From Bradyrhizobium sp. CB2312 (lineage in GTDB: Bacteria; Pseudomonadota; Alphaproteobacteria; Rhizobiales; Xanthobacteraceae), in NCBI RefSeq assembly GCF_029714425.1, contig NZ_CP121668.1, positions 124,001 through 188,000 of the forward strand: 64,000 nt of DNA. Direction: 5' to 3'. The notes beneath the pieces were generated by a model that was not told the origin of the DNA, searched no databases, and saw only the letters and a program-made list of their open reading frames with translations. Positions 1 through 64,000 of this stretch are shown here, piece after piece (within the stretch, counting starts at the first letter, position 1; each line of letters opens with the position of its first letter). The translations under genes and the position numbers were made by a program.

Positions 1-241
1 TGATAAGCACGCAGCCTTCGAAAGTTGTCTCGTTGCTGGCGCGAGTTACGTAGCCGTTGCGGCTCCAGATTTTTCCTTTCGTGCTGGCAAGCCGTAGCTG
101 CCACGCAATGCTGGTCAGCCACCCGATCATTCCGGCGAATACGAGGAATGTCAGCAAGGAAGGACTCTTGGGAAGCTCGCGGCCAAGTCGCGAAGACTTC
201 TGACTGGACCGACGCACGAGAGTAAGCGTGCCCGTTATCAT
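1..241 (-). CDS. Partial hypothetical membrane protein, N-terminal 80 residues
   Basis: An open minus-strand frame starts at an ATG (239-241) and runs off the left edge with no stop. Residues about 28-52 form one hydrophobic segment (SLLTFLVFAGMIGWLTSIAW), preceded by an Arg/Lys-rich N-terminus, as in a signal anchor or single membrane helix. No strong Shine-Dalgarno precedes the ATG. I do not recognise a family. The plus-strand frame at 25-225 is Arg/Ser/Trp-rich and looks like its shadow. The gene is real only if the frame continues beyond the window. Confidence 0.45.
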   Translation of the reverse strand, partial: MITGTLTLVRRSSQKSSRLGRELPKSPSLLTFLVFAGMIGWLTSIAWQLRLASTKGKIWSRNGYVTRASNETTFEGCVLI

Positions 242-260
242 TTGTAACGACAATTTCGTA

Positions 261-350
261 CCGTCATGCCCGGGCTTGTCCCGGGCATCCACGTTCCTGG
301 TTCGATGAGGCAAGCCGTGGATGGCCAGGACAAGCCCGGCCATGACGACG
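261..350. repeat. Dispersed palindromic repeat, family A
   Basis: Two inverted arms, beginning CCGTCATGCCCGGGC and ending GCCCGGCCATGACG, flank a short variable centre. The same element recurs at 11406-11493, 15411-15502 and 41218-41305. It fills the space between the left-edge gene and ptsN. Confidence 0.85.
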
Positions 351-402
351 CAGATACTTCAGCTTTAAGGAGCCTTAAGATGTGGAGATTGGAACCGACG
401 TC

Positions 403-864
403 TTACGCCGCGGTCGCCGGCGGCAGGGCCAGCACCGAATAGATCGCCTGGGCATCCCGCGAGGCGCGGAGCTTCTTGGCGATGTCCTGGTCGCGCAACA
501 GGCGGGCGATGCGGGCGAGGGCCTTGAGGTGATCGGCGCCGGCGCCTTCGGGGGCGAGCAGCAGGAAGACGAGATCGACGGGCTGGCCGTCCATCGCCTC
601 GAAATCGATCGGGCGATCGAGCCGCGCGAACAGGCCAAAAATCTTTTCCAGCTTGGGCAGCTTGCCGTGCGGGATGGCGACGCCATAGCCGACCGCGGTG
701 GTGCCGAGCTTCTCGCGCTGGAGCAGCACCTCGAACACGGAGCGTTCGTTCTGCCCGGTCAGCTCGGCGGCCTTGGCCGCAAGTTCCTGAAGCGCCTGCT
801 TCTTGCTGTTGACCTTCAATGCCGGGAGAATCGCCTCGGGTGCGACCAGATCGGTAATCGGCAT
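403..864 (-). CDS. ptsN: Nitrogen-regulatory PTS EIIA component, PtsN (EIIA-Ntr)
   Basis: This 153-residue protein has the PTS EIIA type-2 fold along its whole length. The phosphorylatable histidine is His66 in the motif AIPHGKL. PtsN takes phosphate from PtsP and NPr in the cytoplasm. It acts as a signalling protein that links nitrogen and carbon status to potassium transport and other targets, and does not import sugar. It is the last gene of the minus-strand rpoN-hpf-ptsN group, an order widely conserved in proteobacteria. The length is normal and the ATG at 864 gives the expected N-terminus. Confidence 0.95.
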   Translation of the reverse strand: MPITDLVAPEAILPALKVNSKKQALQELAAKAAELTGQNERSVFEVLLQREKLGTTAVGYGVAIPHGKLPKLEKIFGLFARLDRPIDFEAMDGQPVDLVFLLLAPEGAGADHLKALARIARLLRDQDIAKKLRASRDAQAIYSVLALPPATAA

Positions 865-1092
865 GGAAGCTTTCCGAGGTGAATTAAACCGTCAGGTTCC
901 GATTTGGCCAGCGTGGGGATAACCGCGCCGGGCCGGCGTCGAGAAGGTGAAGCAGGAGGGAGACTTAGCCAGTCCCTAGACCCTGATGTGGGGCGCTTCT
1001 ACTCCAACGCAATCCCGGTGCCAACTCCCGCGTAAGGCTTTGCCCCGGTCATTGTTAAGGGCTGCGGATGGTACGGGGTCCGGCTGGCCCCC

Positions 1093-1704
1093 CTATTCCC
1101 CGGCCTTGCCGCCGGCATTCCCGCCCGGTGGGTCGATCCAGCCGACATTGCCGTCGGCACGCCGGTAGATGATGTTCACCCGGCCGCTGGACCCATGCTG
1201 GAACACCAGGCAGGGCGCCCCGGTCAGGTCCAGTTCCATGACGGCCTCGCTCACCGAGAGCTGCTTCAGGGCGGTGGTGGCCTCGGCGATGATCACGGGG
1301 CTGTAGCCGGTGACCTCGTCGTCGTCCTCCCCCTCGCCTGGCGCTTCCAGCACGTAAGCCGTGGCGTCGAGGGTAGCCAGCGCCGCAGAGGCGACATGGG
1401 CCTTGCGGGCGGAGCGGTCCTTGAGGCGGCTCTTGTAACGCTTGAGCCGCTTCTCGATCATGATCAGCGCCTGGTCGGCACTGGCATAGGCGTCCGGCGC
1501 GTTCGAATCGGCCTCCAGCGTAACTCCCGAATCGAGATGCAGCGCGCAGTCGGTGCGAAAGCCGAAGCCGTCCTTGGAGAGCGTGATGTGGCCGGAATAA
1601 TTGCCGTCGAAATATTTGCGCAGGACCTCTTCAGTCCGGTCGGTCACGCGGCCACGCAGGGCCTCGCCGACGCTGACGCTCTTGCCCGAAATCCGAAGAG
1701 TCAT
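1093..1704 (-). CDS. hpf: Long-form ribosome hibernation promoting factor
   Basis: The product has 203 residues. The N-terminal ~100 residues are the HPF/YfiA domain (begins MTLRISGKSVSVGE). A linker follows, then a C-terminal dimerisation domain (begins SPVIIAEATTALKQLSVSEA), so this is the long form that makes 100S ribosomes by itself. The frame could start 15 codons upstream, but the ATG at 1704 matches the family start and follows a purine-rich stretch, so I use it. It lies between rpoN and ptsN. In proteobacteria this gene is historically the sigma-54 modulation protein ORF. It acts on the ribosome in stationary phase or starvation. Confidence 0.93.
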   Translation of the reverse strand: MTLRISGKSVSVGEALRGRVTDRTEEVLRKYFDGNYSGHITLSKDGFGFRTDCALHLDSGVTLEADSNAPDAYASADQALIMIEKRLKRYKSRLKDRSARKAHVASAALATLDATAYVLEAPGEGEDDDEVTGYSPVIIAEATTALKQLSVSEAVMELDLTGAPCLVFQHGSSGRVNIIYRRADGNVGWIDPPGGNAGGKAGE

Positions 1705-1770
1705 GGTGATGCCTCGCTTGGTTTGCGCCCGGCTACGGTGACGCGTCATCGTAGCTGGGGTTGTTCCCTG

Positions 1771-1816
1771 CGCATGATCTTTTCGGAAAACCGCCGTACA
1801 CTTTCCGGATCATGCG
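1771..1816. repeat. Short palindromic repeat, family I
   Basis: An imperfect palindrome opens with GCATGATCTTTTCGGAAAAC and closes with TTCCGGATCATGC. A diverged copy is at 55597-55639. It sits between rpoN and hpf on the minus strand and could form a hairpin in the transcript. Confidence 0.75.
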
Positions 1817-1874
1817 CGTGCTTGGATCGGTCGCGATGGGGGGATGAGAGTAGCGCGATTTCGCGCCAGCGCAA

Positions 1875-3503
1875 TCAGGCCGGTTCGGTGTTGCGGGAGC
1901 GGTCGGACAGTGCGTTGGAGAGGACGTTACCAAGGGCGCTCTGCTTGTCGCGGCGGCGTTGCACCGAGGAGGGAATGCGCATGGCTTCGCGGTACTTCGC
2001 GACCGTGCGGCGGGCAATATCAATGCCCGAGGCGCGCAAGCGTTCCACGATGGTATCATCCGACAGGATCGCCGAGGGTTCTTCCGAATCGATCAGCTGC
2101 TTGATGTGGTGGCGCACCGCTTCGGCGGAATGCGCTTCGCCGCCGTCGGCCGACGCGATCGACGCCGTGAAGAAATATTTCAATTCGAATGTGCCGCGAT
2201 TTGTCGCCATGTACTTGTTGGCGGTGACGCGCGACACCGTGGATTCATGCATCTGGATGGCGTCGGCGACCGCCTTCAGATTCAGCGGCCGCAGATGCGC
2301 GACGCCATGGGTGAAGAAGCCGTCCTGCTGGCGCACGATCTCGGTCGCAACTTTCAGGATGGTGCGGGCGCGCTGATCCAGCGCGCGCACCAGCCAGGTC
2401 GCATTCTGGAGCGCGTCGGTGAAATAGGACTTGTCGCCGTCCTTGCCGATCTTCTTCGATAGCTCGGAATAGTAGGTCTGGTTGACAAGCACGCGCGGCA
2501 AGGTGTCGCTGTTGAGCTCGACATGCCAGCCGCCGTCGGGACCCGGGCGGACATAGACGTCGGCCACCATGGTCTGCAAGCGGGCCGAGCCGAACTTCAT
2601 GCCGGGCTTGGGATTGAGGCGGCGGATCTCGCCGATCATGTCGGCGATGTCCTCGTCGTCGACGCCGCAGAGCTTGCGCAAGCTCGCGATGTCGCGCTTG
2701 GCCAGCAGATCGAGATGCTCGACCAGGGCCTGCATCGCGGGATCGTAGCGGTCGAGCTCGCGGAGCTGGATCGCCAGGCATTCGCTCAAGTTGCGCGCGC
2801 AGACGCCGGGCGGATCGAATTTTTGCAGCACGGCAAGAACGTCGTCGACGTCCTTTTGCGATGCGCCAAGACGCTCGGCGGCCTGGCCGAGATCGGGCGG
2901 CAGATAGCCGGCCTCGTCGACGAGGTCGATCAGGTACTGGCCGATCATGCGCTGCGCCGGCGCGGAGAAGGCGACCGAGAGCTGCTCGGCGAGATGGTCC
3001 GACAGCGTCATCTCGGCGGCGACGAAGGCTTCGAGATTGTAGTCCTCGTCACCGGAGGCGCCGCCGCCCCATTCGGTGTAGACGCTTGGCGCGGCGTCCT
3101 GCGCGTTGCGCGCGGCAGCCTCGGCCGGCTCCTCGGAGAAGACGTTGTCCAGACCCGTGTCCAGGGTCTGCTCGATCTCGGCGCGGGTGCCGAGATCCTT
3201 GCTCATCCATTCTTCCTGGCCGGGCTCGAAAGCGTCGCCGCTGCCGCCAAAGCCGTCATCGCCGCCCTGGCTGCCTGAATCCTCGCCATCGTGGTCGCTG
3301 AACTGGCCGGCCTCGGCCGGGGCCTCGCCGCCGGGAGCCTCGTCACTGGCCCGCTCCAGCAGGGGGTTACGCTCGAGCTCCTCCTCCACGAAGGTCGTGA
3401 GATCGAGATTGGACAATTGCAGCAGCTTGATCGCCTGCATCAGCTGCGGCGTCATGACCAGCGACTGCGATTGCCGGAACTCTAATCTCTGCGTAAGCGC
3501 CAT
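1875..3503 (-). CDS. rpoN: RNA polymerase sigma-54 factor
   Basis: This is a full-length RpoN of 542 residues. The N-terminal region I is Gln/Leu-rich (QSLVMTPQLMQAIKLLQLSN), as needed for response to AAA+ activators. It is followed by a long acidic region II (~50-120), the core-binding domain and the HTH. The RpoN box, ARRTVAKYRE, is at about 497-506 and recognises the -24 promoter element. Sigma-54 directs core polymerase to nitrogen-fixation, nitrogen-assimilation and other activator-dependent promoters. It follows lptB and precedes hpf and ptsN, the usual proteobacterial order. Bradyrhizobia often carry two rpoN copies; the window cannot show which one this is. Confidence 0.97.
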   Translation of the reverse strand: MALTQRLEFRQSQSLVMTPQLMQAIKLLQLSNLDLTTFVEEELERNPLLERASDEAPGGEAPAEAGQFSDHDGEDSGSQGGDDGFGGSGDAFEPGQEEWMSKDLGTRAEIEQTLDTGLDNVFSEEPAEAAARNAQDAAPSVYTEWGGGASGDEDYNLEAFVAAEMTLSDHLAEQLSVAFSAPAQRMIGQYLIDLVDEAGYLPPDLGQAAERLGASQKDVDDVLAVLQKFDPPGVCARNLSECLAIQLRELDRYDPAMQALVEHLDLLAKRDIASLRKLCGVDDEDIADMIGEIRRLNPKPGMKFGSARLQTMVADVYVRPGPDGGWHVELNSDTLPRVLVNQTYYSELSKKIGKDGDKSYFTDALQNATWLVRALDQRARTILKVATEIVRQQDGFFTHGVAHLRPLNLKAVADAIQMHESTVSRVTANKYMATNRGTFELKYFFTASIASADGGEAHSAEAVRHHIKQLIDSEEPSAILSDDTIVERLRASGIDIARRTVAKYREAMRIPSSVQRRRDKQSALGNVLSNALSDRSRNTEPA

Positions 3504-3593
3504 CTAACAAGAACCGTTCCCAAAAATTGGTCCGATTCTTGCTTATCTTAGTCCTGACCCGATGTACACGCCTTGACTAAAAGGAAAAAAGGG

Positions 3594-4607
3594 CTAGAGG
3601 CGGAATTCCTCGCCAAGGTAAAGGCGGCGAACGTCGGGATCGGCGACGATCTCGTCCGGGCTACCCTCCGTCAGGATTTCACCGGCATAGACGATATAGG
3701 CGCGATCGGTGAGGCCGAGCGTCTCGCGCACATTGTGGTCGGTGATCAAGACGCCGATGCCGCGATTGGTGAGATGGCGGACGAGGTCCTGAATGTCGCC
3801 GACCGCGATCGGATCGATGCCGGCGAAGGGCTCGTCGAGCAGCATGTAGTTCGGACGCGTGGCCAGCGCGCGCGCGATCTCGACGCGGCGGCGCTCACCG
3901 CCCGATAGCGCGATCGACGGCGATTTGCGCAGGCGCGTGATGTTGAATTCGTCGAGCAGCGAATCGAGCTGCTGCTCGCGCTTCTTGCGCGAGGGCTCGA
4001 CCACTTCGAGCACGGCGCGGATGTTCTGCTCGACGGTGAGGCCGCGGAAGATCGAGGCTTCCTGCGGCAGATAGCCGATGCCGAGCCGCGCGCGCTGATA
4101 CATCGGCAGCTGGGTGACGTCATGGCCGTCGAGCTCGATCGCACCGCGGTCGGCCTTGATCAGGCCAGTGATCATGTAGAACACGGTGGTCTTGCCGGCG
4201 CCGTTCGGGCCGAGCAGGCCGACGGCTTCGCCGCGGCGCACATAGATGCTGACGCCGCGCACCACCTGGCGGCTGCCGAACGCCTTTTCCACGCTATGCA
4301 CAGCCAGGAAGCCGGGACGGCGCAGCAGCTGCGGCCCGCCGGCGCCGTTTGGCTTCGCGGCGCTCCTGACGGGGTGAACCGCGCGCGGCGGCTCGGCCTG
4401 GTAGTCGGCGGGATAATCGGCTTGATAGCCGCCCTGGAACTGGTCGGGCGCGCGCATCGGCTGGTCACGGGCGATCGGCGGGGCGTCCCGCACCGGGCTG
4501 GTCACGAGGCCCCCGACGCTGTCCCCGAGCGCGGTGATGTCACGCGCAAATCCTGGCCGGCCGCGTTTGGCGGGGCGCCGACGGAACATGCTGAATAGAT
4601 CGACCAT
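3594..4607 (-). CDS. lptB: LPS export ABC transporter ATPase LptB with a long N-terminal extension
   Basis: The ABC ATPase domain covers roughly residues 100-337. It has Walker [10 protein letters not shown] (~134-142), the signature LSGGERRR (~235) and Walker [11 protein letters not shown]. LptB powers LptF/LptG to move lipopolysaccharide from the inner membrane to the Lpt bridge. The start at 4607 follows a strong GGAAGGCGGGG ribosome site; the frame stays open 31 codons upstream. The first ~100 residues are a low-complexity, Arg-, Pro- and Tyr-rich extension that the ~240-residue E. coli LptB lacks. It lies between lptA and rpoN. Confidence 0.95.
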
Positions 4608-4850
4608 CCCCGCCTTCCAGCCTTTCGCGGTGTTTGCGCGGTGTTTGCGCAGCGTTCGCGCGATCTGCCGCGCCGGCCTTTCGACTAGCCGACGCAGCAT
4701 GAATGAAGGGATGTCTCATGCCCAGTGAAACACGCCCGAAAAGCGGCGGATCCCGCTTCGAAGCCCTGCGCGTAGATACAGTCTCACCGCACAAGCTTCA
4801 ACCTCGGATCGGCGGCATCCGGCCCAAGACCCTGAATTTACTTTCAGAAT

Positions 4851-5585
4851 TTACTTTTTGCCGCCGCCGGGCAACAGCGAGGGCGGGGCCGCGCCGGGCT
4901 TAGCCGGACCGCCTGAACCGCAATCACTGCCGGCGCCCTGCGGCAGCAGGACCTGAACGCCCCGGCCGCTGTCGGATTCCACGCGGGACACGCCGGTGGT
5001 CATGTCGACGGTCAGCCGGTCGCCGCGCATGACATTCTTGCATTGTGTCATGACCACCTGGCCTGCGCCGCCGCCAAACATGGTGATGAGGTTGGTCTTG
5101 GTGTCGAACACGGCGGTCTCGCCTGTCACCACCTGGTCCTTCTGGGTGACCACGACATTGCCGCGCGCCTCCAGCCGCTTGATCGAGGAGCTGCCGCCCG
5201 GGCCCGGCGTTGCCGACTGCATCGGCGCACCCTTGGCGCCCTTCGCCGCGGGCTGCGGCGCGGCCGGCTTGTCGCCGCCGCCGGAATCGTAAAACACCAC
5301 CAGCGTCTTCGAGGTCATGGTGGTGTCGCCCTGGATGACCTTCACATTGCCGGAGAAGGTCGCCTCCTTCTTCTTGTCGCGCATCTCGAGCGAGGCGGCC
5401 TCGATCTGGATCGGCTGATCGCGATTCTGCGAAAAGCCCTGCAGCGCGTTGGGCTGGCCCTGTATCGTGCTCTGCGCGATCGCTGCACCTGCCGTCAGCG
5501 CAATGCCGAGGGCAAGCGCGGCCGCGCCGAGGATGGCGCGCCCTTTGTCTTCGCTGCGCGGAAAAAACCTGATCATGAAAATCAT
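4851..5585 (-). CDS. lptA: LPS periplasmic transport protein LptA (OstA family)
   Basis: The 244-residue protein has an N-terminal signal peptide (hydrophobic ~16-36, ending AGAAIAQS) and an OstA/LptA beta-jellyroll (IQIEAASLEMRDKKKEATFS...). A Pro/Ala/Gly-rich insertion lies at about 105-135 and a Pro/Gly-rich tail at the end. LptA forms the periplasmic bridge that carries LPS from LptBFGC to LptD. Its ATG overlaps the lptC stop by 4 bp, indicating translational coupling. A second in-frame ATG three codons on is an alternative start. Confidence 0.93.
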   Translation of the reverse strand: MIFMIRFFPRSEDKGRAILGAAALALGIALTAGAAIAQSTIQGQPNALQGFSQNRDQPIQIEAASLEMRDKKKEATFSGNVKVIQGDTTMTSKTLVVFYDSGGGDKPAAPQPAAKGAKGAPMQSATPGPGGSSSIKRLEARGNVVVTQKDQVVTGETAVFDTKTNLITMFGGGAGQVVMTQCKNVMRGDRLTVDMTTGVSRVESDSGRGVQVLLPQGAGSDCGSGGPAKPGAAPPSLLPGGGKK

Positions 5586-6301
5586 CTTGAATTAGCGGAC
5601 TTGCTCTTTAATTTCGCCGGCGGTGGCGCCGGCTGCTCGACGGGGGCCGCGGCATCATCCGTGCTGATCTTGTCCAGATGCATCACGACATTGCCCTCGA
5701 AGCGGATGACGTCGCCGCCTTCCATAATTCGCAAGCGATCGGCGGTCAGCGTGCCGTTGGTCAGCTTGACGTCGACGCGCTCGTCCGAGGAGACCGTGCC
5801 CTTGCCCATGTCGACGAAGGCCGAGTTCAGCCGCGCCTCATAGCCGGTCGAGGTGCGCAGGAAGATGTCCTTGTGCAGATCGAGCTGCTGCTGCTTGTTG
5901 TCGAAGCGGCCGGTGCGGGCATCGAGGAACAGGGTCGATTGGTCCTCCATCAGCACCTTGGCGCGCAGATCGGCGAGATCGACATGATCGGGGTCGGTGA
6001 TGTCCTGCGTCGCGGCCTTGGCCCAGAGCTCATAGGGCCGCTGGTCCGGCGTGAAGCCGGACATATGCGGCGATTCCATCGTGATCTTGGTTCCCGTCAC
6101 CACGAGGTTTCCGGAGTCGAGCTTGATCGGGATCTGGAACGGATTGAGGAAGGTCGAGACGGCGACGATCGCGGCCAGGGACACGATCACGGTCACCGGC
6201 ACCGCGATGCGCAGAATCCGTACCAGGCGGCTGTGGCGCGCCGCGCTGGCAAACTTCGCCGCAAGCGCGGCGTCGTAGGTGGGATTCTGGGCCGAATTCA
6301 C
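5582..6301 (-). CDS. lptC: LPS export system protein LptC
   Basis: LptC is a single-pass inner-membrane protein that passes LPS from LptBFG to LptA. Here one membrane helix (IAVPVTVIVSLAAIVAVSTF, about 30-50) is followed by a periplasmic LptC domain and a Pro/Lys-rich tail. I choose the GTG at 6301 because GGAG lies six bases upstream and the protein then begins with a normal cytoplasmic stretch. In-frame ATG 6349 and GTG 6367 are possible but less well supported. It is the first gene of lptC-lptA-lptB. Confidence 0.9.
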   Translation of the reverse strand: MNSAQNPTYDAALAAKFASAARHSRLVRILRIAVPVTVIVSLAAIVAVSTFLNPFQIPIKLDSGNLVVTGTKITMESPHMSGFTPDQRPYELWAKAATQDITDPDHVDLADLRAKVLMEDQSTLFLDARTGRFDNKQQQLDLHKDIFLRTSTGYEARLNSAFVDMGKGTVSSDERVDVKLTNGTLTADRLRIMEGGDVIRFEGNVVMHLDKISTDDAAAPVEQPAPPPAKLKSKSANSR

Positions 6302-6446
6302 TGCTGCTCCAGAGTGTCGCTCGCTCTGTCCGGTTGAGGTTCGCCCCATTGTACCCGGCGCCGCCACGATATGCAGCCGGCGACAGGCCGTTACGAAAGT
6401 GTCCGAAACGGGGCGGCGGCCCTGAGGTCAGCCGCCGCGCGCGGCC

Positions 6447-7061
6447 TCAGGAATGCGCAAAAATGTCCTCTTCGGCCCAGCCCTGGAGGTCGAGCAGGGC
6501 GCGGGTCGGCAGGAAGTCGAAACAGGCCTTGGCCAGCGCTGTGCGGCCCTCCCGCACCAGCATGGCATCGAGCCGCTCGCGCAGGGCATGCAGATGCAGC
6601 ACGTCGGAGGCGGCATAGGCGAGCTGCGGCTCGGACAGGCTGTCGGAACCCCAGTCGCTGGACTGCTGCTGCTTGGAGAGATCGACGTTGAGCACCTCGC
6701 GCACGAGGTCTTTCAGGCCGTGGCGGTCGGTATAGGTGCGGGTCAGGCGGGAGGCAATCTTGGTGCAATAAATCGGCCCGGTCATGACGCCGAAGGTCTG
6801 GTAGAGCACCGCGACGTCGAACCGAGCGAAGTGGAAGATCTTCGTGATGGCGGGATTGGCCAGCAGGGCCTTCAGGTTCGGCGCGTCGGTGTGACCCTTG
6901 GGGATCTGCACGACGTCGGCGCTGCCGTCGCCGGGCGAGAGCTGCACCACGCAGAGCCGGTCGCGGTGCGGGTTGAGCCCCATGGTCTCGGTGTCGATCG
7001 CCACCGCCGAGGTGTAGCGGGACAGGTCGGGCAGGTCGCCGCGGTGCAAGCGTACGGTCAT
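6447..7061 (-). CDS. rnd: Short RNase D-like 3'-5' exonuclease
   Basis: The 204-residue protein is a DEDD-family exonuclease domain with almost nothing else. Exo I (AIDTETMGL, Asp23 and Glu25), an Exo II-like region around FHFARFDVAVL, and Exo III (LAYAASDVLHLHAL, Tyr and Asp) are visible. It lacks the C-terminal HRDC domains of E. coli RNase D, so it belongs to the short alphaproteobacterial class. It probably trims the 3' ends of tRNA or other small RNA. It lies upstream of lptC on the same strand with its own 146-bp gap. Confidence 0.88.
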   Translation of the reverse strand: MTVRLHRGDLPDLSRYTSAVAIDTETMGLNPHRDRLCVVQLSPGDGSADVVQIPKGHTDAPNLKALLANPAITKIFHFARFDVAVLYQTFGVMTGPIYCTKIASRLTRTYTDRHGLKDLVREVLNVDLSKQQQSSDWGSDSLSEPQLAYAASDVLHLHALRERLDAMLVREGRTALAKACFDFLPTRALLDLQGWAEEDIFAHS

Positions 7062-7163
7062 GGCGGGTCAAAACCTCAATCGAATCGGTTTGTCGGCATC
7101 ATAGGCTAATCGGATGGCCCGCGATGTAGCCACTGGAGGCGGGCCGCGCAAGCGCCTGACAGC

Positions 7164-8498
7164 TCAGATCGCCGCCAGCATGATGCAGATCATCGCCGCG
7201 ACCGTGATGCGGCTGGGGCCGTCACGGAAGGCGTAGAGGATCGGATCATCAGGCATCTCGCGGCGATGCGCCATCATCAGGGCGCGGCCGAACCAGTACA
7301 GCAGCAGCGGGTTGAGCAGCCACAGCATCCAGGGCCGGCTATAGAGCGGCGTCACCGCCGTTGACGACACATAGAGCGAGAACACCGTCACCGCGTTCAT
7401 CGCGCTCGCCGCCGCCATCGCGGCGATGACATGGAGGTCGGTGATCCTGTAGTCGCGGTTGGAGGGATCGGCGAGGCCCGCGCTCTCGCGCATGCTGAGC
7501 TCGCTGAAGCGCTTGATCAGAGCGAGCGAGGTGAACACGAACAGCGAGAAGATCAGCAGCCATTCCGACAGCACGACGCCGACACCGACCGCGCCGGCGA
7601 CGATGCGCAAGCTGTAGAGCCCGGCGAGCGTGACGACGTCGACCAGCATCTTGCGCTTGAGCACGAGCGAATAGGCGATGGTGGTGGCGAGATAGGCGCC
7701 GAGCACGCCGAGGAACAGCGGTGAGATGCAGAGGCTGGCGGCGATCGCGAACAGCCACAGGGCAGGGATAGCAAGCAGTGCGGAGGAGATCGGCAGATCG
7801 CCCGAAGCAAGCGCGCGATGGCGTTTGGTCGGATGCTGCCGGTCGGCGGCGAGATCCAGGAGGTCGTTCATCAGATAGGCGCCGGACGCACAGGCCGAGA
7901 AGGCCATGAATGCCAGCAGCGCATAGCCGAACGTGGCGAGATTCATCTGATGCGCGGTGATCGCAGGCACGAACACCAGCGTGTTCTTGGCGTATTGATA
8001 GACGCGCAGCGCGTTGGCCCAAATCTTCAGACTAGAAGTCTTCAGGCTGACGCTGCGTTGGCCACGACCCTCGACGCGCTCGATGGACGTGCGATCGAAC
8101 GGCAGCCTGTTGCCCGCAGCGAGATCGCTGGGTGCAACGACGCCATCAAAACCGAGATGCGCGGCGATGCCCGCGGCATGACGCGCGAGGCGGCTGGCTA
8201 CCAGATAAATCTTCTCGCCCCGCGCGCGCGCCGCCAGCGCCTGGTTCAGCACGCCGGAATCGTAGGGCAGGTGGGCGTAGTCGATGTCGGCCTGCGCGAG
8301 GACATCCGTGAGCGCCGCCATACCTGGGCGCCCGCCGGCGCCGAAGCGCGCCAGCACGCGGCCGGGGCTGGAGAACAGCGCCTCCATCAGCAGCTCGGAG
8401 CGCAGCAGCGCGCCTTCGAGGTCGATGACAAGCGTCCGCGCCGCCGCGGCCGATGGCTCGGGCACGCCAAAATCATACGGCCGGGCAGGCTGCTCCAT
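7164..8498 (-). CDS. UbiA-family prenyltransferase, DPPR-synthase-like, with a reduced HAD-like N-terminus
   Basis: Residues ~165-444 are a multi-pass UbiA domain. The first Asp-rich motif is NDLLDLAADRQHPTKR (~211-226) and the second region is YSLVLKRKMLVDVVTLAGLY. These match decaprenyl-phosphate phosphoribosyltransferase (DPPR synthase), which joins PRPP to polyprenyl phosphate. Residues ~20-135 resemble a HAD phosphatase but look incomplete: motif I is DLEG (Asp26, Glu28) where DxDG is usual, and I find no clear motif III Lys or motif IV acidic pair. DprE1- and DprE2-like genes lie 3-5 kb away. Protoheme or quinone prenylation is less likely from the motifs. Confidence 0.82.
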   Translation of the reverse strand: MEQPARPYDFGVPEPSAAAARTLVIDLEGALLRSELLMEALFSSPGRVLARFGAGGRPGMAALTDVLAQADIDYAHLPYDSGVLNQALAARARGEKIYLVASRLARHAAGIAAHLGFDGVVAPSDLAAGNRLPFDRTSIERVEGRGQRSVSLKTSSLKIWANALRVYQYAKNTLVFVPAITAHQMNLATFGYALLAFMAFSACASGAYLMNDLLDLAADRQHPTKRHRALASGDLPISSALLAIPALWLFAIAASLCISPLFLGVLGAYLATTIAYSLVLKRKMLVDVVTLAGLYSLRIVAGAVGVGVVLSEWLLIFSLFVFTSLALIKRFSELSMRESAGLADPSNRDYRITDLHVIAAMAAASAMNAVTVFSLYVSSTAVTPLYSRPWMLWLLNPLLLYWFGRALMMAHRREMPDDPILYAFRDGPSRITVAAMICIMLAAI

Positions 8499-8803
8499 CC
8501 GAAAACGCTCTCAACTGCCGCAAAACTGACCGACGCTCAGGCCGGGGAGCAGGGAAATGGACGCCCGCGAGCCTAGGGGGCATTCGCTAAGGGCGACTTA
8601 ATTTGGCCGGAGAACGCGGCCGGCCCCGGCGGGACGGTCAAGTCAAGTCGGTGTGTCGGGCTGTTGCGGGGATCCCACAACCGGGCGTGAGCTTCGTGTT
8701 CCGGCACAGCCTTTGCCGTGTGCCCCGTGGAAATCCTCACCATTCACCCTATCTGCCAGTTTCGCGCGACGTCCTGCCGCGCCCATCCGCGAACCAGGTG
8801 CCC
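8499..8803. other. Divergent intergenic region
   Basis: This spacer of about 300 bp lies between the start codons of the UbiA-family gene (minus) and the MFS gene (plus), so it should hold both promoters. The plus frame is open from 8603, but its translation is Arg/Pro-rich and unlike a membrane transporter N-terminus. I see no clear operator, small gene or dispersed repeat. Confidence 0.6.
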
Positions 8804-10075
8804 ATGACCGAACAGACGTTAGCTGCGCCGATAGACGATCAACAGGAACGGCAACGCGGCTTTTCGCGCTACCAGTCGCTCCTGATCGCGCTGCTCGCCT
8901 TCACGCAGTTCACGATCATCCTCGACTTCATCATCATGTCGCCGCTCGGCGCCATCCTGATGCCCGCGCTCAACATCACAGCCGGGCAGTTCGGCATCGC
9001 GGTGTCGGCCTATGCGTTCAGCGCGGGGCTTTCGGGGATTCTCGCCGCGGGCTTTGCCGATCGCTTCGATCGCAAGCGCCTCTTGCTGTTCTTCTATGTC
9101 GGCTTCACGCTCGGCACCCTGCTCTGCGCTGTCGCGCAGAACTACCATGTGCTGCTGCTCGGCCGGATCGTGACGGGGTTGTTCGGCGGCGTGATCGGCT
9201 CGGTCGTGCTCGCCATCATCACCGATCTGTTTCCGCTGCATCTGCGCGGCCGCGTGATGGGCTTCGTCCAGACCGCGTTTGCCGCGAGCCAGGTGCTCGG
9301 CATTCCCGCAGGGCTGTTTCTCGCCAATCACTGGAACTGGCATGTCTGTTTCGTTGCGATCGTCGGCCTGTCGATCGCGGCGATCGCGGTCATCATCTTC
9401 GCGATGGAGCCGGTCGACGCGCATCTGAAGCTGAAGCAGGACCGAAACCCGTTCCACCATCTGATCGCGACGGTCTTCGAGCCGCGCTACACGCTGGCCT
9501 TCGCGGTCACGACCTTGCTGGCGACGGGCGGCTACATGCTGATGCCGTTCTCCAGCGCCTTCACGGTGCACAATCTCGGCATCGACATCACGCATCTGCC
9601 GACGATCTATCTCGTGTCCGGCCTGTTCAGCATCGTCACCGGGCCGCTGGTCGGCCGCGCCAGCGACAGGTTCGGCAAATACCCGACCTTCGTATTCGGC
9701 AGCGTGGTGTCGGTGATTATGGTGTTGATCTACACCCATCTCGGCCACGTCTCGCTGACGACCGCGATCCTCGTCAACGTGCTGATGTTCGTCGGCATCT
9801 TCTCGCGCATGATCCCCTCGCAGGCGCTGATGACGGCGATCCCCGATCAAAGCCAGCGCGGCTCGTTCAGCGCGATCAGCGCCTCGCTCCAGCAGCTCTC
9901 CGGCGGCCTCGGCTCGGTCCTCGCCGGCGCCATCATCGCGCAGGCGCCTGACGGCTCGCTGCTCCATTTCGACCGGATCGGCTACGTCGTATGCGCGTCG
10001 GCGGCCGTCGCGCTGGTGGCGATGTATTTCGTGCAGAAGGCGGTCGCGGAGCGGGCGGGGAAGCGGGTGGTGTGA
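8804..10075 (+). CDS. Major facilitator superfamily transporter (DHA1-like)
   Basis: From the ATG at 8804 the product has 423 residues with about 12 hydrophobic segments. Motif A between helices 2 and 3 reads GFADRFDRKR, typical of proton-coupled drug or sugar efflux pumps. A second GRASDRFGK copy occurs after helix 8. The frame is open 67 codons further upstream but that stretch is hydrophilic and unconvincing. It probably exports small molecules from the inner membrane; the substrate is unknown. Some DHA1 relatives are named arabinose-efflux permeases, which is only suggestive given the nearby arabinose-pathway-like genes. Confidence 0.87.
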   Translation: MTEQTLAAPIDDQQERQRGFSRYQSLLIALLAFTQFTIILDFIIMSPLGAILMPALNITAGQFGIAVSAYAFSAGLSGILAAGFADRFDRKRLLLFFYVGFTLGTLLCAVAQNYHVLLLGRIVTGLFGGVIGSVVLAIITDLFPLHLRGRVMGFVQTAFAASQVLGIPAGLFLANHWNWHVCFVAIVGLSIAAIAVIIFAMEPVDAHLKLKQDRNPFHHLIATVFEPRYTLAFAVTTLLATGGYMLMPFSSAFTVHNLGIDITHLPTIYLVSGLFSIVTGPLVGRASDRFGKYPTFVFGSVVSVIMVLIYTHLGHVSLTTAILVNVLMFVGIFSRMIPSQALMTAIPDQSQRGSFSAISASLQQLSGGLGSVLAGAIIAQAPDGSLLHFDRIGYVVCASAAVALVAMYFVQKAVAERAGKRVV

Positions 10076-10190
10076 GGGGGCGGGCAGGGCCGGTCTCATA
10101 ACGACCCACGCAGCAGCGATGCCGGGAATCGCCGGCCTGCTATCTCTACCGACCGGAGGTCGCTCGATTTTGGGTCCAAACCCCGCAAAA

Positions 10191-10277
<87 letters not shown>

Positions 10278-10426
10278 ATGCCGTTTGGGGCACGGAGGCG
10301 GTTACTACGGTTCGGTGACGCCGTTGTCAATTCATGCCTGCCCGGTTTTGGCGATGCGGATTGCGCATCGCAAACCGGCCCGATACAAGCCTGATAATAC
10401 GCACTCTTCCTGCAGGATTGGACCCC

Positions 10427-11392
10427 ATGGCATCGAATCTGGACACGCTGGTCACGGTTTTCGGCGGATCGGGATTTTTGGGCCGGAATGTCGTCCGGGC
10501 GCTGTGCCGGCGCGATTACCGGGTCCGTGTTGCGGTGCGGCGGCCGGAACTAGCCGGGTACCTCCAGCCGTCCGGCAAGGTCGGGCAGGTCCATGTCGTC
10601 CAGGCCAATCTGCGCTACCCGGCTTCGGTCGAGGCGGCGCTGCGTGATTCGCATGTCGTGATCAATCTCGTGGGCGTGCTGGCCGAAAGCGGCGCTCAGA
10701 CTTTCGACGCCGTCCAGGCCAAGGGCGCCGAGACGGTCGCCAAGGCGGCCGCGGCGGCGGGCGCCCAGCTGATCCATGTCTCGGCGATCGGCGCCGACGC
10801 CGAATCGCCCTCGCGCTATGCCAAGGCCAAGGCGGCCGGCGAGGCCGCCGTGCTGGCCGCGGTGCCGTCGGCGACGATCTTCCGCCCCTCCGTGATGTTC
10901 GGCCCCGAGGACCAGTTCACCAACCGCTTCGCGGCGCTGGCGCGGATGTCGCCTGTGCTGCCGCTGATCGGCGCTGAGACGAAGATGCAGCCGGTCTATG
11001 TCGGCGACGTCGCCACCGCGATCGCGGATGCGGTCGACGGCAAGGCCAAGGCGGGCGCGACCTATGAGCTCGGCGGGCCGGAGGTGCTGACCATGCGCGA
11101 GATCATCGAGGCCATTCTGGCCATCGCCAACCGCAAGCCGGCGCTGATCCCGCTGTCGTTCGGCCTCGCCCGCTTCCAGTCCAACTTCCTGCAATTCGCG
11201 CCTGGCGCGTTCAAGCTGACCCCGGACCAGGTCACGCTGCTCGAGCGCGACAATGTCGTGTCGGAAGCCGCGAAGGCTGCAGGGCTCACGCTGGAAGGGC
11301 TCGGCATCGCCCCCGATTCGCTGGAGGCGATCGCCCCGCAATATCTCTGGCGCTTCCGCGCCGCCGGGCAATTCCAGCGCATGAGCGTGTGA
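10427..11392 (+). CDS. NDUFA9-like NAD(P)-binding protein
   Basis: The 321-residue product begins MASNLDTLVTVFGGSGFLG with a Rossmann GGSGFLG dinucleotide site. It belongs to the atypical SDR group that contains complex I subunit NDUFA9. Such proteins in alphaproteobacteria are thought to bind NADPH and to help assemble or stabilise membrane complexes; catalysis is not established. The ATG at 10427 is chosen over the open frame 31 codons upstream because it begins just before the Rossmann strand. It is next to tRNA-Leu and convergent with the DprE2-like gene. Confidence 0.88.
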   Translation: MASNLDTLVTVFGGSGFLGRNVVRALCRRDYRVRVAVRRPELAGYLQPSGKVGQVHVVQANLRYPASVEAALRDSHVVINLVGVLAESGAQTFDAVQAKGAETVAKAAAAAGAQLIHVSAIGADAESPSRYAKAKAAGEAAVLAAVPSATIFRPSVMFGPEDQFTNRFAALARMSPVLPLIGAETKMQPVYVGDVATAIADAVDGKAKAGATYELGGPEVLTMREIIEAILAIANRKPALIPLSFGLARFQSNFLQFAPGAFKLTPDQVTLLERDNVVSEAAKAAGLTLEGLGIAPDSLEAIAPQYLWRFRAAGQFQRMSV

Positions 11393-11405
11393 GACGTCTC
11401 TCTCC

Positions 11406-11493
11406 GTCGTCATGGCCGGGCTTGACCCGGCCATCCACGCGCTTCCGCATGTGCAGCAAGACGTGGATGCCCGGGTCAAGCCCGGGCATGACG
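11406..11493. repeat. Dispersed palindromic repeat, family A
   Basis: Inverted arms GTCATGGCCGGGCTTGACCC and its partner ending GGGCATGAC surround a short centre. It lies between the convergent NDUFA9-like and DprE2-like genes, where it could act in transcript termination or 3'-end stability. Confidence 0.85.
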
Positions 11494-11534
11494 AGTTTGT
11501 GGGACGGGGCGAGGGAGCAGACCACCGCCGCACC

Positions 11535-12275
11535 TCAAAACTTCAGCTTCTTGAACACCGCCTCCGGCAGCGTCTTGATGATCAGCATCACCAGACGCCA
11601 TTTGCCGCTGACATAGACGACTTCGGTTTTCTTCTCCACGGCCTGAAGGATCGCATCGCCGACGACAGGCGCCTCGACCGTGAGCGGGCCGATCAGCTTC
11701 ATGCCTTCCGTCATCTTGGTGCGGACGAAGCCGGGTTTGACGGTGACGACATGCACGCCGCCACGGCTGGCGCGGGCGCGCAGGCCCGACAGGAACGCGG
11801 AGAAGCCTGCCTTGGCCGAGCCGTAGACATAGTTCGAGGCGCGGCCGCGATCGCCGGCGACCGAGGACACGCCGACGATCGTGCCAGCGCCGCGTGCCAA
11901 AAACTTCTCCGCGAACAGGCCGAGGATCAACGACGGGCCTTCGTAGTTGGAGCGCATGATCGTGGTGGCATGCGCGAGATCGCTCTCGGCATTTTGCTGC
12001 ACGCCGAGCAAGCCGACGATCGAGATGACGACGTCAGGCAGCGCGGGAAGGGCGGCGACAAAACCATCGAACGAAGCGGTGTCGAGCACATCGAACTTAT
12101 GGAGATTGGCCTCGACGTTGTAGCGCGCGCGCAAATCGGCGGCATCAGGCTCCAGCGCGGCCACGTCGCGGCCTGCGAGTCCAACATCGTATCCGGCCTT
12201 GGCAAAGGCGCGCGCGGCGGCGCGTCCGATATCGGAGGAGCCACCGAGCACCAATGCAGTCTTGCGTGACGTCAC
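11535..12275 (-). CDS. DprE2-like short-chain dehydrogenase (decaprenylphosphoryl-2-keto-ribose reductase type)
   Basis: The 246-residue SDR has a nucleotide site GGSSDIG (~11-17), a catalytic serine region VSSVAGDRG, and the YxxxK pair Tyr151/Lys155 in YGSAK. Its sequence and its position directly after a DprE1-like gene match DprE2. That enzyme reduces decaprenylphosphoryl-2-keto-erythro-pentose to decaprenylphosphoryl-arabinose with NADH. The gap from the DprE1-like stop is 3 bp, so the two are almost certainly co-transcribed in the mycobacterial order. The lipid length and the final product in this organism are unknown. Confidence 0.85.
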   Translation of the reverse strand: MTSRKTALVLGGSSDIGRAAARAFAKAGYDVGLAGRDVAALEPDAADLRARYNVEANLHKFDVLDTASFDGFVAALPALPDVVISIVGLLGVQQNAESDLAHATTIMRSNYEGPSLILGLFAEKFLARGAGTIVGVSSVAGDRGRASNYVYGSAKAGFSAFLSGLRARASRGGVHVVTVKPGFVRTKMTEGMKLIGPLTVEAPVVGDAILQAVEKKTEVVYVSGKWRLVMLIIKTLPEAVFKKLKF

Positions 12276-12278
12276 GGC

Positions 12279-13604
12279 TTACACCTCATCGAACAGGCGT
12301 TGCGAAAGCTTGGAACGGATGGCGCCGTTGAGATCGAGCGATTTGCGGATCGCGTTGAAGCGCGGCAACGCGGGATAGCCGGCCTCGAACGTCGCGCGCG
12401 ACTGGCGCGCGTCTTTTGCGAGATAGAGCCGGCCGCCGGCCGCGACGACGAGACGGTCGATCTCGTCGAGAAAATTCAGGATGTCGCCCTTGACGGGGAA
12501 ATCCAGCGCCAGCGTGTAGCCGGGCAGCGGGAACGACAGGATGCCGTCGCCCTGGCCGAGCTTCTTGAGCACCGCGAGGAAGGAGGCATCGCCGCGCCTT
12601 GCGACGCGGTCGAGGATCTCGCCCAGCACGGCGCGGGCATTCCGTTCCGGGATCACGCATTGATGTTGGAGGAAACCGCGCTTGCCATAGATGCGATTCC
12701 AGTCGGCGATCGCGTCGAGCGGAAAGAAATACGGATAGAGCGAGACCACATGGCTGCCGCCGGCGCGCCGCGCGCCCATGCGGTAGTAGAGCTCGTTGAA
12801 GGCGCGGATGCTGAAGCGGTTCAGCGTCATCGACGGCAGGTCGACGGGCACGGCGAGGTTGGGATTCTTGCCGACGGGAAATGCAGCGGCACCTTCCGCT
12901 AGCTCGTCTCTGCTGGCGTGCTCACCGAGATAGATCAGGGAACGGCCGAGATCGCGCCCGCGCGCGGCGCAATCGATCCACGCCACCGAGTAGGTTGCAG
13001 CATCGCCCGCATCCAGCGCGCGCATCGCAGCGTCGAGATCGGATGCCGAGATCACGCGCTCGCGGATCCAGCCCGTTTCCACCGGCCGCAGCCGCATCGT
13101 CGCTTCGAGGATGATTCCGGTGAGACCCATGCCGCCGATGGTCGCAAAGAAGGCATCGGAATTTTGCTCGCGCGAGACCTCGATGGTCTGGCCCTGACCG
13201 GTGCGCAGCAGGATGCTGTCGACATAGCGGCCGAAGCCGCCCTCGCAGTGGTGATTCTTGCCGTGCACGTCGGCGGCGATCGCACCGCCCACCGAGACGA
13301 AGCGCGTGCCGGGCACGACGAAAGGCAGGAAGCCGCGCGGGCCAAAGGTGTCGATCAAATCCGCGAGCTGCACGCCGGCTTCGAGACGGATGCGACCGGT
13401 TGCGGGATCGAACGACCTGATCCGGTCGAACCCGGTCATCCCGATGGTCCTGACGGCGCCGATCGCGGCATCGCCATAGGCTCGGCCGTTGCCCCGCGCC
13501 ACGGAACCGGCCACCACGGCGTCGCCCACCGCCGCGAACGAGCGCGGCCGCAGCACGTCGCTATCGACGACCGGGAAACGTCCCCAGCCGCTGACGAGGG
13601 TCAT
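12279..13604 (-). CDS. DprE1-like FAD-dependent oxidase (decaprenylphosphoryl-ribose 2'-oxidase type)
   Basis: The 441-residue flavoenzyme has an N-terminal FAD-binding domain and a C-terminal aldonolactone-oxidase-like domain. DprE1-specific motifs are present: RGNGRAYGD (~38-46), HGKNHH (114-119) and YLAKDAR with Lys397. In mycobacterial DprE1 the benzothiazinone-reactive Cys387 lies 31 residues before the active-site Lys418. Here the residue 31 before Lys397 is Ala366, in GYTLALDFP. DprE1 oxidises the 2'-OH of polyprenyl-phosphoryl ribose. It is the first gene of a two-gene unit with the DprE2-like reductase. Other ALO-type sugar oxidases are possible but lack HGKNHH. Confidence 0.87.
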   Translation of the reverse strand: MTLVSGWGRFPVVDSDVLRPRSFAAVGDAVVAGSVARGNGRAYGDAAIGAVRTIGMTGFDRIRSFDPATGRIRLEAGVQLADLIDTFGPRGFLPFVVPGTRFVSVGGAIAADVHGKNHHCEGGFGRYVDSILLRTGQGQTIEVSREQNSDAFFATIGGMGLTGIILEATMRLRPVETGWIRERVISASDLDAAMRALDAGDAATYSVAWIDCAARGRDLGRSLIYLGEHASRDELAEGAAAFPVGKNPNLAVPVDLPSMTLNRFSIRAFNELYYRMGARRAGGSHVVSLYPYFFPLDAIADWNRIYGKRGFLQHQCVIPERNARAVLGEILDRVARRGDASFLAVLKKLGQGDGILSFPLPGYTLALDFPVKGDILNFLDEIDRLVVAAGGRLYLAKDARQSRATFEAGYPALPRFNAIRKSLDLNGAIRSKLSQRLFDEV

Positions 13605-13733
13605 GGTTCAGCTCCTGTGCCGGGCGCGCGCCGCCCTGCTCCGGAAACTGCCTACCGGTCAAAAGCTGATATTGCGTTGAGGCGTATCGGGAAGTTGCAA
13701 AGGTTAACGGCGTAGCACGGATGGAGTACGAGC

Positions 13734-14540
13734 CTACCTGCCCAGCGCCAGCGCGATCAGGCCGAGGGTGCCGACGATGACGCGCCACCAGGCGAACACC
13801 ACGAAACCGTGGCGGGTGACGTATTCCAGGAACGTCTTGACCACGATGATCGCGGTGACGAACGACACCACGAAACCGATCGCGACGATGCCCATGTGGT
13901 CCATCGTCATCTCGGAGCGGTTCTTGTAGAAATCGTAGGCGAACGCGCCGATCATGGTGGGAATGGCGAGGAAGAACGAGAACTCCGCCGCCGCGCGCTT
14001 GTCGGCACCCAGGAACATCGCGGCGACGATGCTGGCGCCGGAGCGCGACACGCCCGGGATCATGGCGACGCACTGCGCGATGCCGATATAGAGATACATC
14101 AGCAGCGGAAACTTCGTGGCGTCATGCTCGCGCGGCTTGAGGTCGAGCTTGTCGACCCAGAGCAGGATGGCGCCGCCGACGATCAGCGTGAAGCAGACGA
14201 CCCAGGGATTGAACAGCACGCTCTTGATGTATTTACCGGCGACGAGGCCGACGACGACGGCCGGCAGGAACGCCACCAGCACGCCGATCACGAAACGGCG
14301 CGCATAGGCATCGCCCGTGAACAGGCCGATCGCGACATCCCAGAGCTTCCTGAAGTAGAGCCCGACGATCGCGAGGATCGCACCCAACTGGATCAGAACC
14401 GTAAACGAATCCCAGAAGGCGCCTTCACCGAGGCCGAAGAAGCGCTCCGCGAGCAGCAGGTGGCCGGTCGAGGACACGGGAAGGAACTCGGTCACACCCT
14501 CGATGATGCCGAGGATCACTGCCCGTATTGCATCTGACAT
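13734..14540 (-). CDS. uppP: Undecaprenyl-diphosphatase UppP (BacA)
   Basis: The 268-residue multi-pass membrane protein carries both BacA signatures: EGVTEFLPVSSTGH (~14-27), with the catalytic Glu and Ser, and PGVSRSG (~160). It dephosphorylates undecaprenyl diphosphate to the monophosphate, recycling the lipid carrier for peptidoglycan, O-antigen and similar polymers. It lies 129 bp upstream of the DprE1-like gene on the same strand. That fits a supply of polyprenyl phosphate to that pathway, although UppP is essential housekeeping as well. Confidence 0.96.
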   Translation of the reverse strand: MSDAIRAVILGIIEGVTEFLPVSSTGHLLLAERFFGLGEGAFWDSFTVLIQLGAILAIVGLYFRKLWDVAIGLFTGDAYARRFVIGVLVAFLPAVVVGLVAGKYIKSVLFNPWVVCFTLIVGGAILLWVDKLDLKPREHDATKFPLLMYLYIGIAQCVAMIPGVSRSGASIVAAMFLGADKRAAAEFSFFLAIPTMIGAFAYDFYKNRSEMTMDHMGIVAIGFVVSFVTAIIVVKTFLEYVTRHGFVVFAWWRVIVGTLGLIALALGR

Positions 14541-14709
14541 ATTTACGGTCCATTTCGGCTGGAAAAGCGGGGCTCTTCTCGCCTATTCCCCTAAATGCTG
14601 CAATCGCAAAATGCGCCGTCACACTCTTGCTTCGCAGTTTTGGGGAACTAGTGTGGCGCCGCACAAACATTGATGGATTCTTAAGCACCATCAAATAGTC
14701 AAAGGCTTC

Positions 14710-15402
14710 ATGTTTACGCTGTTCCATCATCCGTTCTGTCCGCATTCGCGCTTCATCCGCCTGATCGCGGGCGAATACGGGCTCGATCTGAAGCTGATCG
14801 AGGAGCGCAGCTGGGAACGGCGCGAGGCATTTCTGCTGCTCAATGCGGCCGGCACGACGCCCGTGCTGGTGGACGACGAGCAGCCGCCGATCCCGGGCGC
14901 GGCCATCATCGCCGAATATGTCGATGAGGCCTATGGCGCCGGGATGGGACCCAAGCGCCTGATGCCGGAGACCACCTTCGAGCGCGTCGAGGTGCGGCGG
15001 CTGATGGCCTGGTTCAACGAAAAGTTCTTCGAGGAGGTCTCGCACCCGCTCGTCACCGAGCGCATCTACAAGCGCTTCATGAGCGAGGAGAATGGTGGCG
15101 GCCCGCCCTCGGCCGACGTGATGCGCGCGGCCAAGGCCAACGTGCGCTATCATCTCGCCTATATCGGCTGGCTGGCGCAGACGCGTAACTTCCTCGCCGG
15201 CGACCGGCTCAGCTACGCGGATCTCGCCGCCGCGGCGCATCTCTCGGCGATCGACTATCTGGGCGACGTGCCATGGAGCGAGGACGACGCAGCAAAGGCG
15301 TGGTACGCGCGGGTGAAATCCCGCCCGTCGTTCCGTCCGCTGCTGAGCGAATGGCTGGCCGGCGTGCCGGCGTCGCGGACTTACGTGGACCTGGATTTCT
15401 GA
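14710..15402 (+). CDS. Glutathione S-transferase family protein
   Basis: The 230-residue protein begins with a thioredoxin-like N-terminal GST domain: [18 protein letters not shown], then the conserved cis-Pro region [12 protein letters not shown] and IIAEYVDE. The C-terminal half is all-helical and includes [19 protein letters not shown], the GST N-capping region. A Cys-Pro-His-Ser stretch near the N-terminus could be the active site, as in Omega- or glutaredoxin-like GSTs. The substrate is unknown. It reads toward queG, with a family A repeat between them. Confidence 0.9.
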
Positions 15403-15410
15403 GGATGAGC

Positions 15411-15502
15411 GTCATGCCCGGGCTCGTCCCGGGCATCCACGTTCTTTCTATTCCTGTGAATTCGCAAAGACGTGGATGGCCGGGACAAGCCCGGCCATGA
15501 CG
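15411..15502. repeat. Dispersed palindromic repeat, family A, abutting queG
   Basis: The arms run from GTCATGCCCGGGCTCGTCCC to CCGGGACAAGCCCGGCCATGAC. The right arm is open in the queG frame and encodes a spurious MAGTSPAMT peptide. That peptide arises wherever this repeat precedes a gene in the right frame. Confidence 0.87.
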
Positions 15503-16660
15503 GCGTCAGTCGTGGATGCGTCGTTGAACAAATTCGACCCAGACATGGATCGGCTGCGCACCGCGCTCGAAGAGCAAGCGCACGCGCTCGGCTTCGACTG
15601 CATCGGCATCACAGAGCCTGGCACGATCGAAAAGGCCGGAGCGCATTTCCTCGAATTCATCGCCTCGGGCGGCCATGGCGACATGGACTGGCTCGCGAAC
15701 CAGCCGGAGCGCCGGCTCGATCCGCGCGGGCTTTGGAGCGACGTGCGCAGCGTCATCATGCTCGGCGTCAATTACGGCCCCGACTCCGATCCGCTGGCGA
15801 TCCTGAAACAACGCACGCGCGCGGCGATATCGGTCTATGCGCAGGGCGACGACTATCACGACCTGATCAAGAAACGCCTGAAGGCGCTGGCGCGCTGGCT
15901 GGTCGCAACCGCGCCGTCGCAAGTGAAGGTGTTCGTCGACACCGCAGCGGTGATGGAGAAGCCGCTGGCGCAAGCCGCGCAACTGGGCTGGCAGGGCAAG
16001 CACACCAATCTGGTCTCGCGCGAGTTCGGCTCGTGGCTGTTTCTCGGCGCGATCTACACCACGCTCGAGCTGCCGCGCGATACTGCCGAGATCGATCATT
16101 GCGGCTCGTGCCGGGCCTGCCTCGACATCTGCCCGACCGCGGCGTTTCCCGAGCCCTACAAGCTCGATGCGCGGCGCTGCATCTCCTATCTCACCATCGA
16201 GAACAAGGGACCGATCCCACACGAATTCCGCAAAGCGATGGGCAACCGCATCTATGGCTGCGACGATTGCCTCGCTGCCTGCCCCTGGAACAAGTTCGCG
16301 CAGGAGGGGCGGGAAGCAAAACTCGCCGCGCGTGAGGAATTGCGCGCGCCTGGTCTTGCTGAGCTGGCACGGCTTGATGATACCGCGTTCCGCGCGCTGT
16401 TCACGAAGTCGCCGGTGAAGCGCATCGGCCGCGATCGGTTCTTGCGGAATGTGCTGATTGCGATTGGTAATTCCGGCGAGGTGGCGCTGGCGGAAGAGGC
16501 GCGGCGGTTGCTGGAGGACGAGAGCGCGCTGGTGCGCGGGGCGGCGGTGTGGGCGCTGGGGCAACTTTTGTCGCGCGAGGAACTCGCGGCGACGAAGCTG
16601 GATAGGCTCAAGCACGAGTCGGACGAGGCCGTGCGTGAGGAGTGGCAGGCCGCGTCCTAG
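15497..16660 (+). CDS. queG: Epoxyqueuosine reductase QueG
   Basis: QueG is a cobalamin- and iron-sulfur-dependent enzyme that reduces epoxyqueuosine to queuosine in tRNA. The N-terminal catalytic domain includes [10 protein letters not shown]. Two [4Fe-4S] clusters follow, with [12 protein letters not shown] (from about Cys202) and [10 protein letters not shown]. The C-terminal ~100 residues are HEAT-like repeats ([12 protein letters not shown]), the usual long form. The start is uncertain. The frame is open from 15476 but that part is the family A repeat. ATG 15497 is the last repeat-edge start, and TTG 15524 or ATG 15545 could be the true one. Confidence 0.93.
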
Positions 16661-16666
16661 CTCTCC

Positions 16667-16771
16667 GCTGTCATGCCCCGCGAAGGCGGGGCATCCAGTA
16701 CGCCGCGGGTTCTCGACTGAACCACTGCCGTCTCGGAATACTGGATCGCCCGCCTTCGCGGGCGATGACAC
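16667..16771. repeat. Dispersed palindromic repeat, family B
   Basis: The inverted arms are GTCATGCCCCGCGAAGGCGG with GGCATCCAGTA on the left and TACTGGATCGCCCGCCTTCG with GATGACA on the right. It lies just after queG. Only one copy is seen in this window. Confidence 0.75.
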
Positions 16772-16847
16772 CTGTGTTGTGGCTGGCTCGCGCGCCCGCC
16801 CTCACCACCCTTGATTTCCGCGCCCATTCCCTCAAAAGTCGCGCATC

Positions 16848-17648
16848 ATGACGACAAACATGCCTTTCTTCACCCGCAACAGTGATACATTCCATCCGAC
16901 GGAAGTGGCCAATGGCCCGTGGGATCCGAAATCGCTGCACGGGCGCGTCATCATCGGGCTGCTTGGCTTCGCCATCGAGGAGCGTCATTCGGGGCCTGAA
17001 TTCGTGCCGGCGCGGCTCACCGTCGACATGTTTCGGCTGCCGACCATCGACAAGCCGATCCAGGTGACGACGCGGCTCGTGCGCGATGGCCTGCGCATCC
17101 GCGTGGTGGAAGCAGAGCTCTTCTCCGGCGGCGTCAGCATGGCGCGCGCCTCGTGCCAGCTGCTGCGCAAGACACAAAATCCCGACGGCAATGTGTGGTC
17201 GCCGCCGAACTGGGACGTGCCCAAGCCGGCAGACATTGCAAAGCCGACCGATCCCAGGCTCGGCATGAACGGCAAATGGACGACGCGCCCCATTGTCGGC
17301 CACATGGGCTCGCTCGGTCCGCGCCGGCTATGGATGAGCGAGGTGCGCGAGCTCGTCGCGGGCGTGCCGATGACGCCGTTCGTCCATGTCGCCGTTGGCG
17401 CCGACTTCGCCAGCCCATTTGCCAATGCTGGAGACAAGGGGCTCGGCTACATCAATAGCGACGTCACGATCTATCTGCACCGCCTGCCGGTGACGAACTG
17501 GATCGGCTTCGACGTGGTGAACCATCAGGCCACCGAGGGCGTGGCGATCGGCGAATGCTGGCTCTATGACGAAGAGGGCCCGATCGGCACCGCGACGGTC
17601 GCCGCACTGGCGCAGCGCAAGCCGATGGCCAAGATACCGCCGCCGTGA
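16848..17648 (+). CDS. Thioesterase-like (acyl-CoA thioesterase superfamily) protein
   Basis: The 266-residue protein looks like a double hot-dog TesB-like fold. The N-terminal half contains a conserved-type region around GPWDPKSLHGRVIIGLLGF and the C-terminal half a second hot-dog (ASPFAN... YINSDVTIYLHRLPVTNWIGF) ending in DEEGPIGTATVAALAQR. Such proteins hydrolyse or bind acyl-CoA, but no catalytic residue can be assigned with confidence. A second in-frame ATG four codons on (MPFF) is an equal start candidate. Repeats flank it on both sides, so it is probably transcribed alone. Confidence 0.75.
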   Translation: MTTNMPFFTRNSDTFHPTEVANGPWDPKSLHGRVIIGLLGFAIEERHSGPEFVPARLTVDMFRLPTIDKPIQVTTRLVRDGLRIRVVEAELFSGGVSMARASCQLLRKTQNPDGNVWSPPNWDVPKPADIAKPTDPRLGMNGKWTTRPIVGHMGSLGPRRLWMSEVRELVAGVPMTPFVHVAVGADFASPFANAGDKGLGYINSDVTIYLHRLPVTNWIGFDVVNHQATEGVAIGECWLYDEEGPIGTATVAALAQRKPMAKIPPP

Positions 17649-17748
17649 CCGTCATTCCGGGGCGTGCGAAGCACGAGCCCGGAATCCATACTCCCGATCG
17701 TGGTTATGGATTCCGGGCTCGCGCCAAGTGGCGCGCCCCGGAATGACG
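17649..17748. repeat. Dispersed palindromic repeat, family C
   Basis: The arms are CCGTCATTCCGGGGCGTGCG and CGCGCCCCGGAATGACG, with an inner ATTCCGGGCT/AGCCCGGAAT pair. It starts right after the thioesterase stop codon and ends before the convergent SnoaL-like gene. A half copy is at 37187-37225. Confidence 0.82.
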
Positions 17749-17760
17749 AGGAGGATGCAG

Positions 17761-18228
17761 CTACACCAAATGCCGCTTCATCTCCGGCCGTGCCTTCAGC
17801 TCCGCGCCCTGCTTGGCGACGATCTTCGCGATCCGCTCCGGCGTGAACTTCAGATCGACGAATGCCGGCGCGGTGTTGGCGACCTCGTGATATCTAGCGA
17901 TCTTGCCGTCGCGCAGCGTCATGATCGCGACGCCCTCGAACATTGCCCGCGCGCCGTTCGCTTCCGGCAGGGTTGATTTGTAGCTGAAGGTGTAGCGCGC
18001 ATAGAGCGTGCTGCCGTCCGATACGGGATCATGCATGTCCCAACGGAAATCGGTCGCCGTGCGATAGAACCAGTCGTCGATCATCGCCGCGATCTTCTCG
18101 CGGCCGGCGAAGGCGCCGTAGAAGACGTCGTGATAGACGCCGTCCTCGGTGAACAGCTCGGCAAAGGCGCGGCCATTGCGCTGCTCGACCGCATCGCAGA
18201 AGGCGCGCAGCATGGCGGCGGTGGTCAT
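17761..18228 (-). CDS. SnoaL-like / nuclear transport factor 2 family protein
   Basis: The 155-residue protein has an NTF2-like cone fold, with the opening helix AMLRAFCDAVEQRNGRAFAE, the strand pattern FTEDGVYHDVFYGAFAGREK, and REKIAAMIDDWF. Members include polyketide cyclases, limonene-epoxide hydrolase relatives and many stand-alone binding proteins, so no reaction can be assigned. The start at 18228 has GGAGG upstream. The frame remains open 25 codons further, but that part lies in a repeat. It is convergent with the thioesterase-like gene. Confidence 0.82.
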   Translation of the reverse strand: MTTAAMLRAFCDAVEQRNGRAFAELFTEDGVYHDVFYGAFAGREKIAAMIDDWFYRTATDFRWDMHDPVSDGSTLYARYTFSYKSTLPEANGARAMFEGVAIMTLRDGKIARYHEVANTAPAFVDLKFTPERIAKIVAKQGAELKARPEMKRHLV

Positions 18229-18249
18229 TGAATTGCCTCCCGGTGCTTC

Positions 18250-18421
18250 TTGTTGTGCCCTCTCCCCTTGTGGGAGAGGGCAGCTCCGCTCGTCGACGCG
18301 CATTCACTTGGGTGAGGGGTTGCTTCGGCGAGTCCAATTCTCAGTCGGGCTCGTGGAGAGAACCCCTCATCCGGCTTCGCTTCGCGAAGCCACCTTCTCC
18401 TACAAGGGGAGAAGGGAAGAG
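18250..18421. repeat. Dispersed palindromic repeat, family D (long copy)
   Basis: A GC-rich inverted pair, CCCTCTCCCCTTGTGGGAGA on the left and TTCTCCTACAAGGGGAGAAGG on the right with imperfect matching between, encloses about 120 bp. It fills the gap between the SnoaL-like gene and the alpha/beta hydrolase. Related copies are at 20105, 23278, 23688, 32779, 33424 and 48321. Confidence 0.8.
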
Positions 18422-18428
18422 AAACATC

Positions 18429-19217
18429 TCACCCGATCTCGGCCACCGCGGCAAGAATGCGCGCGATGTCCTGCGGGCGGGAGAGGCGGTGATCGCCGTC
18501 CTGGATCATGGTCAGCACGACGTCGTCGGCCGGCAGGCGATGCGTCAGCGCGAAGGCGTGCTGCCAGGGCACATCGGGATCCTGCGCGCCTTGCAGGATA
18601 CGCACGGGACAGCCGAGATCGATCGCGCTGCCGAGCACGAGATGATTGCGGCCCTCCTCGATCAGGTTCCGCGTGATCGGGTAGGGCGAGCCGTCGCCGT
18701 ATTCCGACGGCCGCAGCCAGAAGCCCTTGGTCTCGATCTCCTTCTTCACCGCGGGCGAAAAGTTCTTCCACATCAGCTCCTCGGTGAAATCGGGCGCCGG
18801 TGCGATCAGCACGAGGCCCGCCAGCGACGCTTGACCGGAACGCTTCCTGATCTCGCGCGCGAGCAGCAGCGCCATCCAGCCGCCCATGGAGGAGCCGATC
18901 AGGATCTGCGGACCCTCGCAGAACCGCTCGAACACCGCGACGCTGTCCTCGAGCCAGCTGCCGATGGTTCCATCGGCAAAATTGCCACTGGATTCACCAT
19001 GACCGGAATAGTCGAACCGGACCGCGGCACGGCCGTGCTCCCCGGCCCAGGCATCCAGCGCGATGGCCTTGCCGCCCTGCATGTCCGATTTGAAGCCGCC
19101 GAGCCAGACGAGCCCAGGTCCTTGTCCGCGCCGGCTGCGCACTGCGATTTTGCGCGCGGATGGACCCTCGCCCACATCGATGAAGTCGAGCACGGCATCG
19201 GGAATTGCGTCGGTCAT
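18429..19217 (-). CDS. Alpha/beta hydrolase
   Basis: The 262-residue protein has an oxyanion-loop region VWLGGFKSDM, RFDYSGHGESSG, the nucleophile elbow GSSMGGWMA, an acidic residue in QDPDVPWQHA and a late histidine in GDHRLSRPQD. All catalytic elements of a serine hydrolase are present. It most resembles the ABHD10/YqiA-like carboxylesterase or thioesterase group. The natural substrate is unknown and the protein should be cytoplasmic, as no signal peptide is seen. It is divergent from infC. Confidence 0.87.
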   Translation of the reverse strand: MTDAIPDAVLDFIDVGEGPSARKIAVRSRRGQGPGLVWLGGFKSDMQGGKAIALDAWAGEHGRAAVRFDYSGHGESSGNFADGTIGSWLEDSVAVFERFCEGPQILIGSSMGGWMALLLAREIRKRSGQASLAGLVLIAPAPDFTEELMWKNFSPAVKKEIETKGFWLRPSEYGDGSPYPITRNLIEEGRNHLVLGSAIDLGCPVRILQGAQDPDVPWQHAFALTHRLPADDVVLTMIQDGDHRLSRPQDIARILAAVAEIG

Positions 19218-19468
19218 GGAACGTTTACTCTGGCTGTGCGGTTTCAGCAGGTCGGGCCGCGTGCGATTGAGTAACCGCTGCCGGCATTGTCCCTTTGGGA
19301 CGCTTGCGGAACAGAAGCAAGGTGTCTATGTCGATCAGCGTGCCGACAGGCGTGGCCCAAATGCCTCGCATTTGAGGGTTTTTCGCCTCTGGCACACGCG
19401 ACTTGCTTGCCCGCAAACGCTTCTTCCTTCAAAATAGCCGCTTCTTTCACAACTTTGGAGAACCACCC

Positions 19469-20008
19469 ATTCGCCGTCCTAATAAAGCTCCGCCCGCTGC
19501 CAGCAAAGACGGGCCGCGCATCAATGATGATATCCGCAATGCGCAGATCCAGCTGATCGACCAAACCGGTGATAACAAAGGCACGGTCGAGACCGTCGTC
19601 GCCATCCGGATGGCCCAGGAAGCTGGCATGGATCTGGTCGAGATTTCGCCGAATACCAGCCCTCCCGTCTGCAAGATCATGGACTACGGGAAGTACAAGT
19701 ATTCCGCTCAGAAGAAAGCTGCGGAAGCCCGCAAGCGACAGAAGACCGTCGAGATCAAGGAGATCAAGCTCCGCCCGATGATCGACGATCACGATTACGA
19801 CGTGAAGATGCGCGCGATGCAGCGGTTCTTCGAAGAGGGCGACAAGGTCAAGATCACGCTGCGCTATCGCGGCCGCGAAATGGCGCATCAGGAGATCGGC
19901 ACCAAGCTTTTGGACAAGATCAAGACCGACGTCGCCGAGCTCGCCAAGGTCGAGCAGGACGCGCGGTTCGAAGGCCGCCAGGTCGTCATGGTGCTGGCGC
20001 CGCGCTGA
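19469..20008 (+). CDS. infC: Translation initiation factor IF-3, ATT start codon
   Basis: IF-3 binds the 30S subunit, blocks 50S joining and checks start-codon pairing. The protein has an N-domain ([20 protein letters not shown]), a lysine-rich linker and a C-domain ([20 protein letters not shown]). The alphaproteobacterial N-terminus is M-RRPNK, which falls at an ATT (19469-19471) preceded by TTGGAG about nine bases upstream. No ATG or GTG lies close by. The upstream ATG at 19403 would add an atypical Phe-rich leader. E. coli infC also uses AUU, which gives autoregulation by IF-3. The product has 179 residues. Confidence 0.93.
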
Positions 20009-20036
20009 GGCTTTTTCAGGGGACTTGAGAATTCAG

Positions 20037-20072
20037 CGGCCCGTCCGGATCTCCGGCGGGCCGTTTTGTTTT
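20037..20072 (+). terminator. Rho-independent terminator after infC
   Basis: A stem CGGCCCG...CGGGCCG with an inner CCGG/CCGG pair and ATCT loop is followed by TTTTGTTTT, starting 28 bp after the infC stop. It should stop infC transcription before the downstream rpmI-rplT genes. Confidence 0.9.
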
Positions 20073-20104
20073 GGAGCGCGTTGTCGGAAATATCCCCCGC
20101 CGCG

Positions 20105-20246
20105 AACTCGCTGCACCTCTCCCGCTTGCGGGAGAGGTCGACACGCGAAGCGTGGCGGGTGAGGGCTTTTCCCTCTTGGGGGTTCTCGATCGCGGAGACA
20201 CCCTCTCCCCGACCCTCCCCCGCAAGCGGGGGAGGGAGCGCACCGC
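20105..20246. repeat. Dispersed palindromic repeat, family D
   Basis: Arms CACCTCTCCCGCTTGCGGGAGAGG and CCCCGCAAGCGGGGGAGGG are each themselves hairpins and are joined by about 90 bp. It lies between the infC terminator and a convergent secreted-protein gene. Confidence 0.8.
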
Positions 20247-20269
20247 CTTCGTGGCAACGGCTCGTTCCA

Positions 20270-20674
20270 CTACGTCCGCGTCGCCTGCCAGGTGCCGCTG
20301 CACTGGTCGCCGGAGATGATGCCTTTCCAGGAGCCGGCGCCGTTCAGGCCGGCGAGGCGGCCGCCGCCGCTCGCATGGGACGCGCCGACCGAGACCTCGA
20401 CCGCGACCGCGCCGGTGCGGTTGACCCGGCCCGAGACCCGGCCGCCGCCGGCGGACGACACCCGGCTGCCTGTCACGGTGAAGGGGACGCTATAGCCGGA
20501 GCTGCAATTGCCCCGGGTGGTGGCGAAAGTGACGTTCCAGATGCCGTCATAGCCACCGACACGCGCGTCGGCAGTTGACGGCAGCGCCGCGGTGGCGAGC
20601 ACGGCGAACAGCGCCAGATGGCGCGGGCGGGCGAAATTGGTCAACGACGAAAGAAATTGCGGGAAATGGGCCAT
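20270..20674 (-). CDS. Small secreted protein, unknown function
   Basis: The 134-residue product has an N-terminal signal peptide (hydrophobic RHLALFAVLATAALP, cleavage near TADA-R) and a Gly/Ser-rich mature domain beginning YDGIWNVTF. Two cysteines, in RGNCSSGY and GDQCSGTWQA, could form one disulfide. The pattern of a small IWNV-type beta domain ending in a GTW strand is common among unknown periplasmic proteins of rhizobia. The start at 20674 has GCAGGA upstream. The open frame 30 codons further gives no signal peptide. No function can be assigned. Confidence 0.75.
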   Translation of the reverse strand: MAHFPQFLSSLTNFARPRHLALFAVLATAALPSTADARVGGYDGIWNVTFATTRGNCSSGYSVPFTVTGSRVSSAGGGRVSGRVNRTGAVAVEVSVGASHASGGGRLAGLNGAGSWKGIISGDQCSGTWQATRT

Positions 20675-20947
20675 TTTGGTCCTGCTCCGAGCGACACGGC
20701 TGGGACATGAGGGTGACAACTTGCAATAGTCGGCGAGCCGGTTCCCGCGGTTCATCGTTGCCAATCGGCCTGTCCTCTGTCATAAGCCCAGCCTTCATCG
20801 CCCGGCTGATTTAAGGGCTGCCGTGGCGGTGTTCGTGCGGGTGTCGCGCTTGTTCGCGAAAACCTGAGCACAATCAACGCTCTAACGAGCAATTTTGACG
20901 GCCAGCCGCCTTCGCGGGCGGATTTCTGTGGCCATTAGGAGAGCCAA

Positions 20948-21148
20948 ATGCCCAAGCTGAAGACCAAATCGGGCGCTAAAAAGCGCTTCAAGGTGACTGC
21001 CACCGGCAAAGTGATGCACGCCCAGCGCGGCAAGCGTCACGGCATGATCAAGCGGACGAAGAAGCAGATCCGTCAGCTCCGCGGCACCCGCGTGCTGTTC
21101 AAGACCGACGGCGACAACGTCAAGAAGTACTTCTTGCCGAACGCCTGA
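20948..21148 (+). CDS. rpmI: 50S ribosomal protein L35
   Basis: The 66-residue basic protein begins [20 protein letters not shown] and is L35 over its full length. It follows TAGGAGAGCC, a strong ribosome site. A GC-rich hairpin CCGCC-TTCGC-GGGCGG lies about 25 bp upstream of the start (around 20907) in the leader, but I cannot say that it is regulatory. It is paired with rplT 80 bp downstream and is most likely co-transcribed with it. Confidence 0.98.
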
Positions 21149-21228
21149 TCGCGTCCACGATCACTGCCATCCGTGCCGCGCATCCCGCGGCAATCCGATA
21201 ACCGAAGTCATCTCTGAAGGATTTTGTC

Positions 21229-21588
21229 ATGTCTCGCGTCAAACGCGGTGTGACCGCCCACGCCAAGCACAAGAAAGTCTACAAGGCCGCCAAGGGCTTC
21301 TACGGCCGCCGCAAGAACACCATCCGCGCCGCCAAGCCGGCCGTGGAGAAGGCCCAGCAATACGCCTTCCGCGACCGCAAGCGTAAGAAGCGTACCTTCC
21401 GCGCGCTCTGGATCCAGCGCATCAACGCTGCCGTCCGTCCGTTCGGCCTGACCTACAGCCGATTTATCGACGGCATGGCCAAGTCCGGGATCACCGTGGA
21501 CCGCAAGGTGCTGTCGGATCTCGCGATCAGCGAGCCCGCCGCGTTCCAGGCGATCGCCGAGAAGGCCAAGGCTGCTCTCGCGGCCTGA
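21229..21588 (+). CDS. rplT: 50S ribosomal protein L20
   Basis: The 119-residue protein has the L20 N-terminus [20 protein letters not shown] and the globular RNA-binding C-domain. L20 is an early 23S rRNA-binding assembly protein and, in some bacteria, represses its own operon. The infC-rpmI-rplT-pheS-pheT order is the conventional bacterial one, although here infC is separated from rpmI by a terminator, a repeat and a reverse-strand gene. Confidence 0.98.
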
Positions 21589-21596
21589 AGCTTGCG

Positions 21597-22010
21597 CTAG
21601 CGAGCCTTCTGGCCCGCAGCCTTCAGCGCGCGTTGCGAGTAGCGCTGGGCGACCTCCGCCCGGCAAAAAGCTGCGAACGAGAGATACATGGTGCCGGACT
21701 TGTTCCGGTACTTGAGGTCGCATGCGCGCATCTCGCGTTTGTAAGCCTGCTGCTGCGCCGTGCTGAGGCCAGGCATGAAGTCCGCCTCGCATTTCTTCTC
21801 GACGGCGGCGCCGAGCTGAACATCGCCGCTCGCGGTCAATTGGCAATCCTGAAACAGCTTCATCGCGCTTGCGCAGCTCTTCTGGGCGCCGATCGCCTCG
21901 ACAACCTCGTCCAGCGTCATGGATTTATCCATGCAGACCATGGCGCGCGCAGGGGTGCCTGCAAACGACAGAACGACGGCCAGAACAGCCAGGCAGGATT
22001 TCGAAAGCAT
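21597..22010 (-). CDS. Small secreted cysteine-containing protein
   Basis: The 137-residue product has a clear signal peptide (MLSKSCLAVLAVVLSFAGTPARA). The mature part has several cysteines (MVCMDK, KSCASA, DCQLTA, KKCEAD, RACDLK, AFCRAE), which suggests disulfides in the periplasm. The start at 22010 follows AGGAGACC. The open frame continues 91 codons upstream, across the region before pheS, but is basic and unconvincing. No family is recognised. It is convergent with rplT and divergent from pheS. Confidence 0.78.
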   Translation of the reverse strand: MLSKSCLAVLAVVLSFAGTPARAMVCMDKSMTLDEVVEAIGAQKSCASAMKLFQDCQLTASGDVQLGAAVEKKCEADFMPGLSTAQQQAYKREMRACDLKYRNKSGTMYLSFAAFCRAEVAQRYSQRALKAAGQKAR

Positions 22011-22162
22011 CGCAAAGGTCTCCTCGTATCCCCGTTGGTGCCGGGCCCCCGCGTGAGGTTCAACCCTGCCGTCCATCAGCCCGAAATGACCGGCTTTTTG
22101 CTTGACGTTACGGCCTTCGGGCGGCGACAACCCAGCCGAATTTTGGCAGCAAGGATTTGACT

Positions 22163-23245
22163 GTGTCCGACCTCGCAACGCTCGAAACATCCATTCTCGA
22201 CCAGATCGCCGCCGCCGGCGATGAAGCCGCGCTCGAAGCGGTGCGCGTCGCAGCGCTCGGCAAGAAGGGCTCGATCTCCGCACTGCTTGCCACGCTCGGC
22301 AAGATGTCGCCGGACGAGCGCAAGACGCAAGGCGCGGCGATCAACCAGGCCAAGGACAAGGTCACCGAGGCGCTCGCCGCACGGCGCGACGTGCTGAAAT
22401 CGGCGGCACTCGATGCGCGGCTTGCTTCGGAGACCGTCGACGTCACCCTGCCGCTGCGTGATGCGCCGGCCGAGGCCGGCCGCATCCATCCGCTGAGCCA
22501 GGTCTGGGACGAGCTCACCACGATCTTCGCCGACATGGGTTTCTCGGTCGCGGAAGGCCCCGATATCGAGACCGACGACTACAACTTCACAAAACTGAAT
22601 TTCCCGGTCGGCCACCCCGCCCGCGAGATGCACGACACCTTCTTCTTCCATCCGAAGGAGGACGGCTCGCGCATGCTGCTCAGAACCCACACCTCGCCGG
22701 TGCAGGTGCGCACCATGCTGAGCCAGAAGCCGCCGATCCGCGTGATCTGCCCGGGCCGCACCTACCGCATCGATTCGGATGCGACCCACACGCCGCAATT
22801 CCACCAGGTCGAAGGCCTCGTGATCGACAAGCATTCGCATCTCGGCCACCTCAAATGGATCCTGCACGAGTTCTGCAAGGCGTTCTTCGAGGTCGACCAC
22901 ATCAACATGCGCTTCCGCCCGTCGTTCTTCCCGTTCACCGAGCCGTCGCTGGAAGTCGACATCCAGTGCCGCCGCGACAAGGGCGAGATCCGCTTCGGCG
23001 AAGGCGAGGACTGGCTCGAGATTCTCGGCTGCGGCATGGTGCATCCGAACGTGCTGCGCGCCTGCGGTATCGATCCCGACGAGTACCAGGGCTTCGCCTG
23101 GGGCATGGGCATCGACCGCATCGCCATGCTGAAATACGGCATCGCCGATTTGCGCCAGCTGTTCGACAGCGACGTCCGCTGGCTGTCCCATTACGGCTTC
23201 AAGCCGCTCGAAGTGCCAACGCTTGCCGGAGGGCTGAGCACGTGA
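22163..23245 (+). CDS. pheS: Phenylalanine-tRNA ligase alpha subunit
   Basis: The product is a full-length PheS of 360 residues: an N-terminal coiled-coil ([20 protein letters not shown]...) that binds tRNA, then the class II catalytic core with PCRTY-like [23 protein letters not shown] and the motif 3 glycine-rich [14 protein letters not shown]. It charges tRNA-Phe as an alpha2-beta2 enzyme with PheT. I choose the GTG at 22163 with AAGGA seven bases upstream. A TTG two codons earlier is possible. A DUF559 gene in an inverted-repeat cassette separates it from pheT. Confidence 0.97.
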
Positions 23246-23277
23246 GAGCGCTGCTCGGCCATACGATGACTCTCTCC

Positions 23278-23325
23278 GTTCCCTCCCCCCTTGTGGGGGA
23301 GGGTCAGGGAGGGGGGTAGCCGCGG
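23278..23325. repeat. Left inverted repeat of the DUF559 cassette (family D)
   Basis: This 48-bp arm begins GTTCCCTCCCCCCTTGTGGG and ends at CCGCGG, right before the DUF559 ATG. Its reverse complement recurs at 23688-23736, with the first 40 bp identical and a one-base slip in the inner end. Confidence 0.9.
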
Positions 23326-23790
23326 ATGCCGCACGCAGTTGTGAGCGAGCGTCAGCGCAGCCGGGCGAAACAGCTTCGCCGAGCAATGACGCGCGCCGAA
23401 ACACTGCTGTGGCGCTATCTGAAGGCCAATCGAATGGATGGGGTTGGCATCCGTCGCCAAACGCCAATCGGAAACTACATCGCCGACTTCGTGTGCTTCT
23501 CCTCGAAGCTCATCATCGAGCTTGATGGAGAATCCCACGATTTCGAGGAACGTCAGAAGAAGGATGAGCGTCGCGACGCCTTCTTCGCAGCCGAGGGCTT
23601 TCAGGTTCTGCGCTTCACCAACGATCAGGTGATGACGAACCTCGAGGGTGTTGTTGAGGCAATTCGCCAGGCAGCTTCCGCCGGAGCCCGCGGCTCACCC
23701 CCCTCCCTGACCCTCCCCCACAAGGGGGGAGGGAACACTGACACCGCCCAAAGTAACTCCACCGACAAGAGCCGAGGCACACAGCCATGA
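23326..23790 (+). CDS. DUF559 domain protein (Vsr-like endonuclease fold), nested between pheS and pheT
   Basis: The first ~115 of 154 residues form a DUF559 domain: ARAKQ-like start, [16 protein letters not shown], then [20 protein letters not shown]. The Asp/Glu/Asp pattern resembles PD-(D/E)XK nucleases such as Vsr, and WFRFTNDQV-like [10 protein letters not shown] closes the domain. No substrate is known. The gene lies inside two inverted repeats. The right repeat is translated as its C-terminal [13 protein letters not shown]. Its stop overlaps the pheT ATG, so pheT translation is probably coupled to it. The start could also be a little downstream. Confidence 0.85.
23688..23736. repeat. 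Right inverted repeat of the DUF559 cassette (family D)
   Basis: This is the reverse complement of 23278-23325, identical over 40 bp. It lies within the DUF559 reading frame and encodes part of its C-terminus. Confidence 0.9.
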
Positions 23791-26195
23791 AATTCACCCT
23801 CTCCTGGCTGAAGGATCATCTCGACACCGACGAGCCCTTGGAAAAGCTCGCCGACAAGCTGACCATGATCGGGCTCGAGGTCGAGAACATCGAGGACAAG
23901 GCAAAGGCGCTGAAGCCGTTCACGATCGCGAAGGTGATCTCGGCCGAGCAGCATCCGAACGCCGACCGGCTGCGCGTCTGCATGGTCGATACCGGTGACG
24001 GTGGCGCGCCGGTGCAGGTCGTGTGCGGCGCGCCGAATGCGCGCGCTGGGCTCGTCAGCGTGTTCTCACCGCCCGGCACCTACATTCCCGGCAAGGACAT
24101 TACGCTGGGCGTCGGCACGATCCGCGGCGTCGAGAGCCGCGGCATGCTGTGCTCGGCGGCGGAGCTGCAGATTTCCAACGACCATGACGGCATCATGGAA
24201 TTGCCGGCGGACGCGCCTGTTGGTGCGGGCTACGCCGAATGGGCCACGCTCGGCGATCCCGTGGTCGAGATCAATCTGACGCCGAACCGCCAGGACTGCA
24301 CCGGCGTGCACGGCATCGCGCGCGATCTTGCCGCCGCCGACATGGGCAAGTTCAAGGACCCGACGATCAAGCCGATCAAGGGCGAATTCCCGTGCCCAGT
24401 GAAGGTCACGGTGGAGGACGCGACGCTCTGCCCGGGCTTCGCGCTGCGTCTCGTGCGCGGGGTGAAGAACGGCCCATCGCCAGACTGGCTGCAGAAGCGG
24501 CTGACTGCGATCGGTCTGCGTCCGATCAACGCGCTGGTCGACATCACCAACTTCATGACCTACGACCGCGCGCGCCCGCTGCACGTGTTCGACGCCAAGA
24601 AGGTGAGGGGCAATCTCGTGGTGCGACGCGCGCGCGACGGCGAGACCCTGCTGGCGCTCGACGGCCGCACCTACAATCTCGATCCCGCCATTTGCGTGAT
24701 CGCGGACGAGCACGGCGTCGAATCGCTCGCCGGCATCATGGGCGGCGAAGCCTCGGGCTGCGACGAGAACACCACCGACGTGCTGATCGAATCGGCGCTG
24801 TGGAACGAGATCAACATCGCCCAGACCGGCCGCAAGCTCGGCATCAATTCCGATGCCCGCTACCGCTTCGAGCGCGGCGTCGATCCGGCCTTCATGGTGC
24901 CGGGCCTAGAGCTTGCGACCAAGCTCGTGATGGAGATGTGCGGCGGCGCGCCGTCCGAGAACGTCGTGGTCGGCAAGGCCTTTGGCGACGACCGCGTCAT
25001 CGATTTCCCTGTGACGGAAGTGAAGCGCCTCTCCGGCATCGAGGTGCCGCAGCCAGAGATGAAGCGCATCCTGACCCATCTCGGCTTCATGATGGCGGGC
25101 CCCGGCCCGGTCGTGAAGGTCGCCGTGCCGTCCTGGCGCTCCGACGTGCATGGCAAGGCCGACATCGTCGAGGAGATCGTCCGCATCTTCGGCGTCGACA
25201 AGGTGCCGATGACGCCGTTCGAGCGCGGCGACGACGCGCGCAAGCCCGTGCTGACCCCGCTTCAGCTCCGCACCCGCCGCGCGCGGCGCGCGCTGGCGAG
25301 CCGCGGCATCGTCGAAGCGGTGACGTGGTCGTTCATCACCAAGACTGCAGCAAAATTGTTCGGCGGCGGCCAGCGCGAGCTCGAAGTCGCCAATCCGATC
25401 GCGGCTGATCTCTCCGACATGCGCCCGACGCTGCTGGCGGGGCTGATCGCGGCAGCACAGGCCAACGCCGATCGCGGTTATGGCGACGTCGCGCTGTTCG
25501 AGGTCGGTCAAATCTTCAAGGGCGATCGCCCGCAGGATCAGTTCATGGCGGCGAGCGGCGTGCGCCGCGGCCTTGCGTCCTCGGAAGGCCTCGGACGGCA
25601 CTGGACGGGCTCGGCGCAGGCCGACGTGTTCGACGCCAAGGCCGATGCGCTGGCGGTGCTGGCGGCGGCCGGCGCGCCGATGCAGGCGCTCCAGATCGTC
25701 GCCGGTGGCCCGGCCTGGCTGCATCCGGGACGTTCCGGCACGATCCAGATCGGCCCGCAGAACGTGCTCGGCTATTTCGGCGAGGTGCACCCGCGCGCGC
25801 TCGAGGCGCTTGGCGCCGACGGCCCGCTTGTCGTGTTCGAGGTGATCCTCGACCGCATTCCCGAGGCGAAGAAGAAGCCGACCCGCGCAAAACCGTTGAT
25901 CGAGCTGTCGGCATTCCAGCCGGTGTCGCGCGACTTTGCCTTCATCGTCGACCGAGCCGTGAAGGCCGGCGACATCGTGCGCGCCGCGCAAGGCGTCGAC
26001 AAGAAGCTGATCACCGGCGTCAACGTTTTCGACGTCTACGAGGGCAAGGGCATCGAGGACGGCAAGAAGTCGATCGCGATCGCGGTGACGCTCCAGCCAC
26101 GCGAGAAGACCCTGACCGACCAGGATATCGAGGCCGTCGCCGCGAAGATCGTGGCGGAGGTCACGAAGAAGACTGGTGGCACGCTGCGAGCATGA
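23787..26195 (+). CDS. pheT: Phenylalanine-tRNA ligase beta subunit
   Basis: The product is a full-length PheT of 802 residues. In order it has the N-terminal [15 protein letters not shown], an EMAP/tRBD-like OB domain (~40-150; [16 protein letters not shown]), the B3/B4 editing region, B5, the catalytic-like core, and the C-terminal ferredoxin-fold anticodon-binding domain ([16 protein letters not shown]). It pairs with PheS to charge tRNA-Phe and edits Tyr-tRNA-Phe. The ATG overlaps the DUF559 stop, and no typical SD is visible in the preceding AGGCACACAGCC. Confidence 0.98.
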
Positions 26196-26214
26196 TGCTC
26201 TGGAATGGCAGAGC

Positions 26215-26985
26215 ATGAGTATCGCCGACTTCCTCCCGAAGGACGTCAGCCTCACCATTGCGATGGCGCTCTGCGCCGTCGCTTTTGTTTCCGGCACCGC
26301 GCGCGGCTTCTCAGGCTTCGGCTCGGCGCTGATCTTCATGCCGCTGGCGAGTAGCATCGCCGCCCCGCGGCTCGTTGCGGCTTTGCTGCTCGTGATCGAT
26401 TTCGTCGCCGCCGCGCCGCTGCTGCCGGATGCGTGGCGGAAGGCGGACCGAAGAGCGACCGCCGTGATCGTGCTGGGCGCGCTGACCGGCGTTCCCGTCG
26501 GCACCTATTTCCTCAGCGTGCTCGAGCCGATCACCACGCGCTGGATCATCTCCTGCTTCGTCGCAGCGCTGCTGCTTCTGCTGCTGTCGGGCTGGCGCTA
26601 TCGCGGCAAGGACCACGCCTGGCTCTCGGTCGGCATCGGCGGTCTCTCCGGCTTCTGTAGCGGCCTCGCGCAGACCGGCGGGCCGCCGATCGTCGGCTAC
26701 TGGCTCGGCCGCCCGATCGCGCCGATCGTCGCGCGCGCCAACATCTTGCTGTTCTTCGGCGCGTCTGATTTCTTCTCGATGGTGAGCTATGCGACGACCG
26801 GGCTGATATCCCGCGAGTCGCTCGTGCTCTCGCTGATCGTCGGGCCGGTCTATGCGCTCGGCGCCGCCTTCGGTGCCTCGCTGTTCGGCCGCGCCAGCGA
26901 GAAGGTGTTTCGCGGGATTTGCTACGGGCTGATTGCGATGGCGGTGATTTTTGGACTTCCAGTGCTGGACGGGGTTTTGCGCTAG
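26215..26985 (+). CDS. TSUP (TauE/SafE) family membrane exporter
   Basis: The 256-residue protein has about eight hydrophobic segments. It carries both TSUP repeats, opening with FVSGTARGFSGFGSALIFMP and, in the second half, GIGGLSGFCSGLAQTGGPPIVGYWL. The family moves sulfite, sulfoacetate or other organosulfonates across the inner membrane, but some are of unknown substrate. I use the ATG at 26215, 20 bp after pheT; an open GTG at 26176 overlaps pheT. It may be carried on the pheT transcript. Confidence 0.9.
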   Translation: MSIADFLPKDVSLTIAMALCAVAFVSGTARGFSGFGSALIFMPLASSIAAPRLVAALLLVIDFVAAAPLLPDAWRKADRRATAVIVLGALTGVPVGTYFLSVLEPITTRWIISCFVAALLLLLLSGWRYRGKDHAWLSVGIGGLSGFCSGLAQTGGPPIVGYWLGRPIAPIVARANILLFFGASDFFSMVSYATTGLISRESLVLSLIVGPVYALGAAFGASLFGRASEKVFRGICYGLIAMAVIFGLPVLDGVLR

Positions 26986-26990
26986 CCAGC

Positions 26991-27140
26991 GCTGTCGTCC
27001 CTGCGAACGCAGGGACCCATAACCACAGGAAGCGGTTATGGGGCGAACTGATAACTCCGAATCTTCGTCAAACCTCTCCCTGTGGTTATGGGTCCCGGAT
27101 CGGCGCTCCGCTTCGCTGCGCTTGTCCGGGACGACAGCGG
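26991..27140. repeat. Dispersed palindromic repeat, family E
   Basis: Arms GCTGTCGTCCCTGCGAACGC and GTCCGGGACGACAGC enclose an inner pair ACCCATAACCACAGG/CTGTGGTTATGGGT. A second copy lies at 29721-29850. It separates the TSUP gene from the convergent amine oxidase. Confidence 0.85.
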
Positions 27141-27161
27141 AGATTGTTGCGGCTTATTGCC

Positions 27162-28547
27162 CTATTCCCGCGGTGCCCGCCGCTTCTTCGTCGACTGCGT
27201 CGGCACCTCCTGCTCGTCCCTGATCGCGCCGATCTTGCGCAGGGCCGCATCGGCGGCGCGCTCGCCGCTTTCCCAGGCGCCATCGACGGTGCCCCACAGC
27301 GTCTCGTGGGTGGCTTCGCCGGCGAGAAACATGCAGCCGACCGGCTCGGCCAGGACCTTGCGCGAGAGCTGGCCGCCGGGTGAAGCCGCCGACATCGCGC
27401 CCATGACGTAGGGCGAGGCATTCCAGCGCGTCGCGCTGGTCTTCTGCACGGCGGACGCGGCCTCGCTGCCGAACAGTTTCGTGATCCACTCCTTCGCGAA
27501 GGCGGCCATCGCCTTCTCGCCCTGCTCGGAAAGATCGCGGCCGAACGAGCCGCCGACGTCGATCGAGCACAGCGAGGATCCGCCGATATTGGCGTACATC
27601 AGTGCGGTACGCGTCGAGCTGCTCTGCTCGATCAGGATGTCGTCGCGGGAAAGTCCGAGCGGATTGCCGGGCAGTTGCAGCACAATGTGATCGTAGCTGC
27701 CGAGGCTGAGCTTCGAGGCCGCGTCGAGGGTCCGCTTCGGGATATCAGGACCGAACTTGATTGCGCCCGAGGTCAACACATTGGTGGAGACCGTGATGAT
27801 GGCGGCGCGCGCGGCGATCTTGCCGCTCGGCGTCTCGACGCTGACGTCGCGATTGCTCCAGACGATCCGGCTCGCCGGCGTCGACAGCGCCACCGGTGCC
27901 TGCTCGCCGAGCCTAGTGATGAGCGTGCCGAGCCCCTGGCGGCAGGCGATCGGCGCGTTGCGGTCCTGCGCGCGGGCCTTGTCGATCGCGGACAGCTCCT
28001 TCAAATCCTTGCCCGCAAAGCTCGCGCCCAGCATGAACTCGGTCGCGCCCGCCCAGTCGCCGAGATCCTTCGGCAGCACGGACGCGCAGGAGGTATCGAG
28101 CTTGCCGCGCCCGGCCTCGTCGATGGCGCGGTTGGCGCGCACCAGCGCAGCCAGAAATTCCTCGGTCTCGCCCGCCCGCGCGTTGCGGCGGCCGATGCGC
28201 ATCTTCTGACCCGCCGGCGCCTGCACCACCTCGAACCCGGCGGCGCGCGCGAGGCGGATCATCGGATTGGTTTCGGGATTGTGCATCCAGCGCGCGCCGC
28301 GGTCGAACGGCGTGTCGAAGGTCGTGCTATCCGTGATGCAGCGGCCGCCGATCTGCGACGCCGCCTCCACCACCACGACCTTGCGATTGGCCGCCATGAT
28401 GCGCCGCGCCGCAGCGATTCCCGCCGCTCCCGCACCGATCACGACAATGTCAGCCTCGCGTGACAGTGGCGCCGCGGTCGCGCGCAGGACCGGCGCTGCG
28501 GCAAAAGCCGCCGACGCCGATAGGAAACTGCGGCGCGTGATTGTCAT
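27162..28547 (-). CDS. Flavin-containing amine oxidase, Tat-exported
   Basis: The 461-residue protein starts MTITRRSFLSASAAF, a twin-arginine signal (RRSFLS) with a hydrophobic stretch ending near ATAAPLS, so it should be exported folded with FAD. The ADP-binding GxGxxG (VVIGAGAAGIAAARRI) and the C-terminal flavin-binding region GCMFLAGEATHETLWGTVDGAWESG are those of monoamine/polyamine oxidases. It probably oxidises amines or related substrates in the periplasm; the substrate is unknown. The start at 28547 is chosen for the Tat signal. The frame is open 24 codons upstream. Confidence 0.88.
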   Translation of the reverse strand: MTITRRSFLSASAAFAAAPVLRATAAPLSREADIVVIGAGAAGIAAARRIMAANRKVVVVEAASQIGGRCITDSTTFDTPFDRGARWMHNPETNPMIRLARAAGFEVVQAPAGQKMRIGRRNARAGETEEFLAALVRANRAIDEAGRGKLDTSCASVLPKDLGDWAGATEFMLGASFAGKDLKELSAIDKARAQDRNAPIACRQGLGTLITRLGEQAPVALSTPASRIVWSNRDVSVETPSGKIAARAAIITVSTNVLTSGAIKFGPDIPKRTLDAASKLSLGSYDHIVLQLPGNPLGLSRDDILIEQSSSTRTALMYANIGGSSLCSIDVGGSFGRDLSEQGEKAMAAFAKEWITKLFGSEAASAVQKTSATRWNASPYVMGAMSAASPGGQLSRKVLAEPVGCMFLAGEATHETLWGTVDGAWESGERAADAALRKIGAIRDEQEVPTQSTKKRRAPRE

Positions 28548-28732
28548 GTCATGGTTTCCGGAGACTTGCGGCGAACGGGAACAGCAAGCGAACTTGCCGC
28601 ATCTGATGTTGCACAGCAACCATCATGGTGAATCAATCGTGCTTGAACTCACAGAGCCATGAACCGAATTGCAACAGGTTTCGACCATGATACAGATAGA
28701 AAAAAGACGGCCAGAAAGGCCCGGGGGAGTTC

Positions 28733-29716
28733 ATGGGGACGGTCCTAGATTCAGTCGGCAAACTGATTGCTGCGTACCTCTCGAAGGAGGTGCCGGGCTA
28801 TGAGCCGTTCACGCCGAGCGACCCCGAGCACCTGCGCGGCGTCATCGAGCCCGGCGACGTGCTGCTGGTCGAGGGCAACAACCGTATCTCCGGCATCATC
28901 AAATATCTGACGCAGTCGACCTGGTCGCATGCCGCGCTCTATGTCGGCCCGATCGAGGGCGCCGAAGAGGCGAACGGTGAGCCGCATGTGCTGATCGAGG
29001 CGAATATCGGCGAGGGCGTCACCTCGGCGCCACTGTCGAAATACTTCCCGTATCACACCCGCGTCTGCCGCCCGGTCGGGCTGTCCCATGAGGACCGCAC
29101 CACGGTCTGCCGCTATGCGATCAACCGCATCGGCTTCGGCTACGACACCAAGAACATCGTCGATCTGATGCGCTTCCTGTTCCCGCTGCCGGTGCCGCAG
29201 CGCTGGCGGCGGCGCATGATCGCGCTCGGCTCGGGCGACCCGACCAAGATCATCTGCTCAGCGCTGATCGCGCAGGCGTTCGACGCGGTGCGCTATCCGA
29301 TCCTGCCCAAGATCACCAAGGCCGGCAGCCGTGCCGCGCGCCGCGAGATCCTGCACATCCGCGATTCCTCGCTCTACATGCCCCGCGACTTCGACATCTC
29401 GCCCTATTTCGAAGTCGTCAAACCCACCATCGTGCACGGTTTCGACTACACCTCCCTGCACTGGGCCGACAAGCAGAAGCCGCTCGAGGAGGTAGCGGGC
29501 ACGTTCAGTGTGTTTCCAGAAACGCTCCGTGCGCCGCCGCTCGTTCCTGAAGCGATTGACGAAGAGACGCCGGCTGAAGTTCCGGCTGAGGAAGTGAGCG
29601 CGCAGCCGGCGGAGATGGACGGGCGCGCTATCGTCTCCAGGCATTTCCCGCTGCTGAAGAGGTTGGCGATGTACCGCCCGCGGCGGCGCGGTCGCAAGCG
29701 CGAGATTGCGGCATAG
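28733..29716 (+). CDS. YiiX/YebB-like NlpC/P60-type cysteine hydrolase
   Basis: The 327-residue protein has the permuted papain-like arrangement: LRGVIEPGDVLLVEGNN, then STWSHAALYVG with His66, and later TKIICSALIAQAF with Cys175. Relatives are amidases or peptidases, and some act on cell wall or lipids. The C-terminal ~90 residues are Pro/Glu-rich and end in a very basic RPRRRGRKREIAA, possibly for membrane or nucleic-acid contact. There is no signal peptide. The start has GGGGGAG close upstream. The substrate is unknown. Confidence 0.82.
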   Translation: MGTVLDSVGKLIAAYLSKEVPGYEPFTPSDPEHLRGVIEPGDVLLVEGNNRISGIIKYLTQSTWSHAALYVGPIEGAEEANGEPHVLIEANIGEGVTSAPLSKYFPYHTRVCRPVGLSHEDRTTVCRYAINRIGFGYDTKNIVDLMRFLFPLPVPQRWRRRMIALGSGDPTKIICSALIAQAFDAVRYPILPKITKAGSRAARREILHIRDSSLYMPRDFDISPYFEVVKPTIVHGFDYTSLHWADKQKPLEEVAGTFSVFPETLRAPPLVPEAIDEETPAEVPAEEVSAQPAEMDGRAIVSRHFPLLKRLAMYRPRRRGRKREIAA

Positions 29717-29720
29717 CCCC

Positions 29721-29850
29721 GCTGTCGTCCCTGCGAACGCAGGGACTCATACCGCGGAATCTATCGGTCCGGGGCGGTAGACGTACCGAACAACCAGTCT
29801 TCGCCAAACTTCTCCCTGGGGTTATGAGTCCCTGCCTTCGCAGGGACGAC
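29721..29850. repeat. Dispersed palindromic repeat, family E
   Basis: Second copy of the 26991 element, with arms GCTGTCGTCCCTGCGAACGC and TCGCAGGGACGAC. The centre differs from the first copy. Confidence 0.83.
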
Positions 29851-29884
29851 GCCTGTGAGGGTGGGGCGATCTTGCTTCAACAAC

Positions 29885-29970
29885 CGTCATTGCGAGCGCA
29901 GCGAAGCAATCCAGAATCCTTCCGCAGAGGTATTCTGGATTGCTTCGTCGCTACGCTCCTCGCAACGACG
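29885..29970. repeat. Dispersed palindromic repeat, family F
   Basis: Arms CGTCATTGCGAGCGCAGCGA and GCTCCTCGCAACGACG, plus an inner AATCCAGAAT/ATTCTGGATT pair, form a long hairpin. It lies 3' to the divergently read csoR gene. Confidence 0.83.
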
Positions 29971-29977
29971 GGGAGCC

Positions 29978-30253
29978 CTACCGCTCCGCCCGTCCGATCA
30001 CCGCCATCAGCTCCGCGATCTTCTCGCGCTGATCGGCCTTGTCGCCGCTGGCGATGGCGTGCTCGACGCAATGGGCGACGTGATCCTTCAAAACCTCTTC
30101 CTCGACCCGGCGCAGTGCGGCGCGCACGGCCGAGATCTGCGTCACGATGTCGATGCAATAGCGGTCCTCCTCGACCATTTTCGAGAGGCCGCGAACCTGG
30201 CCCTCGATCCGGCCGAGGCGTTTTCCAACGGATGCCTTGATGTCCTTGCGCAT
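29978..30253 (-). CDS. csoR: CsoR-family copper-sensing repressor
   Basis: The 91-residue all-helical protein has Cys33, His58 and Cys62 (RYCID and DHVAHC). These lie 25 and 4 residues apart, exactly as Cys36/His61/Cys65 in the Mycobacterium tuberculosis CsoR, so Cu(I) sensing is the best assignment. FrmR and RcnR relatives keep different ligand sets. It represses in the metal-free form. It is divergent from copA, and the 50-bp gap holds an inverted repeat, so it most likely controls copA and itself. Confidence 0.92.
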   Translation of the reverse strand: MRKDIKASVGKRLGRIEGQVRGLSKMVEEDRYCIDIVTQISAVRAALRRVEEEVLKDHVAHCVEHAIASGDKADQREKIAELMAVIGRAER

Positions 30254-30261
30254 GAGGTCTA

Positions 30262-30280
30262 TATACCCCTACCGGGTATA
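30262..30280. promoter_or_regulatory. Putative CsoR operator
   Basis: A perfect inverted repeat TATACCC-N5-GGGTATA lies between the divergent csoR and copA starts. CsoR operators are GC-rich inverted repeats flanked by TA. The site overlaps any promoter that could serve either gene. Confidence 0.75.
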
Positions 30281-30303
30281 GGTTACAAGGCCGGAGTGCG
30301 GAC

Positions 30304-32754
<2,451 letters not shown>

Positions 32755-32778
32755 AGCGTAGTAACCGCACGAAGGTGC

Positions 32779-32935
32779 GCTCCCTCGCCCCGTTCTTACG
32801 GGGAGAGGGTTGGGGTGAGGGGCTGTCTCCGCAATCACAGTGAGAATTGGACTCGCGGAGAGTCCCCCTCACCCGGAATTCAAGCTACGCTTGAATTCCG
32901 ACCTCTCCCGCAAGCGGGGCGAGGTAAGAGGAGCG
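32779..32935. repeat. Dispersed palindromic repeat, family D
   Basis: Arms GCTCCCTCGCCCCGTTCTTA and GACCTCTCCCGCAAGCGGGG flank a core with an internal GAATTCAAGCTACGCTTGAATTC hairpin. It lies between copA and nikR, very close to the nikR ribosome site. Confidence 0.8.
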
Positions 32936-32955
32936 AGACGCGCGGAGAGGACCTG

Positions 32956-33399
32956 ATGCAGCGAATTACGATCACGATCGAGGACGATCTCCTGGCGGAG
33001 ATCGACGCCGCGGCCGAAGCGCGCGGTTACCAGAACCGTTCCGAGATCATCCGCGATCTCGCCCGCGCCGGGCTCCAGCAATCCACCGAGGATACCGCGC
33101 AGACCGGTCAATGCGTCGCCGGCCTCGTCTATGTCTACGACCACGCCGCGCGCGATCTGTCGAAACGCCTGGTGCAGGAATTCCATGGCCACCACGACCT
33201 CGCGCTCGCGACCCTGCACGTTCATCTCGACCACGACAATTGCATGGAGATGACGGCGCTGCGTGGCGATGCCGCCGAGGTCAGGCATTTCGCCGACCAC
33301 ATCATCGCCGAGCGCGGCGTGCGTTACGGCCGGGTGATGATGATCCCGACCGGGGAGGGGAAACCGAAGGCGCGGAAGCACGGGCACCGGCACGAGTAG
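32956..33399 (+). CDS. nikR: Nickel-responsive transcriptional regulator NikR
   Basis: The 147-residue protein is a complete NikR. An N-terminal ribbon-helix-helix DNA-binding domain (MQRITITIEDDLLAEIDAAA) is followed by an ACT-like nickel domain. The four nickel ligands fit His77, His88, His90 and Cys96, the spacing of the E. coli protein (76, 87, 89, 95). It represses nickel uptake genes when nickel is bound. No nickel transporter is adjacent, so its target lies elsewhere or is copA-like. The GGAGAGG lies six bases before the ATG. The C-terminus is His-rich (HGHRHE). Confidence 0.95.
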   Translation: MQRITITIEDDLLAEIDAAAEARGYQNRSEIIRDLARAGLQQSTEDTAQTGQCVAGLVYVYDHAARDLSKRLVQEFHGHHDLALATLHVHLDHDNCMEMTALRGDAAEVRHFADHIIAERGVRYGRVMMIPTGEGKPKARKHGHRHE

Positions 33400-33423
33400 G
33401 CATAGGCCGCGCATGCGGTGCCG

Positions 33424-33575
33424 ACCCCTCTCCCCCTGTGGGAGAGGGTGGCTCACCGCGGAGCGGTGAGACGGGTGAGGGGTATCTCTCCGCGAGCACC
33501 AACTCATATTTGAGCTCGTGGAAACAACCCTCATCCGGCGCTTCGCGCCACCTTCTCCCACAAGGGTAGAAGGGA
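33424..33575. repeat. Dispersed palindromic repeat, family D
   Basis: Arms CCCCTCTCCCCCTGTGGGAG and CCTTCTCCCACAAGGGTAGAAG enclose a GAGACGGGTGAGG-like centre. It lies between nikR and the EI24-like gene. Confidence 0.8.
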
Positions 33576-33654
33576 AGAGGCCGCAGCCGCCCGCCCTTGC
33601 CGAAGCCGCATTCGGTGTCTACCTCTCGCGAGGTGTTTACGTGAAAGGTCCCCC

Positions 33655-34395
33655 ATGCTGGATGCCGCCGCAAAGGCGCTGTCGCAATTGATCTCGCCCC
33701 CGATGCGCTCGATCCTGTGGCGATCGATCGGGCTTGCGCTGGTGCTGATCACCGTGCTGGCGATCGGCTTGCAGCGGCTGCTCAGCTGGTTTGCGACCTC
33801 GGGGGAGGTCTGGCTGGAAGGCCTGCTCGGGCCGGGCTGGCATTCCTCGCTGGAAGTCCTGGCCTGGATCGTCTCGATCGCGGCCGGCCTCGGCGTCGTG
33901 TTCGGCGGCGTGTTCCTGATGCCCGCGATCACCTCGCTGGTGGCGAGCCTATTCGTCGACGACGTCGCCGACGTCGTCGAGCGCGAGCATTATCCCGCCG
34001 AACGGCCCGGCGTGGCGCTGCCGTTCAACCAGGCGATCTTCGAAGGCATCAAGACCGCGCTGCTGACGATCCTGGTGTATCTCGCCGCCCTGCCGCTGGT
34101 GCTGTTCGCCGGAGCCGGTTTCCTGATCTTCTTCCTCGCCGCCGCATGGCTCTTGGGCCGCGAATATTTCGAGCTCGCCGCGATGCGCTTCCGGCCGCCG
34201 GAACAGGCCAAGGCGATGCGGCGCGACAACGCCGCGACCATCTTCACCGCCGGCCTGTTCATCGCCGCCTTCGTCTCGATCCCGGTCGTGAATCTCGCGA
34301 CGCCGATCTTCGGCATGGCCTTCATGGTCCACATGCACAAGCGCCTGTCCGGCCCGCGGCCCGAGCTGATCGAGCCGGCGCGGCAGATGCGGTGA
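33655..34395 (+). CDS. EI24/CysZ-like membrane protein
   Basis: The 246-residue protein has about four to six hydrophobic segments, with conserved-type patterns FGGVFLMPAITSLVASLFVDDVADVVE and FLIFFLAAAWLLGREYFELAAMRF. The latter two fit the EI24 domain family, whose bacterial member CysZ is a sulfate permease. A specific sulfate role cannot be assumed; many alphaproteobacterial relatives are unassigned. It faces the EmrB-like gene and shares no operon with nikR. Confidence 0.84.
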   Translation: MLDAAAKALSQLISPPMRSILWRSIGLALVLITVLAIGLQRLLSWFATSGEVWLEGLLGPGWHSSLEVLAWIVSIAAGLGVVFGGVFLMPAITSLVASLFVDDVADVVEREHYPAERPGVALPFNQAIFEGIKTALLTILVYLAALPLVLFAGAGFLIFFLAAAWLLGREYFELAAMRFRPPEQAKAMRRDNAATIFTAGLFIAAFVSIPVVNLATPIFGMAFMVHMHKRLSGPRPELIEPARQMR

Positions 34396-34401
34396 CGACG
34401 A

Positions 34402-36030
34402 TTACGCGGCCTTCACCCCGCATTTGCGCAGCACCGTCTTGGCGAAGCCGAATGGTTCGGGGCTGAACGGGCCCGGCCGGGCGCGAGTGACCAGCACGAT
34501 GACGCCGAGCCCGGCGATCGCCAGCCAGAAGCACAGCCAGAAGCCGTCGATATAGGCCAGCACATTGGCCTCGCGCTGCACGAAGCCCGCGAGCGTTCCG
34601 ATCGCGCGCGCCTGCGCCGAACCCGTTCCGTGGGCAGCAAAATAATCGGTCAGCTGCTTCAGGGCCTGCGTCACGTCGATGTCGCCGTTCAGCACGTGCT
34701 GGCCGATATAGAACGAATGAACCTGCTCGCGAACACGCAGCCAGGTTCCCATCAACGCCACGCCGATCTCGGCGCCGCCGAGCCGCATGATCTGGATGTA
34801 GGCGGCAAAGGCGGTGGCGCGGCTCGGATCGGCGTTGGACAGCAGCGTGATGATCAAGGGCAGCAAGGTCAGCGACTGCCCGATCGCCAGGAGCAGCACG
34901 ATGCCGATGAAATCTTCGCGCGCCCAGTCGTGGGTCAGTTGGGTCCCCCATAGATTGGCGGCAGCGAAGCAGGCAAATCCGACGACGACCACCGTACGCG
35001 TATCGAAATGCCGCAACAGCCAGATCGAGATCGGCACCAGCACGAACATCGGCAGCGCGCCATAGGTCAGCAACAAGAGACCGCTTTGCTCCGGCCTGAG
35101 CAGAGCGACATTGCCGAGGAAGTTCGGCACAAGCGACGAATTGGAGAGGCTGGTCAGCGTGTAGAGCAGGATCAAGACCAGGCCCAATCCGATGTTGCGC
35201 GAGAACAGCACATCGACATGCGCCCAGGGCTGGCGCACCAGCGATTCGTTGATCAGGAAGCCCGCAAACAACACGGCTCCGCCAACGAGCAGAGCCATCA
35301 CCGTCCCGTTGCCGAGCCAATCGAGACGATTGCCCTGGTCGAGGCCGGCATAGATCATCGAAACCGATGTGCCGAGCAAAAGCATGCCGCCCCAATCGGC
35401 CTCGCGCAGCAGCGCGCGGTTCACCGGCTCGCTCGGCGTGCCCAGATAGACCATCAGGCCCATCAGCGGCGCGACGATCACGCTCTGCCAGTAGACCCAT
35501 TCCCAGCCGAGATGATCGACATAGAAGCCGACCAGCGAGCTCGAGGTATCAAACGCAAAGCCGACGCGGATCGAATAGAGCGCGATCGCCGGCAACCACC
35601 AGCGCATCGGCAAATTGCGAAAGATGATCATCAGCGTCGCCGGCACGAAGGTGCCGAGGAGGAGGCCATGCACAACGCTGAGCACGATCAGCGTCTGAAA
35701 ATCGTGCACGAAGGGAACGACCAGCGAGATCACGGCATAGATCAAACTCGGGATGCCGAGCACGCGACGCAGGCCGAACACGGTCGCAAGCCACGGCACC
35801 GCGGGCGCGATCAGGATCTGCGATCCGATGCCGGCGGTAGACAGCCAGGCGCCCTCGTCGAATGAGAGCGAGAACGCGCCGCGTAGATCCGGCAAGCCGA
35901 CTGTGGTCAGGCGGCTGTCGACATTGGTGAGGAACGAGCCGAGCAGCACCGCCGCGACGGCAAACAGCGGCTGAGGCGCGATACCGCCGAGCGAGACCGG
36001 TCCGCGGCGGGCATCGTCACTTTCTGCCAT
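34402..36030 (-). CDS. emrB: DHA2-family MFS multidrug efflux transporter, EmrB-like
   Basis: The 542-residue protein has about 14 hydrophobic segments, as in DHA2 pumps that pair with an adaptor and an outer-membrane channel. A motif D/C-like stretch IGSQILIAPAVPWLATVFGLRRVLG is visible. It overlaps the upstream EmrA-like adaptor gene by 14 bp, which indicates coupled synthesis. It would export lipophilic toxins in proton exchange. No TolC gene or local regulator is seen. EmrB is a class assignment, and the substrate is unknown. Confidence 0.88.
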   Translation of the reverse strand: MAESDDARRGPVSLGGIAPQPLFAVAAVLLGSFLTNVDSRLTTVGLPDLRGAFSLSFDEGAWLSTAGIGSQILIAPAVPWLATVFGLRRVLGIPSLIYAVISLVVPFVHDFQTLIVLSVVHGLLLGTFVPATLMIIFRNLPMRWWLPAIALYSIRVGFAFDTSSSLVGFYVDHLGWEWVYWQSVIVAPLMGLMVYLGTPSEPVNRALLREADWGGMLLLGTSVSMIYAGLDQGNRLDWLGNGTVMALLVGGAVLFAGFLINESLVRQPWAHVDVLFSRNIGLGLVLILLYTLTSLSNSSLVPNFLGNVALLRPEQSGLLLLTYGALPMFVLVPISIWLLRHFDTRTVVVVGFACFAAANLWGTQLTHDWAREDFIGIVLLLAIGQSLTLLPLIITLLSNADPSRATAFAAYIQIMRLGGAEIGVALMGTWLRVREQVHSFYIGQHVLNGDIDVTQALKQLTDYFAAHGTGSAQARAIGTLAGFVQREANVLAYIDGFWLCFWLAIAGLGVIVLVTRARPGPFSPEPFGFAKTVLRKCGVKAA

Positions 36031-37156
36031 CGCCGCTCTTCGTGTCGATGCTTGTGACGACCGACATGCCCGGCACGAGCCGCGTCAGCAGCGGCTGGTT
36101 GTCGTCGAACTGGATACGCACGGGAATGCGCTGCACCACTTTCGTGAAATTGCCGGTGGCGTTGTCCGGCGGCAGCAGCGCCACCTGCGCGCCAGTGGCA
36201 GGCGCTATGCGTTCGACCCTGCCGCGCAGCCTTTCGCGCGGAAAGCTGTCGACGGTGATCTCGACCGGCTGGCCCGGCTGCACGTGGGTCAGCTGGGTCT
36301 CCTTGTAGTTCGCGATCACGTAGACCTTCGGCAGCGGCACGACGTTGATGAGGTTGGTGCCGATGTTGACGTAGTCGCCGGGCTGCACCTGGCGCTCGCC
36401 GACGACGCCGTCGAACGGCGCGGTGATCTTCGTGTACCCAAGCTTCAGCTTCGCACTTGCCAGCGTTGCCTTGGTGGCGTCGAGATCGGCCGCGCGCTGC
36501 TTCTTGGTGCCCTGCAAGACTTCGAGCTGGTGCTGCTGGGCCGCGATCACGGCGCGGCTCGCGCGCACATCGGCCTGCGCCTTGGCAAGACCCGCGACCG
36601 CCTGCTCGAGCCGCTGCCGTGTTCCGGCTTCGGTCTGCGACAGCGATTGCTGGCGCACCTGCTCCTGCTTTGCCTCGACCTCGATCGCCTCTGCCGACAG
36701 CCGCGCGGCCTCGGCCTGCGCGATCGTCGCATATTGCAGCTCGATCTGGTTGGCGAGATTGTCGAGCACGGCCTGGGCCGCCGCAACGGCAGCTTCGGAC
36801 TGCGCGACCTGCGCCTGGTAATCGGCGGGATCGATCTGGATCAGGAGATCGCCGGCCTTGACGCGCTGGAAGTCCGTGACTGCGACGGTCAGCACCTCGC
36901 CGGAGACGCGGCTCGCGAGCCGCGTCAGGTCGGAGCGGACGTAGGCATCGTTGGTGGTCTGGACCACGGCATTGCCGACCCATTCGTCAAAGCGCAGCGT
37001 CGCCAGCGCGACGAAGCCGAGCGCGACGACGACGGCGAACAGCGGGATCGCGAGCCGGCTCCAGAGCGAGCTGGCCGGTGGCTGCGTGGGCTTGGGCGGT
37101 GCGGCGGGAGCGGGAGCAGCGGCAGGCGGCGGTGCGATCTGTTCCTGTTGGCTCAC
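36017..37156 (-). CDS. emrA: HlyD-family membrane fusion protein, EmrA-like
   Basis: The 379-residue adaptor has a Pro/Ala-rich cytoplasmic N-terminus, one membrane helix (LAIPLFAVVVALGFVALATL, ~30-52), a lipoyl/barrel-sandwich domain (TRLASRVSGEVLTVAVTDFQRVKAGDLL), a long alpha-helical hairpin (~95-200) and a beta-barrel domain (FDGVVGERQVQPGDYVN). It bridges the inner-membrane EmrB-like pump to an outer-membrane channel. It is the first gene of the two-gene unit and lies just downstream (reading minus) of a half repeat and nth. Confidence 0.9.
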   Translation of the reverse strand: MSQQEQIAPPPAAAPAPAAPPKPTQPPASSLWSRLAIPLFAVVVALGFVALATLRFDEWVGNAVVQTTNDAYVRSDLTRLASRVSGEVLTVAVTDFQRVKAGDLLIQIDPADYQAQVAQSEAAVAAAQAVLDNLANQIELQYATIAQAEAARLSAEAIEVEAKQEQVRQQSLSQTEAGTRQRLEQAVAGLAKAQADVRASRAVIAAQQHQLEVLQGTKKQRAADLDATKATLASAKLKLGYTKITAPFDGVVGERQVQPGDYVNIGTNLINVVPLPKVYVIANYKETQLTHVQPGQPVEITVDSFPRERLRGRVERIAPATGAQVALLPPDNATGNFTKVVQRIPVRIQFDDNQPLLTRLVPGMSVVTSIDTKSGDGRK

Positions 37157-37186
37157 GACATGCCCCTAGAGCGCTTCACTCTCACC

Positions 37187-37225
37187 GCGGTCATTCCGGG
37201 ACGGTCCGAAGGACCGGACCCGGAA
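37187..37225. repeat. Half copy of dispersed repeat family C
   Basis: It contains only one arm region, GCGGTCATTCCGGGACGGTC, and a small GGTCCGAAGGACC palindrome. The full element is at 17649-17748. Confidence 0.7.
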
Positions 37226-37234
37226 CTTGCCGCC

Positions 37235-38023
37235 TCACACTGTCTTCTCCGGCCAGCGGCAGAGATCGTTGATCAGGCAAACCTCGCAGCGCGGCTTGCG
37301 CGCGAGGCAAGTATAGCGGCCGTGCAGGATCAGCCAATGATGGGCGTGCAGCATGAACTCGGCCGGGATCACCTTTTCGAGACCAAGCTCGACGTCCAGC
37401 GGCGTCTTGCCGGGCGCGATCCCGGTGCGGTTGCCGACGCGGAAGACATGCGTGTCCACCGCCATGGTGTGCTCGCCAAAGGCCATGTTGAGCACGACAT
37501 TGGCGGTCTTGCGTCCCGCACCGGGCAGCGACTCGATCTCCGCGCGCGTGCGCGGCACCTCGCCGCCGAAATCGCTGAGCACCTTGGCCGACAGCGCGAT
37601 CACGTTCTTCGCCTTGGTGCGGTAGAGGCCGATGGTCTTGATGTACTCGCGCAAGCGTTCCTCGCCGAGGTCGAGCATCTTCTGCGGCGTGTCCGCGACC
37701 TCGAACAAGGCGCGCGTCGCCTTGTTGACCCCGGCATCGGTCGCCTGCGCCGACAGCACCACGGCGACCAGTAGCGTGAACGGATTGACGTGCTCGAGCT
37801 CGCCCTTCGGCTCCGGATTGGCCTTGCGGAAACGGCTGAAGACCTCGTGGATCTCCGCAGGCGTCCAGGGTCTTGTGGCTTTGAGCGATTTCTTGGCGGG
37901 ACCCGATTTCTGAGAGGAAGCCCATTTCTTAGAAGAGGCCTTGGGCTTCGCGACAGCCGGCTTTGCCTTTTTCTTCGGCGCCGGCGCTTTGCGCGGGGCC
38001 GGCTTGCGGGTGATTTTTGCCAT
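37235..38023 (-). CDS. nth: Endonuclease III with a basic N-terminal tail
   Basis: The 262-residue DNA glycosylase/AP lyase has the helix-hairpin-helix LPGAGRKTANVVLN, with the catalytic Lys in GRKTA. The Asp of VDTHVFRV and the C-terminal iron-sulfur cluster CxxxxxxCxxCxxxxxC (CLARKPRCEVCLINDLC) are also present. It removes oxidised pyrimidines. The first ~52 residues are a Lys/Ala/Pro-rich tail resembling histone H1 tails, absent from E. coli Nth. The start at 38023 is 22 bp from the divergent DUF2244 start. An open frame runs upstream across that gene but is its shadow. Confidence 0.95.
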   Translation of the reverse strand: MAKITRKPAPRKAPAPKKKAKPAVAKPKASSKKWASSQKSGPAKKSLKATRPWTPAEIHEVFSRFRKANPEPKGELEHVNPFTLLVAVVLSAQATDAGVNKATRALFEVADTPQKMLDLGEERLREYIKTIGLYRTKAKNVIALSAKVLSDFGGEVPRTRAEIESLPGAGRKTANVVLNMAFGEHTMAVDTHVFRVGNRTGIAPGKTPLDVELGLEKVIPAEFMLHAHHWLILHGRYTCLARKPRCEVCLINDLCRWPEKTV

Positions 38024-38045
38024 GATCGGGATATACTGAGGGACG

Positions 38046-38579
38046 ATGAGCACAGGCAACGAAATTGAGCGCAAGAGCTCTGAAGATCCGCGCGAGGTGC
38101 TGATCTTCTCCGCGCTGCTGACGCCGCACCGCTCGCTGAACCGCACCGGCTTCCTCGCCGTGATGCTGTTCCTGAGTGTCGTCAGCTTCGTCACCGGCCT
38201 CGTCTTCCTGATGATGGGCGCCTGGCCGGTGTTCGGCTTCTTCGGGCTCGACGTGCTGGTGATCTGGTGGGCCTTCAAGGTCAATTTCCGCGATGCGCGG
38301 GCGAGCGAGGAGATCGTGGTCACGCCGTCCGAGCTGCGCGTGCGCCGCGTCAGCCATCGCGGCCAGGTCGCCGAATGGACGTTCAATCCGCTCTGGGTCC
38401 GCCTCGACCTGGAAGTCGACGAGGATTTCGGCATCGAGCATCTCTATCTGATCTCGCGCGGCCATCAGATCCAGATCGCGAGGTTCCTGGGACCGGACGA
38501 AAAGGCAAGTTTTTACAAGGGCTTGGTCGAGGCGCTGAACGCCGCCAAGCGCGGGCCGACTTACAACCCGGTGACTTGA
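38046..38579 (+). CDS. DUF2244 membrane protein
   Basis: The 177-residue protein has two adjacent hydrophobic segments (~35-80; GFLAVMLFLSVVSFVTGLVF and PVFGFFGLDVLVIWWAFKV) followed by a soluble beta-rich domain. The C-terminal part contains EIVVTPSELRVRRVSHRGQVAEW and LISRGHQIQIARFLGPDEKASF, typical of DUF2244. Members are integral membrane proteins of unknown role, common in alphaproteobacteria. It is divergent from nth with starts 22 bp apart, so they share a control region. Confidence 0.87.
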   Translation: MSTGNEIERKSSEDPREVLIFSALLTPHRSLNRTGFLAVMLFLSVVSFVTGLVFLMMGAWPVFGFFGLDVLVIWWAFKVNFRDARASEEIVVTPSELRVRRVSHRGQVAEWTFNPLWVRLDLEVDEDFGIEHLYLISRGHQIQIARFLGPDEKASFYKGLVEALNAAKRGPTYNPVT

Positions 38580-38633
38580 ACTCAGTCAGAAATCGGGTGG
38601 TTTCGAAGCCGGCCCTCTCCTACATTTCCAGTC

Positions 38634-39530
38634 ATGATGACACTCGCCATACATGACCAGCGCCTGGCCAAGCCGGGCCCCCTGAACGCCGCGCTGCGCG
38701 ACTATGATTCCGTGCGCCGGGCGATCGCGTTCATCTCGGAGAATTGGCGTGCGCAGCCAACCATCGAGGCGATGGCGGATGCTGCCGGCGTCACGCCGGA
38801 TGAGCTGCACCATCTGTTCCGCCGCTGGGCCTCGATCACCCCGAAGGCTTTCATGCAGGCGCTCACCCTGGACCACGCCAAGGGCCTGCTGCGGGACTCC
38901 GCGAGCATCCTCGACGCGGCGCTCGACTCAGGTTTGTCGGGACCGGGCCGGCTGCACGATCTCTTCGTCACCCATGAAGCGATGTCGCCGGGCGAATGGA
39001 AGAACGGCGGCGCGGGTCTCACCTTGCGCTACGGCTTCCACCCCTCGCCGTTCGGCACCGCGATCGTGATCGCGACCGATCGCGGCCTGTCGGGCCTCGC
39101 CTTTGCCGATCACGGCGAAGAGAAGATCGCGCTCGCCGACATGACGCGGCGCTGGCCGAACGCGACCTATGTGGAAGATCACGAAGGCACCGCGCCGCTC
39201 GCAGCGCGCATCTTCGACACCAAGATGTGGCGGCCCGACCAGCCGCTTCGCGTGGTCCTGATCGGCACCGATTTCGAGGTGCGGGTGTGGGAGACGCTGC
39301 TCAAGATCCCGATGGGCCGCGCGGTGTCGTACTCGGACATCGCCTGCAACATCGACAGGCCGAAGGCCTCGCGCGCCGTTGGCGCTGCGATCGGCAAGAA
39401 TCCGGTCTCCTTCGTCGTGCCCTGCCACCGCGCCCTCGGCAAGAGCGGCAAGCTCACCGGCTACCACTGGGGCATCACCCGCAAGCAGGCGATGCTGGGC
39501 TGGGAAGCCGGGCGGCTGGGGATGCAGTAG
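38634..39530 (+). CDS. HTH-domain / methylated-DNA-protein cysteine methyltransferase fusion
   Basis: The 298-residue protein has an AraC-type helix-turn-helix domain (~28-125; AIAFISENWRAQPTIEAMADAAGVT and ITPKAFMQALTLDHAKGLLRDSASI) joined to a methyltransferase domain. The active-site motif is PCHR with Cys264. It repairs O6-methylguanine by taking the methyl group on Cys264. The N-terminal zinc/Cys methylphosphotriester domain of E. coli Ada is absent, so it is not a classic Ada. The HTH may aid DNA binding or autoregulation. A second ATG follows immediately (MMTL). Confidence 0.92.
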   Translation: MMTLAIHDQRLAKPGPLNAALRDYDSVRRAIAFISENWRAQPTIEAMADAAGVTPDELHHLFRRWASITPKAFMQALTLDHAKGLLRDSASILDAALDSGLSGPGRLHDLFVTHEAMSPGEWKNGGAGLTLRYGFHPSPFGTAIVIATDRGLSGLAFADHGEEKIALADMTRRWPNATYVEDHEGTAPLAARIFDTKMWRPDQPLRVVLIGTDFEVRVWETLLKIPMGRAVSYSDIACNIDRPKASRAVGAAIGKNPVSFVVPCHRALGKSGKLTGYHWGITRKQAMLGWEAGRLGMQ

Positions 39531-39549
39531 GAACTGCAAGCACAGTGCC

Positions 39550-39672
39550 GTAGGGTGGGCAAAGGCGCATTGCGCCGTGCCCACCATCTTTCTCAATCAC
39601 TAACGGAGCGTGGGCACGCTTCCGCCTACGCTCTTCGAGCTACGGCGGACAAGTCGCTTTGCTCACCCTACG
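39550..39672. repeat. Dispersed palindromic repeat, family G
   Basis: The outer arms are GTAGGGTGGGCAAAGGCGCA and TTTGCTCACCCTAC. A second copy at 53971-54063 shares the GTGGGCAAAG and CCCACCCTAC ends. It lies between the convergent MGMT and gpmA genes. Confidence 0.8.
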
Positions 39673-39681
39673 AGACCTTCG

Positions 39682-40305
39682 TTAGCCCGCCAGATCCAGC
39701 TTCGAGGCCACGGTCGAGTCTGCATTCAGCCGGTAGATGATCGGCACGCCGGTCGCGAGCTCGCGCTTCAAAATCCCTTCGGGCGAGAGCTTTTCCAGCA
39801 CCATGATCAGCGCGCGCAGCGAGTTGCCGTGGGCGGCGACCAGCGTGCGTTTGCCGTTGAGCACGCCGGGCAGGATTTCCTGCACATAGTAAGGCAATGC
39901 GCGCGCCAGCGTGTCCTTCAGGCTTTCGCCGCCGGGCGGCGGCACGTCGTAGGAGCGGCGCCAGATCAGCACCTGATCTTCGCCCCACTTCTTGCGCGCG
40001 TCGTCCTTGTTGAGGCCGGAGAGATCGCCATAGTCTCGCTCGTTCAGCGCGAGGTTTTTCGAGGTCGGCAGACCTTCTTGGCCGAGCTCGCCGAGGATGA
40101 GATCGAGCGTATGCTGCGCGCGCGTCAGCACCGAGGTGAAGGCGACGTCGAACACGAGCCCCTGCGCCTTCAGCTTGCGGCCGGCTTCGGTGGCTTCCTT
40201 CACGCCGAGCTCGGTGAGGTCAGGGTCCTTCCAGCCCGTGAACAGGTTCTTCAGATTCCATTCGCTCTGGCCATGCCGTACCAGCACGAGAAGACGTTCG
40301 CTCAT
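39682..40305 (-). CDS. gpmA: 2,3-bisphosphoglycerate-dependent phosphoglycerate mutase
   Basis: The 207-residue enzyme has the phosphohistidine motif VRHGQSEWN, ETxGR-like and [21 protein letters not shown], and the second histidine in [13 protein letters not shown]. It interconverts 3- and 2-phosphoglycerate in glycolysis and gluconeogenesis. It is slightly shorter than the E. coli enzyme (about 250), as usual for alphaproteobacteria. It is the last gene of a minus-strand run that includes dapB and pyrF. The upstream gap to dapB is 25 bp. Confidence 0.97.
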
Positions 40306-40330
40306 TGACTGTTTCCGTTGCTTGCTTTGT

Positions 40331-41149
40331 TCAGATGTCGGCGAGACCGAGCACGTCGGCCATGGAGTAGTGCCCCGGCTTCTTGCCATGCGCCCACAAC
40401 GCGGCTTTGAGCGCGCCGTGCGCGAACAGCATGCGGTCTTCGGCCAGATGCGTCAGCGTGAGCCGCTCGAACGGGCCGAGGAAGTTCACGCTGTGCTCGC
40501 CGGCGACGGTGCCGCCGCGCAAGGAAGCGAAGCCGATCGCACCCGGCTTGCGCGCGCCGGTGATGCCGTCGCGACCACGTTCCGAATGCGCCTCGTCGAG
40601 CGGGATGCCGCGACCTGCCGCGGCCGCCTCGCCCAGCATGAGCGCAGTCCCGGAGGGCGCATCGACTTTCATGCGGTGATGGGATTCGACGATCTCGATG
40701 TCAAAGCTCTCATCGAGCGCCTTGGCGACGCGCTTGACCACCGCGGCGAGCAGATTGACGCCGAGGCTCATATTGCCCGACTGCACCACGACGGCGCGGT
40801 TGGTGACGCTCTTGATCACGGCGTTGTCGGAGCCCGACAGCCCGGTGGTGCCGATGACATGGACGAGGCCGCGCTCGGCGGCGATCGCGACATTGGCGAT
40901 GGTGGCCGCCGGCACGGTGAAATCGAGGATGCCGTCGGCCTCCTTCGACATCGCCCAGAGATCGGCGGAAAGCTTGATGCCGTTGGCGGGGAGCCCTGCG
41001 AGCACGCCGGCGTCCTTGCCGAGCAGCTCCGAGCCCGGCGCCTCCAGGGCGCCCGCCAGCACCGCGCCTTTGCTCTCGGCAATCACCCGCGTCAGCGTCC
41101 GGCCCATCCGGCCGCCGGCTCCAGCCACAATCAAGCGCATGTCCGACAT
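40331..41149 (-). CDS. dapB: 4-hydroxy-tetrahydrodipicolinate reductase
   Basis: The 272-residue enzyme opens [19 protein letters not shown] with the GxxGxMG dinucleotide site. It carries the DapB signature [16 protein letters not shown]. It reduces dihydrodipicolinate in lysine and diaminopimelate biosynthesis, using NAD(P)H. The start at 41149 is used. The frame extends 32 codons upstream as MPGTSPGMT..., which is the translation of the family A repeat and is unlikely to be made. It is co-directional with gpmA. Confidence 0.97.
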
Positions 41150-41217
41150 GGTCTGATCCTCTCTCGGGCCGTTGTAGCGGGGGGATGCAGTTCCGGCAAC
41201 CGAGGGGACAACCTCCA

Positions 41218-41305
41218 CCGTCATGCCCGGGCTTGTCCCGGGCATCCACGAAAGCCGAATATGGAGGCGAAGACGTGGATGGCCGGGTCAAGCCCGGCCA
41301 TGACG
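41218..41305. repeat. Dispersed palindromic repeat, family A
   Basis: It has arms CCGTCATGCCCGGGCTTGTC and CCGGGTCAAGCCCGGCCATG and lies between dapB and the DUF1330 gene. Its left arm is the source of the false DapB N-terminus. Confidence 0.87.
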
Positions 41306-41323
41306 GAGCTGGTCGCGTCGCTA

Positions 41324-41626
41324 CTACGGCTGGGGGCCGTCATAGCCCTCGATGATGATGAGATCGGCGATCGAGTGCGGCTGGCGCACCTTGATGTTGG
41401 CCTGGTATTCCGGCGAGTTGTAGCAGGCGATCGCCGTCTCGTAGTCCGGGAATTCGATCACCACGTTGCGGGTGCGGCTCGCGCCTTCGACGGTGGTGAA
41501 CTTGCCGGCGCGGACGACGAAGCGGCCGCCCCATTTCTTGAAGATCGGACCGTTGGCGACGGCATAGGGCTTGTAGCCCTCGTCATTGTTCACGTCGACG
41601 CGTCCGATCCAGTAGCCCTTTGCCAT
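41324..41626 (-). CDS. DUF1330 domain protein
   Basis: The 100-residue protein covers a DUF1330 ferredoxin-like domain: MAKGYWIGRVDVNNDEGYKPYA, then AGKFTTVEGASRTRNVVIEFPDYETAIACYNSPEYQ. The family has an alpha/beta dimeric barrel fold; functions are unassigned. The start at 41626 follows AAGGAGAAGAAC. It is 22 bp downstream of pyrF on the same strand, so it is probably in its transcript, but a link to pyrimidine synthesis is not implied. Confidence 0.9.
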   Translation of the reverse strand: MAKGYWIGRVDVNNDEGYKPYAVANGPIFKKWGGRFVVRAGKFTTVEGASRTRNVVIEFPDYETAIACYNSPEYQANIKVRQPHSIADLIIIEGYDGPQP

Positions 41627-41648
41627 TGTTCTTCTCCTTGTTTGTTCG

Positions 41649-42359
41649 TTAGCCAAGCGCTTGCGCGATCTCGGTCTGGATAGCTTCAGCAACCGCCCTG
41701 GGGTCGGCGGCTTCCACCACCGGCCGCCCGACGACGAGATAATCCGCGCCCGCGGCAATCGCGCGACCGGGCGTCATGATCCGCTTCTGGTCGCCTGTGG
41801 CCGATCCGGCCGGGCGGATGCCGGGCGTGACGAGATGCATCTGGTGACCGACGATCTTGCGAAGGCTGCCGACTTCCTCGGGCGAGGACACGAGGCCATC
41901 GACGCCGAGCACCTGCGCCTGCTGCGCGCGCGCCTCGACCAGCTCCGAGACACCGAGCCGGTAGCCGGCCGCGTGCAGATCGTCCTCGTTGTAGGAGGTC
42001 AGCACCGTGACGGCGAGGATCTTCAGCTGCGAGTTGCCGCGGCCTTCGACGGCGCCCTTCATGGTCTGCGGATAGGCATGCACGGTGAGGAAGGTCGCGC
42101 CCAGCTTCGTGATGCTCTCGACGCCCTGCGTCACGGTGTTGCCGATGTCGTGCAGCTTGAGATCGAGAAAGACCTTCTTGCCCTTGTCGGCGAGCTTGGC
42201 GACGAGCGGCAGGCCGCCGGCGTAAGCGAGCCGATAGCCGATCTTGTAGAAGCTGACGCTGTCGCCGAGCCGAGCGATCATCGCCTCCGCGGCATCGACG
42301 CTGGGCAGATCGAGCGCGACGATCAGGCGGTCTTTCGGGACGATCTCGGCTGGCGTCAT
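41649..42359 (-). CDS. pyrF: Orotidine 5'-phosphate decarboxylase
   Basis: The 236-residue TIM-barrel enzyme has the signature [14 protein letters not shown], containing the catalytic Lys and Asp. It also has [16 protein letters not shown] and, near the C-terminus, [21 protein letters not shown], which binds phosphate. It converts OMP to UMP, the last step of de novo pyrimidine synthesis. It lies 6 bp downstream of the FMN-reductase-like gene and upstream of DUF1330 on the minus strand. Confidence 0.97.
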
Positions 42360-42365
42360 GTCACC

Positions 42366-42944
42366 TCACATCATGCGTTGGGAAATGTCGATCAACTGCG
42401 CGACCAGCTGCTTCAACGCGGCGATATCGCCCTCGTTCTTCAGCCTGTCCATATCGTCATAGGCCTGGTCGGCAAAGGCGAGCGTGAGTTGGCTGGCAAT
42501 GACATTGGCGTGGCAGGAGGTCAGGATCAGCCTGAGCGCCTGGAGCGCGCGCGCAGCGCCGAGCCGGCTCTGCGATGCGCCGGCGAGCGCGAAGGGGCGG
42601 TTGCGGAACACGTCGCCGCGCGCCTCATTTAGCTCCTGCACGCGGCTGACCCAGTCGATCGCGTTCTTCAGCAGCGGTGGCACCGAGGCGTTGTATTCGG
42701 GCGTGACGAGCAAGACCCCATGATGCGCGCCGATCATGCGCTTGAGATTGATGGCGTGCTTGGGAATGCCTGACTTGGCCTGGAGATCACCGTCGTAGAT
42801 CGGCAGCGGGAAATCGGCGAGCGAGATGCGCGTGACGTCGATGCCGGCCTGGGCGAATTCATAAGCGGCTACCGCCGCCAGCTTCGCATTATGCGAGCCG
42901 GTGCGCAGCGAGCCGGGAATGACCAGGATTTTGGGTGCGGGCAT
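42366..42944 (-). CDS. NADPH-dependent FMN reductase family protein
   Basis: The 192-residue flavodoxin-like protein starts MPAPKILVIPGSLRTGSHNAKL with the phosphate loop GSLRTGS. It also has LLVTPEYNASVPPLLKNAIDWVSR, the FMN ring-contact motif, and FALAGASQSRLGAARAL. It belongs to the ChrR/SsuE-type oxidoreductases that reduce flavins, quinones or chromate; the true substrate is unknown. It is separated from pyrF by 6 bp and from pmtA by 56 bp, all on the minus strand. Confidence 0.9.
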   Translation of the reverse strand: MPAPKILVIPGSLRTGSHNAKLAAVAAYEFAQAGIDVTRISLADFPLPIYDGDLQAKSGIPKHAINLKRMIGAHHGVLLVTPEYNASVPPLLKNAIDWVSRVQELNEARGDVFRNRPFALAGASQSRLGAARALQALRLILTSCHANVIASQLTLAFADQAYDDMDRLKNEGDIAALKQLVAQLIDISQRMM

Positions 42945-43000
42945 CCGATCCAATGCGTGCGGCGAAACGAGCCCGCCGCGCAAAGGAGATGCCGGCGGAA

Positions 43001-43600
43001 TTAGTCCTTGCGATACACCCAGACGCGGGCCGGCGGAAGGTTCATCCAGATCCGTTCCGAGGCCTCTGTGGACACGCCGGGCAGCGATTTCGGGATCGGC
43101 GGCACCACTGCATAGGTGAACTGGACGAACGGCGCGCCGGGCGAGAGTGCCGTGAAGGCATCGCGGATCAGCCGCAGCCGCGTCAGCATCGGTTTTGTCA
43201 CCAGCGGCAGGCCCGAGACGACCGCGCTTGCCGGCGCGCTCAGCACATTCCAGAGCGTGTCGCGCAGGCGATAGGCATCGCCCTGCACCACCTTGGCTTG
43301 CGGGTAGCGGTCGCGCAGCAGGGCGCAGAAGCCGGGATTGTATTCGACGAGGACGAGGCGCTTCTGGTCGACGCCGCGCTCGACCAGGGCCGAGGTGATG
43401 GCGCCGGTGCCGGGCCCGAGCTCGACCACCGGGCCGTCCGAATCGATATCGACGTAGTGCGCCATGGTCCGCGCCAGCAGCTTGCCCGACGGCATCACCG
43501 CGCCCATGTGCAGCGGCTTTTCGATCCACGACCTGAGAAAACGCACCTCGTCGTCAAGACGGGGCTTCTTCAACGCACGCGCGGACGATGGCAAGGGCAT
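43001..43600 (-). CDS. pmtA: PmtA-like phospholipid N-methyltransferase
   Basis: The 199-residue class I methyltransferase has a start region FLRSWIEKPLHMGAVMPSGK like rhizobial PmtA, SAM motif I VVELGPGTGAIT and motif post I LVEYNP. It lacks membrane helices, as do Sinorhizobium-type PmtA proteins. It most likely methylates phosphatidylethanolamine toward phosphatidylcholine, a lipid important for Bradyrhizobium symbiosis. It is close to RsmA-like methyltransferases, but the N-terminal Trp-Ile/Pro pattern favours PmtA. It lies 88 bp after dnaJ. Confidence 0.85.
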   Translation of the reverse strand: MPLPSSARALKKPRLDDEVRFLRSWIEKPLHMGAVMPSGKLLARTMAHYVDIDSDGPVVELGPGTGAITSALVERGVDQKRLVLVEYNPGFCALLRDRYPQAKVVQGDAYRLRDTLWNVLSAPASAVVSGLPLVTKPMLTRLRLIRDAFTALSPGAPFVQFTYAVVPPIPKSLPGVSTEASERIWMNLPPARVWVYRKD

Positions 43601-43688
43601 GTCTGGACCGGACGGGACCGCGTGACCGCGGCGTGTCAGAAAATGGTCATAAACAGGTATAGGCCGAAGGCGGGCCGGTCAAGACGAG

Positions 43689-44816
43689 TCAGTTCGCCCG
43701 ATTACTGAAGAGATCCTTGACCTTGGCGAAGAAGCCGACGGATTCCGGCTGAGTATTGCCCGAGGAGAGCTTTTCGAACTCGGCCAGCAATTCCTGCTGC
43801 TTCTTGGTGAGGTTCTGCGGGGTCTCGACCGCGACCTGGACGTACATGTCGCCCATCTGGCGCGAGCGCAGCACCGGCATGCCCTTTGATGCGATGCGGA
43901 ATCGGCGGCCCGACTGGGTTCCAGCCGGCACCTTCACCTTGGTCTTGCCCTTGTCGATGGTCGGCACCTCGAATTCGCCGCCAAGGGCGGCAGTCACCAT
44001 CGAGATCGGCACCCGGCAATGAAGATCGGCGCCATCGCGCTGGAACAGCTGGTGCAGGGCCAGCGACAGGAAGATGTAGAGGTCGCCGGGCGGACCGCCG
44101 CGGACGCCGGCCTCGCCTTCGCCGGCAAGCCTGATCCTGGTGCCGTCCTCGACTCCGGCGGGAATGTTGACGGAGAGCGTGCGCTCGCGGGTCACGCGGC
44201 CCTGGCCCGCGCAGGACGGGCAGGCATCCTCGATCATCTGGCCGCGGCCCTGGCAGCCGTGACAGGTGCGCTCCAGCGTGAAGAAGCCCTGCGACTGCCG
44301 CACACGGCCGGCGCCGCCGCAGGTCGAGCAGGTCTTCGGCTTGGTGCCGGCCTTGGCGCCGATGCCCGAACAGGCCTCGCAGGTGACCGAGACCGGGATC
44401 TCGATCTGCGCGGTCTTGCCGCCGAAGGCTTCCTCGAGCGTGATCTCCATGTTGTAGCGCAGATCGGCCCCGCGCTCGCGGCCGCCGCGGCCGCGCTGTC
44501 CGGCCATGCCGAACAGATCCTCGAAAATGTCGGAGAAGGAGGAGGCGAAGCCCGCGCCGAAACCGGCACCGCCGCCAGGGCCGCCCTGCTCGAAGGCCGC
44601 ATGGCCGAAGCGGTCATAGGCGGCGCGCTTGTCCTTGTCCTTGAGGACCTCGTAGGCCTCGTTGATTTCCTTGAACTTGACCTCGCTGGTGTCGTCACCG
44701 GGATTGCGATCCGGGTGGAACTTCATCGCCAGCTTGCGGAAGGACGATTTCAGGACGGAATCGTCAGCGGTGCGTTCGACTTCGAGGGTTTCGTAATAGC
44801 AGCGCTTGGTGGACAT
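43689..44816 (-). CDS. dnaJ: Chaperone protein DnaJ
   Basis: The 375-residue protein has a J-domain with KFHPDRN (HPD motif), a Gly/Phe-rich linker ([17 protein letters not shown]), four CxxCxGxG zinc repeats ([32 protein letters not shown]) and the C-terminal substrate-binding domain. It delivers clients to DnaK and stimulates its ATPase. It is downstream of dnaK on the same strand, with 243 bp between, including a perfect hairpin. Confidence 0.98.
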
Positions 44817-44986
44817 GGCAGGCTCGGTCTATCCAATCGCGAGTCAAGTCGGAGCGAAACAACGTCGCCACGCGACGATATAGGCAGCCTTCTGATTTGC
44901 GGCAGAGGGCTGCATGGCAGCGTTGAGCATAGATGCTGGGAATTGATTGATGGTAACGGGCATTCCGCCCGCCCGTCCCGACACGA

Positions 44987-45013
44987 TAGCCTCCCCCCTG
45001 AGGGGGGAGGCTA
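44987..45013. terminator. Perfect 12-bp hairpin between dnaK and dnaJ
   Basis: TAGCCTCCCCCC and GGGGGGAGGCTA pair perfectly around a TGA loop. It lies about 45 bp after the dnaK stop. There is no T-run after it on the minus strand, so it is better read as an attenuator or a 3'-end stabiliser of dnaK mRNA than as a clean terminator. Confidence 0.6.
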
Positions 45014-45059
45014 GTGAAGCGTGTGGGGTCCAAGCCGTCCGCATCACACCCTCTTGGGG

Positions 45060-46961
<1,902 letters not shown>

Positions 46962-47358
46962 GGTCCTGATATCCTTCTTTTTGCGGCAGGTTGGCTGGGC
47001 CCAGAAGGCACCCGAACCGAAACCCCCTAAGATCAAACATCCGCGATATTGCGATGATTGAGGCTCATATAGGAGGGGGGGAGGGGGCCGCAAGGACCGA
47101 ACGCAAGTTTCGGCCGTGAAAACATTGGGTTTTGGAAGATCATATCCGGGCTCAACCGCCCTTGCGGGTGAGGAAATATTAACAGGTTCGGCGGCCTGCC
47201 CGCCCCCGCCACCGTGATCCGCCCCGCCCTGTTACCGGCGGGCCAAACCCGCTACAAGGCGGACCGGCCGGACAGCCTCGCCATCGGGCTGCCTCGCGCG
47301 ACAAAGGGCCCGATCGCCGACCATCGAACGGCCTCAATGTGAACCAATCAGAGTCCCC
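46962..47358. other. Divergent intergenic region: dnaK promoter side and a secreted-protein promoter side
   Basis: This 397-bp gap holds the dnaK leader and a sigma-32-like promoter candidate (47067-47094), with poly-G/poly-C tracts. From about 47180 to 47358 it is GC-rich without a dispersed repeat or tRNA. I see no small gene. Confidence 0.6.
47067..47094 (-). promoter_or_regulatory. Possible heat-shock sigma (RpoH) promoter of dnaK
   Basis: On the minus strand CTTGCG and CTATAT are separated by 16 bp and lie about 105-130 bp before dnaK. The RpoH consensus in alphaproteobacteria is CTTG-rich at -35 and a C-rich/TAT -10, so it is a reasonable but not exact match. Confidence 0.4.
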
Positions 47359-48300
47359 ATGAAGCTGATCCGCCCCCTCGCTGCGCTCGCCCTCGTGATT
47401 GCCTCGGCGCTGCCGGCCCTTGCTGCCGACGCCGTTTACCCGCCCGGACTTCGTCTCGGCATGGTGCCGCTGGTCGGGCTGAGCACGGCCAAAACCTTTC
47501 CGGGCTTCGAGAGCGAGGACGGCAGCGTCAAGGTGCTGATCACCGAGCTGCCGCCGGCGGCCTATGGCGAGGTGGTGAGCGCCTTCAATTCCAATCCGGC
47601 CGGCACTGGTGGCGTCAAGCAAGACAAGATCGAGACCCCGGCGGGTCTTGCCTATTTCACCACCGAAAGCGGCAAGGCCGGCGACACCCCGGTGAAGCGC
47701 TATTCGATGATCGTGCCGGGCGCTGGCTTCTCCGGCTATGTCGCGGTCCAGATTCCGGAGAACGCGACCAAGATCTACACCGACGAGGCGGTGCGGCAGA
47801 TGTTCGCCAGCGCCACCACCCGCAAGCAGGTCTCGGCCGAAGAGCAGATCGCGCTGATGCCGTTCAAGATCACCGATCTTGCCGACTTCAAGGACATCCG
47901 CACGCTGGCGCCGGGCTCCAGCATCATCCTCGCCGACGGCAACGAGAGCGCCGGCTACGAGCAGAAGCCGTTCATGATCCTCGGCCTGATCGGCGCCACG
48001 CCGCAGCAGGCCGACGACCGCGCCCGCTTCGCCCAGGAGGCGGCGCTCCAGATCCCCGGTGTGCGCGAGTCGCGCGTCACCATGTCAGAGCCGATCCGCA
48101 TCAATGGCCAGCAGGGTTTTGAGACCCGGATCGACGGCGTCAGCGGCAAGGACAAGATCCCGGTGACCGTGGTGCAGTGGATCCGCTTCTCGACCGGCGG
48201 CGCCTCGCTGCGCATCATCGCCAGCGCCCCGCGCGACCAGTGGCAAGCCGCCTTCACCCGCTTCCGCGCCGTGCGCGACGGGATCCAGCCGAAGGGGTAG
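47359..48300 (+). CDS. Secreted protein, unknown function
   Basis: The 313-residue product has a clean signal peptide (MKLIRPLAALALVIASALPALAAD, cleavage after ALA). The mature part is soluble and has two similar-sized halves: one includes GLSTAKTFPGFESEDGSVKVLITELPPAAY, the other ASGIPGVRESRVTMSEP-like VRESRVTMSEPIRING. No cysteine or lipobox is present. It resembles unassigned rhizobial periplasmic proteins. It is divergent from dnaK. I cannot name a function. Confidence 0.8.
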   Translation: MKLIRPLAALALVIASALPALAADAVYPPGLRLGMVPLVGLSTAKTFPGFESEDGSVKVLITELPPAAYGEVVSAFNSNPAGTGGVKQDKIETPAGLAYFTTESGKAGDTPVKRYSMIVPGAGFSGYVAVQIPENATKIYTDEAVRQMFASATTRKQVSAEEQIALMPFKITDLADFKDIRTLAPGSSIILADGNESAGYEQKPFMILGLIGATPQQADDRARFAQEAALQIPGVRESRVTMSEPIRINGQQGFETRIDGVSGKDKIPVTVVQWIRFSTGGASLRIIASAPRDQWQAAFTRFRAVRDGIQPKG

Positions 48301-48320
48301 CGGCATCTCCGAACGAGATG

Positions 48321-48452
48321 CGCTCCCTCCCCCGCTTGCGGGGGAGGGCTGGGGGGAGGGTGTCTCGGCAATCGAGAACCCCCAAGGGGAGAAAGCCCTC
48401 ACCCGCCGCGCTCTGCGAGCGCAGCGACCTCTCCCGCAAGCGGGAGAGGTGC
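48321..48452. repeat. Dispersed palindromic repeat, family D
   Basis: Arms GCTCCCTCCCCCGCTTGCGG and CTCTCCCGCAAGCGGGAGAG enclose a core that includes AAGCCCTCACCCGCCGCGC. It lies just after the secreted-protein gene. Confidence 0.82.
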
Positions 48453-48569
48453 AGCGAGCACGCCGCAAGAGCCCAACCCCTCACCAACGCCGGCTGCATT
48501 TTCGGGCTTCAGTTCGCTCGCGCGCGGAACTAGGCTTTGCCTCCATTGGCTCACAAGGGGAGGCGAACG

Positions 48570-49292
48570 ATGCTGGATCGGCGACAAATCCTGGCGGCGC
48601 TTGGGACGACGGCGCTCGCGGCTCTCACTCCGACCGCACTCTTCGCAGCGGCATCGATCAAGCCGGACGACGCCTCCGCGCTGCTCGTGATCGACGTGCA
48701 GAACTGCTTCCTGCCTGGCGGCAGCCTCGCGGTGAAGGAGGGCGAGCAGGTGGTGCCCGTCATCAACAGAATCGCGAAAGGTTTTGCGAATGTGGTGATG
48801 ACGCAGGACTGGCACACGCCCGGCCACATCTCGTTCGCCTCGGTGCATTCCGGCAAGAAACCGTTCGAGACCGTCGATCTTCCCTACGGCAAGCAGGTGC
48901 TGTGGCCAGACCATTGCGTGCAAGGCACCGACGGCGCCGCGCTGTCGAAGGACCTCGCGATCCCGCATGCCGAGCTGATCATCCGCAAGGGTTTTCACAA
49001 GGACGTCGACAGCTACTCGGCCTTCCTCGAAGCCGACGGCAAGACCTCGACGGGCCTTGCCGGCTACCTCAAGGGCCGCAAGATCAAGCGCGTCTTCGTT
49101 GTGGGATTGGCGACAGATTTCTGTGTTGCCTGGACCGCGCTCGACGCGCGCAAGGCTGGCTTCGAGGTCTATGTCGTGGAGGATGCCTGCCGCGGCATCG
49201 ACACGCAGGGCTCGCTGGCCAAGGCCTGGGCCGATATGGCCAAGGCCGGCGTGAAGCGGATCCAGTCGGCGGATATCGCGGTGAGCGCGTAG
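48570..49292 (+). CDS. pncA: Nicotinamidase with an export signal
   Basis: The 240-residue isochorismatase-fold enzyme has the catalytic triad Asp42 (VIDVQ), a Lys in RKGFHKDVDSYSAF and Cys185 in ATDFCVAWTALDA. It also has the metal-site WHTPGHISF. It deamidates nicotinamide to nicotinate for NAD salvage. The ATG at 48570 has AGGGGAGG upstream. The first ~28 residues, MLDRRQILAALGTTALAALTP..., look like a twin-arginine signal. That is unusual, because PncA is normally cytoplasmic; this form may act in the periplasm. Confidence 0.92.
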   Translation: MLDRRQILAALGTTALAALTPTALFAAASIKPDDASALLVIDVQNCFLPGGSLAVKEGEQVVPVINRIAKGFANVVMTQDWHTPGHISFASVHSGKKPFETVDLPYGKQVLWPDHCVQGTDGAALSKDLAIPHAELIIRKGFHKDVDSYSAFLEADGKTSTGLAGYLKGRKIKRVFVVGLATDFCVAWTALDARKAGFEVYVVEDACRGIDTQGSLAKAWADMAKAGVKRIQSADIAVSA

Positions 49293-49309
49293 CCGGCGCG
49301 CATCCGCCA

Positions 49310-49430
49310 GACCCTCATCCTGAGGAGCGCGCTCCTTAGCGCGCGTCGAAGGATAGAGGCCCGCTGCTGCAGCCGGACCTGCATGGTTCGAGACGGCGCT
49401 GACACGCCTCCTCACCATGAGGGGTTAGAG
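49310..49430. repeat. Dispersed palindromic repeat, family H
   Basis: Left part CCCTCATCCTGAGGAGCGCG and right part CCTCCTCACCATGAGGGG surround an AAGGATAGAGG centre with GCGCGCTCCTTAGCGCGC. A related copy is at 59712-59874. Confidence 0.75.
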
Positions 49431-49433
49431 CGC

Positions 49434-50033
49434 TCAGTTGACGTCGTTGCTGTTGGCCGCGGCCTTCGCGCCGCCCTTGGCGACACCGACTAGGGCCGGG
49501 CGCAGCACGCGCTCGCCGATGGTGTAGCCGGCCTGCACGACCTGCACCACGGTGCCCGACGGCACCGACGCATCGGGCACTTCGAACATCGCCTGCTGGA
49601 AGTTCGGGTCGAACTTCTGGCCCTGCGGGTCGAACTTCTTCACGCCATGCTTTTCCAGCGCGTTGAGCAGCGATCGCTCGGTGAGCTCGACGCCCTCGAT
49701 CAGCGAGATCAGGCCGGGATCGGCCGCGGCCCGCGCCTCGGCCGGAACGGCATCGAGCGCGCGCTGGAGATTGTCGGCGATGTCGAGCACGTCGCGGGCA
49801 AAGCCGGTGATGCCGTAGAGACGGGCGTCCGCGACCTCCTTGGTGGTACGCTTGCGTAAGTTCTCCATCTCGGCCAGCGTCCGCAGCATGCGGTCACGCG
49901 CCTCGGCGGCTTCCTTCTGCAGCAGCTCGACCGAACCCGGCTCGGGATCGTCGGGCATGATGTAGGGTTTCGACACCACGGGCTCGCCGGTCGGTGCGGT
50001 CGTGTCTTCGGGTTGCCGGTCTCGATCGGTCAT
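49434..50033 (-). CDS. grpE: Nucleotide exchange factor GrpE
   Basis: The 199-residue protein has the N-terminal disordered acidic region and the long coiled-coil ([29 protein letters not shown]), followed by a beta-domain with [10 protein letters not shown] and the C-terminal [18 protein letters not shown]. It drives ADP release from DnaK. The start at 50033 gives the family N-terminus. The frame upstream of it is not GrpE. It is 109 bp downstream of hrcA on the same strand, forming a heat-shock pair. Confidence 0.98.
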
Positions 50034-50142
50034 CGGCTCAAATCTCGAACTCGTTTCCAGGGATTGTTGGCAAGGATTGTTGGCCCGGATATCGTGCCTA
50101 AGCGCACGAAAATCAAGCGCCCGTGATCGGCACAAATGCCGG

Positions 50143-51231
50143 TCAGCCGCCCAGAAGGCGGCTGACGATGCGGGCGGCGTAGTCCACGGTCGGGATCACG
50201 CGGGCATAATTCAGCCGCGTCGGCCCGATCACGCCCAAAACGCCGACGATATGACCGGCGGCATCCCGGTACGGCGAGATGATCGTGGAGGAGCCGGACA
50301 GCGAGAACAGCTTGTTCTCGGAGCCAATGAAAATCCTCACGCCCTCGGCGGTCTCGGCGCGGCCCAGCAGGTCGATCACGCCGCGCTTGGTCTCGAGATC
50401 GTCGAACAACAGGCGCACCCGCTCCAGATCCTCCAGCGCGTGCAGATCTTCGAGCAGATTGGCGTGGCCGCGGACGATGAGCTGGCGATCCTCGTTCTCG
50501 CCGCCGGACCAGCTCGCGATTCCGGCCGAAATCACCTTCTGCGTCAGCTGATCGAGCTCGGCGCGAGCCTCGCCGAGCGCAGTCTCGAGCTCGAGCCGCG
50601 CTTCGGCGAGCGTGCGGCCGCGAATGCGCGCATTGAGGAAATTACCGGCTTCCGTGATCGCGGAGGAGGGAACTCCGGGCGGCAGCGCCAGCACGCGGTT
50701 TTCGACCTGGCCGTCTTCGCCGACCAGGATCACCAACGCCTTTTCCGGTTCCAGCCGGACGAACTCGATGTGCTTCAGTCGCGCATTGGATTTTGGCGTC
50801 AGCACCACGGCTGCGGCCCGCGTGAGACCCGATAGCCGCGTCAAGGCCTGATCCAGCGCCGCCTCGACCGACTGTGCCTGGCCGACCGATGCGAGCTGGC
50901 TCTGGATCGACGCGCGCTCGGCCTCGTTGAGATCGCCGACCTGCATCAGGGCATCGACGAAGAAACGCAGGCCGAGTTCCGTCGGCAAGCGGCCGGCGGA
51001 GGTATGTGGCGCGTAGATCAGGCCGAGCTGTTCCAGATCGGCCATAACGTTGCGGACCGAGGCCGGCGACAGCGGCATCGCGATCAGCCGCGAGATATTG
51101 CGCGAGCCGACGGGCTCGCCGGTCGCGAGATAGCTTTCGACAATTTGACGAAAGATGTCGCGGGAACGCTCGTTGAGCTGGGCGAGGCCTGCGTGCGGCG
51201 CGATCAGATGGATCGGATCGTGATGGGCCAC
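50143..51231 (-). CDS. hrcA: Heat-inducible transcription repressor HrcA
   Basis: The 362-residue protein has the HrcA winged-helix N-terminus ([29 protein letters not shown] and [27 protein letters not shown]), a GAF-like middle and the dimerising C-terminal domain ending in the family motif [19 protein letters not shown]. HrcA binds CIRCE elements, usually before groESL, and is itself kept active by GroEL. No CIRCE repeat is visible in this window, so the controlled operon is elsewhere. It is divergent from rph. Confidence 0.98.
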
Positions 51232-51400
51232 AGACGGTAACTCCTCTCAGATGCTCATAATTTGTCCATCCAGGACGGTTCTGACAAGCGTGGCGTTTGC
51301 GGGGTGGAAAACCGGGGGTGAAAAAACCTTGCCGCCCACCCTCACCCCACCTACAAGCACCGCGAACCGCCCATTTCCGCGAGTTTTTGGAGGATTTCCC

Positions 51401-52114
51401 ATGCGGCCAAGCCGCCGTGCGCCCGACGAATTGCGCCCCGTGACGCTGGAGCGTGGCGTGGTCAAATATGCGGAGGGCTCGTGCCTGGTGAAATTCGGCG
51501 ACACCCATGTGCTGGTCACCGCCACGCTGGAGGACCGCCTGCCGCCATGGCTGAAGGGCCAGGGCCGCGGCTGGGTCACCGCCGAATACGGCATGCTGCC
51601 GCGCGCGACCTCGGAACGCACCCGCCGCGAGGCCTCCGCCGGCAAGCAGAGCGGCCGCACCGTCGAGATCCAGCGCCTGATCGGCCGCTCGCTTCGCACT
51701 ATCGTCGACCTCGAAGCGCTCGGCGAGCGCCAGATCACGGTCGATTGCGACGTGCTCCAGGCCGACGGCGGCACCCGCACGGCCTCGATCACCGGTGCCT
51801 GGGTCGCGCTCGCCGATTGCATCAACTGGATGAAGGCGCGCAACATGATCAAGGCCAACGTGCTGCGCGACAACGTCGCCGCGATCTCCTGCGGCATCTA
51901 CAACGGCACGCCGGTGCTCGACCTCGATTATGCCGAGGATTCCGAGGCCGAAACCGACGCCAATTTCGTGATGACCGGCGATGGCCGCATTGTCGAGGTG
52001 CAGGGCACCGCGGAACGCGAGCCGTTCACGCAGGACGAGTTCCTCAAGCTGATCGCCCTGGCGCAGAAAGGCATCGCGCGTCTGGTGGACTTGCAGAAAC
52101 TGGCCGTGGCGTAG
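51401..52114 (+). CDS. rph: Ribonuclease PH
   Basis: The 237-residue phosphorolytic exonuclease begins [21 protein letters not shown] and has the RPH motifs [37 protein letters not shown] and [19 protein letters not shown]. It trims the 3' ends of tRNA precursors using phosphate. The ATG at 51401 follows GGAGGATTTCCC. The frame is open back to 51251 but only the ATG has family homology. It precedes rdgB by 10 bp and hemW after it, a typical alphaproteobacterial cluster. Confidence 0.98.
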
Positions 52115-52124
52115 TCAATAAGCC

Positions 52125-52760
52125 ATGCACCGCCGAATCACCGGAAAGCTCGTCATCGCGACCCACAATCCCGGCAAGCTCGCCGAGATGAAGGAGCTGC
52201 TCGCGCCTCACGGCATCGAGGCGGTGTCGGCCGGAGAGCTCGGCCTGGACGAGCCGGAGGAAACCGGCAACGATTTCCGCAGCAACGCCGCGATCAAGGC
52301 GATCGCGGCGGCAAAGGCGACGGGGCTTCCGTCCTTCGCGGATGATTCCGGCATCGTGGTCGACGCGCTCGACGGCGCGCCCGGCATTTTCTCCGCGCGC
52401 TGGGCCGGTCCGACCAAGGATTTCAACGCGGCGATGGCCCAGATCGAGCGGCTGCTGCAGGAGCGCGGGGCAAGCACGCCCGCAAAGCGCACCGCGCATT
52501 TCGTTTCCGCGCTCTGCGTCGCCTGGCCCGACGATCATCTCGAAGAGGTCGAGGCGCGCGTCGACGGCACGCTAGCTTGGCCGCCGCGCGGCACCGCCGG
52601 TTTTGGCTACGATCCGATGTTCCTGCCTGACGGGCACGACCGCACCTTCGGCGAGATGACCAGCATCGAGAAGCACGGCCTGCCGCCGCTCGGCCTTGCC
52701 CTGTCGCACCGCGCCCGCGCCTTCGTGAAACTGGCGGAGATCTGCCTTGAGCCGCGCTAG
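52125..52760 (+). CDS. rdgB: Non-canonical purine NTP pyrophosphatase (RdgB/HAM1)
   Basis: The 211-residue enzyme has the RdgB N-motif [48 protein letters not shown] and LSHRARAF. It hydrolyses ITP, dITP and XTP to the monophosphates and keeps them out of DNA and RNA. Its stop codon (TAG, 52758-52760) is the start of the family J repeat. It overlaps hemW by 14 bp. Confidence 0.97.
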
Positions 52761-53961
52761 AGCGTTTTCGAGCGAAGTGGATACCGGTTCGCGCCAGGAA
52801 AACGCGTCGAAACAAGAATCCGAAGCCTTCGGCGTCTACGTGCACTGGCCGTTCTGCCTGTCGAAGTGCCCGTATTGTGACTTCAACAGCCATGTCCGCC
52901 ACGCCGCCATCGACGAGGCACGCTTTGCCTCCGCTTTCGCGCGCGAGATCGAGACCACGGCCGAGCGCGCGCCCGGTCGCGAGGTCACCTCGATCTTCCT
53001 CGGCGGCGGCACACCGTCATTGATGCAGCCTGCAACCGTCGGCGCCGTGCTCGATGCCATCGGCAAGCATTGGATTGTTGCGAGCGACGTCGAGGTGACG
53101 CTGGAAGCGAACCCGACCAGCGTCGAGGCCACACGCTTCGCCGGCTATCGCGCCGCCGGCGTCAACCGCGTCTCGCTCGGCGTGCAGGCGCTGGACGATG
53201 CCTCGCTGAAGGCGCTCGGCCGCTTGCACAGCGCGCGCGAGGCGCTCGATGCCGTCGCCATCGCGCGCCGCTCCTTCGACCGTTATTCGTTCGACCTGAT
53301 CTACGCCCGCCCCGACCAGACGCCGGCGATGTGGGCCGACGAGCTGCGTCTCGCCATCAATGAAGCGGCCGAGCATCTGTCGCTCTATCAATTGACGATC
53401 GAGGAAGGCACGCCGTTCTTCGGCCTGCACCAGGCCGGCAAATTGAAGACACCGGACGAAGCCGTCGCGCGCGCGCTCTATGACGTGACGCAGGAAACCT
53501 GCGACAAGCTTGGGCTACCCGCCTACGAGATCTCCAATCACGCGCGGCGCGGCGCCGAGTGCCGGCACAATCTGGTGTACTGGCGCGGCGAGGAATATGC
53601 CGGCATCGGGCCGGGCGCGCATGGCCGTCTCGACATCGACGGCGTGCGCCATGCCACCGCCACCGAGAAGCGTCCCGAAGCGTGGCTGCTGCGGGTCGAG
53701 ACCAATGGTCACGGCGTCGTCACCGACGACCTCCTCAACAGCGAAGAACGCGCCGACGAATTTCTGCTAATGGGATTGCGCCTCGCCGAGGGCATCGACC
53801 CCGCGCGCTACAAGGCCCTCGCCGGTCGTCCGCTCGACGCCGGCCGCATCGCGCTGCTGCGCGAGGAAGGCGCGATCACCGTCGATGCAACGGGCCGCCT
53901 GCGGGTGACGAGCAGCGGATTCCCGGTGCTCGATGCAGTGGTCGCGGATCTCGCGGCGTAG
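52747..53961 (+). CDS. hemW: Radical SAM heme chaperone HemW, with a repeat-encoded N-terminus
   Basis: The 404-residue HemW has the radical-SAM cluster Cys37, Cys41, Cys44 ([14 protein letters not shown]), the GGGTP motif (FLGGGTPS), and the HemN-like C-terminal domain. It is homologous to HemN but inserts heme in respiratory proteins. The first ~23 residues ([18 protein letters not shown]...) are the translated family J repeat. The start is probably the TTG at 52747 with CGGAGAT upstream. No start codon lies between the repeat and the conserved FGVYVHWPF. Confidence 0.94.
52758..52815. repeat. Family J repeat embedded in the hemW start
   Basis: This 58-bp element begins TAGAGCGTTTTCGAGCGAAG and ends GAAAACGCGTCGAAACAA, with GGATACCGGTTCGCG in the middle. 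The GAGCGTTTTC/GAAAACGCG ends make an imperfect inverted repeat. It supplies the rdgB stop and the hemW N-terminal codons. No other copy lies in the window. I recall such elements as common in bradyrhizobia. Confidence 0.72.
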
Positions 53962-53970
53962 CAAGCTCTT

Positions 53971-54063
53971 GTGGGGTGGGCAAAGCGAAGCATGCCCACC
54001 GTTCCATGCGACTTAGCTGAGAGATGGTGGGCACGGCGCAAGTGCGCCTTTGCCCACCCTACG
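53971..54063. repeat. Dispersed palindromic repeat, family G
   Basis: Second copy of the family seen at 39550, with GTGGGGTGGGCAAAG and TTTGCCCACCCTAC ends. It lies between hemW and the LpoA-like gene, which are convergent. Confidence 0.82.
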
Positions 54064-54079
54064 GCACCGTCGTCCTGAA

Positions 54080-55270
54080 CTATGCCCCAAAGCTCTTCGG
54101 CGAACCCGCGACCGCAACGCCGCCGCCGGTCGTCACCTTCATCACCGCAAGGCCGCGCTCGTTGGTGCCGTCGGCGCGGAAGCGGAACAGGCCGTCGATG
54201 CCGGCAAAGCCCGAGGCGTTGGTGAGCACATCCGCCGAGAATCGCGTGGTGCCCTGCGTGCGGGCGAGCGCGGCGACGAGGGCGACGGCGTCATAGGCAA
54301 GCGTCGCGGTGCGCACCGGCTCGGCGCCGTATTTGGTTCGGTAGCGGCCGGAGAAGGCGCGGAAGCCGGCCGGATCGGGCGCGGCGTAAAGACCGCCTTG
54401 CAACGCCGAGCTGGCATAGACGCGCGGATTGTCCCACAGGCCGGTGCCGAGCAGCTGGATGTTGCGCAAGTTCGCGCCGGCCGCGGTCATCGCATCGGCC
54501 ACCGCGACGACGGCATCGCCGTCGTCGGCAATGAACAGCGCATCGGCGCTGCCGATCTGCTGCGCCACGGCGCGCGCCGGGGTGGCGCGATCCGCGCCAT
54601 ATCTTTCGAATGCGACAACGCGTCCGCCACGCCGCGGCACCGCCGCCTTCACCGCGGCCTCGACGACATTGCCATAGGCATTGTCGGGCACGAGGACGGC
54701 GACGGAGCGTTTGCCGATGCTGGCGGAGTACTCGATGATGCGATTGACGTCGGACTCCGGCAGGAAGCTCAGCAAATACACGCCGCGGCCGGCGATGCTG
54801 GAATCGGTCGAGAACGCGATCACGGAAATGCCGCGCGTGCGCGCGACCTGAGCCACCGCCGGCACCGACTGCGCGAACAACGGTCCCAAAATGATCTCGG
54901 CCCCTTCCTCGACCGCCTGCTGCGCGCCGGCCTGCGCGCCCTGCGGGGTGCCATTGTCGTCCTTGATCAGCAGCTGGATGTTCGGGTTCTGGAACTCAGC
55001 CAGCGCCATCTCGGCCGCATTGCGCATCGATTGCGCGGCAAGGCCGGCATTGCCGGCGGCCGAGAGTGGCAGGATCACGGCAACCTTGACCCCGCCGGTG
55101 CCGGCGGTCGTCGCCTGCTGCGGCGGCCCGGCCGGCTGGGCCGGGGGCGGGGAGGAGCTGCTGAAGGGATTGGAGAACTGGCTGAGGCTCTGCTGCACGC
55201 CGGCGCAGGCCGAGAGCAGGGGGGCGCCGAGCAACAAGCCTAGCGCACCCCGCCGGGTCGCCCCGGACAT
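54080..55270 (-). CDS. LpoA-like lipoprotein (penicillin-binding protein activator family)
   Basis: From the ATG at 55270 the protein has 396 residues: a lipobox LLSAC with Cys22, a Pro/Gln/Ser-rich linker and a periplasmic leucine-binding-like domain (VKVAVILPLSAAGNAGLAAQSMRNAAEMALAEF). Family members activate PBP1A in gammaproteobacteria; in alphaproteobacteria the role is less established. The frame is open to 55393, with in-frame ATGs at 55315 and 55363. The clean lipoprotein signal favours 55270. It is divergent from rsmI, a pairing similar to E. coli yraM-yraL. Confidence 0.83.
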   Translation of the reverse strand: MSGATRRGALGLLLGAPLLSACAGVQQSLSQFSNPFSSSSPPPAQPAGPPQQATTAGTGGVKVAVILPLSAAGNAGLAAQSMRNAAEMALAEFQNPNIQLLIKDDNGTPQGAQAGAQQAVEEGAEIILGPLFAQSVPAVAQVARTRGISVIAFSTDSSIAGRGVYLLSFLPESDVNRIIEYSASIGKRSVAVLVPDNAYGNVVEAAVKAAVPRRGGRVVAFERYGADRATPARAVAQQIGSADALFIADDGDAVVAVADAMTAAGANLRNIQLLGTGLWDNPRVYASSALQGGLYAAPDPAGFRAFSGRYRTKYGAEPVRTATLAYDAVALVAALARTQGTTRFSADVLTNASGFAGIDGLFRFRADGTNERGLAVMKVTTGGGVAVAGSPKSFGA

Positions 55271-55654
55271 TCGGGGCCCCTCAACGGGAGATTTCGGATC
55301 ACGCGGGCCCAGCATTGCAGCTTCTCTTCTAACCGGCGATCGCCAGCCGGTCACAACATTCATGGCCGCGACAGAAGCCGCGGATTCCGACATATTGTCG
55401 GCAAATAGTTAACCAAAACAAAAGGATAATGACCGCTTAACGCGCCCGCACCTGTAAGTCCTGGCTGTCCGCCGACCGTCACGACAGCATCAAGGCGGCG
55501 TTTCCGCCGCGAATATGACGCTGACACTTCATACCCTCTCGAATGTGATCCCGGATGGATCACATTCCCGTCCTTCCGTATCTTGGGCTTGGCCACGATC
55601 TTTTTCGGAGAACCGGTTCCCAGCCCCGGGGATCATGCCTAAGTTCGATTCATT
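55271..55654. other. Divergent intergenic region between the LpoA-like gene and rsmI
   Basis: This ~384-bp gap holds both promoters. It includes a family I repeat at about 55597-55639 just before rsmI. It also has AT-richer sequence around 55400-55440, a plausible promoter region. The LpoA-like frame is open across the first ~120 bp, so part of this gap could be its N-terminus. Confidence 0.55.
55597..55639. repeat. Short palindromic repeat, family I (diverged)
   Basis: It resembles the 1771 copy: GATCTTTTTCGGAGAACCGG on the left and GGGGATCATGC on the right. It lies 15 bp before the rsmI start, so it may affect its translation. Confidence 0.6.
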
Positions 55655-56605
55655 ATGCGCGCAAAGCCGGCCCCGATAAATACGCCTGAAGGCCCAGACG
55701 CCGCTCCACGCGGCTTCTCCATCGACGCCTATCGGCTCCCGGCCCCGAAGGCGGCGCCGGGCCTCTATCTGGTCGCGACCCCGATCGGCAATCTCGGCGA
55801 CATTACGCTGCGCGCGCTCCAGACCCTTGCCGGCGTCGACGTCATCGCCTGCGAGGACACCCGCATCACGCGCCGCCTGACCGAGCGCTACGATATCGCC
55901 GCCCAGCTCAAGCAATATCACGAGCACAACGCCGAAGTGGCGCGCCCAAAAATCCTGGAGGCGCTTGCCGCGGGCGGCTCGGTCGCGCTGGTGTCGGACG
56001 CCGGCACGCCGCTGATCTCTGATCCCGGCTTCAAGCTGGTGCGCGAGGTCTGCGCCGCCGGCCATGCCGTCTATGCGCTGCCGGGCCCGTCCTCGGTGCT
56101 GGCGGCGCTGTCGGTCGCCGCGCTACCGACCGACCGTTTCTTCTTCGAGGGTTTCTTGCCGGCCAAATCAGCCGCGCGAAAATCGCGTCTGGCCGAGCTC
56201 GCCCGCATCGATGCGACCCTGGTGATGTTCGAATCCGGCAACCGCGTGCAGGATACGCTGGCCGAGCTCGCCGAGATCATGGGCAGCCGCGAGGCCGCGA
56301 TCTGTCGTGAGCTGACTAAGCTGCACGAGGAGATTTCGCGTGCAACGCTCGCCGAGCTGGCACGTGACGCCGAGGGGCTGGAGACGCGCGGCGAGTTCGT
56401 GCTGGTGATCGCTCCGCCGGCGGCCGACGCCGAGGTGCTGAACTCGGATGCGCTGGACGATCTCCTGCGCGAGCAGCTGGCCGCGCACAGCGTCAAGGAC
56501 GCGGTTGCGCATGCGGTCGCGCTCTCGGGCCGGCCGCGCCGCGAGGTGTATGCCCGCGCGCTCGAGATCGCCAAGGATCTGCGGGGCGGTGATGGCGAAG
56601 GCTAG
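55655..56605 (+). CDS. rsmI: 16S rRNA 2'-O-methyltransferase RsmI
   Basis: The 316-residue protein is a tetrapyrrole-methylase-fold enzyme. It carries [37 protein letters not shown], and [23 protein letters not shown]. It methylates the 2'-OH of C1402 in 16S rRNA with SAM. The first ~35 residues ([20 protein letters not shown]...) are an unconserved leader. It overlaps yraN by 14 bp and is followed by gshB. Confidence 0.95.
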
Positions 56606-56993
56606 GGGCGATGCGGAACCGAAAGTCGCCTCGCCCGAGCGCGTCGCCGCGTTCCGCACCGGCATCTCGGCCGAAAGCCGCGCCGCGGCCTATCTCATCG
56701 CCAAGGGCTACCGCATCCTGGCCAAGCGTTACCGCACGGCGCATGGCGAGATCGATCTCGTGGCGCGCCGCCGCAATTTGATCGCCTTCATCGAGGTCAA
56801 GGCCCGCGCCAGCCTGGATGACGCGGCTTACGCGGTCACCCCGCGCCAGCAGCAGCGCATCATCGACGCCGCGCAAGGCTGGCTCGTAGCGCATCCCGAG
56901 CATGCCGAATTCGAATTGCGATTCGACGCCATGCTGATTGCGCCGCGCTCACTTCCGCGCCATGTGTTGGCGGCATTCGACGCCTCGACCTGA
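56592..56993 (+). CDS. yraN: YraN-family (UPF0102) nuclease-like protein
   Basis: The 133-residue protein has the UPF0102 fold, with [37 protein letters not shown] and [17 protein letters not shown]. The Glu/Asp/Glu-x-Lys pattern is of the PD-(D/E)XK nuclease type. The function is not known, though it is widely conserved. The ATG at 56592 lies inside rsmI, 14 bp before its stop, indicating coupled translation. It is 10 bp upstream of gshB. Confidence 0.9.
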
Positions 56994-57003
56994 AAGGCAG
57001 ACC

Positions 57004-57948
57004 ATGAAACTCAACGTCGCCGTCCAGATGGACCCCATCGCCCGCATCAACATCAAGGGCGATTCCACTTTCGCGCTGCTGCTGGAGGCGCAGAAGCGCG
57101 GCCATGGCCTGTCCTATTACACGCCCGACAAGCTCTCGATGGTCGGCGACGAGCTGGTCGCGCCGGTGCAGCTTCTGACAGTGCGCGACGAGTCCGGCGA
57201 CCATTTCACCCTCGGTGAGCACAGGCGCGAGGCGCTCAACGGCTTCGACGTGGTGCTGCTGCGCCAGGATCCGCCGTTCGACCTCGCCTACATCACTTCG
57301 ACCCATTTCCTGGAGCGCATTCATCCGAAGACGCTGGTGGTCAACGATCCCGCCTCGGTGCGCAATGCGCCGGAAAAGCTGTTCGTGATGAATTTCCCGC
57401 AGCTGATGCCGCCGACCCTGATCTCGCGCGACTTAGACGAGATCAACGCGTTCCGCGACAAGCACGGCGCCGTTGTGATGAAGCCGCTGCACGGCCATGG
57501 CGGCGCGGCGGTATTCCGCGTGATGCCGCAGGACATGAATTTCGGCTCGCTGTTCGACATGTTCTCGGTCACCTTCAAGGAGCCCTGGGTGATCCAGCAG
57601 TTCATCCCCGAGGTGAAGCACGGCGACAAGCGCATCATCCTGGTCAACGGCGAGTTCGCCGGCGCGGTGAACCGCGTGCCTGCCGCCGACGATCTCCGCT
57701 CCAACATGGTGCGCGGCGGCGCCGCCAAGGAGACCGAGCTCACGCCGCGCGAGCGCGAGATCTGCGCGACGATCGGTCCGGCGCTGCGCGAGCGCGGACT
57801 GCTGTTCGTCGGCATCGACGTCATCAACGACAATCTCACCGAGATCAACGTGACCTCGCCCACGGGCATCCGCGCCATCGCGCGGCTCGGCGGCCCTGAC
57901 GTCGCGGCGAAGATCTGGGATGCGATCGAGCAGAAGCGAAAGAAATAG
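57004..57948 (+). CDS. gshB: Glutathione synthetase
   Basis: The 314-residue ATP-grasp enzyme has the N-terminal [20 protein letters not shown], the glycine-rich loop [13 protein letters not shown] and the signature [18 protein letters not shown] [14 protein letters not shown]. It joins gamma-glutamylcysteine and glycine. It follows yraN and precedes the convergent AraC gene. The rsmI-yraN-gshB order is typical of alphaproteobacteria. Confidence 0.98.
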
Positions 57949-57953
57949 CTTCG

Positions 57954-57972
57954 GAGCCTTGGGTCGGCTCCT
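57954..57972. terminator. Small hairpin between gshB and the AraC gene
   Basis: GGAGCC and GGCTCC flank a 7-base loop. No T-run follows in the gshB direction, so it may act as a weak or bidirectional terminator between two convergent genes. Confidence 0.35.
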
Positions 57973-58971
57973 TCAGCCGAAAAATCCCCGAGCGCGCCGG
58001 GCTGTGTCGGACGGATACAATCCAAAGGCCGCACGGTAGGACGCCGCAAACCGGCCCATGTGGGTAAAGCCCCACTTCAGCGCGACTTCACTGACCGGAA
58101 GCAGATTCTCCGGTCGCGACAGCTCGTCGTGGATCGCTTCGAGTCGAATTCTGCGCAAATAGGCGACCGGCGTCGTTCCGTGGATCCGGCGAAATCCCGA
58201 TTGCAGCAACCGACTGCTGATCCCGACGTTCCCGGCAATATCGGCGATCGTCAGCGGCAGATGCAGGTTGGCCCGCATGTATTCGACGGCCCGCCTGACG
58301 TGACGGGGCGGCACATCCATGGGCTGGCGGTTCAACCGCTCGATCAGCCGATGCGGCACGTTTTGGAGGACTAGCTGGATCACGGCCTCCGACAACAGAG
58401 CGCTGGCTTTCGGCGAACGTGCCAGGATCCCGTCATGGAGGCCGGTCGTGCTGGCGCGAACGAGCTGAAGCAGCATCTGCCCGGCGCTGGTGGACAGCTC
58501 GATCTTGGGCGCGAGATTGAGGTCTTCCAGAGCCGTGCCCGCGAACGTCGCGGACAGCACCTTGGTGACGACGCCGGTATGCACCGTCAGCGTCACGCTC
58601 GAATACCGTCCATCCACCGCTTCGACCCGCTGCTTCTGCAACGTCGGAAGCGATACGATGGCGATGTCGGAGTCCATACGTTGCACGTTTTTTCCGGCAA
58701 TGAGCATCTCGGCCTTGCCGGCATTGAGAAGGCTGATCGCAAGCTCTCCCGATGAATTGCCGTAGGCGTAGCGCCAGTCCCACCCCGCGGACAGCTCCGC
58801 CCTCACGACATCCATGCCCGCACCAATCGCGACATCCGCATGCCAGCGAAATGATCCATCCGGCCGCGGCGAGGAATGCGCATTGATTCCGTGAGGCCGC
58901 AGTATCTCGAGCAACTCCTGAAACGACGACCCTGATCGCGCGGGAGGTGCGGCAAGTATGTCTTCGACCAT
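57973..58971 (-). CDS. AraC-family transcriptional regulator
   Basis: The 332-residue protein has a C-terminal AraC/XylS double-HTH domain: PLTIADIAGNVGISSRLLQSGFRRIHGTTPVAYLRRIRLEAIHDE, then VSEVALKWGFTHMGRFAASYRAAFG. The N-terminal ~200 residues are a cupin-like or AraC-binding-like sensor region of the type in AraC_binding_2 proteins. It is upstream of and divergent from a small secreted protein gene. The target and effector are unknown. Confidence 0.9.
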   Translation of the reverse strand: MVEDILAAPPARSGSSFQELLEILRPHGINAHSSPRPDGSFRWHADVAIGAGMDVVRAELSAGWDWRYAYGNSSGELAISLLNAGKAEMLIAGKNVQRMDSDIAIVSLPTLQKQRVEAVDGRYSSVTLTVHTGVVTKVLSATFAGTALEDLNLAPKIELSTSAGQMLLQLVRASTTGLHDGILARSPKASALLSEAVIQLVLQNVPHRLIERLNRQPMDVPPRHVRRAVEYMRANLHLPLTIADIAGNVGISSRLLQSGFRRIHGTTPVAYLRRIRLEAIHDELSRPENLLPVSEVALKWGFTHMGRFAASYRAAFGLYPSDTARRARGFFG

Positions 58972-59187
58972 GCAAATCCCAATCGTTGGTCTTTTGCTGT
59001 CCTAGCACAACTCGGGTGAATTCAGATCGCGCTCTCAATATCCGATTTCCGAAAGAGGATATCCAGATCGCGCATCGATCGGCCTAGCCGGAAACCGAAG
59101 GCTTCCATCCCGAACGCGCCGGAGTCCATGGACTTGCGGCGCGATCGGCCTAAATCGCTTCGACCACCTCAAACAGGTTATGGAAGC

Positions 59188-59598
59188 ATGCTTACCAGAA
59201 CAATTTGCGCGGTCACGCTGATGGCCCTTTCGTCGATGCCGGCGCGGGCCGACAGCTGCGCAGACCACTATCAGATGAGCGGCGTTCCGCTGGTGACGGG
59301 CACGACCCACAAGGTCTGGATGATCTTCCCGTCGGTCAATCCCACCCTTGCCCTCGACAGGGTCTCCCGTGCCGTCATGGCGGAAGGCTTCGTCAACGTG
59401 AACGTGGACAAGGCGCTTGGCACGCTGACCACTCAGCAGGAAACGACCGGATCCGGGCGGCCGCAGACACTTCGCGTCGTCGTGCGCAAGGACGTCAAAG
59501 GCAGCCGCGTCGATGCGGTCTTCATCATGCCGCCGGGACAGGTGGCTCCAGGCATCAGCGCCAACCTCTGCCGTGTCGTGGACGCAGCCGGCCAGTGA
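59188..59598 (+). CDS. Small secreted protein, unknown function
   Basis: The 136-residue product has a signal peptide (MLTRTICAVTLMALSSMPARAD). The mature part has two cysteines, in DSCADHY and ANLCRVV, which could pair, and an alpha/beta pattern VWMIFPSVNPTLALDRVSRAVMAEGF. I do not recognise a family. The ATG at 59188 is preceded by an open frame of 20 codons lacking a signal. It lies downstream of the divergent AraC gene. Confidence 0.75.
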   Translation: MLTRTICAVTLMALSSMPARADSCADHYQMSGVPLVTGTTHKVWMIFPSVNPTLALDRVSRAVMAEGFVNVNVDKALGTLTTQQETTGSGRPQTLRVVVRKDVKGSRVDAVFIMPPGQVAPGISANLCRVVDAAGQ

Positions 59599-60152
59599 AC
59601 GCCGCGTTCAAGGGAAGCGGGAGGCAGGCGGCCACCTGCCGCCACAGCATATGAAGCAGGAAATTCGATGCGAAAACGCGCTCCATTAGCTCTGTCCGAG
59701 CGACGCGCTCCATCACCGTCACCCTGAGGTAGCCGCTCCTTCAGCGGCCCTCGAAGGGCGGTCGCCCGGCTGCATCGGGGCCGTTCATCCTTCGAGGCTC
59801 ACCCTGCGATGCGATGCATCGCAAGCCTCGCACCTCCAGCGACAATGGCTTTGCCATTGCGCGAGGATGACGGATTACGTCTTGATCACCGCGCGGCATC
59901 AGCTCGCGCATCACTAACCACCCGTTCACCAAGATGCCTCGCGCCTCATGCGAACGCAGGAGCGGGCCCGCGTGAAACTACGGGGTCGCTGGCCGACCGG
60001 ATAACGCGGCGTTCACCATCTGCCCAAAACCAGCAGCGTGACCGGCGATCACATTCGGGCTCGCAACACCCCTTATACTTTTCCTCCCTACTCATCGACG
60101 CAGGGGAACCCGCCAGGTGCGGTTCGAGTGCCCCGCGTAAGAGTAGCAGCGT
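59599..60152. other. Long intergenic region before the Flp pilus genes
   Basis: This 554-bp gap contains a family H repeat (59712-59874) and about 280 bp of other sequence before cpaB. I find no convincing pilin, cpaA or RNA gene. The final 90 bp before cpaB include AT-richer CCTTATACTTTTCC, a possible promoter. Confidence 0.6.
59712..59874. repeat. Dispersed palindromic repeat, family H
   Basis: It holds CACCGTCACCCTGAGGTAGC, TCCTTCGAGGCTCACCCTGC with a GCGATGCATCGC palindrome, and GCGAGGATGACGG. It shares the CCCTGAGG/CCTCGAAGG pattern with 49310-49430. Confidence 0.75.
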
Positions 60153-60971
60153 ATGAACACCGCACGCATCATCGTTCTCGTCATCGCACTGGGCGCCGGC
60201 GGCGTCGCTGCGTATCTAGCGAGCGGCTATCAGAACGCGCCCGCGCCCGTCGTTCCCGTCGTCGAGAAGCTGCCGACGATCGAGGTCCTGGTCGCCAAGA
60301 ACGACATCCAGCTCGGTCAAGCCGTGAAGCCCGAGGACCTGGTATGGCAGGCCTGGCCGGCGGCGACCGCGAGCAGCGCCTTCATCCGCCGCGACAGCAG
60401 GCCCGAGGCGCAGACCCAGCTCGCCGGCTCGATCGCGCGCGTGCCGCTGATGCAGGGCGAGCCGATCCGCGAGCAGAAGCTGGTCAAGGCCGATGGCTCC
60501 GGCTTCATGGCCGCGATCCTGCCGTCGGGCATGCGCGCCGTCTCCACCGAGATTTCCGCCGAGACCGGCGCCGGCGGATTCATCCTGCCGAACGACCGCG
60601 TCGACATCGTGCTGACCCGCCGCCTGAAGAATCCTGACGGCGCCAACAGCAATGGCCCGACCGGCGGCAACGACCTCATCCTGTCCGAGGTCATCCTGAC
60701 CAATATTCGCGTGCTCGCGATCGACCAGGCGCCGAAGGAGAAGGACGGCCAGAACGCCGTCATCGGCAAGACCGTCACGCTCGAGCTCAGGCCCGACCAG
60801 GTCGCCACGCTCTCGGCCGCACGCCAGGGCGGCACGCTGACACTCGCGCTGCGCAGCATCGTGGATGCCAATGCCATCGACGGCACGCCTGAGGAGGCGG
60901 TCAGGCGTCCGGGCGGCGTGAACGTGATCCGTTACGGGGTGCAGGCGCGGCAGCTGACGTCACAGAAGTGA
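60153..60971 (+). CDS. cpaB: Flp pilus assembly protein CpaB (RcpC)
   Basis: The 272-residue protein has an N-terminal membrane segment (RIIVLVIALGAGGVAAYLASGY) and a SAF-like domain (NDIQLGQAVKPEDLVWQAWP), with the RcpC/CpaB C-terminal region GEPIREQKLVKADGSGFMAAILPSGMRAVS. It is a periplasmic part of the Tad secretion system that works with the secretin. It is the first gene of a plus-strand Cpa operon that continues to the right edge. Confidence 0.92.
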   Translation: MNTARIIVLVIALGAGGVAAYLASGYQNAPAPVVPVVEKLPTIEVLVAKNDIQLGQAVKPEDLVWQAWPAATASSAFIRRDSRPEAQTQLAGSIARVPLMQGEPIREQKLVKADGSGFMAAILPSGMRAVSTEISAETGAGGFILPNDRVDIVLTRRLKNPDGANSNGPTGGNDLILSEVILTNIRVLAIDQAPKEKDGQNAVIGKTVTLELRPDQVATLSAARQGGTLTLALRSIVDANAIDGTPEEAVRRPGGVNVIRYGVQARQLTSQK

Positions 60972-60984
60972 TGATGGGGATAGC

Positions 60985-62508
60985 ATGAACTACGGGGAAG
61001 GTCGGATGGGCCTGCGCATTCGGGGGAAGCGCGCGCGCTCGTCCTTAGCAGGGGCAATGCTGATGCTGGGGCTGGTCGCGGCCCCCAATTTCGTCGCTGC
61101 GGCGGATGCGCCGGTCGGCGATCAGGCGCCGATGCAGGCGCCACCGGATCTCGCGGTGTCTCCGGTCGCGACCATCGCGCCGGCCCGCACGCGTTTCCTC
61201 TCGCTTGGTGTGGGCAAATCCGTGGTCATCGACCTGCCGCGCGAGGTCAAGGACGTGCTGGTGGCCGATCCCAAGATCGCCAACGCGGTGATCCGCTCGG
61301 CCCAGCGCGCCTACATCATCGGCGGCCAGGTCGGCCAGACCAATGTCGTGTTCTTCACCGCCGACGGCCAGCAGGTCGCCGCCTACGACATCGCGGTGAA
61401 ACGCGACCTCAACGGCATGCGTTCGGCGCTGCGCCAGTCGCTGCCGGGCGTGCAGATCGAAGGCGTCGGCGACAGCGTGATGCTGACCGGCTCGGTGTCG
61501 AGTCCGGTCGAGGCCCAGCAGGCCGGCGACGTCGCCGCCAAGCTCGTCGGCGGCGCGGACAAGGTCGTCAACAACATCGTCGTGCGCGGCCGCGACCAGG
61601 TGATGCTCAAGGTCGTCGTCGGCGAAGTCAGGCGCGACATCGTCAAGCAGCTCGGCGTCGATCTCAGCGCCAGCCTGAACGCCGGCACCGCGGTCGTGAA
61701 TTTCAACAACTCCAACCCGTTCTCGGTCTCCGGCGGCCCGCTCGTCAGCAGCAACGGGCTCGGTGTTACCGGACTCGCAAAAGGCGTCGCCACCGTCAAC
61801 GCCACGATGCGCGCGATGGAAAGCGCCGGCGTGATGCGGACGCTGGCCGAGCCGAGCCTGACGGCGATCTCCGGCGAGTCCGCCACTTTCATCGCCGGCG
61901 GCGAATTCCCGATCCCTGCGGGCTATTCCTGCGATCCGGTCACCCACGTCTGTACCACCCAGATCACCTACAAGAAGTTCGGCATCTCCCTGAACTTCAC
62001 GCCGGTCGTGCTCAGCGAGGGACGTATCAGCCTGCGCGTGATGACCGAAGTCTCGGAGCTGTCGAATCAGAACGCCATCTCCGTGACGCAGGCGGTGTCC
62101 GCGGGCCAGACCAGCTCGATCACCATCCCCTCGATCCAGACCCGCCGCGCCGAGACCACGCTGGAAATTCCCTCGGGCGGCTCGATGGCGATGGCCGGCT
62201 TGATCCAGCAGCAGACCAAGCAGGCGATCAACGGCCTGCCCGGCGTCGATCAGGTGCCGATCATCGGCGCGCTGTTCCGCAGCCAGGACTTCGTCAACAA
62301 TGAGACCGAGCTGATGGTGATCGTGACGCCCTATGTGGTGCGCGCGGTCGCCCAGAAGGAATTGTCGCGGCCCGACGACGGCTTCGCGCCGGCCTCGGAC
62401 GCGCAGACGGCGCTGCTTGGCCGCGTGAACCGCCTCTATGGCATCACGGCCCGCCGCGTCGATCCGATCGACGGCGTCCACGGCGATTTCGGCTTCATCA
62501 TCGACTGA
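60985..62508 (+). CDS. cpaC: Flp pilus secretin CpaC (RcpA)
   Basis: The 507-residue outer-membrane secretin has a signal peptide, N-terminal domain (RTRFLSLGVGKSVVIDLPREVKDVLVADPKIANAVIRSA) and the secretin core near the C-terminus (RAETTLEIPSGGSMAMAGLIQQQTKQ and VPIIGALFRSQDF). It forms the outer-membrane channel for the Flp pilus. A second in-frame ATG seven codons on (MGLRIRG) is also plausible. It lies 13 bp after cpaB and before cpaD. Confidence 0.94.
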   Translation: MNYGEGRMGLRIRGKRARSSLAGAMLMLGLVAAPNFVAAADAPVGDQAPMQAPPDLAVSPVATIAPARTRFLSLGVGKSVVIDLPREVKDVLVADPKIANAVIRSAQRAYIIGGQVGQTNVVFFTADGQQVAAYDIAVKRDLNGMRSALRQSLPGVQIEGVGDSVMLTGSVSSPVEAQQAGDVAAKLVGGADKVVNNIVVRGRDQVMLKVVVGEVRRDIVKQLGVDLSASLNAGTAVVNFNNSNPFSVSGGPLVSSNGLGVTGLAKGVATVNATMRAMESAGVMRTLAEPSLTAISGESATFIAGGEFPIPAGYSCDPVTHVCTTQITYKKFGISLNFTPVVLSEGRISLRVMTEVSELSNQNAISVTQAVSAGQTSSITIPSIQTRRAETTLEIPSGGSMAMAGLIQQQTKQAINGLPGVDQVPIIGALFRSQDFVNNETELMVIVTPYVVRAVAQKELSRPDDGFAPASDAQTALLGRVNRLYGITARRVDPIDGVHGDFGFIID

Positions 62509-62560
62509 GACCGACGGCTTGGGGGCCGGGGCGAGACACGGGGCAAGAGGGGACAAGGCG

Positions 62561-63295
62561 ATGACGAAGATGACAGCCGATCGACGTCGCAGCTTGCGGA
62601 TCGCGCTGGCGCTGACGGGGCTCTCCGTCTTGCTCGGCGCCTGCAACACCACTGGCGAAATCGTCACCCAGACGGTGCCGACCGACTACCGCCAGCGCCA
62701 CCCGATCGCGGTGCAGGAAGGCAAGAAGTCGATCGTGATCTTCGTCGGCAAGGCCAGAGGCGGCCTCTCGACCGCGCAGCACGCCGACGTCGCCGGTATC
62801 GCCCGGGACTGGGTGCGCGAAGGCACCGGCTCGGTCGTGGTCGACGTGCCCGTCGACACCGCGAATTCGCGCGCTGCTGCGGCGACCTATCAGGAGATCC
62901 GCGCCGTGCTCGCCTCCGGCGGCGTGCCGTCACGCGCCATCGTCCAGCATCGCTACCGCCCTGAGGATCCCGGACTGCTACCGACCATCCGTCTGAGCTA
63001 TTCGAAGATCACGGCTGTCGCCGGCCCCTGCGGGCTGTGGCCGGAGGACATCGGGCCATCCATCCTCGACCCCGGCTACAACGAGAACCATCCCTACTTC
63101 AATCTCGGCTGCGCCAACCAGCGCAACCTCGCGGCCATGATCGACAATCCCGCCGACCTCGAGCAGCCGCGCGCGGAGACGCCGGCCTATACCGCACGGC
63201 GCGAAATCGCCTTCGACCGCTACCGCAAGGGCTCGACGACCGCGACCACCTATCCAGAGTCCGACAGGGCCAAACTGAGCGACACAGGCAAATGA
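62561..63295 (+). CDS. cpaD: Flp pilus assembly lipoprotein CpaD
   Basis: The 244-residue protein has a lipoprotein signal with lipobox LLGAC, Cys28. The mature part is CpaD-like (HPIAVQEGKKSIVIFVGKARGGL) and has GPCGLWPEDIGP, the Cys and FNLGCANQRNLAAMI. CpaD aids assembly or localisation of the CpaC secretin. The ATG at 62561 follows AGGGGACAAGGCG. Its stop overlaps the cpaE start by 4 bp (ATGA). Confidence 0.92.
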   Translation: MTKMTADRRRSLRIALALTGLSVLLGACNTTGEIVTQTVPTDYRQRHPIAVQEGKKSIVIFVGKARGGLSTAQHADVAGIARDWVREGTGSVVVDVPVDTANSRAAAATYQEIRAVLASGGVPSRAIVQHRYRPEDPGLLPTIRLSYSKITAVAGPCGLWPEDIGPSILDPGYNENHPYFNLGCANQRNLAAMIDNPADLEQPRAETPAYTARREIAFDRYRKGSTTATTYPESDRAKLSDTGK

Positions 63296-64000
63296 CCAGC
63301 GTCCACGACGAAGAGGCGGACGATCCGCAGCACCCTGAGGAACACATTGCGCCGGTTCCTCGCATCTCCGTGCAGGCCTTTTGCGAGACCGAGCAGACGC
63401 TCCAGGCGGTGACCGCCGCCGGCCAGGACCGCCGGCTCGCCAAGGCGCATCTCACCGCCAAGAGCGGCGGCCTCGCCGCGGCGATCGAAGTCTACGATTC
63501 GATGCCGACGCCGAACGTCATCGTGATCGAATCCGACGGCACGCGCGACATCCTCGAGGGTCTCGACGATCTCGCCGGCGTCTGCGATCCCGGCACCCGC
63601 GTGGTGGTGATCGGCAATCCCAACGACACCGCGCCCTATCGCGAGCTGGTCCGCCGCGGCGTCAACGACTATGTCGTGGGGCCGGTCGAGACGCTCGACG
63701 TCGTCCGTTCCATCTGCAGCCTGTTCTCGGCGTCCGAAGCCATCATCACCGGCCGCGTCATCGCCGTGGTCGGCGCCAAGGGCGGCGTCGGCGCATCCAC
63801 GGTCGCGCATAACGTGGCCTGGACCATCGCGCGCGACCTCACGCTCGATTCCGTCGTGATCGATCTCGACCTCGCCTTCGGCACCGCGGGCCTCGACTAC
63901 AACCAGGACCCGGTGCAGGGCATCGCCAATGCGGTGCTGTCGCAGGACCGGCCCGACACGGCGCTGATGGAGCGCCTGCTCGCCAAATGCACCGACCGCC
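63292..64000 (+). CDS. cpaE: Flp pilus assembly ATPase CpaE, partial
   Basis: The open frame runs off the right edge after 236 residues. Residues ~25-150 are a receiver-like domain (VTAAGQDRRLAKAHLTAKSGGLAAAIEVY and NVIVIESDGTRDILEGL). The ParA/MinD-type ATPase then begins (VIAVVGAKGGVGAST, Lys163 in the deviant Walker A). CpaE positions the pilus machine. It should be followed by cpaF and tad genes outside the window. Confidence 0.93.
   Translation, partial: MTSVHDEEADDPQHPEEHIAPVPRISVQAFCETEQTLQAVTAAGQDRRLAKAHLTAKSGGLAAAIEVYDSMPTPNVIVIESDGTRDILEGLDDLAGVCDPGTRVVVIGNPNDTAPYRELVRRGVNDYVVGPVETLDVVRSICSLFSASEAIITGRVIAVVGAKGGVGASTVAHNVAWTIARDLTLDSVVIDLDLAFGTAGLDYNQDPVQGIANAVLSQDRPDTALMERLLAKCTDR

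Follow-up and report, generated by a model that had tools for sequence, protein, structure and literature searches.

Gene content of the locus

We analysed a window of 64,000 nucleotides from the genome of Bradyrhizobium sp. CB2312, in which a route to a lipid-linked arabinose donor had been predicted. All four open reading frames named in the original prediction are present, with matching coordinates and strand. The donor genes are split over two sites: the DprE1-like and DprE2-like genes lie on the same strand, 3 bp apart, while the UbiA gene stands about 3 kb away, beyond two opposite-strand genes encoding an MFS transporter and an NDUFA9-like SDR. Scans for regulatory sites returned 1 promoter-like site against 1.4 expected and 12 terminator-like sites against 4.3 expected.

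Two neighbours were considered as pathway members and rejected. UppP had been proposed as a partner supplying the lipid phosphate, but we ruled it out because it is found in 147 of 147 genus genomes and because, of 20 loci picked for the absence of type A DprE1, 19 have it immediately next to the NDUFA9-like gene. The MFS gene is not a dedicated flippase candidate, since the same gene stands at loci that have no module (L223, L230, L231, L233, L236, L239).

Table 1 Features of the locus and the basis for their assignment
Feature	Position	Strand	Basis
HAD-UbiA, predicted polyprenyl-phosphate phosphoribosyltransferase (PPPRS/DPPR synthase)	7164..8498	-	NF006088, 8j8j/8j8k, predicted fold
UbiA active-site motif NDLLDLAADRQHPTKRHRALASG	7800..7868	-	aligns with the matching motif in other rows
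Degenerate HAD phosphatase domain	8034..8441	-	motif alignment; no Pfam HAD match
MFS transporter, neighbour	about 8687..10075	+	Pfam; present also where the module is absent
NDUFA9-like SDR, neighbour	about 10418..11392	+	Pfam; present also where the module is absent
DprE2-like SDR reductase, just after DprE1	11535..12275	-	PRK07102, NF053786, PDB
DprE1-like polyprenylphosphoryl-ribose 2-oxidase (FAD)	12279..13604	-	NF053785, PDB 4aut
UppP, neighbour, core gene, judged outside the module	13734..14540	-	genus-wide occurrence, loci without the module

Identity of the three proteins

For each of the three proteins the best solved structure is the mycobacterial counterpart, with E values well beyond chance, and the names given to them in the original prediction held up. 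The UbiA protein scores 434 bits with NF006088 (PRK08238, HAD-UbiA PPPRS-PRP), over the NCBIfam cut-off of 351, and its only PDB sequence matches at E <= 0.001 are the DPPR synthase entries 8j8j/8j8k (E = 1e-24). It carries the NDxxDxxxD and HPxK motifs, and its predicted fold best matches 8j8j (E = 1.5e-9), with the next non-DPPR UbiA at 4.5e-5. The DprE1-like protein (P0003), a single copy in the CB2312 genome, has the HGKNHH and AKD (YLAKDA) motifs and matches solved DprE1 over its full length (4aut, E = 2e-84); NF053785 is its best NCBIfam model by far (416 bits, next model 56 bits), although the score stays below the equivalog cut-off of 500 bits. An Ala aligns with the benzothiazinone-target cysteine (Cys387) of the mycobacterial enzyme; of 32 type A rows, 29 have Ala at this place and 3 could not be read by pattern. 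The DprE2-like protein reaches 324 bits with PRK07102 (cut-off 267) and 191 bits with NF053786, below the equivalog cut-off of 250; mycobacterial DprE2 (E = 5e-33) is alone among PDB sequences in reaching E <= 1e-30. At the level of sequence, these comparisons confirm the three genes as DprE1-like, DprE2-like and UbiA-type polyprenyl-phosphate phosphoribosyltransferase.

The HAD domain fused to UbiA is degenerate. DLEGAL replaces DLDGTL, the motif III Lys and motif IV Asp are missing, so that the intact motifs I-IV of a HAD phosphatase are not all present, and a Pfam scan of the window UbiA gave no HAD domain match. By comparison, the HAD motifs are intact in 26 of the 28 non-Bradyrhizobium rows checked, and PF12710 was over its cut-off in both intact relatives scanned (L169, L244). 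Altered HAD motifs also occur in some rows that do not belong to type A, which slightly lowers our confidence in the main reading given below.

Distribution and selection in Bradyrhizobium

Among 147 genus genomes, window-type UbiA occurs in 58 and DprE1 in 59, with both in 58; one genome has a UbiA relative (71%) without DprE1 (G215) and one has DprE1 without UbiA (G220). Co-occurrence thus supports a tie between the DPPR-synthase-, DprE1- and DprE2-like genes, a tie weakened as evidence by shared ancestry, because all 59 carriers fall in one group of 81 genomes. The SDR and oxidase might instead act on another polyprenyl sugar or a small sugar, with UbiA a separate prenyltransferase. The sub-equivalog scores and the separate position of UbiA fit such a division, and both count against the pathway in general; the near-perfect co-occurrence of UbiA with DprE1 and their one-cluster order elsewhere make such a division very improbable.

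The sampled copies of the module are under purifying selection, with dN/dS of 0.14-0.16, within the range of adjacent core genes, and UbiA is stop-free and full length in all 58 type A genomes. These values bear on whether the locus is a relic that lost its transferase and is now decaying. Degeneracy of the HAD domain and the lack of a linked GT-C or GtrA gene would suit a relic, as would a DprE1 with 2 stops (G267), two DprE1 genes split over two frames (L165 and L166, where sequencing error is possible) and a joint decay in G243. Set against the selection on the sampled copies and the integrity of UbiA, we regard decay as an improbable account of the locus.

Search for a flippase and a transferase

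The window was predicted to hold neither an arabinosyltransferase nor a flippase. Among its seven called proteins with >=6 predicted membrane stretches, which Pfam assigns as UbiA, UppP, two MFS proteins, TauE, a P-type ATPase and EI24, we saw no GT-C or GtrA protein. In the CB2312 genome a GT87 gene lies at 6.907 Mb and PMT_2 proteins are encoded at about 6.90 and 3.99 Mb, all unlinked to the module and at most candidate partners. GtrA was found only as a GT2-GtrA fusion and not as a stand-alone copy. In 7 type A relatives a GT-C-like (DUF6798) gene lies directly behind UbiA; CB2312 has none at that position, and a search of its genome gave no relative of this protein. An A1-family search of the same genome was also empty, and having been run without a positive control it shows nothing by itself. 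With the HAD phosphatase degenerate and neither a stand-alone GtrA nor a linked GT-C gene found, these data do not establish a full pathway.

The donor might still decorate a surface polysaccharide or pilin through an unlinked GT-C enzyme (GT87, PMT_2 or other), and we give this about even odds. The GT87 and PMT_2 genes of CB2312 offer candidates, GT87 genes occur within the flanking DNA compared at 5 of the 6 other loci from Bradyrhizobium and at 4 of 43 from outside the genus, and the UbiA site adjoins lptC-lptA, with GT22 genes there in some genomes. On the other side, no CB2312 candidate is linked to the module, and BLAST (E <= 0.01) matched the GT87 of this genome to none of the module-linked GT87 proteins with which it was compared.

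Relation to Nod-factor arabinosylation

Supply of a sugar donor for Nod factors was one of the uses first suggested, the other being a different polymer; the genes would then act in the manner of noeCHOP of Azorhizobium and Sesbania symbionts. Nod-factor arabinosylation by noeCHOP is described for Azorhizobium, Rhizobium sp. IRBG74 and Sinorhizobium alkalisoli (PMC2443382, PMC5080398, PMC6689892). The window UbiA, DprE1 and DprE2 are homologous to those of S. alkalisoli (41, 47 and 52% identical), whose UbiA likewise has no Pfam HAD match. In S. alkalisoli a homologous set of UbiA, GtrA, DprE1, DprE2 and a 401-aa protein lies about 3 kb from nodABCSU, and the genome paper names noeCHOP; a plasmid search with P0001 returned S. 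alkalisoli and R. tumorigenes loci among its matches. CB2312 also has NodA. However, noeCHOP sits close to nod genes and includes GtrA and one more protein, while a long distance separates the module in the window from nod (about 0.13 Mb, against 8.39 Mb for NodA), the 20 kb around NodA contain no homologue of the 401-aa protein, and we found no second, nod-linked gene set in the CB2312 genome. Nor is the module associated with NodA (Fisher p 0.23; p 0.27 within the group of 81). Since 19 of 59 carriers lack a NodA match below 1e-60, a dedicated Nod-factor role is unlikely, and supply of arabinose for Nod-factor decoration in the noeCHOP manner has only a slim chance of being correct.

A possible donor-only pathway

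Systems of this kind are already known, as noeCHOP and as three-component pentofuranose systems (PMC11127046). The latter, in Citrobacter youngae O1/O2 (Kelly et al. 2024), use a HAD(PRP)-UbiA polyprenyl-phosphoribose synthase, and DprE1/DprE2 homologues are named for the arabinofuranose systems. The window shares these components with the systems so described and differs in its degenerate PRP domain and in having no linked flippase or GT-C that we found. With the mycobacterial DPA route (Rv3806c/Rv3807c/DprE1/DprE2) it has three of four enzymes in common, implying a separate phosphatase; its DprE1 and DprE2 differ in falling under the mycobacterial equivalog cut-offs and in the Ala that replaces Cys. 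Other alphaproteobacteria (Rhizobium, Paracoccus, Microvirga and others) commonly hold the same donor genes with GtrA in a single cluster, mostly with an intact HAD domain, a GT-C-like gene being frequent there as well. By comparison the version in Bradyrhizobium is reduced, with two sites, a degenerate fused HAD domain and no linked GtrA or GT-C. In the library searched, no paper brought Bradyrhizobium, arabinosylation and DprE1 together, which does not prove novelty.

We consider it probable (roughly 75%) that the genes in the window make the donor for a pentofuranose glycosylation system, of which they would form one half, and that a separate phosphatase with an unlinked flippase and GT-C enzyme would complete the route. 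We infer the reactions, the lipid and the acceptor alike. The three proteins most likely make polyprenyl-phosphate-D-arabinofuranose. Given the degeneracy of the HAD domain joined to UbiA, a separate phosphatase would take off the 5'-phosphate; oxidation at C2 by DprE1 and reduction by DprE2 would then yield the arabinofuranose lipid, and an unlinked flippase and GT-C enzyme would place the sugar on a periplasmic glycan or protein. With no stand-alone GtrA and no linked GT-C, the route may stop early or yield another product. The GT-C gene was probably lost and not simply never gained; since none follows UbiA here although the donor genes seem to be maintained by selection, we expect an enzyme that uses the donor to be encoded elsewhere.

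The lipid-bound arabinose building block is best known from tuberculosis-type cell walls. More tentatively, part of Bradyrhizobium may have kept by selection a donor-only arabinofuranose pathway that dispensed with the fused phosphatase, linked GtrA and linked GT-C, and that feeds an undescribed arabinosylated envelope glycan or protein via an unlinked transferase. The findings lead us to predict that many bradyrhizobia from soil and nodules bear D-arabinofuranose on a surface molecule, in a context other than Nod factors. The locus would offer a natural example of donor synthesis set apart from the phosphatase, flippase and transferase steps, and a non-pathogenic setting in which to seek the missing phosphatase and to learn how GT-C partners are exchanged.

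Identity of the donor genes

The original prediction had named four genes in the window, three of a decaprenylphosphoryl-arabinose-like pathway plus UppP, and all of them lie where it had put them. The DprE1-like protein scores 416 bits against the NCBIfam DprE1 model, below the cut-off of 500; none of 192 genomes drawn class-wide reached this cut-off (E ≤ 0.001 in 141, E < 1e-40 in 27). The predicted fold of the UbiA-type protein (mean pLDDT 82) has 8j8j as its best structural match. DprE1 and DprE2 are spaced by 3 bp, and UbiA is located ~3 kb from the pair, with two opposite-strand genes in between. The window's genome contains one DprE1 relative, three UbiA-family genes, and one GtrA domain, which is fused to a glycosyltransferase-2-like domain assigned by eye.

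Features of the window and of the loci compared
Feature	Location	Assignment	Evidence or context
P0001	window 7164-8498	UbiA-type	solved sequences at E ≤ 0.001: DPPR synthase only
P0002	window 11535-12275	DprE2-like	sole solved-structure sequence at E ≤ 1e-30 is DprE2
P0003	window 12279-13604	DprE1-like	PDB 4aut, E 2e-84, nearly full length
UppP	window 13734-14540	UppP	
Flp/Tad genes	window 60153-63295	pilus assembly	CpaB, secretin, CpaD by Pfam
UbiA-site pair	L223 3726-6769	GT22 + second membrane protein	genome without module
UbiA-site pair	L225 7402-10448	GT22 + second membrane protein	genome without module
G215 set	L113 7978-11052	UbiA relative + DUF6798 gene	
Rhizobium tumorigenes plasmid cluster	L244 8410-14600	UbiA-DprE1-DprE2-like genes	

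Distribution and insertion sites

Among 147 Bradyrhizobium genomes, type A (window-type, identity ≥ 75%) UbiA is found in 58, type A DprE1 in 59, and both in 58. In G220, DprE1 is present and UbiA was not found; this assembly is fragmented, with a piece of a DUF6798 gene at a contig edge, and UbiA may just be missing from it. G243 retains only pieces of UbiA and DprE2. All 59 carriers lie within the 81 genomes scoring highest for UppP, and a tree built for 60 loci (some of which may represent one strain twice) from four proteins of the flanks requires 10 changes of the label for the module (UbiA, DprE1, and DprE2), 4 of them forced by starred branches. A second type, with DprE1 58-62% identical, occurs in 14 genomes. 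Six Bradyrhizobium genomes holding type A also carry extra HAD-UbiA genes (L107-L112) in DNA with a low codon-model score, one of them (L108) adjoining GtrA. G215 combines a UbiA relative (71%) with a DUF6798 gene and has no DprE1 match, a set that would possibly fit a ribose-only system.

UppP directly adjoins the NDUFA9-like gene in 19 of 20 loci picked for absence of type A DprE1 (the twentieth is G243), indicating that DprE2-DprE1 sits between two core genes. The pair can occupy another site: in B. rifense (L162) no tested neighbour lies within 9 kb of DprE1-DprE2, which are 81-84% identical and lack the usual core neighbours. UbiA is located between an exonuclease gene and an MFS gene, beside lptC-lptA. 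In four of the same 20 loci (L223, L225, L227, L229) this site holds a pair of ~505-aa membrane proteins, one member being GT22 in each of the two pairs scanned; it looks like an exchange spot for genes of the GT-C membrane glycosyltransferase class.

Selection on the donor genes and loss of the HAD domain

Selection still acts on the donor genes. By the Nei-Gojobori method, with 10 to 45 non-identical sequences for each gene, non-independent pairs, and a few loci that carry the DUF6798 gene, the median dN/dS over pairs is 0.15 for the UbiA domain, 0.21 for the whole UbiA protein, 0.16 for DprE1, and 0.14 for DprE2, with 0.12 for UppP, 0.15 for QueG, 0.18 for the NDUFA9-like gene, and 0.23 for LptC among the neighbours. 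Against this stand two stops in DprE1 of G267 and a DprE1 split over two frames in L165 and L166.

The phosphatase (HAD) domain fused to UbiA is degenerate: of 37 aligned type A genomes, 35 keep the first Asp of motif I but none keeps the second, and Lys in motif III and Asp in motif IV are likewise absent from all 37. The remnant is under weaker constraint than the UbiA domain (dN/dS 0.27 versus 0.15). All checked HAD residues are intact in 26 of 28 non-Bradyrhizobium rows (exceptions L082 and L083). Since the domain is also altered in 6 of 12 other Bradyrhizobium rows, including all four second-type, DprE1-linked ones (L102, L104, L105, L106), its loss within the genus is either old or repeated.

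The DUF6798 gene and GtrA

A DUF6798 membrane protein (Pfam cut-off passed by 3 of 3 scanned) is a putative GT-C enzyme, judging from its 10-12 predicted membrane stretches and its position. Its gene directly follows UbiA in eight genomes (G198, G207, G215, G224, G235, G299, G316, G337), seven of them type A, and lies elsewhere in five further type A genomes. A set of 65 type A loci was compiled separately. Of these, 48 extend to the UbiA end, and all 48 have an exonuclease gene in this place, 102-210 bp behind UbiA; at least five genomes are counted twice in this set and 34 of its loci are the closest matches of earlier searches, so the 48 are skewed to the window's near relatives. DUF6798 need not be pentose-specific, because G200 has the gene without the module. 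A genome search found none in the window's genome, and a linked GtrA, an intact HAD domain, and the GT-C-like gene are all missing from its lineage.

Comparison with Nod-factor arabinosylation

On an S. alkalisoli plasmid, the order is UbiA-GtrA-DprE1-DprE2-401 aa protein, followed by acyl-carrier and ketosynthase genes and after them nodABCSU; noeCHOP is named in the publication on this strain's genome. The window's set shows 41-52% identity to this one but, assuming that the single contig is circular, lies ~1.5 Mb from NodA. The 20 kb around NodA in the window's genome contain nodABCSU homologues and no such set, and 19 of the 59 carriers lack a strong NodA match. According to the report on IRBG74, NoeP deletion abolished Nod-factor arabinosylation and noeN deletion merely lowered it, and its authors propose noeN as the phosphatase. 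Within noeCNHOP, noeN occupies the position that GtrA has in L243, so it may instead be the flippase gene.

Related systems

Two other arrangements were seen. In the Rhizobium tumorigenes cluster, an epimerase, an FAD oxidoreductase, and GtrA follow the donor-like genes, perhaps for another pentose product. In Methylobacterium/Methylorubrum (L176, L185, L192), a GT87 gene immediately precedes DprE1-DprE2, and UbiA and GtrA were not found within 9 kb flanks.

The Flp/Tad genes lie ~47 kb from DprE1. Since PMC11127046 mentions an arabinose donor proposed for pilin glycosylation in Pseudomonas aeruginosa, pilin is a possible acceptor, as an idea only.

As described for Citrobacter in PMC11127046, the UbiA domain converts PRPP to polyprenyl-P-ribose-5-P, with farnesyl phosphate as the acceptor used, and the HAD domain removes the phosphate. 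The HAD D18A mutant still formed some product and side chains, so the pathway need not stop without the fused phosphatase. DprE1/E2 homologues are also named there for arabinofuranose systems, and the flippase of the Citrobacter system itself is given as a MATE protein. The window case is a variation on known pentofuranose systems, in which donor synthesis is retained and the delivery parts are unlinked, replaced, or lost.
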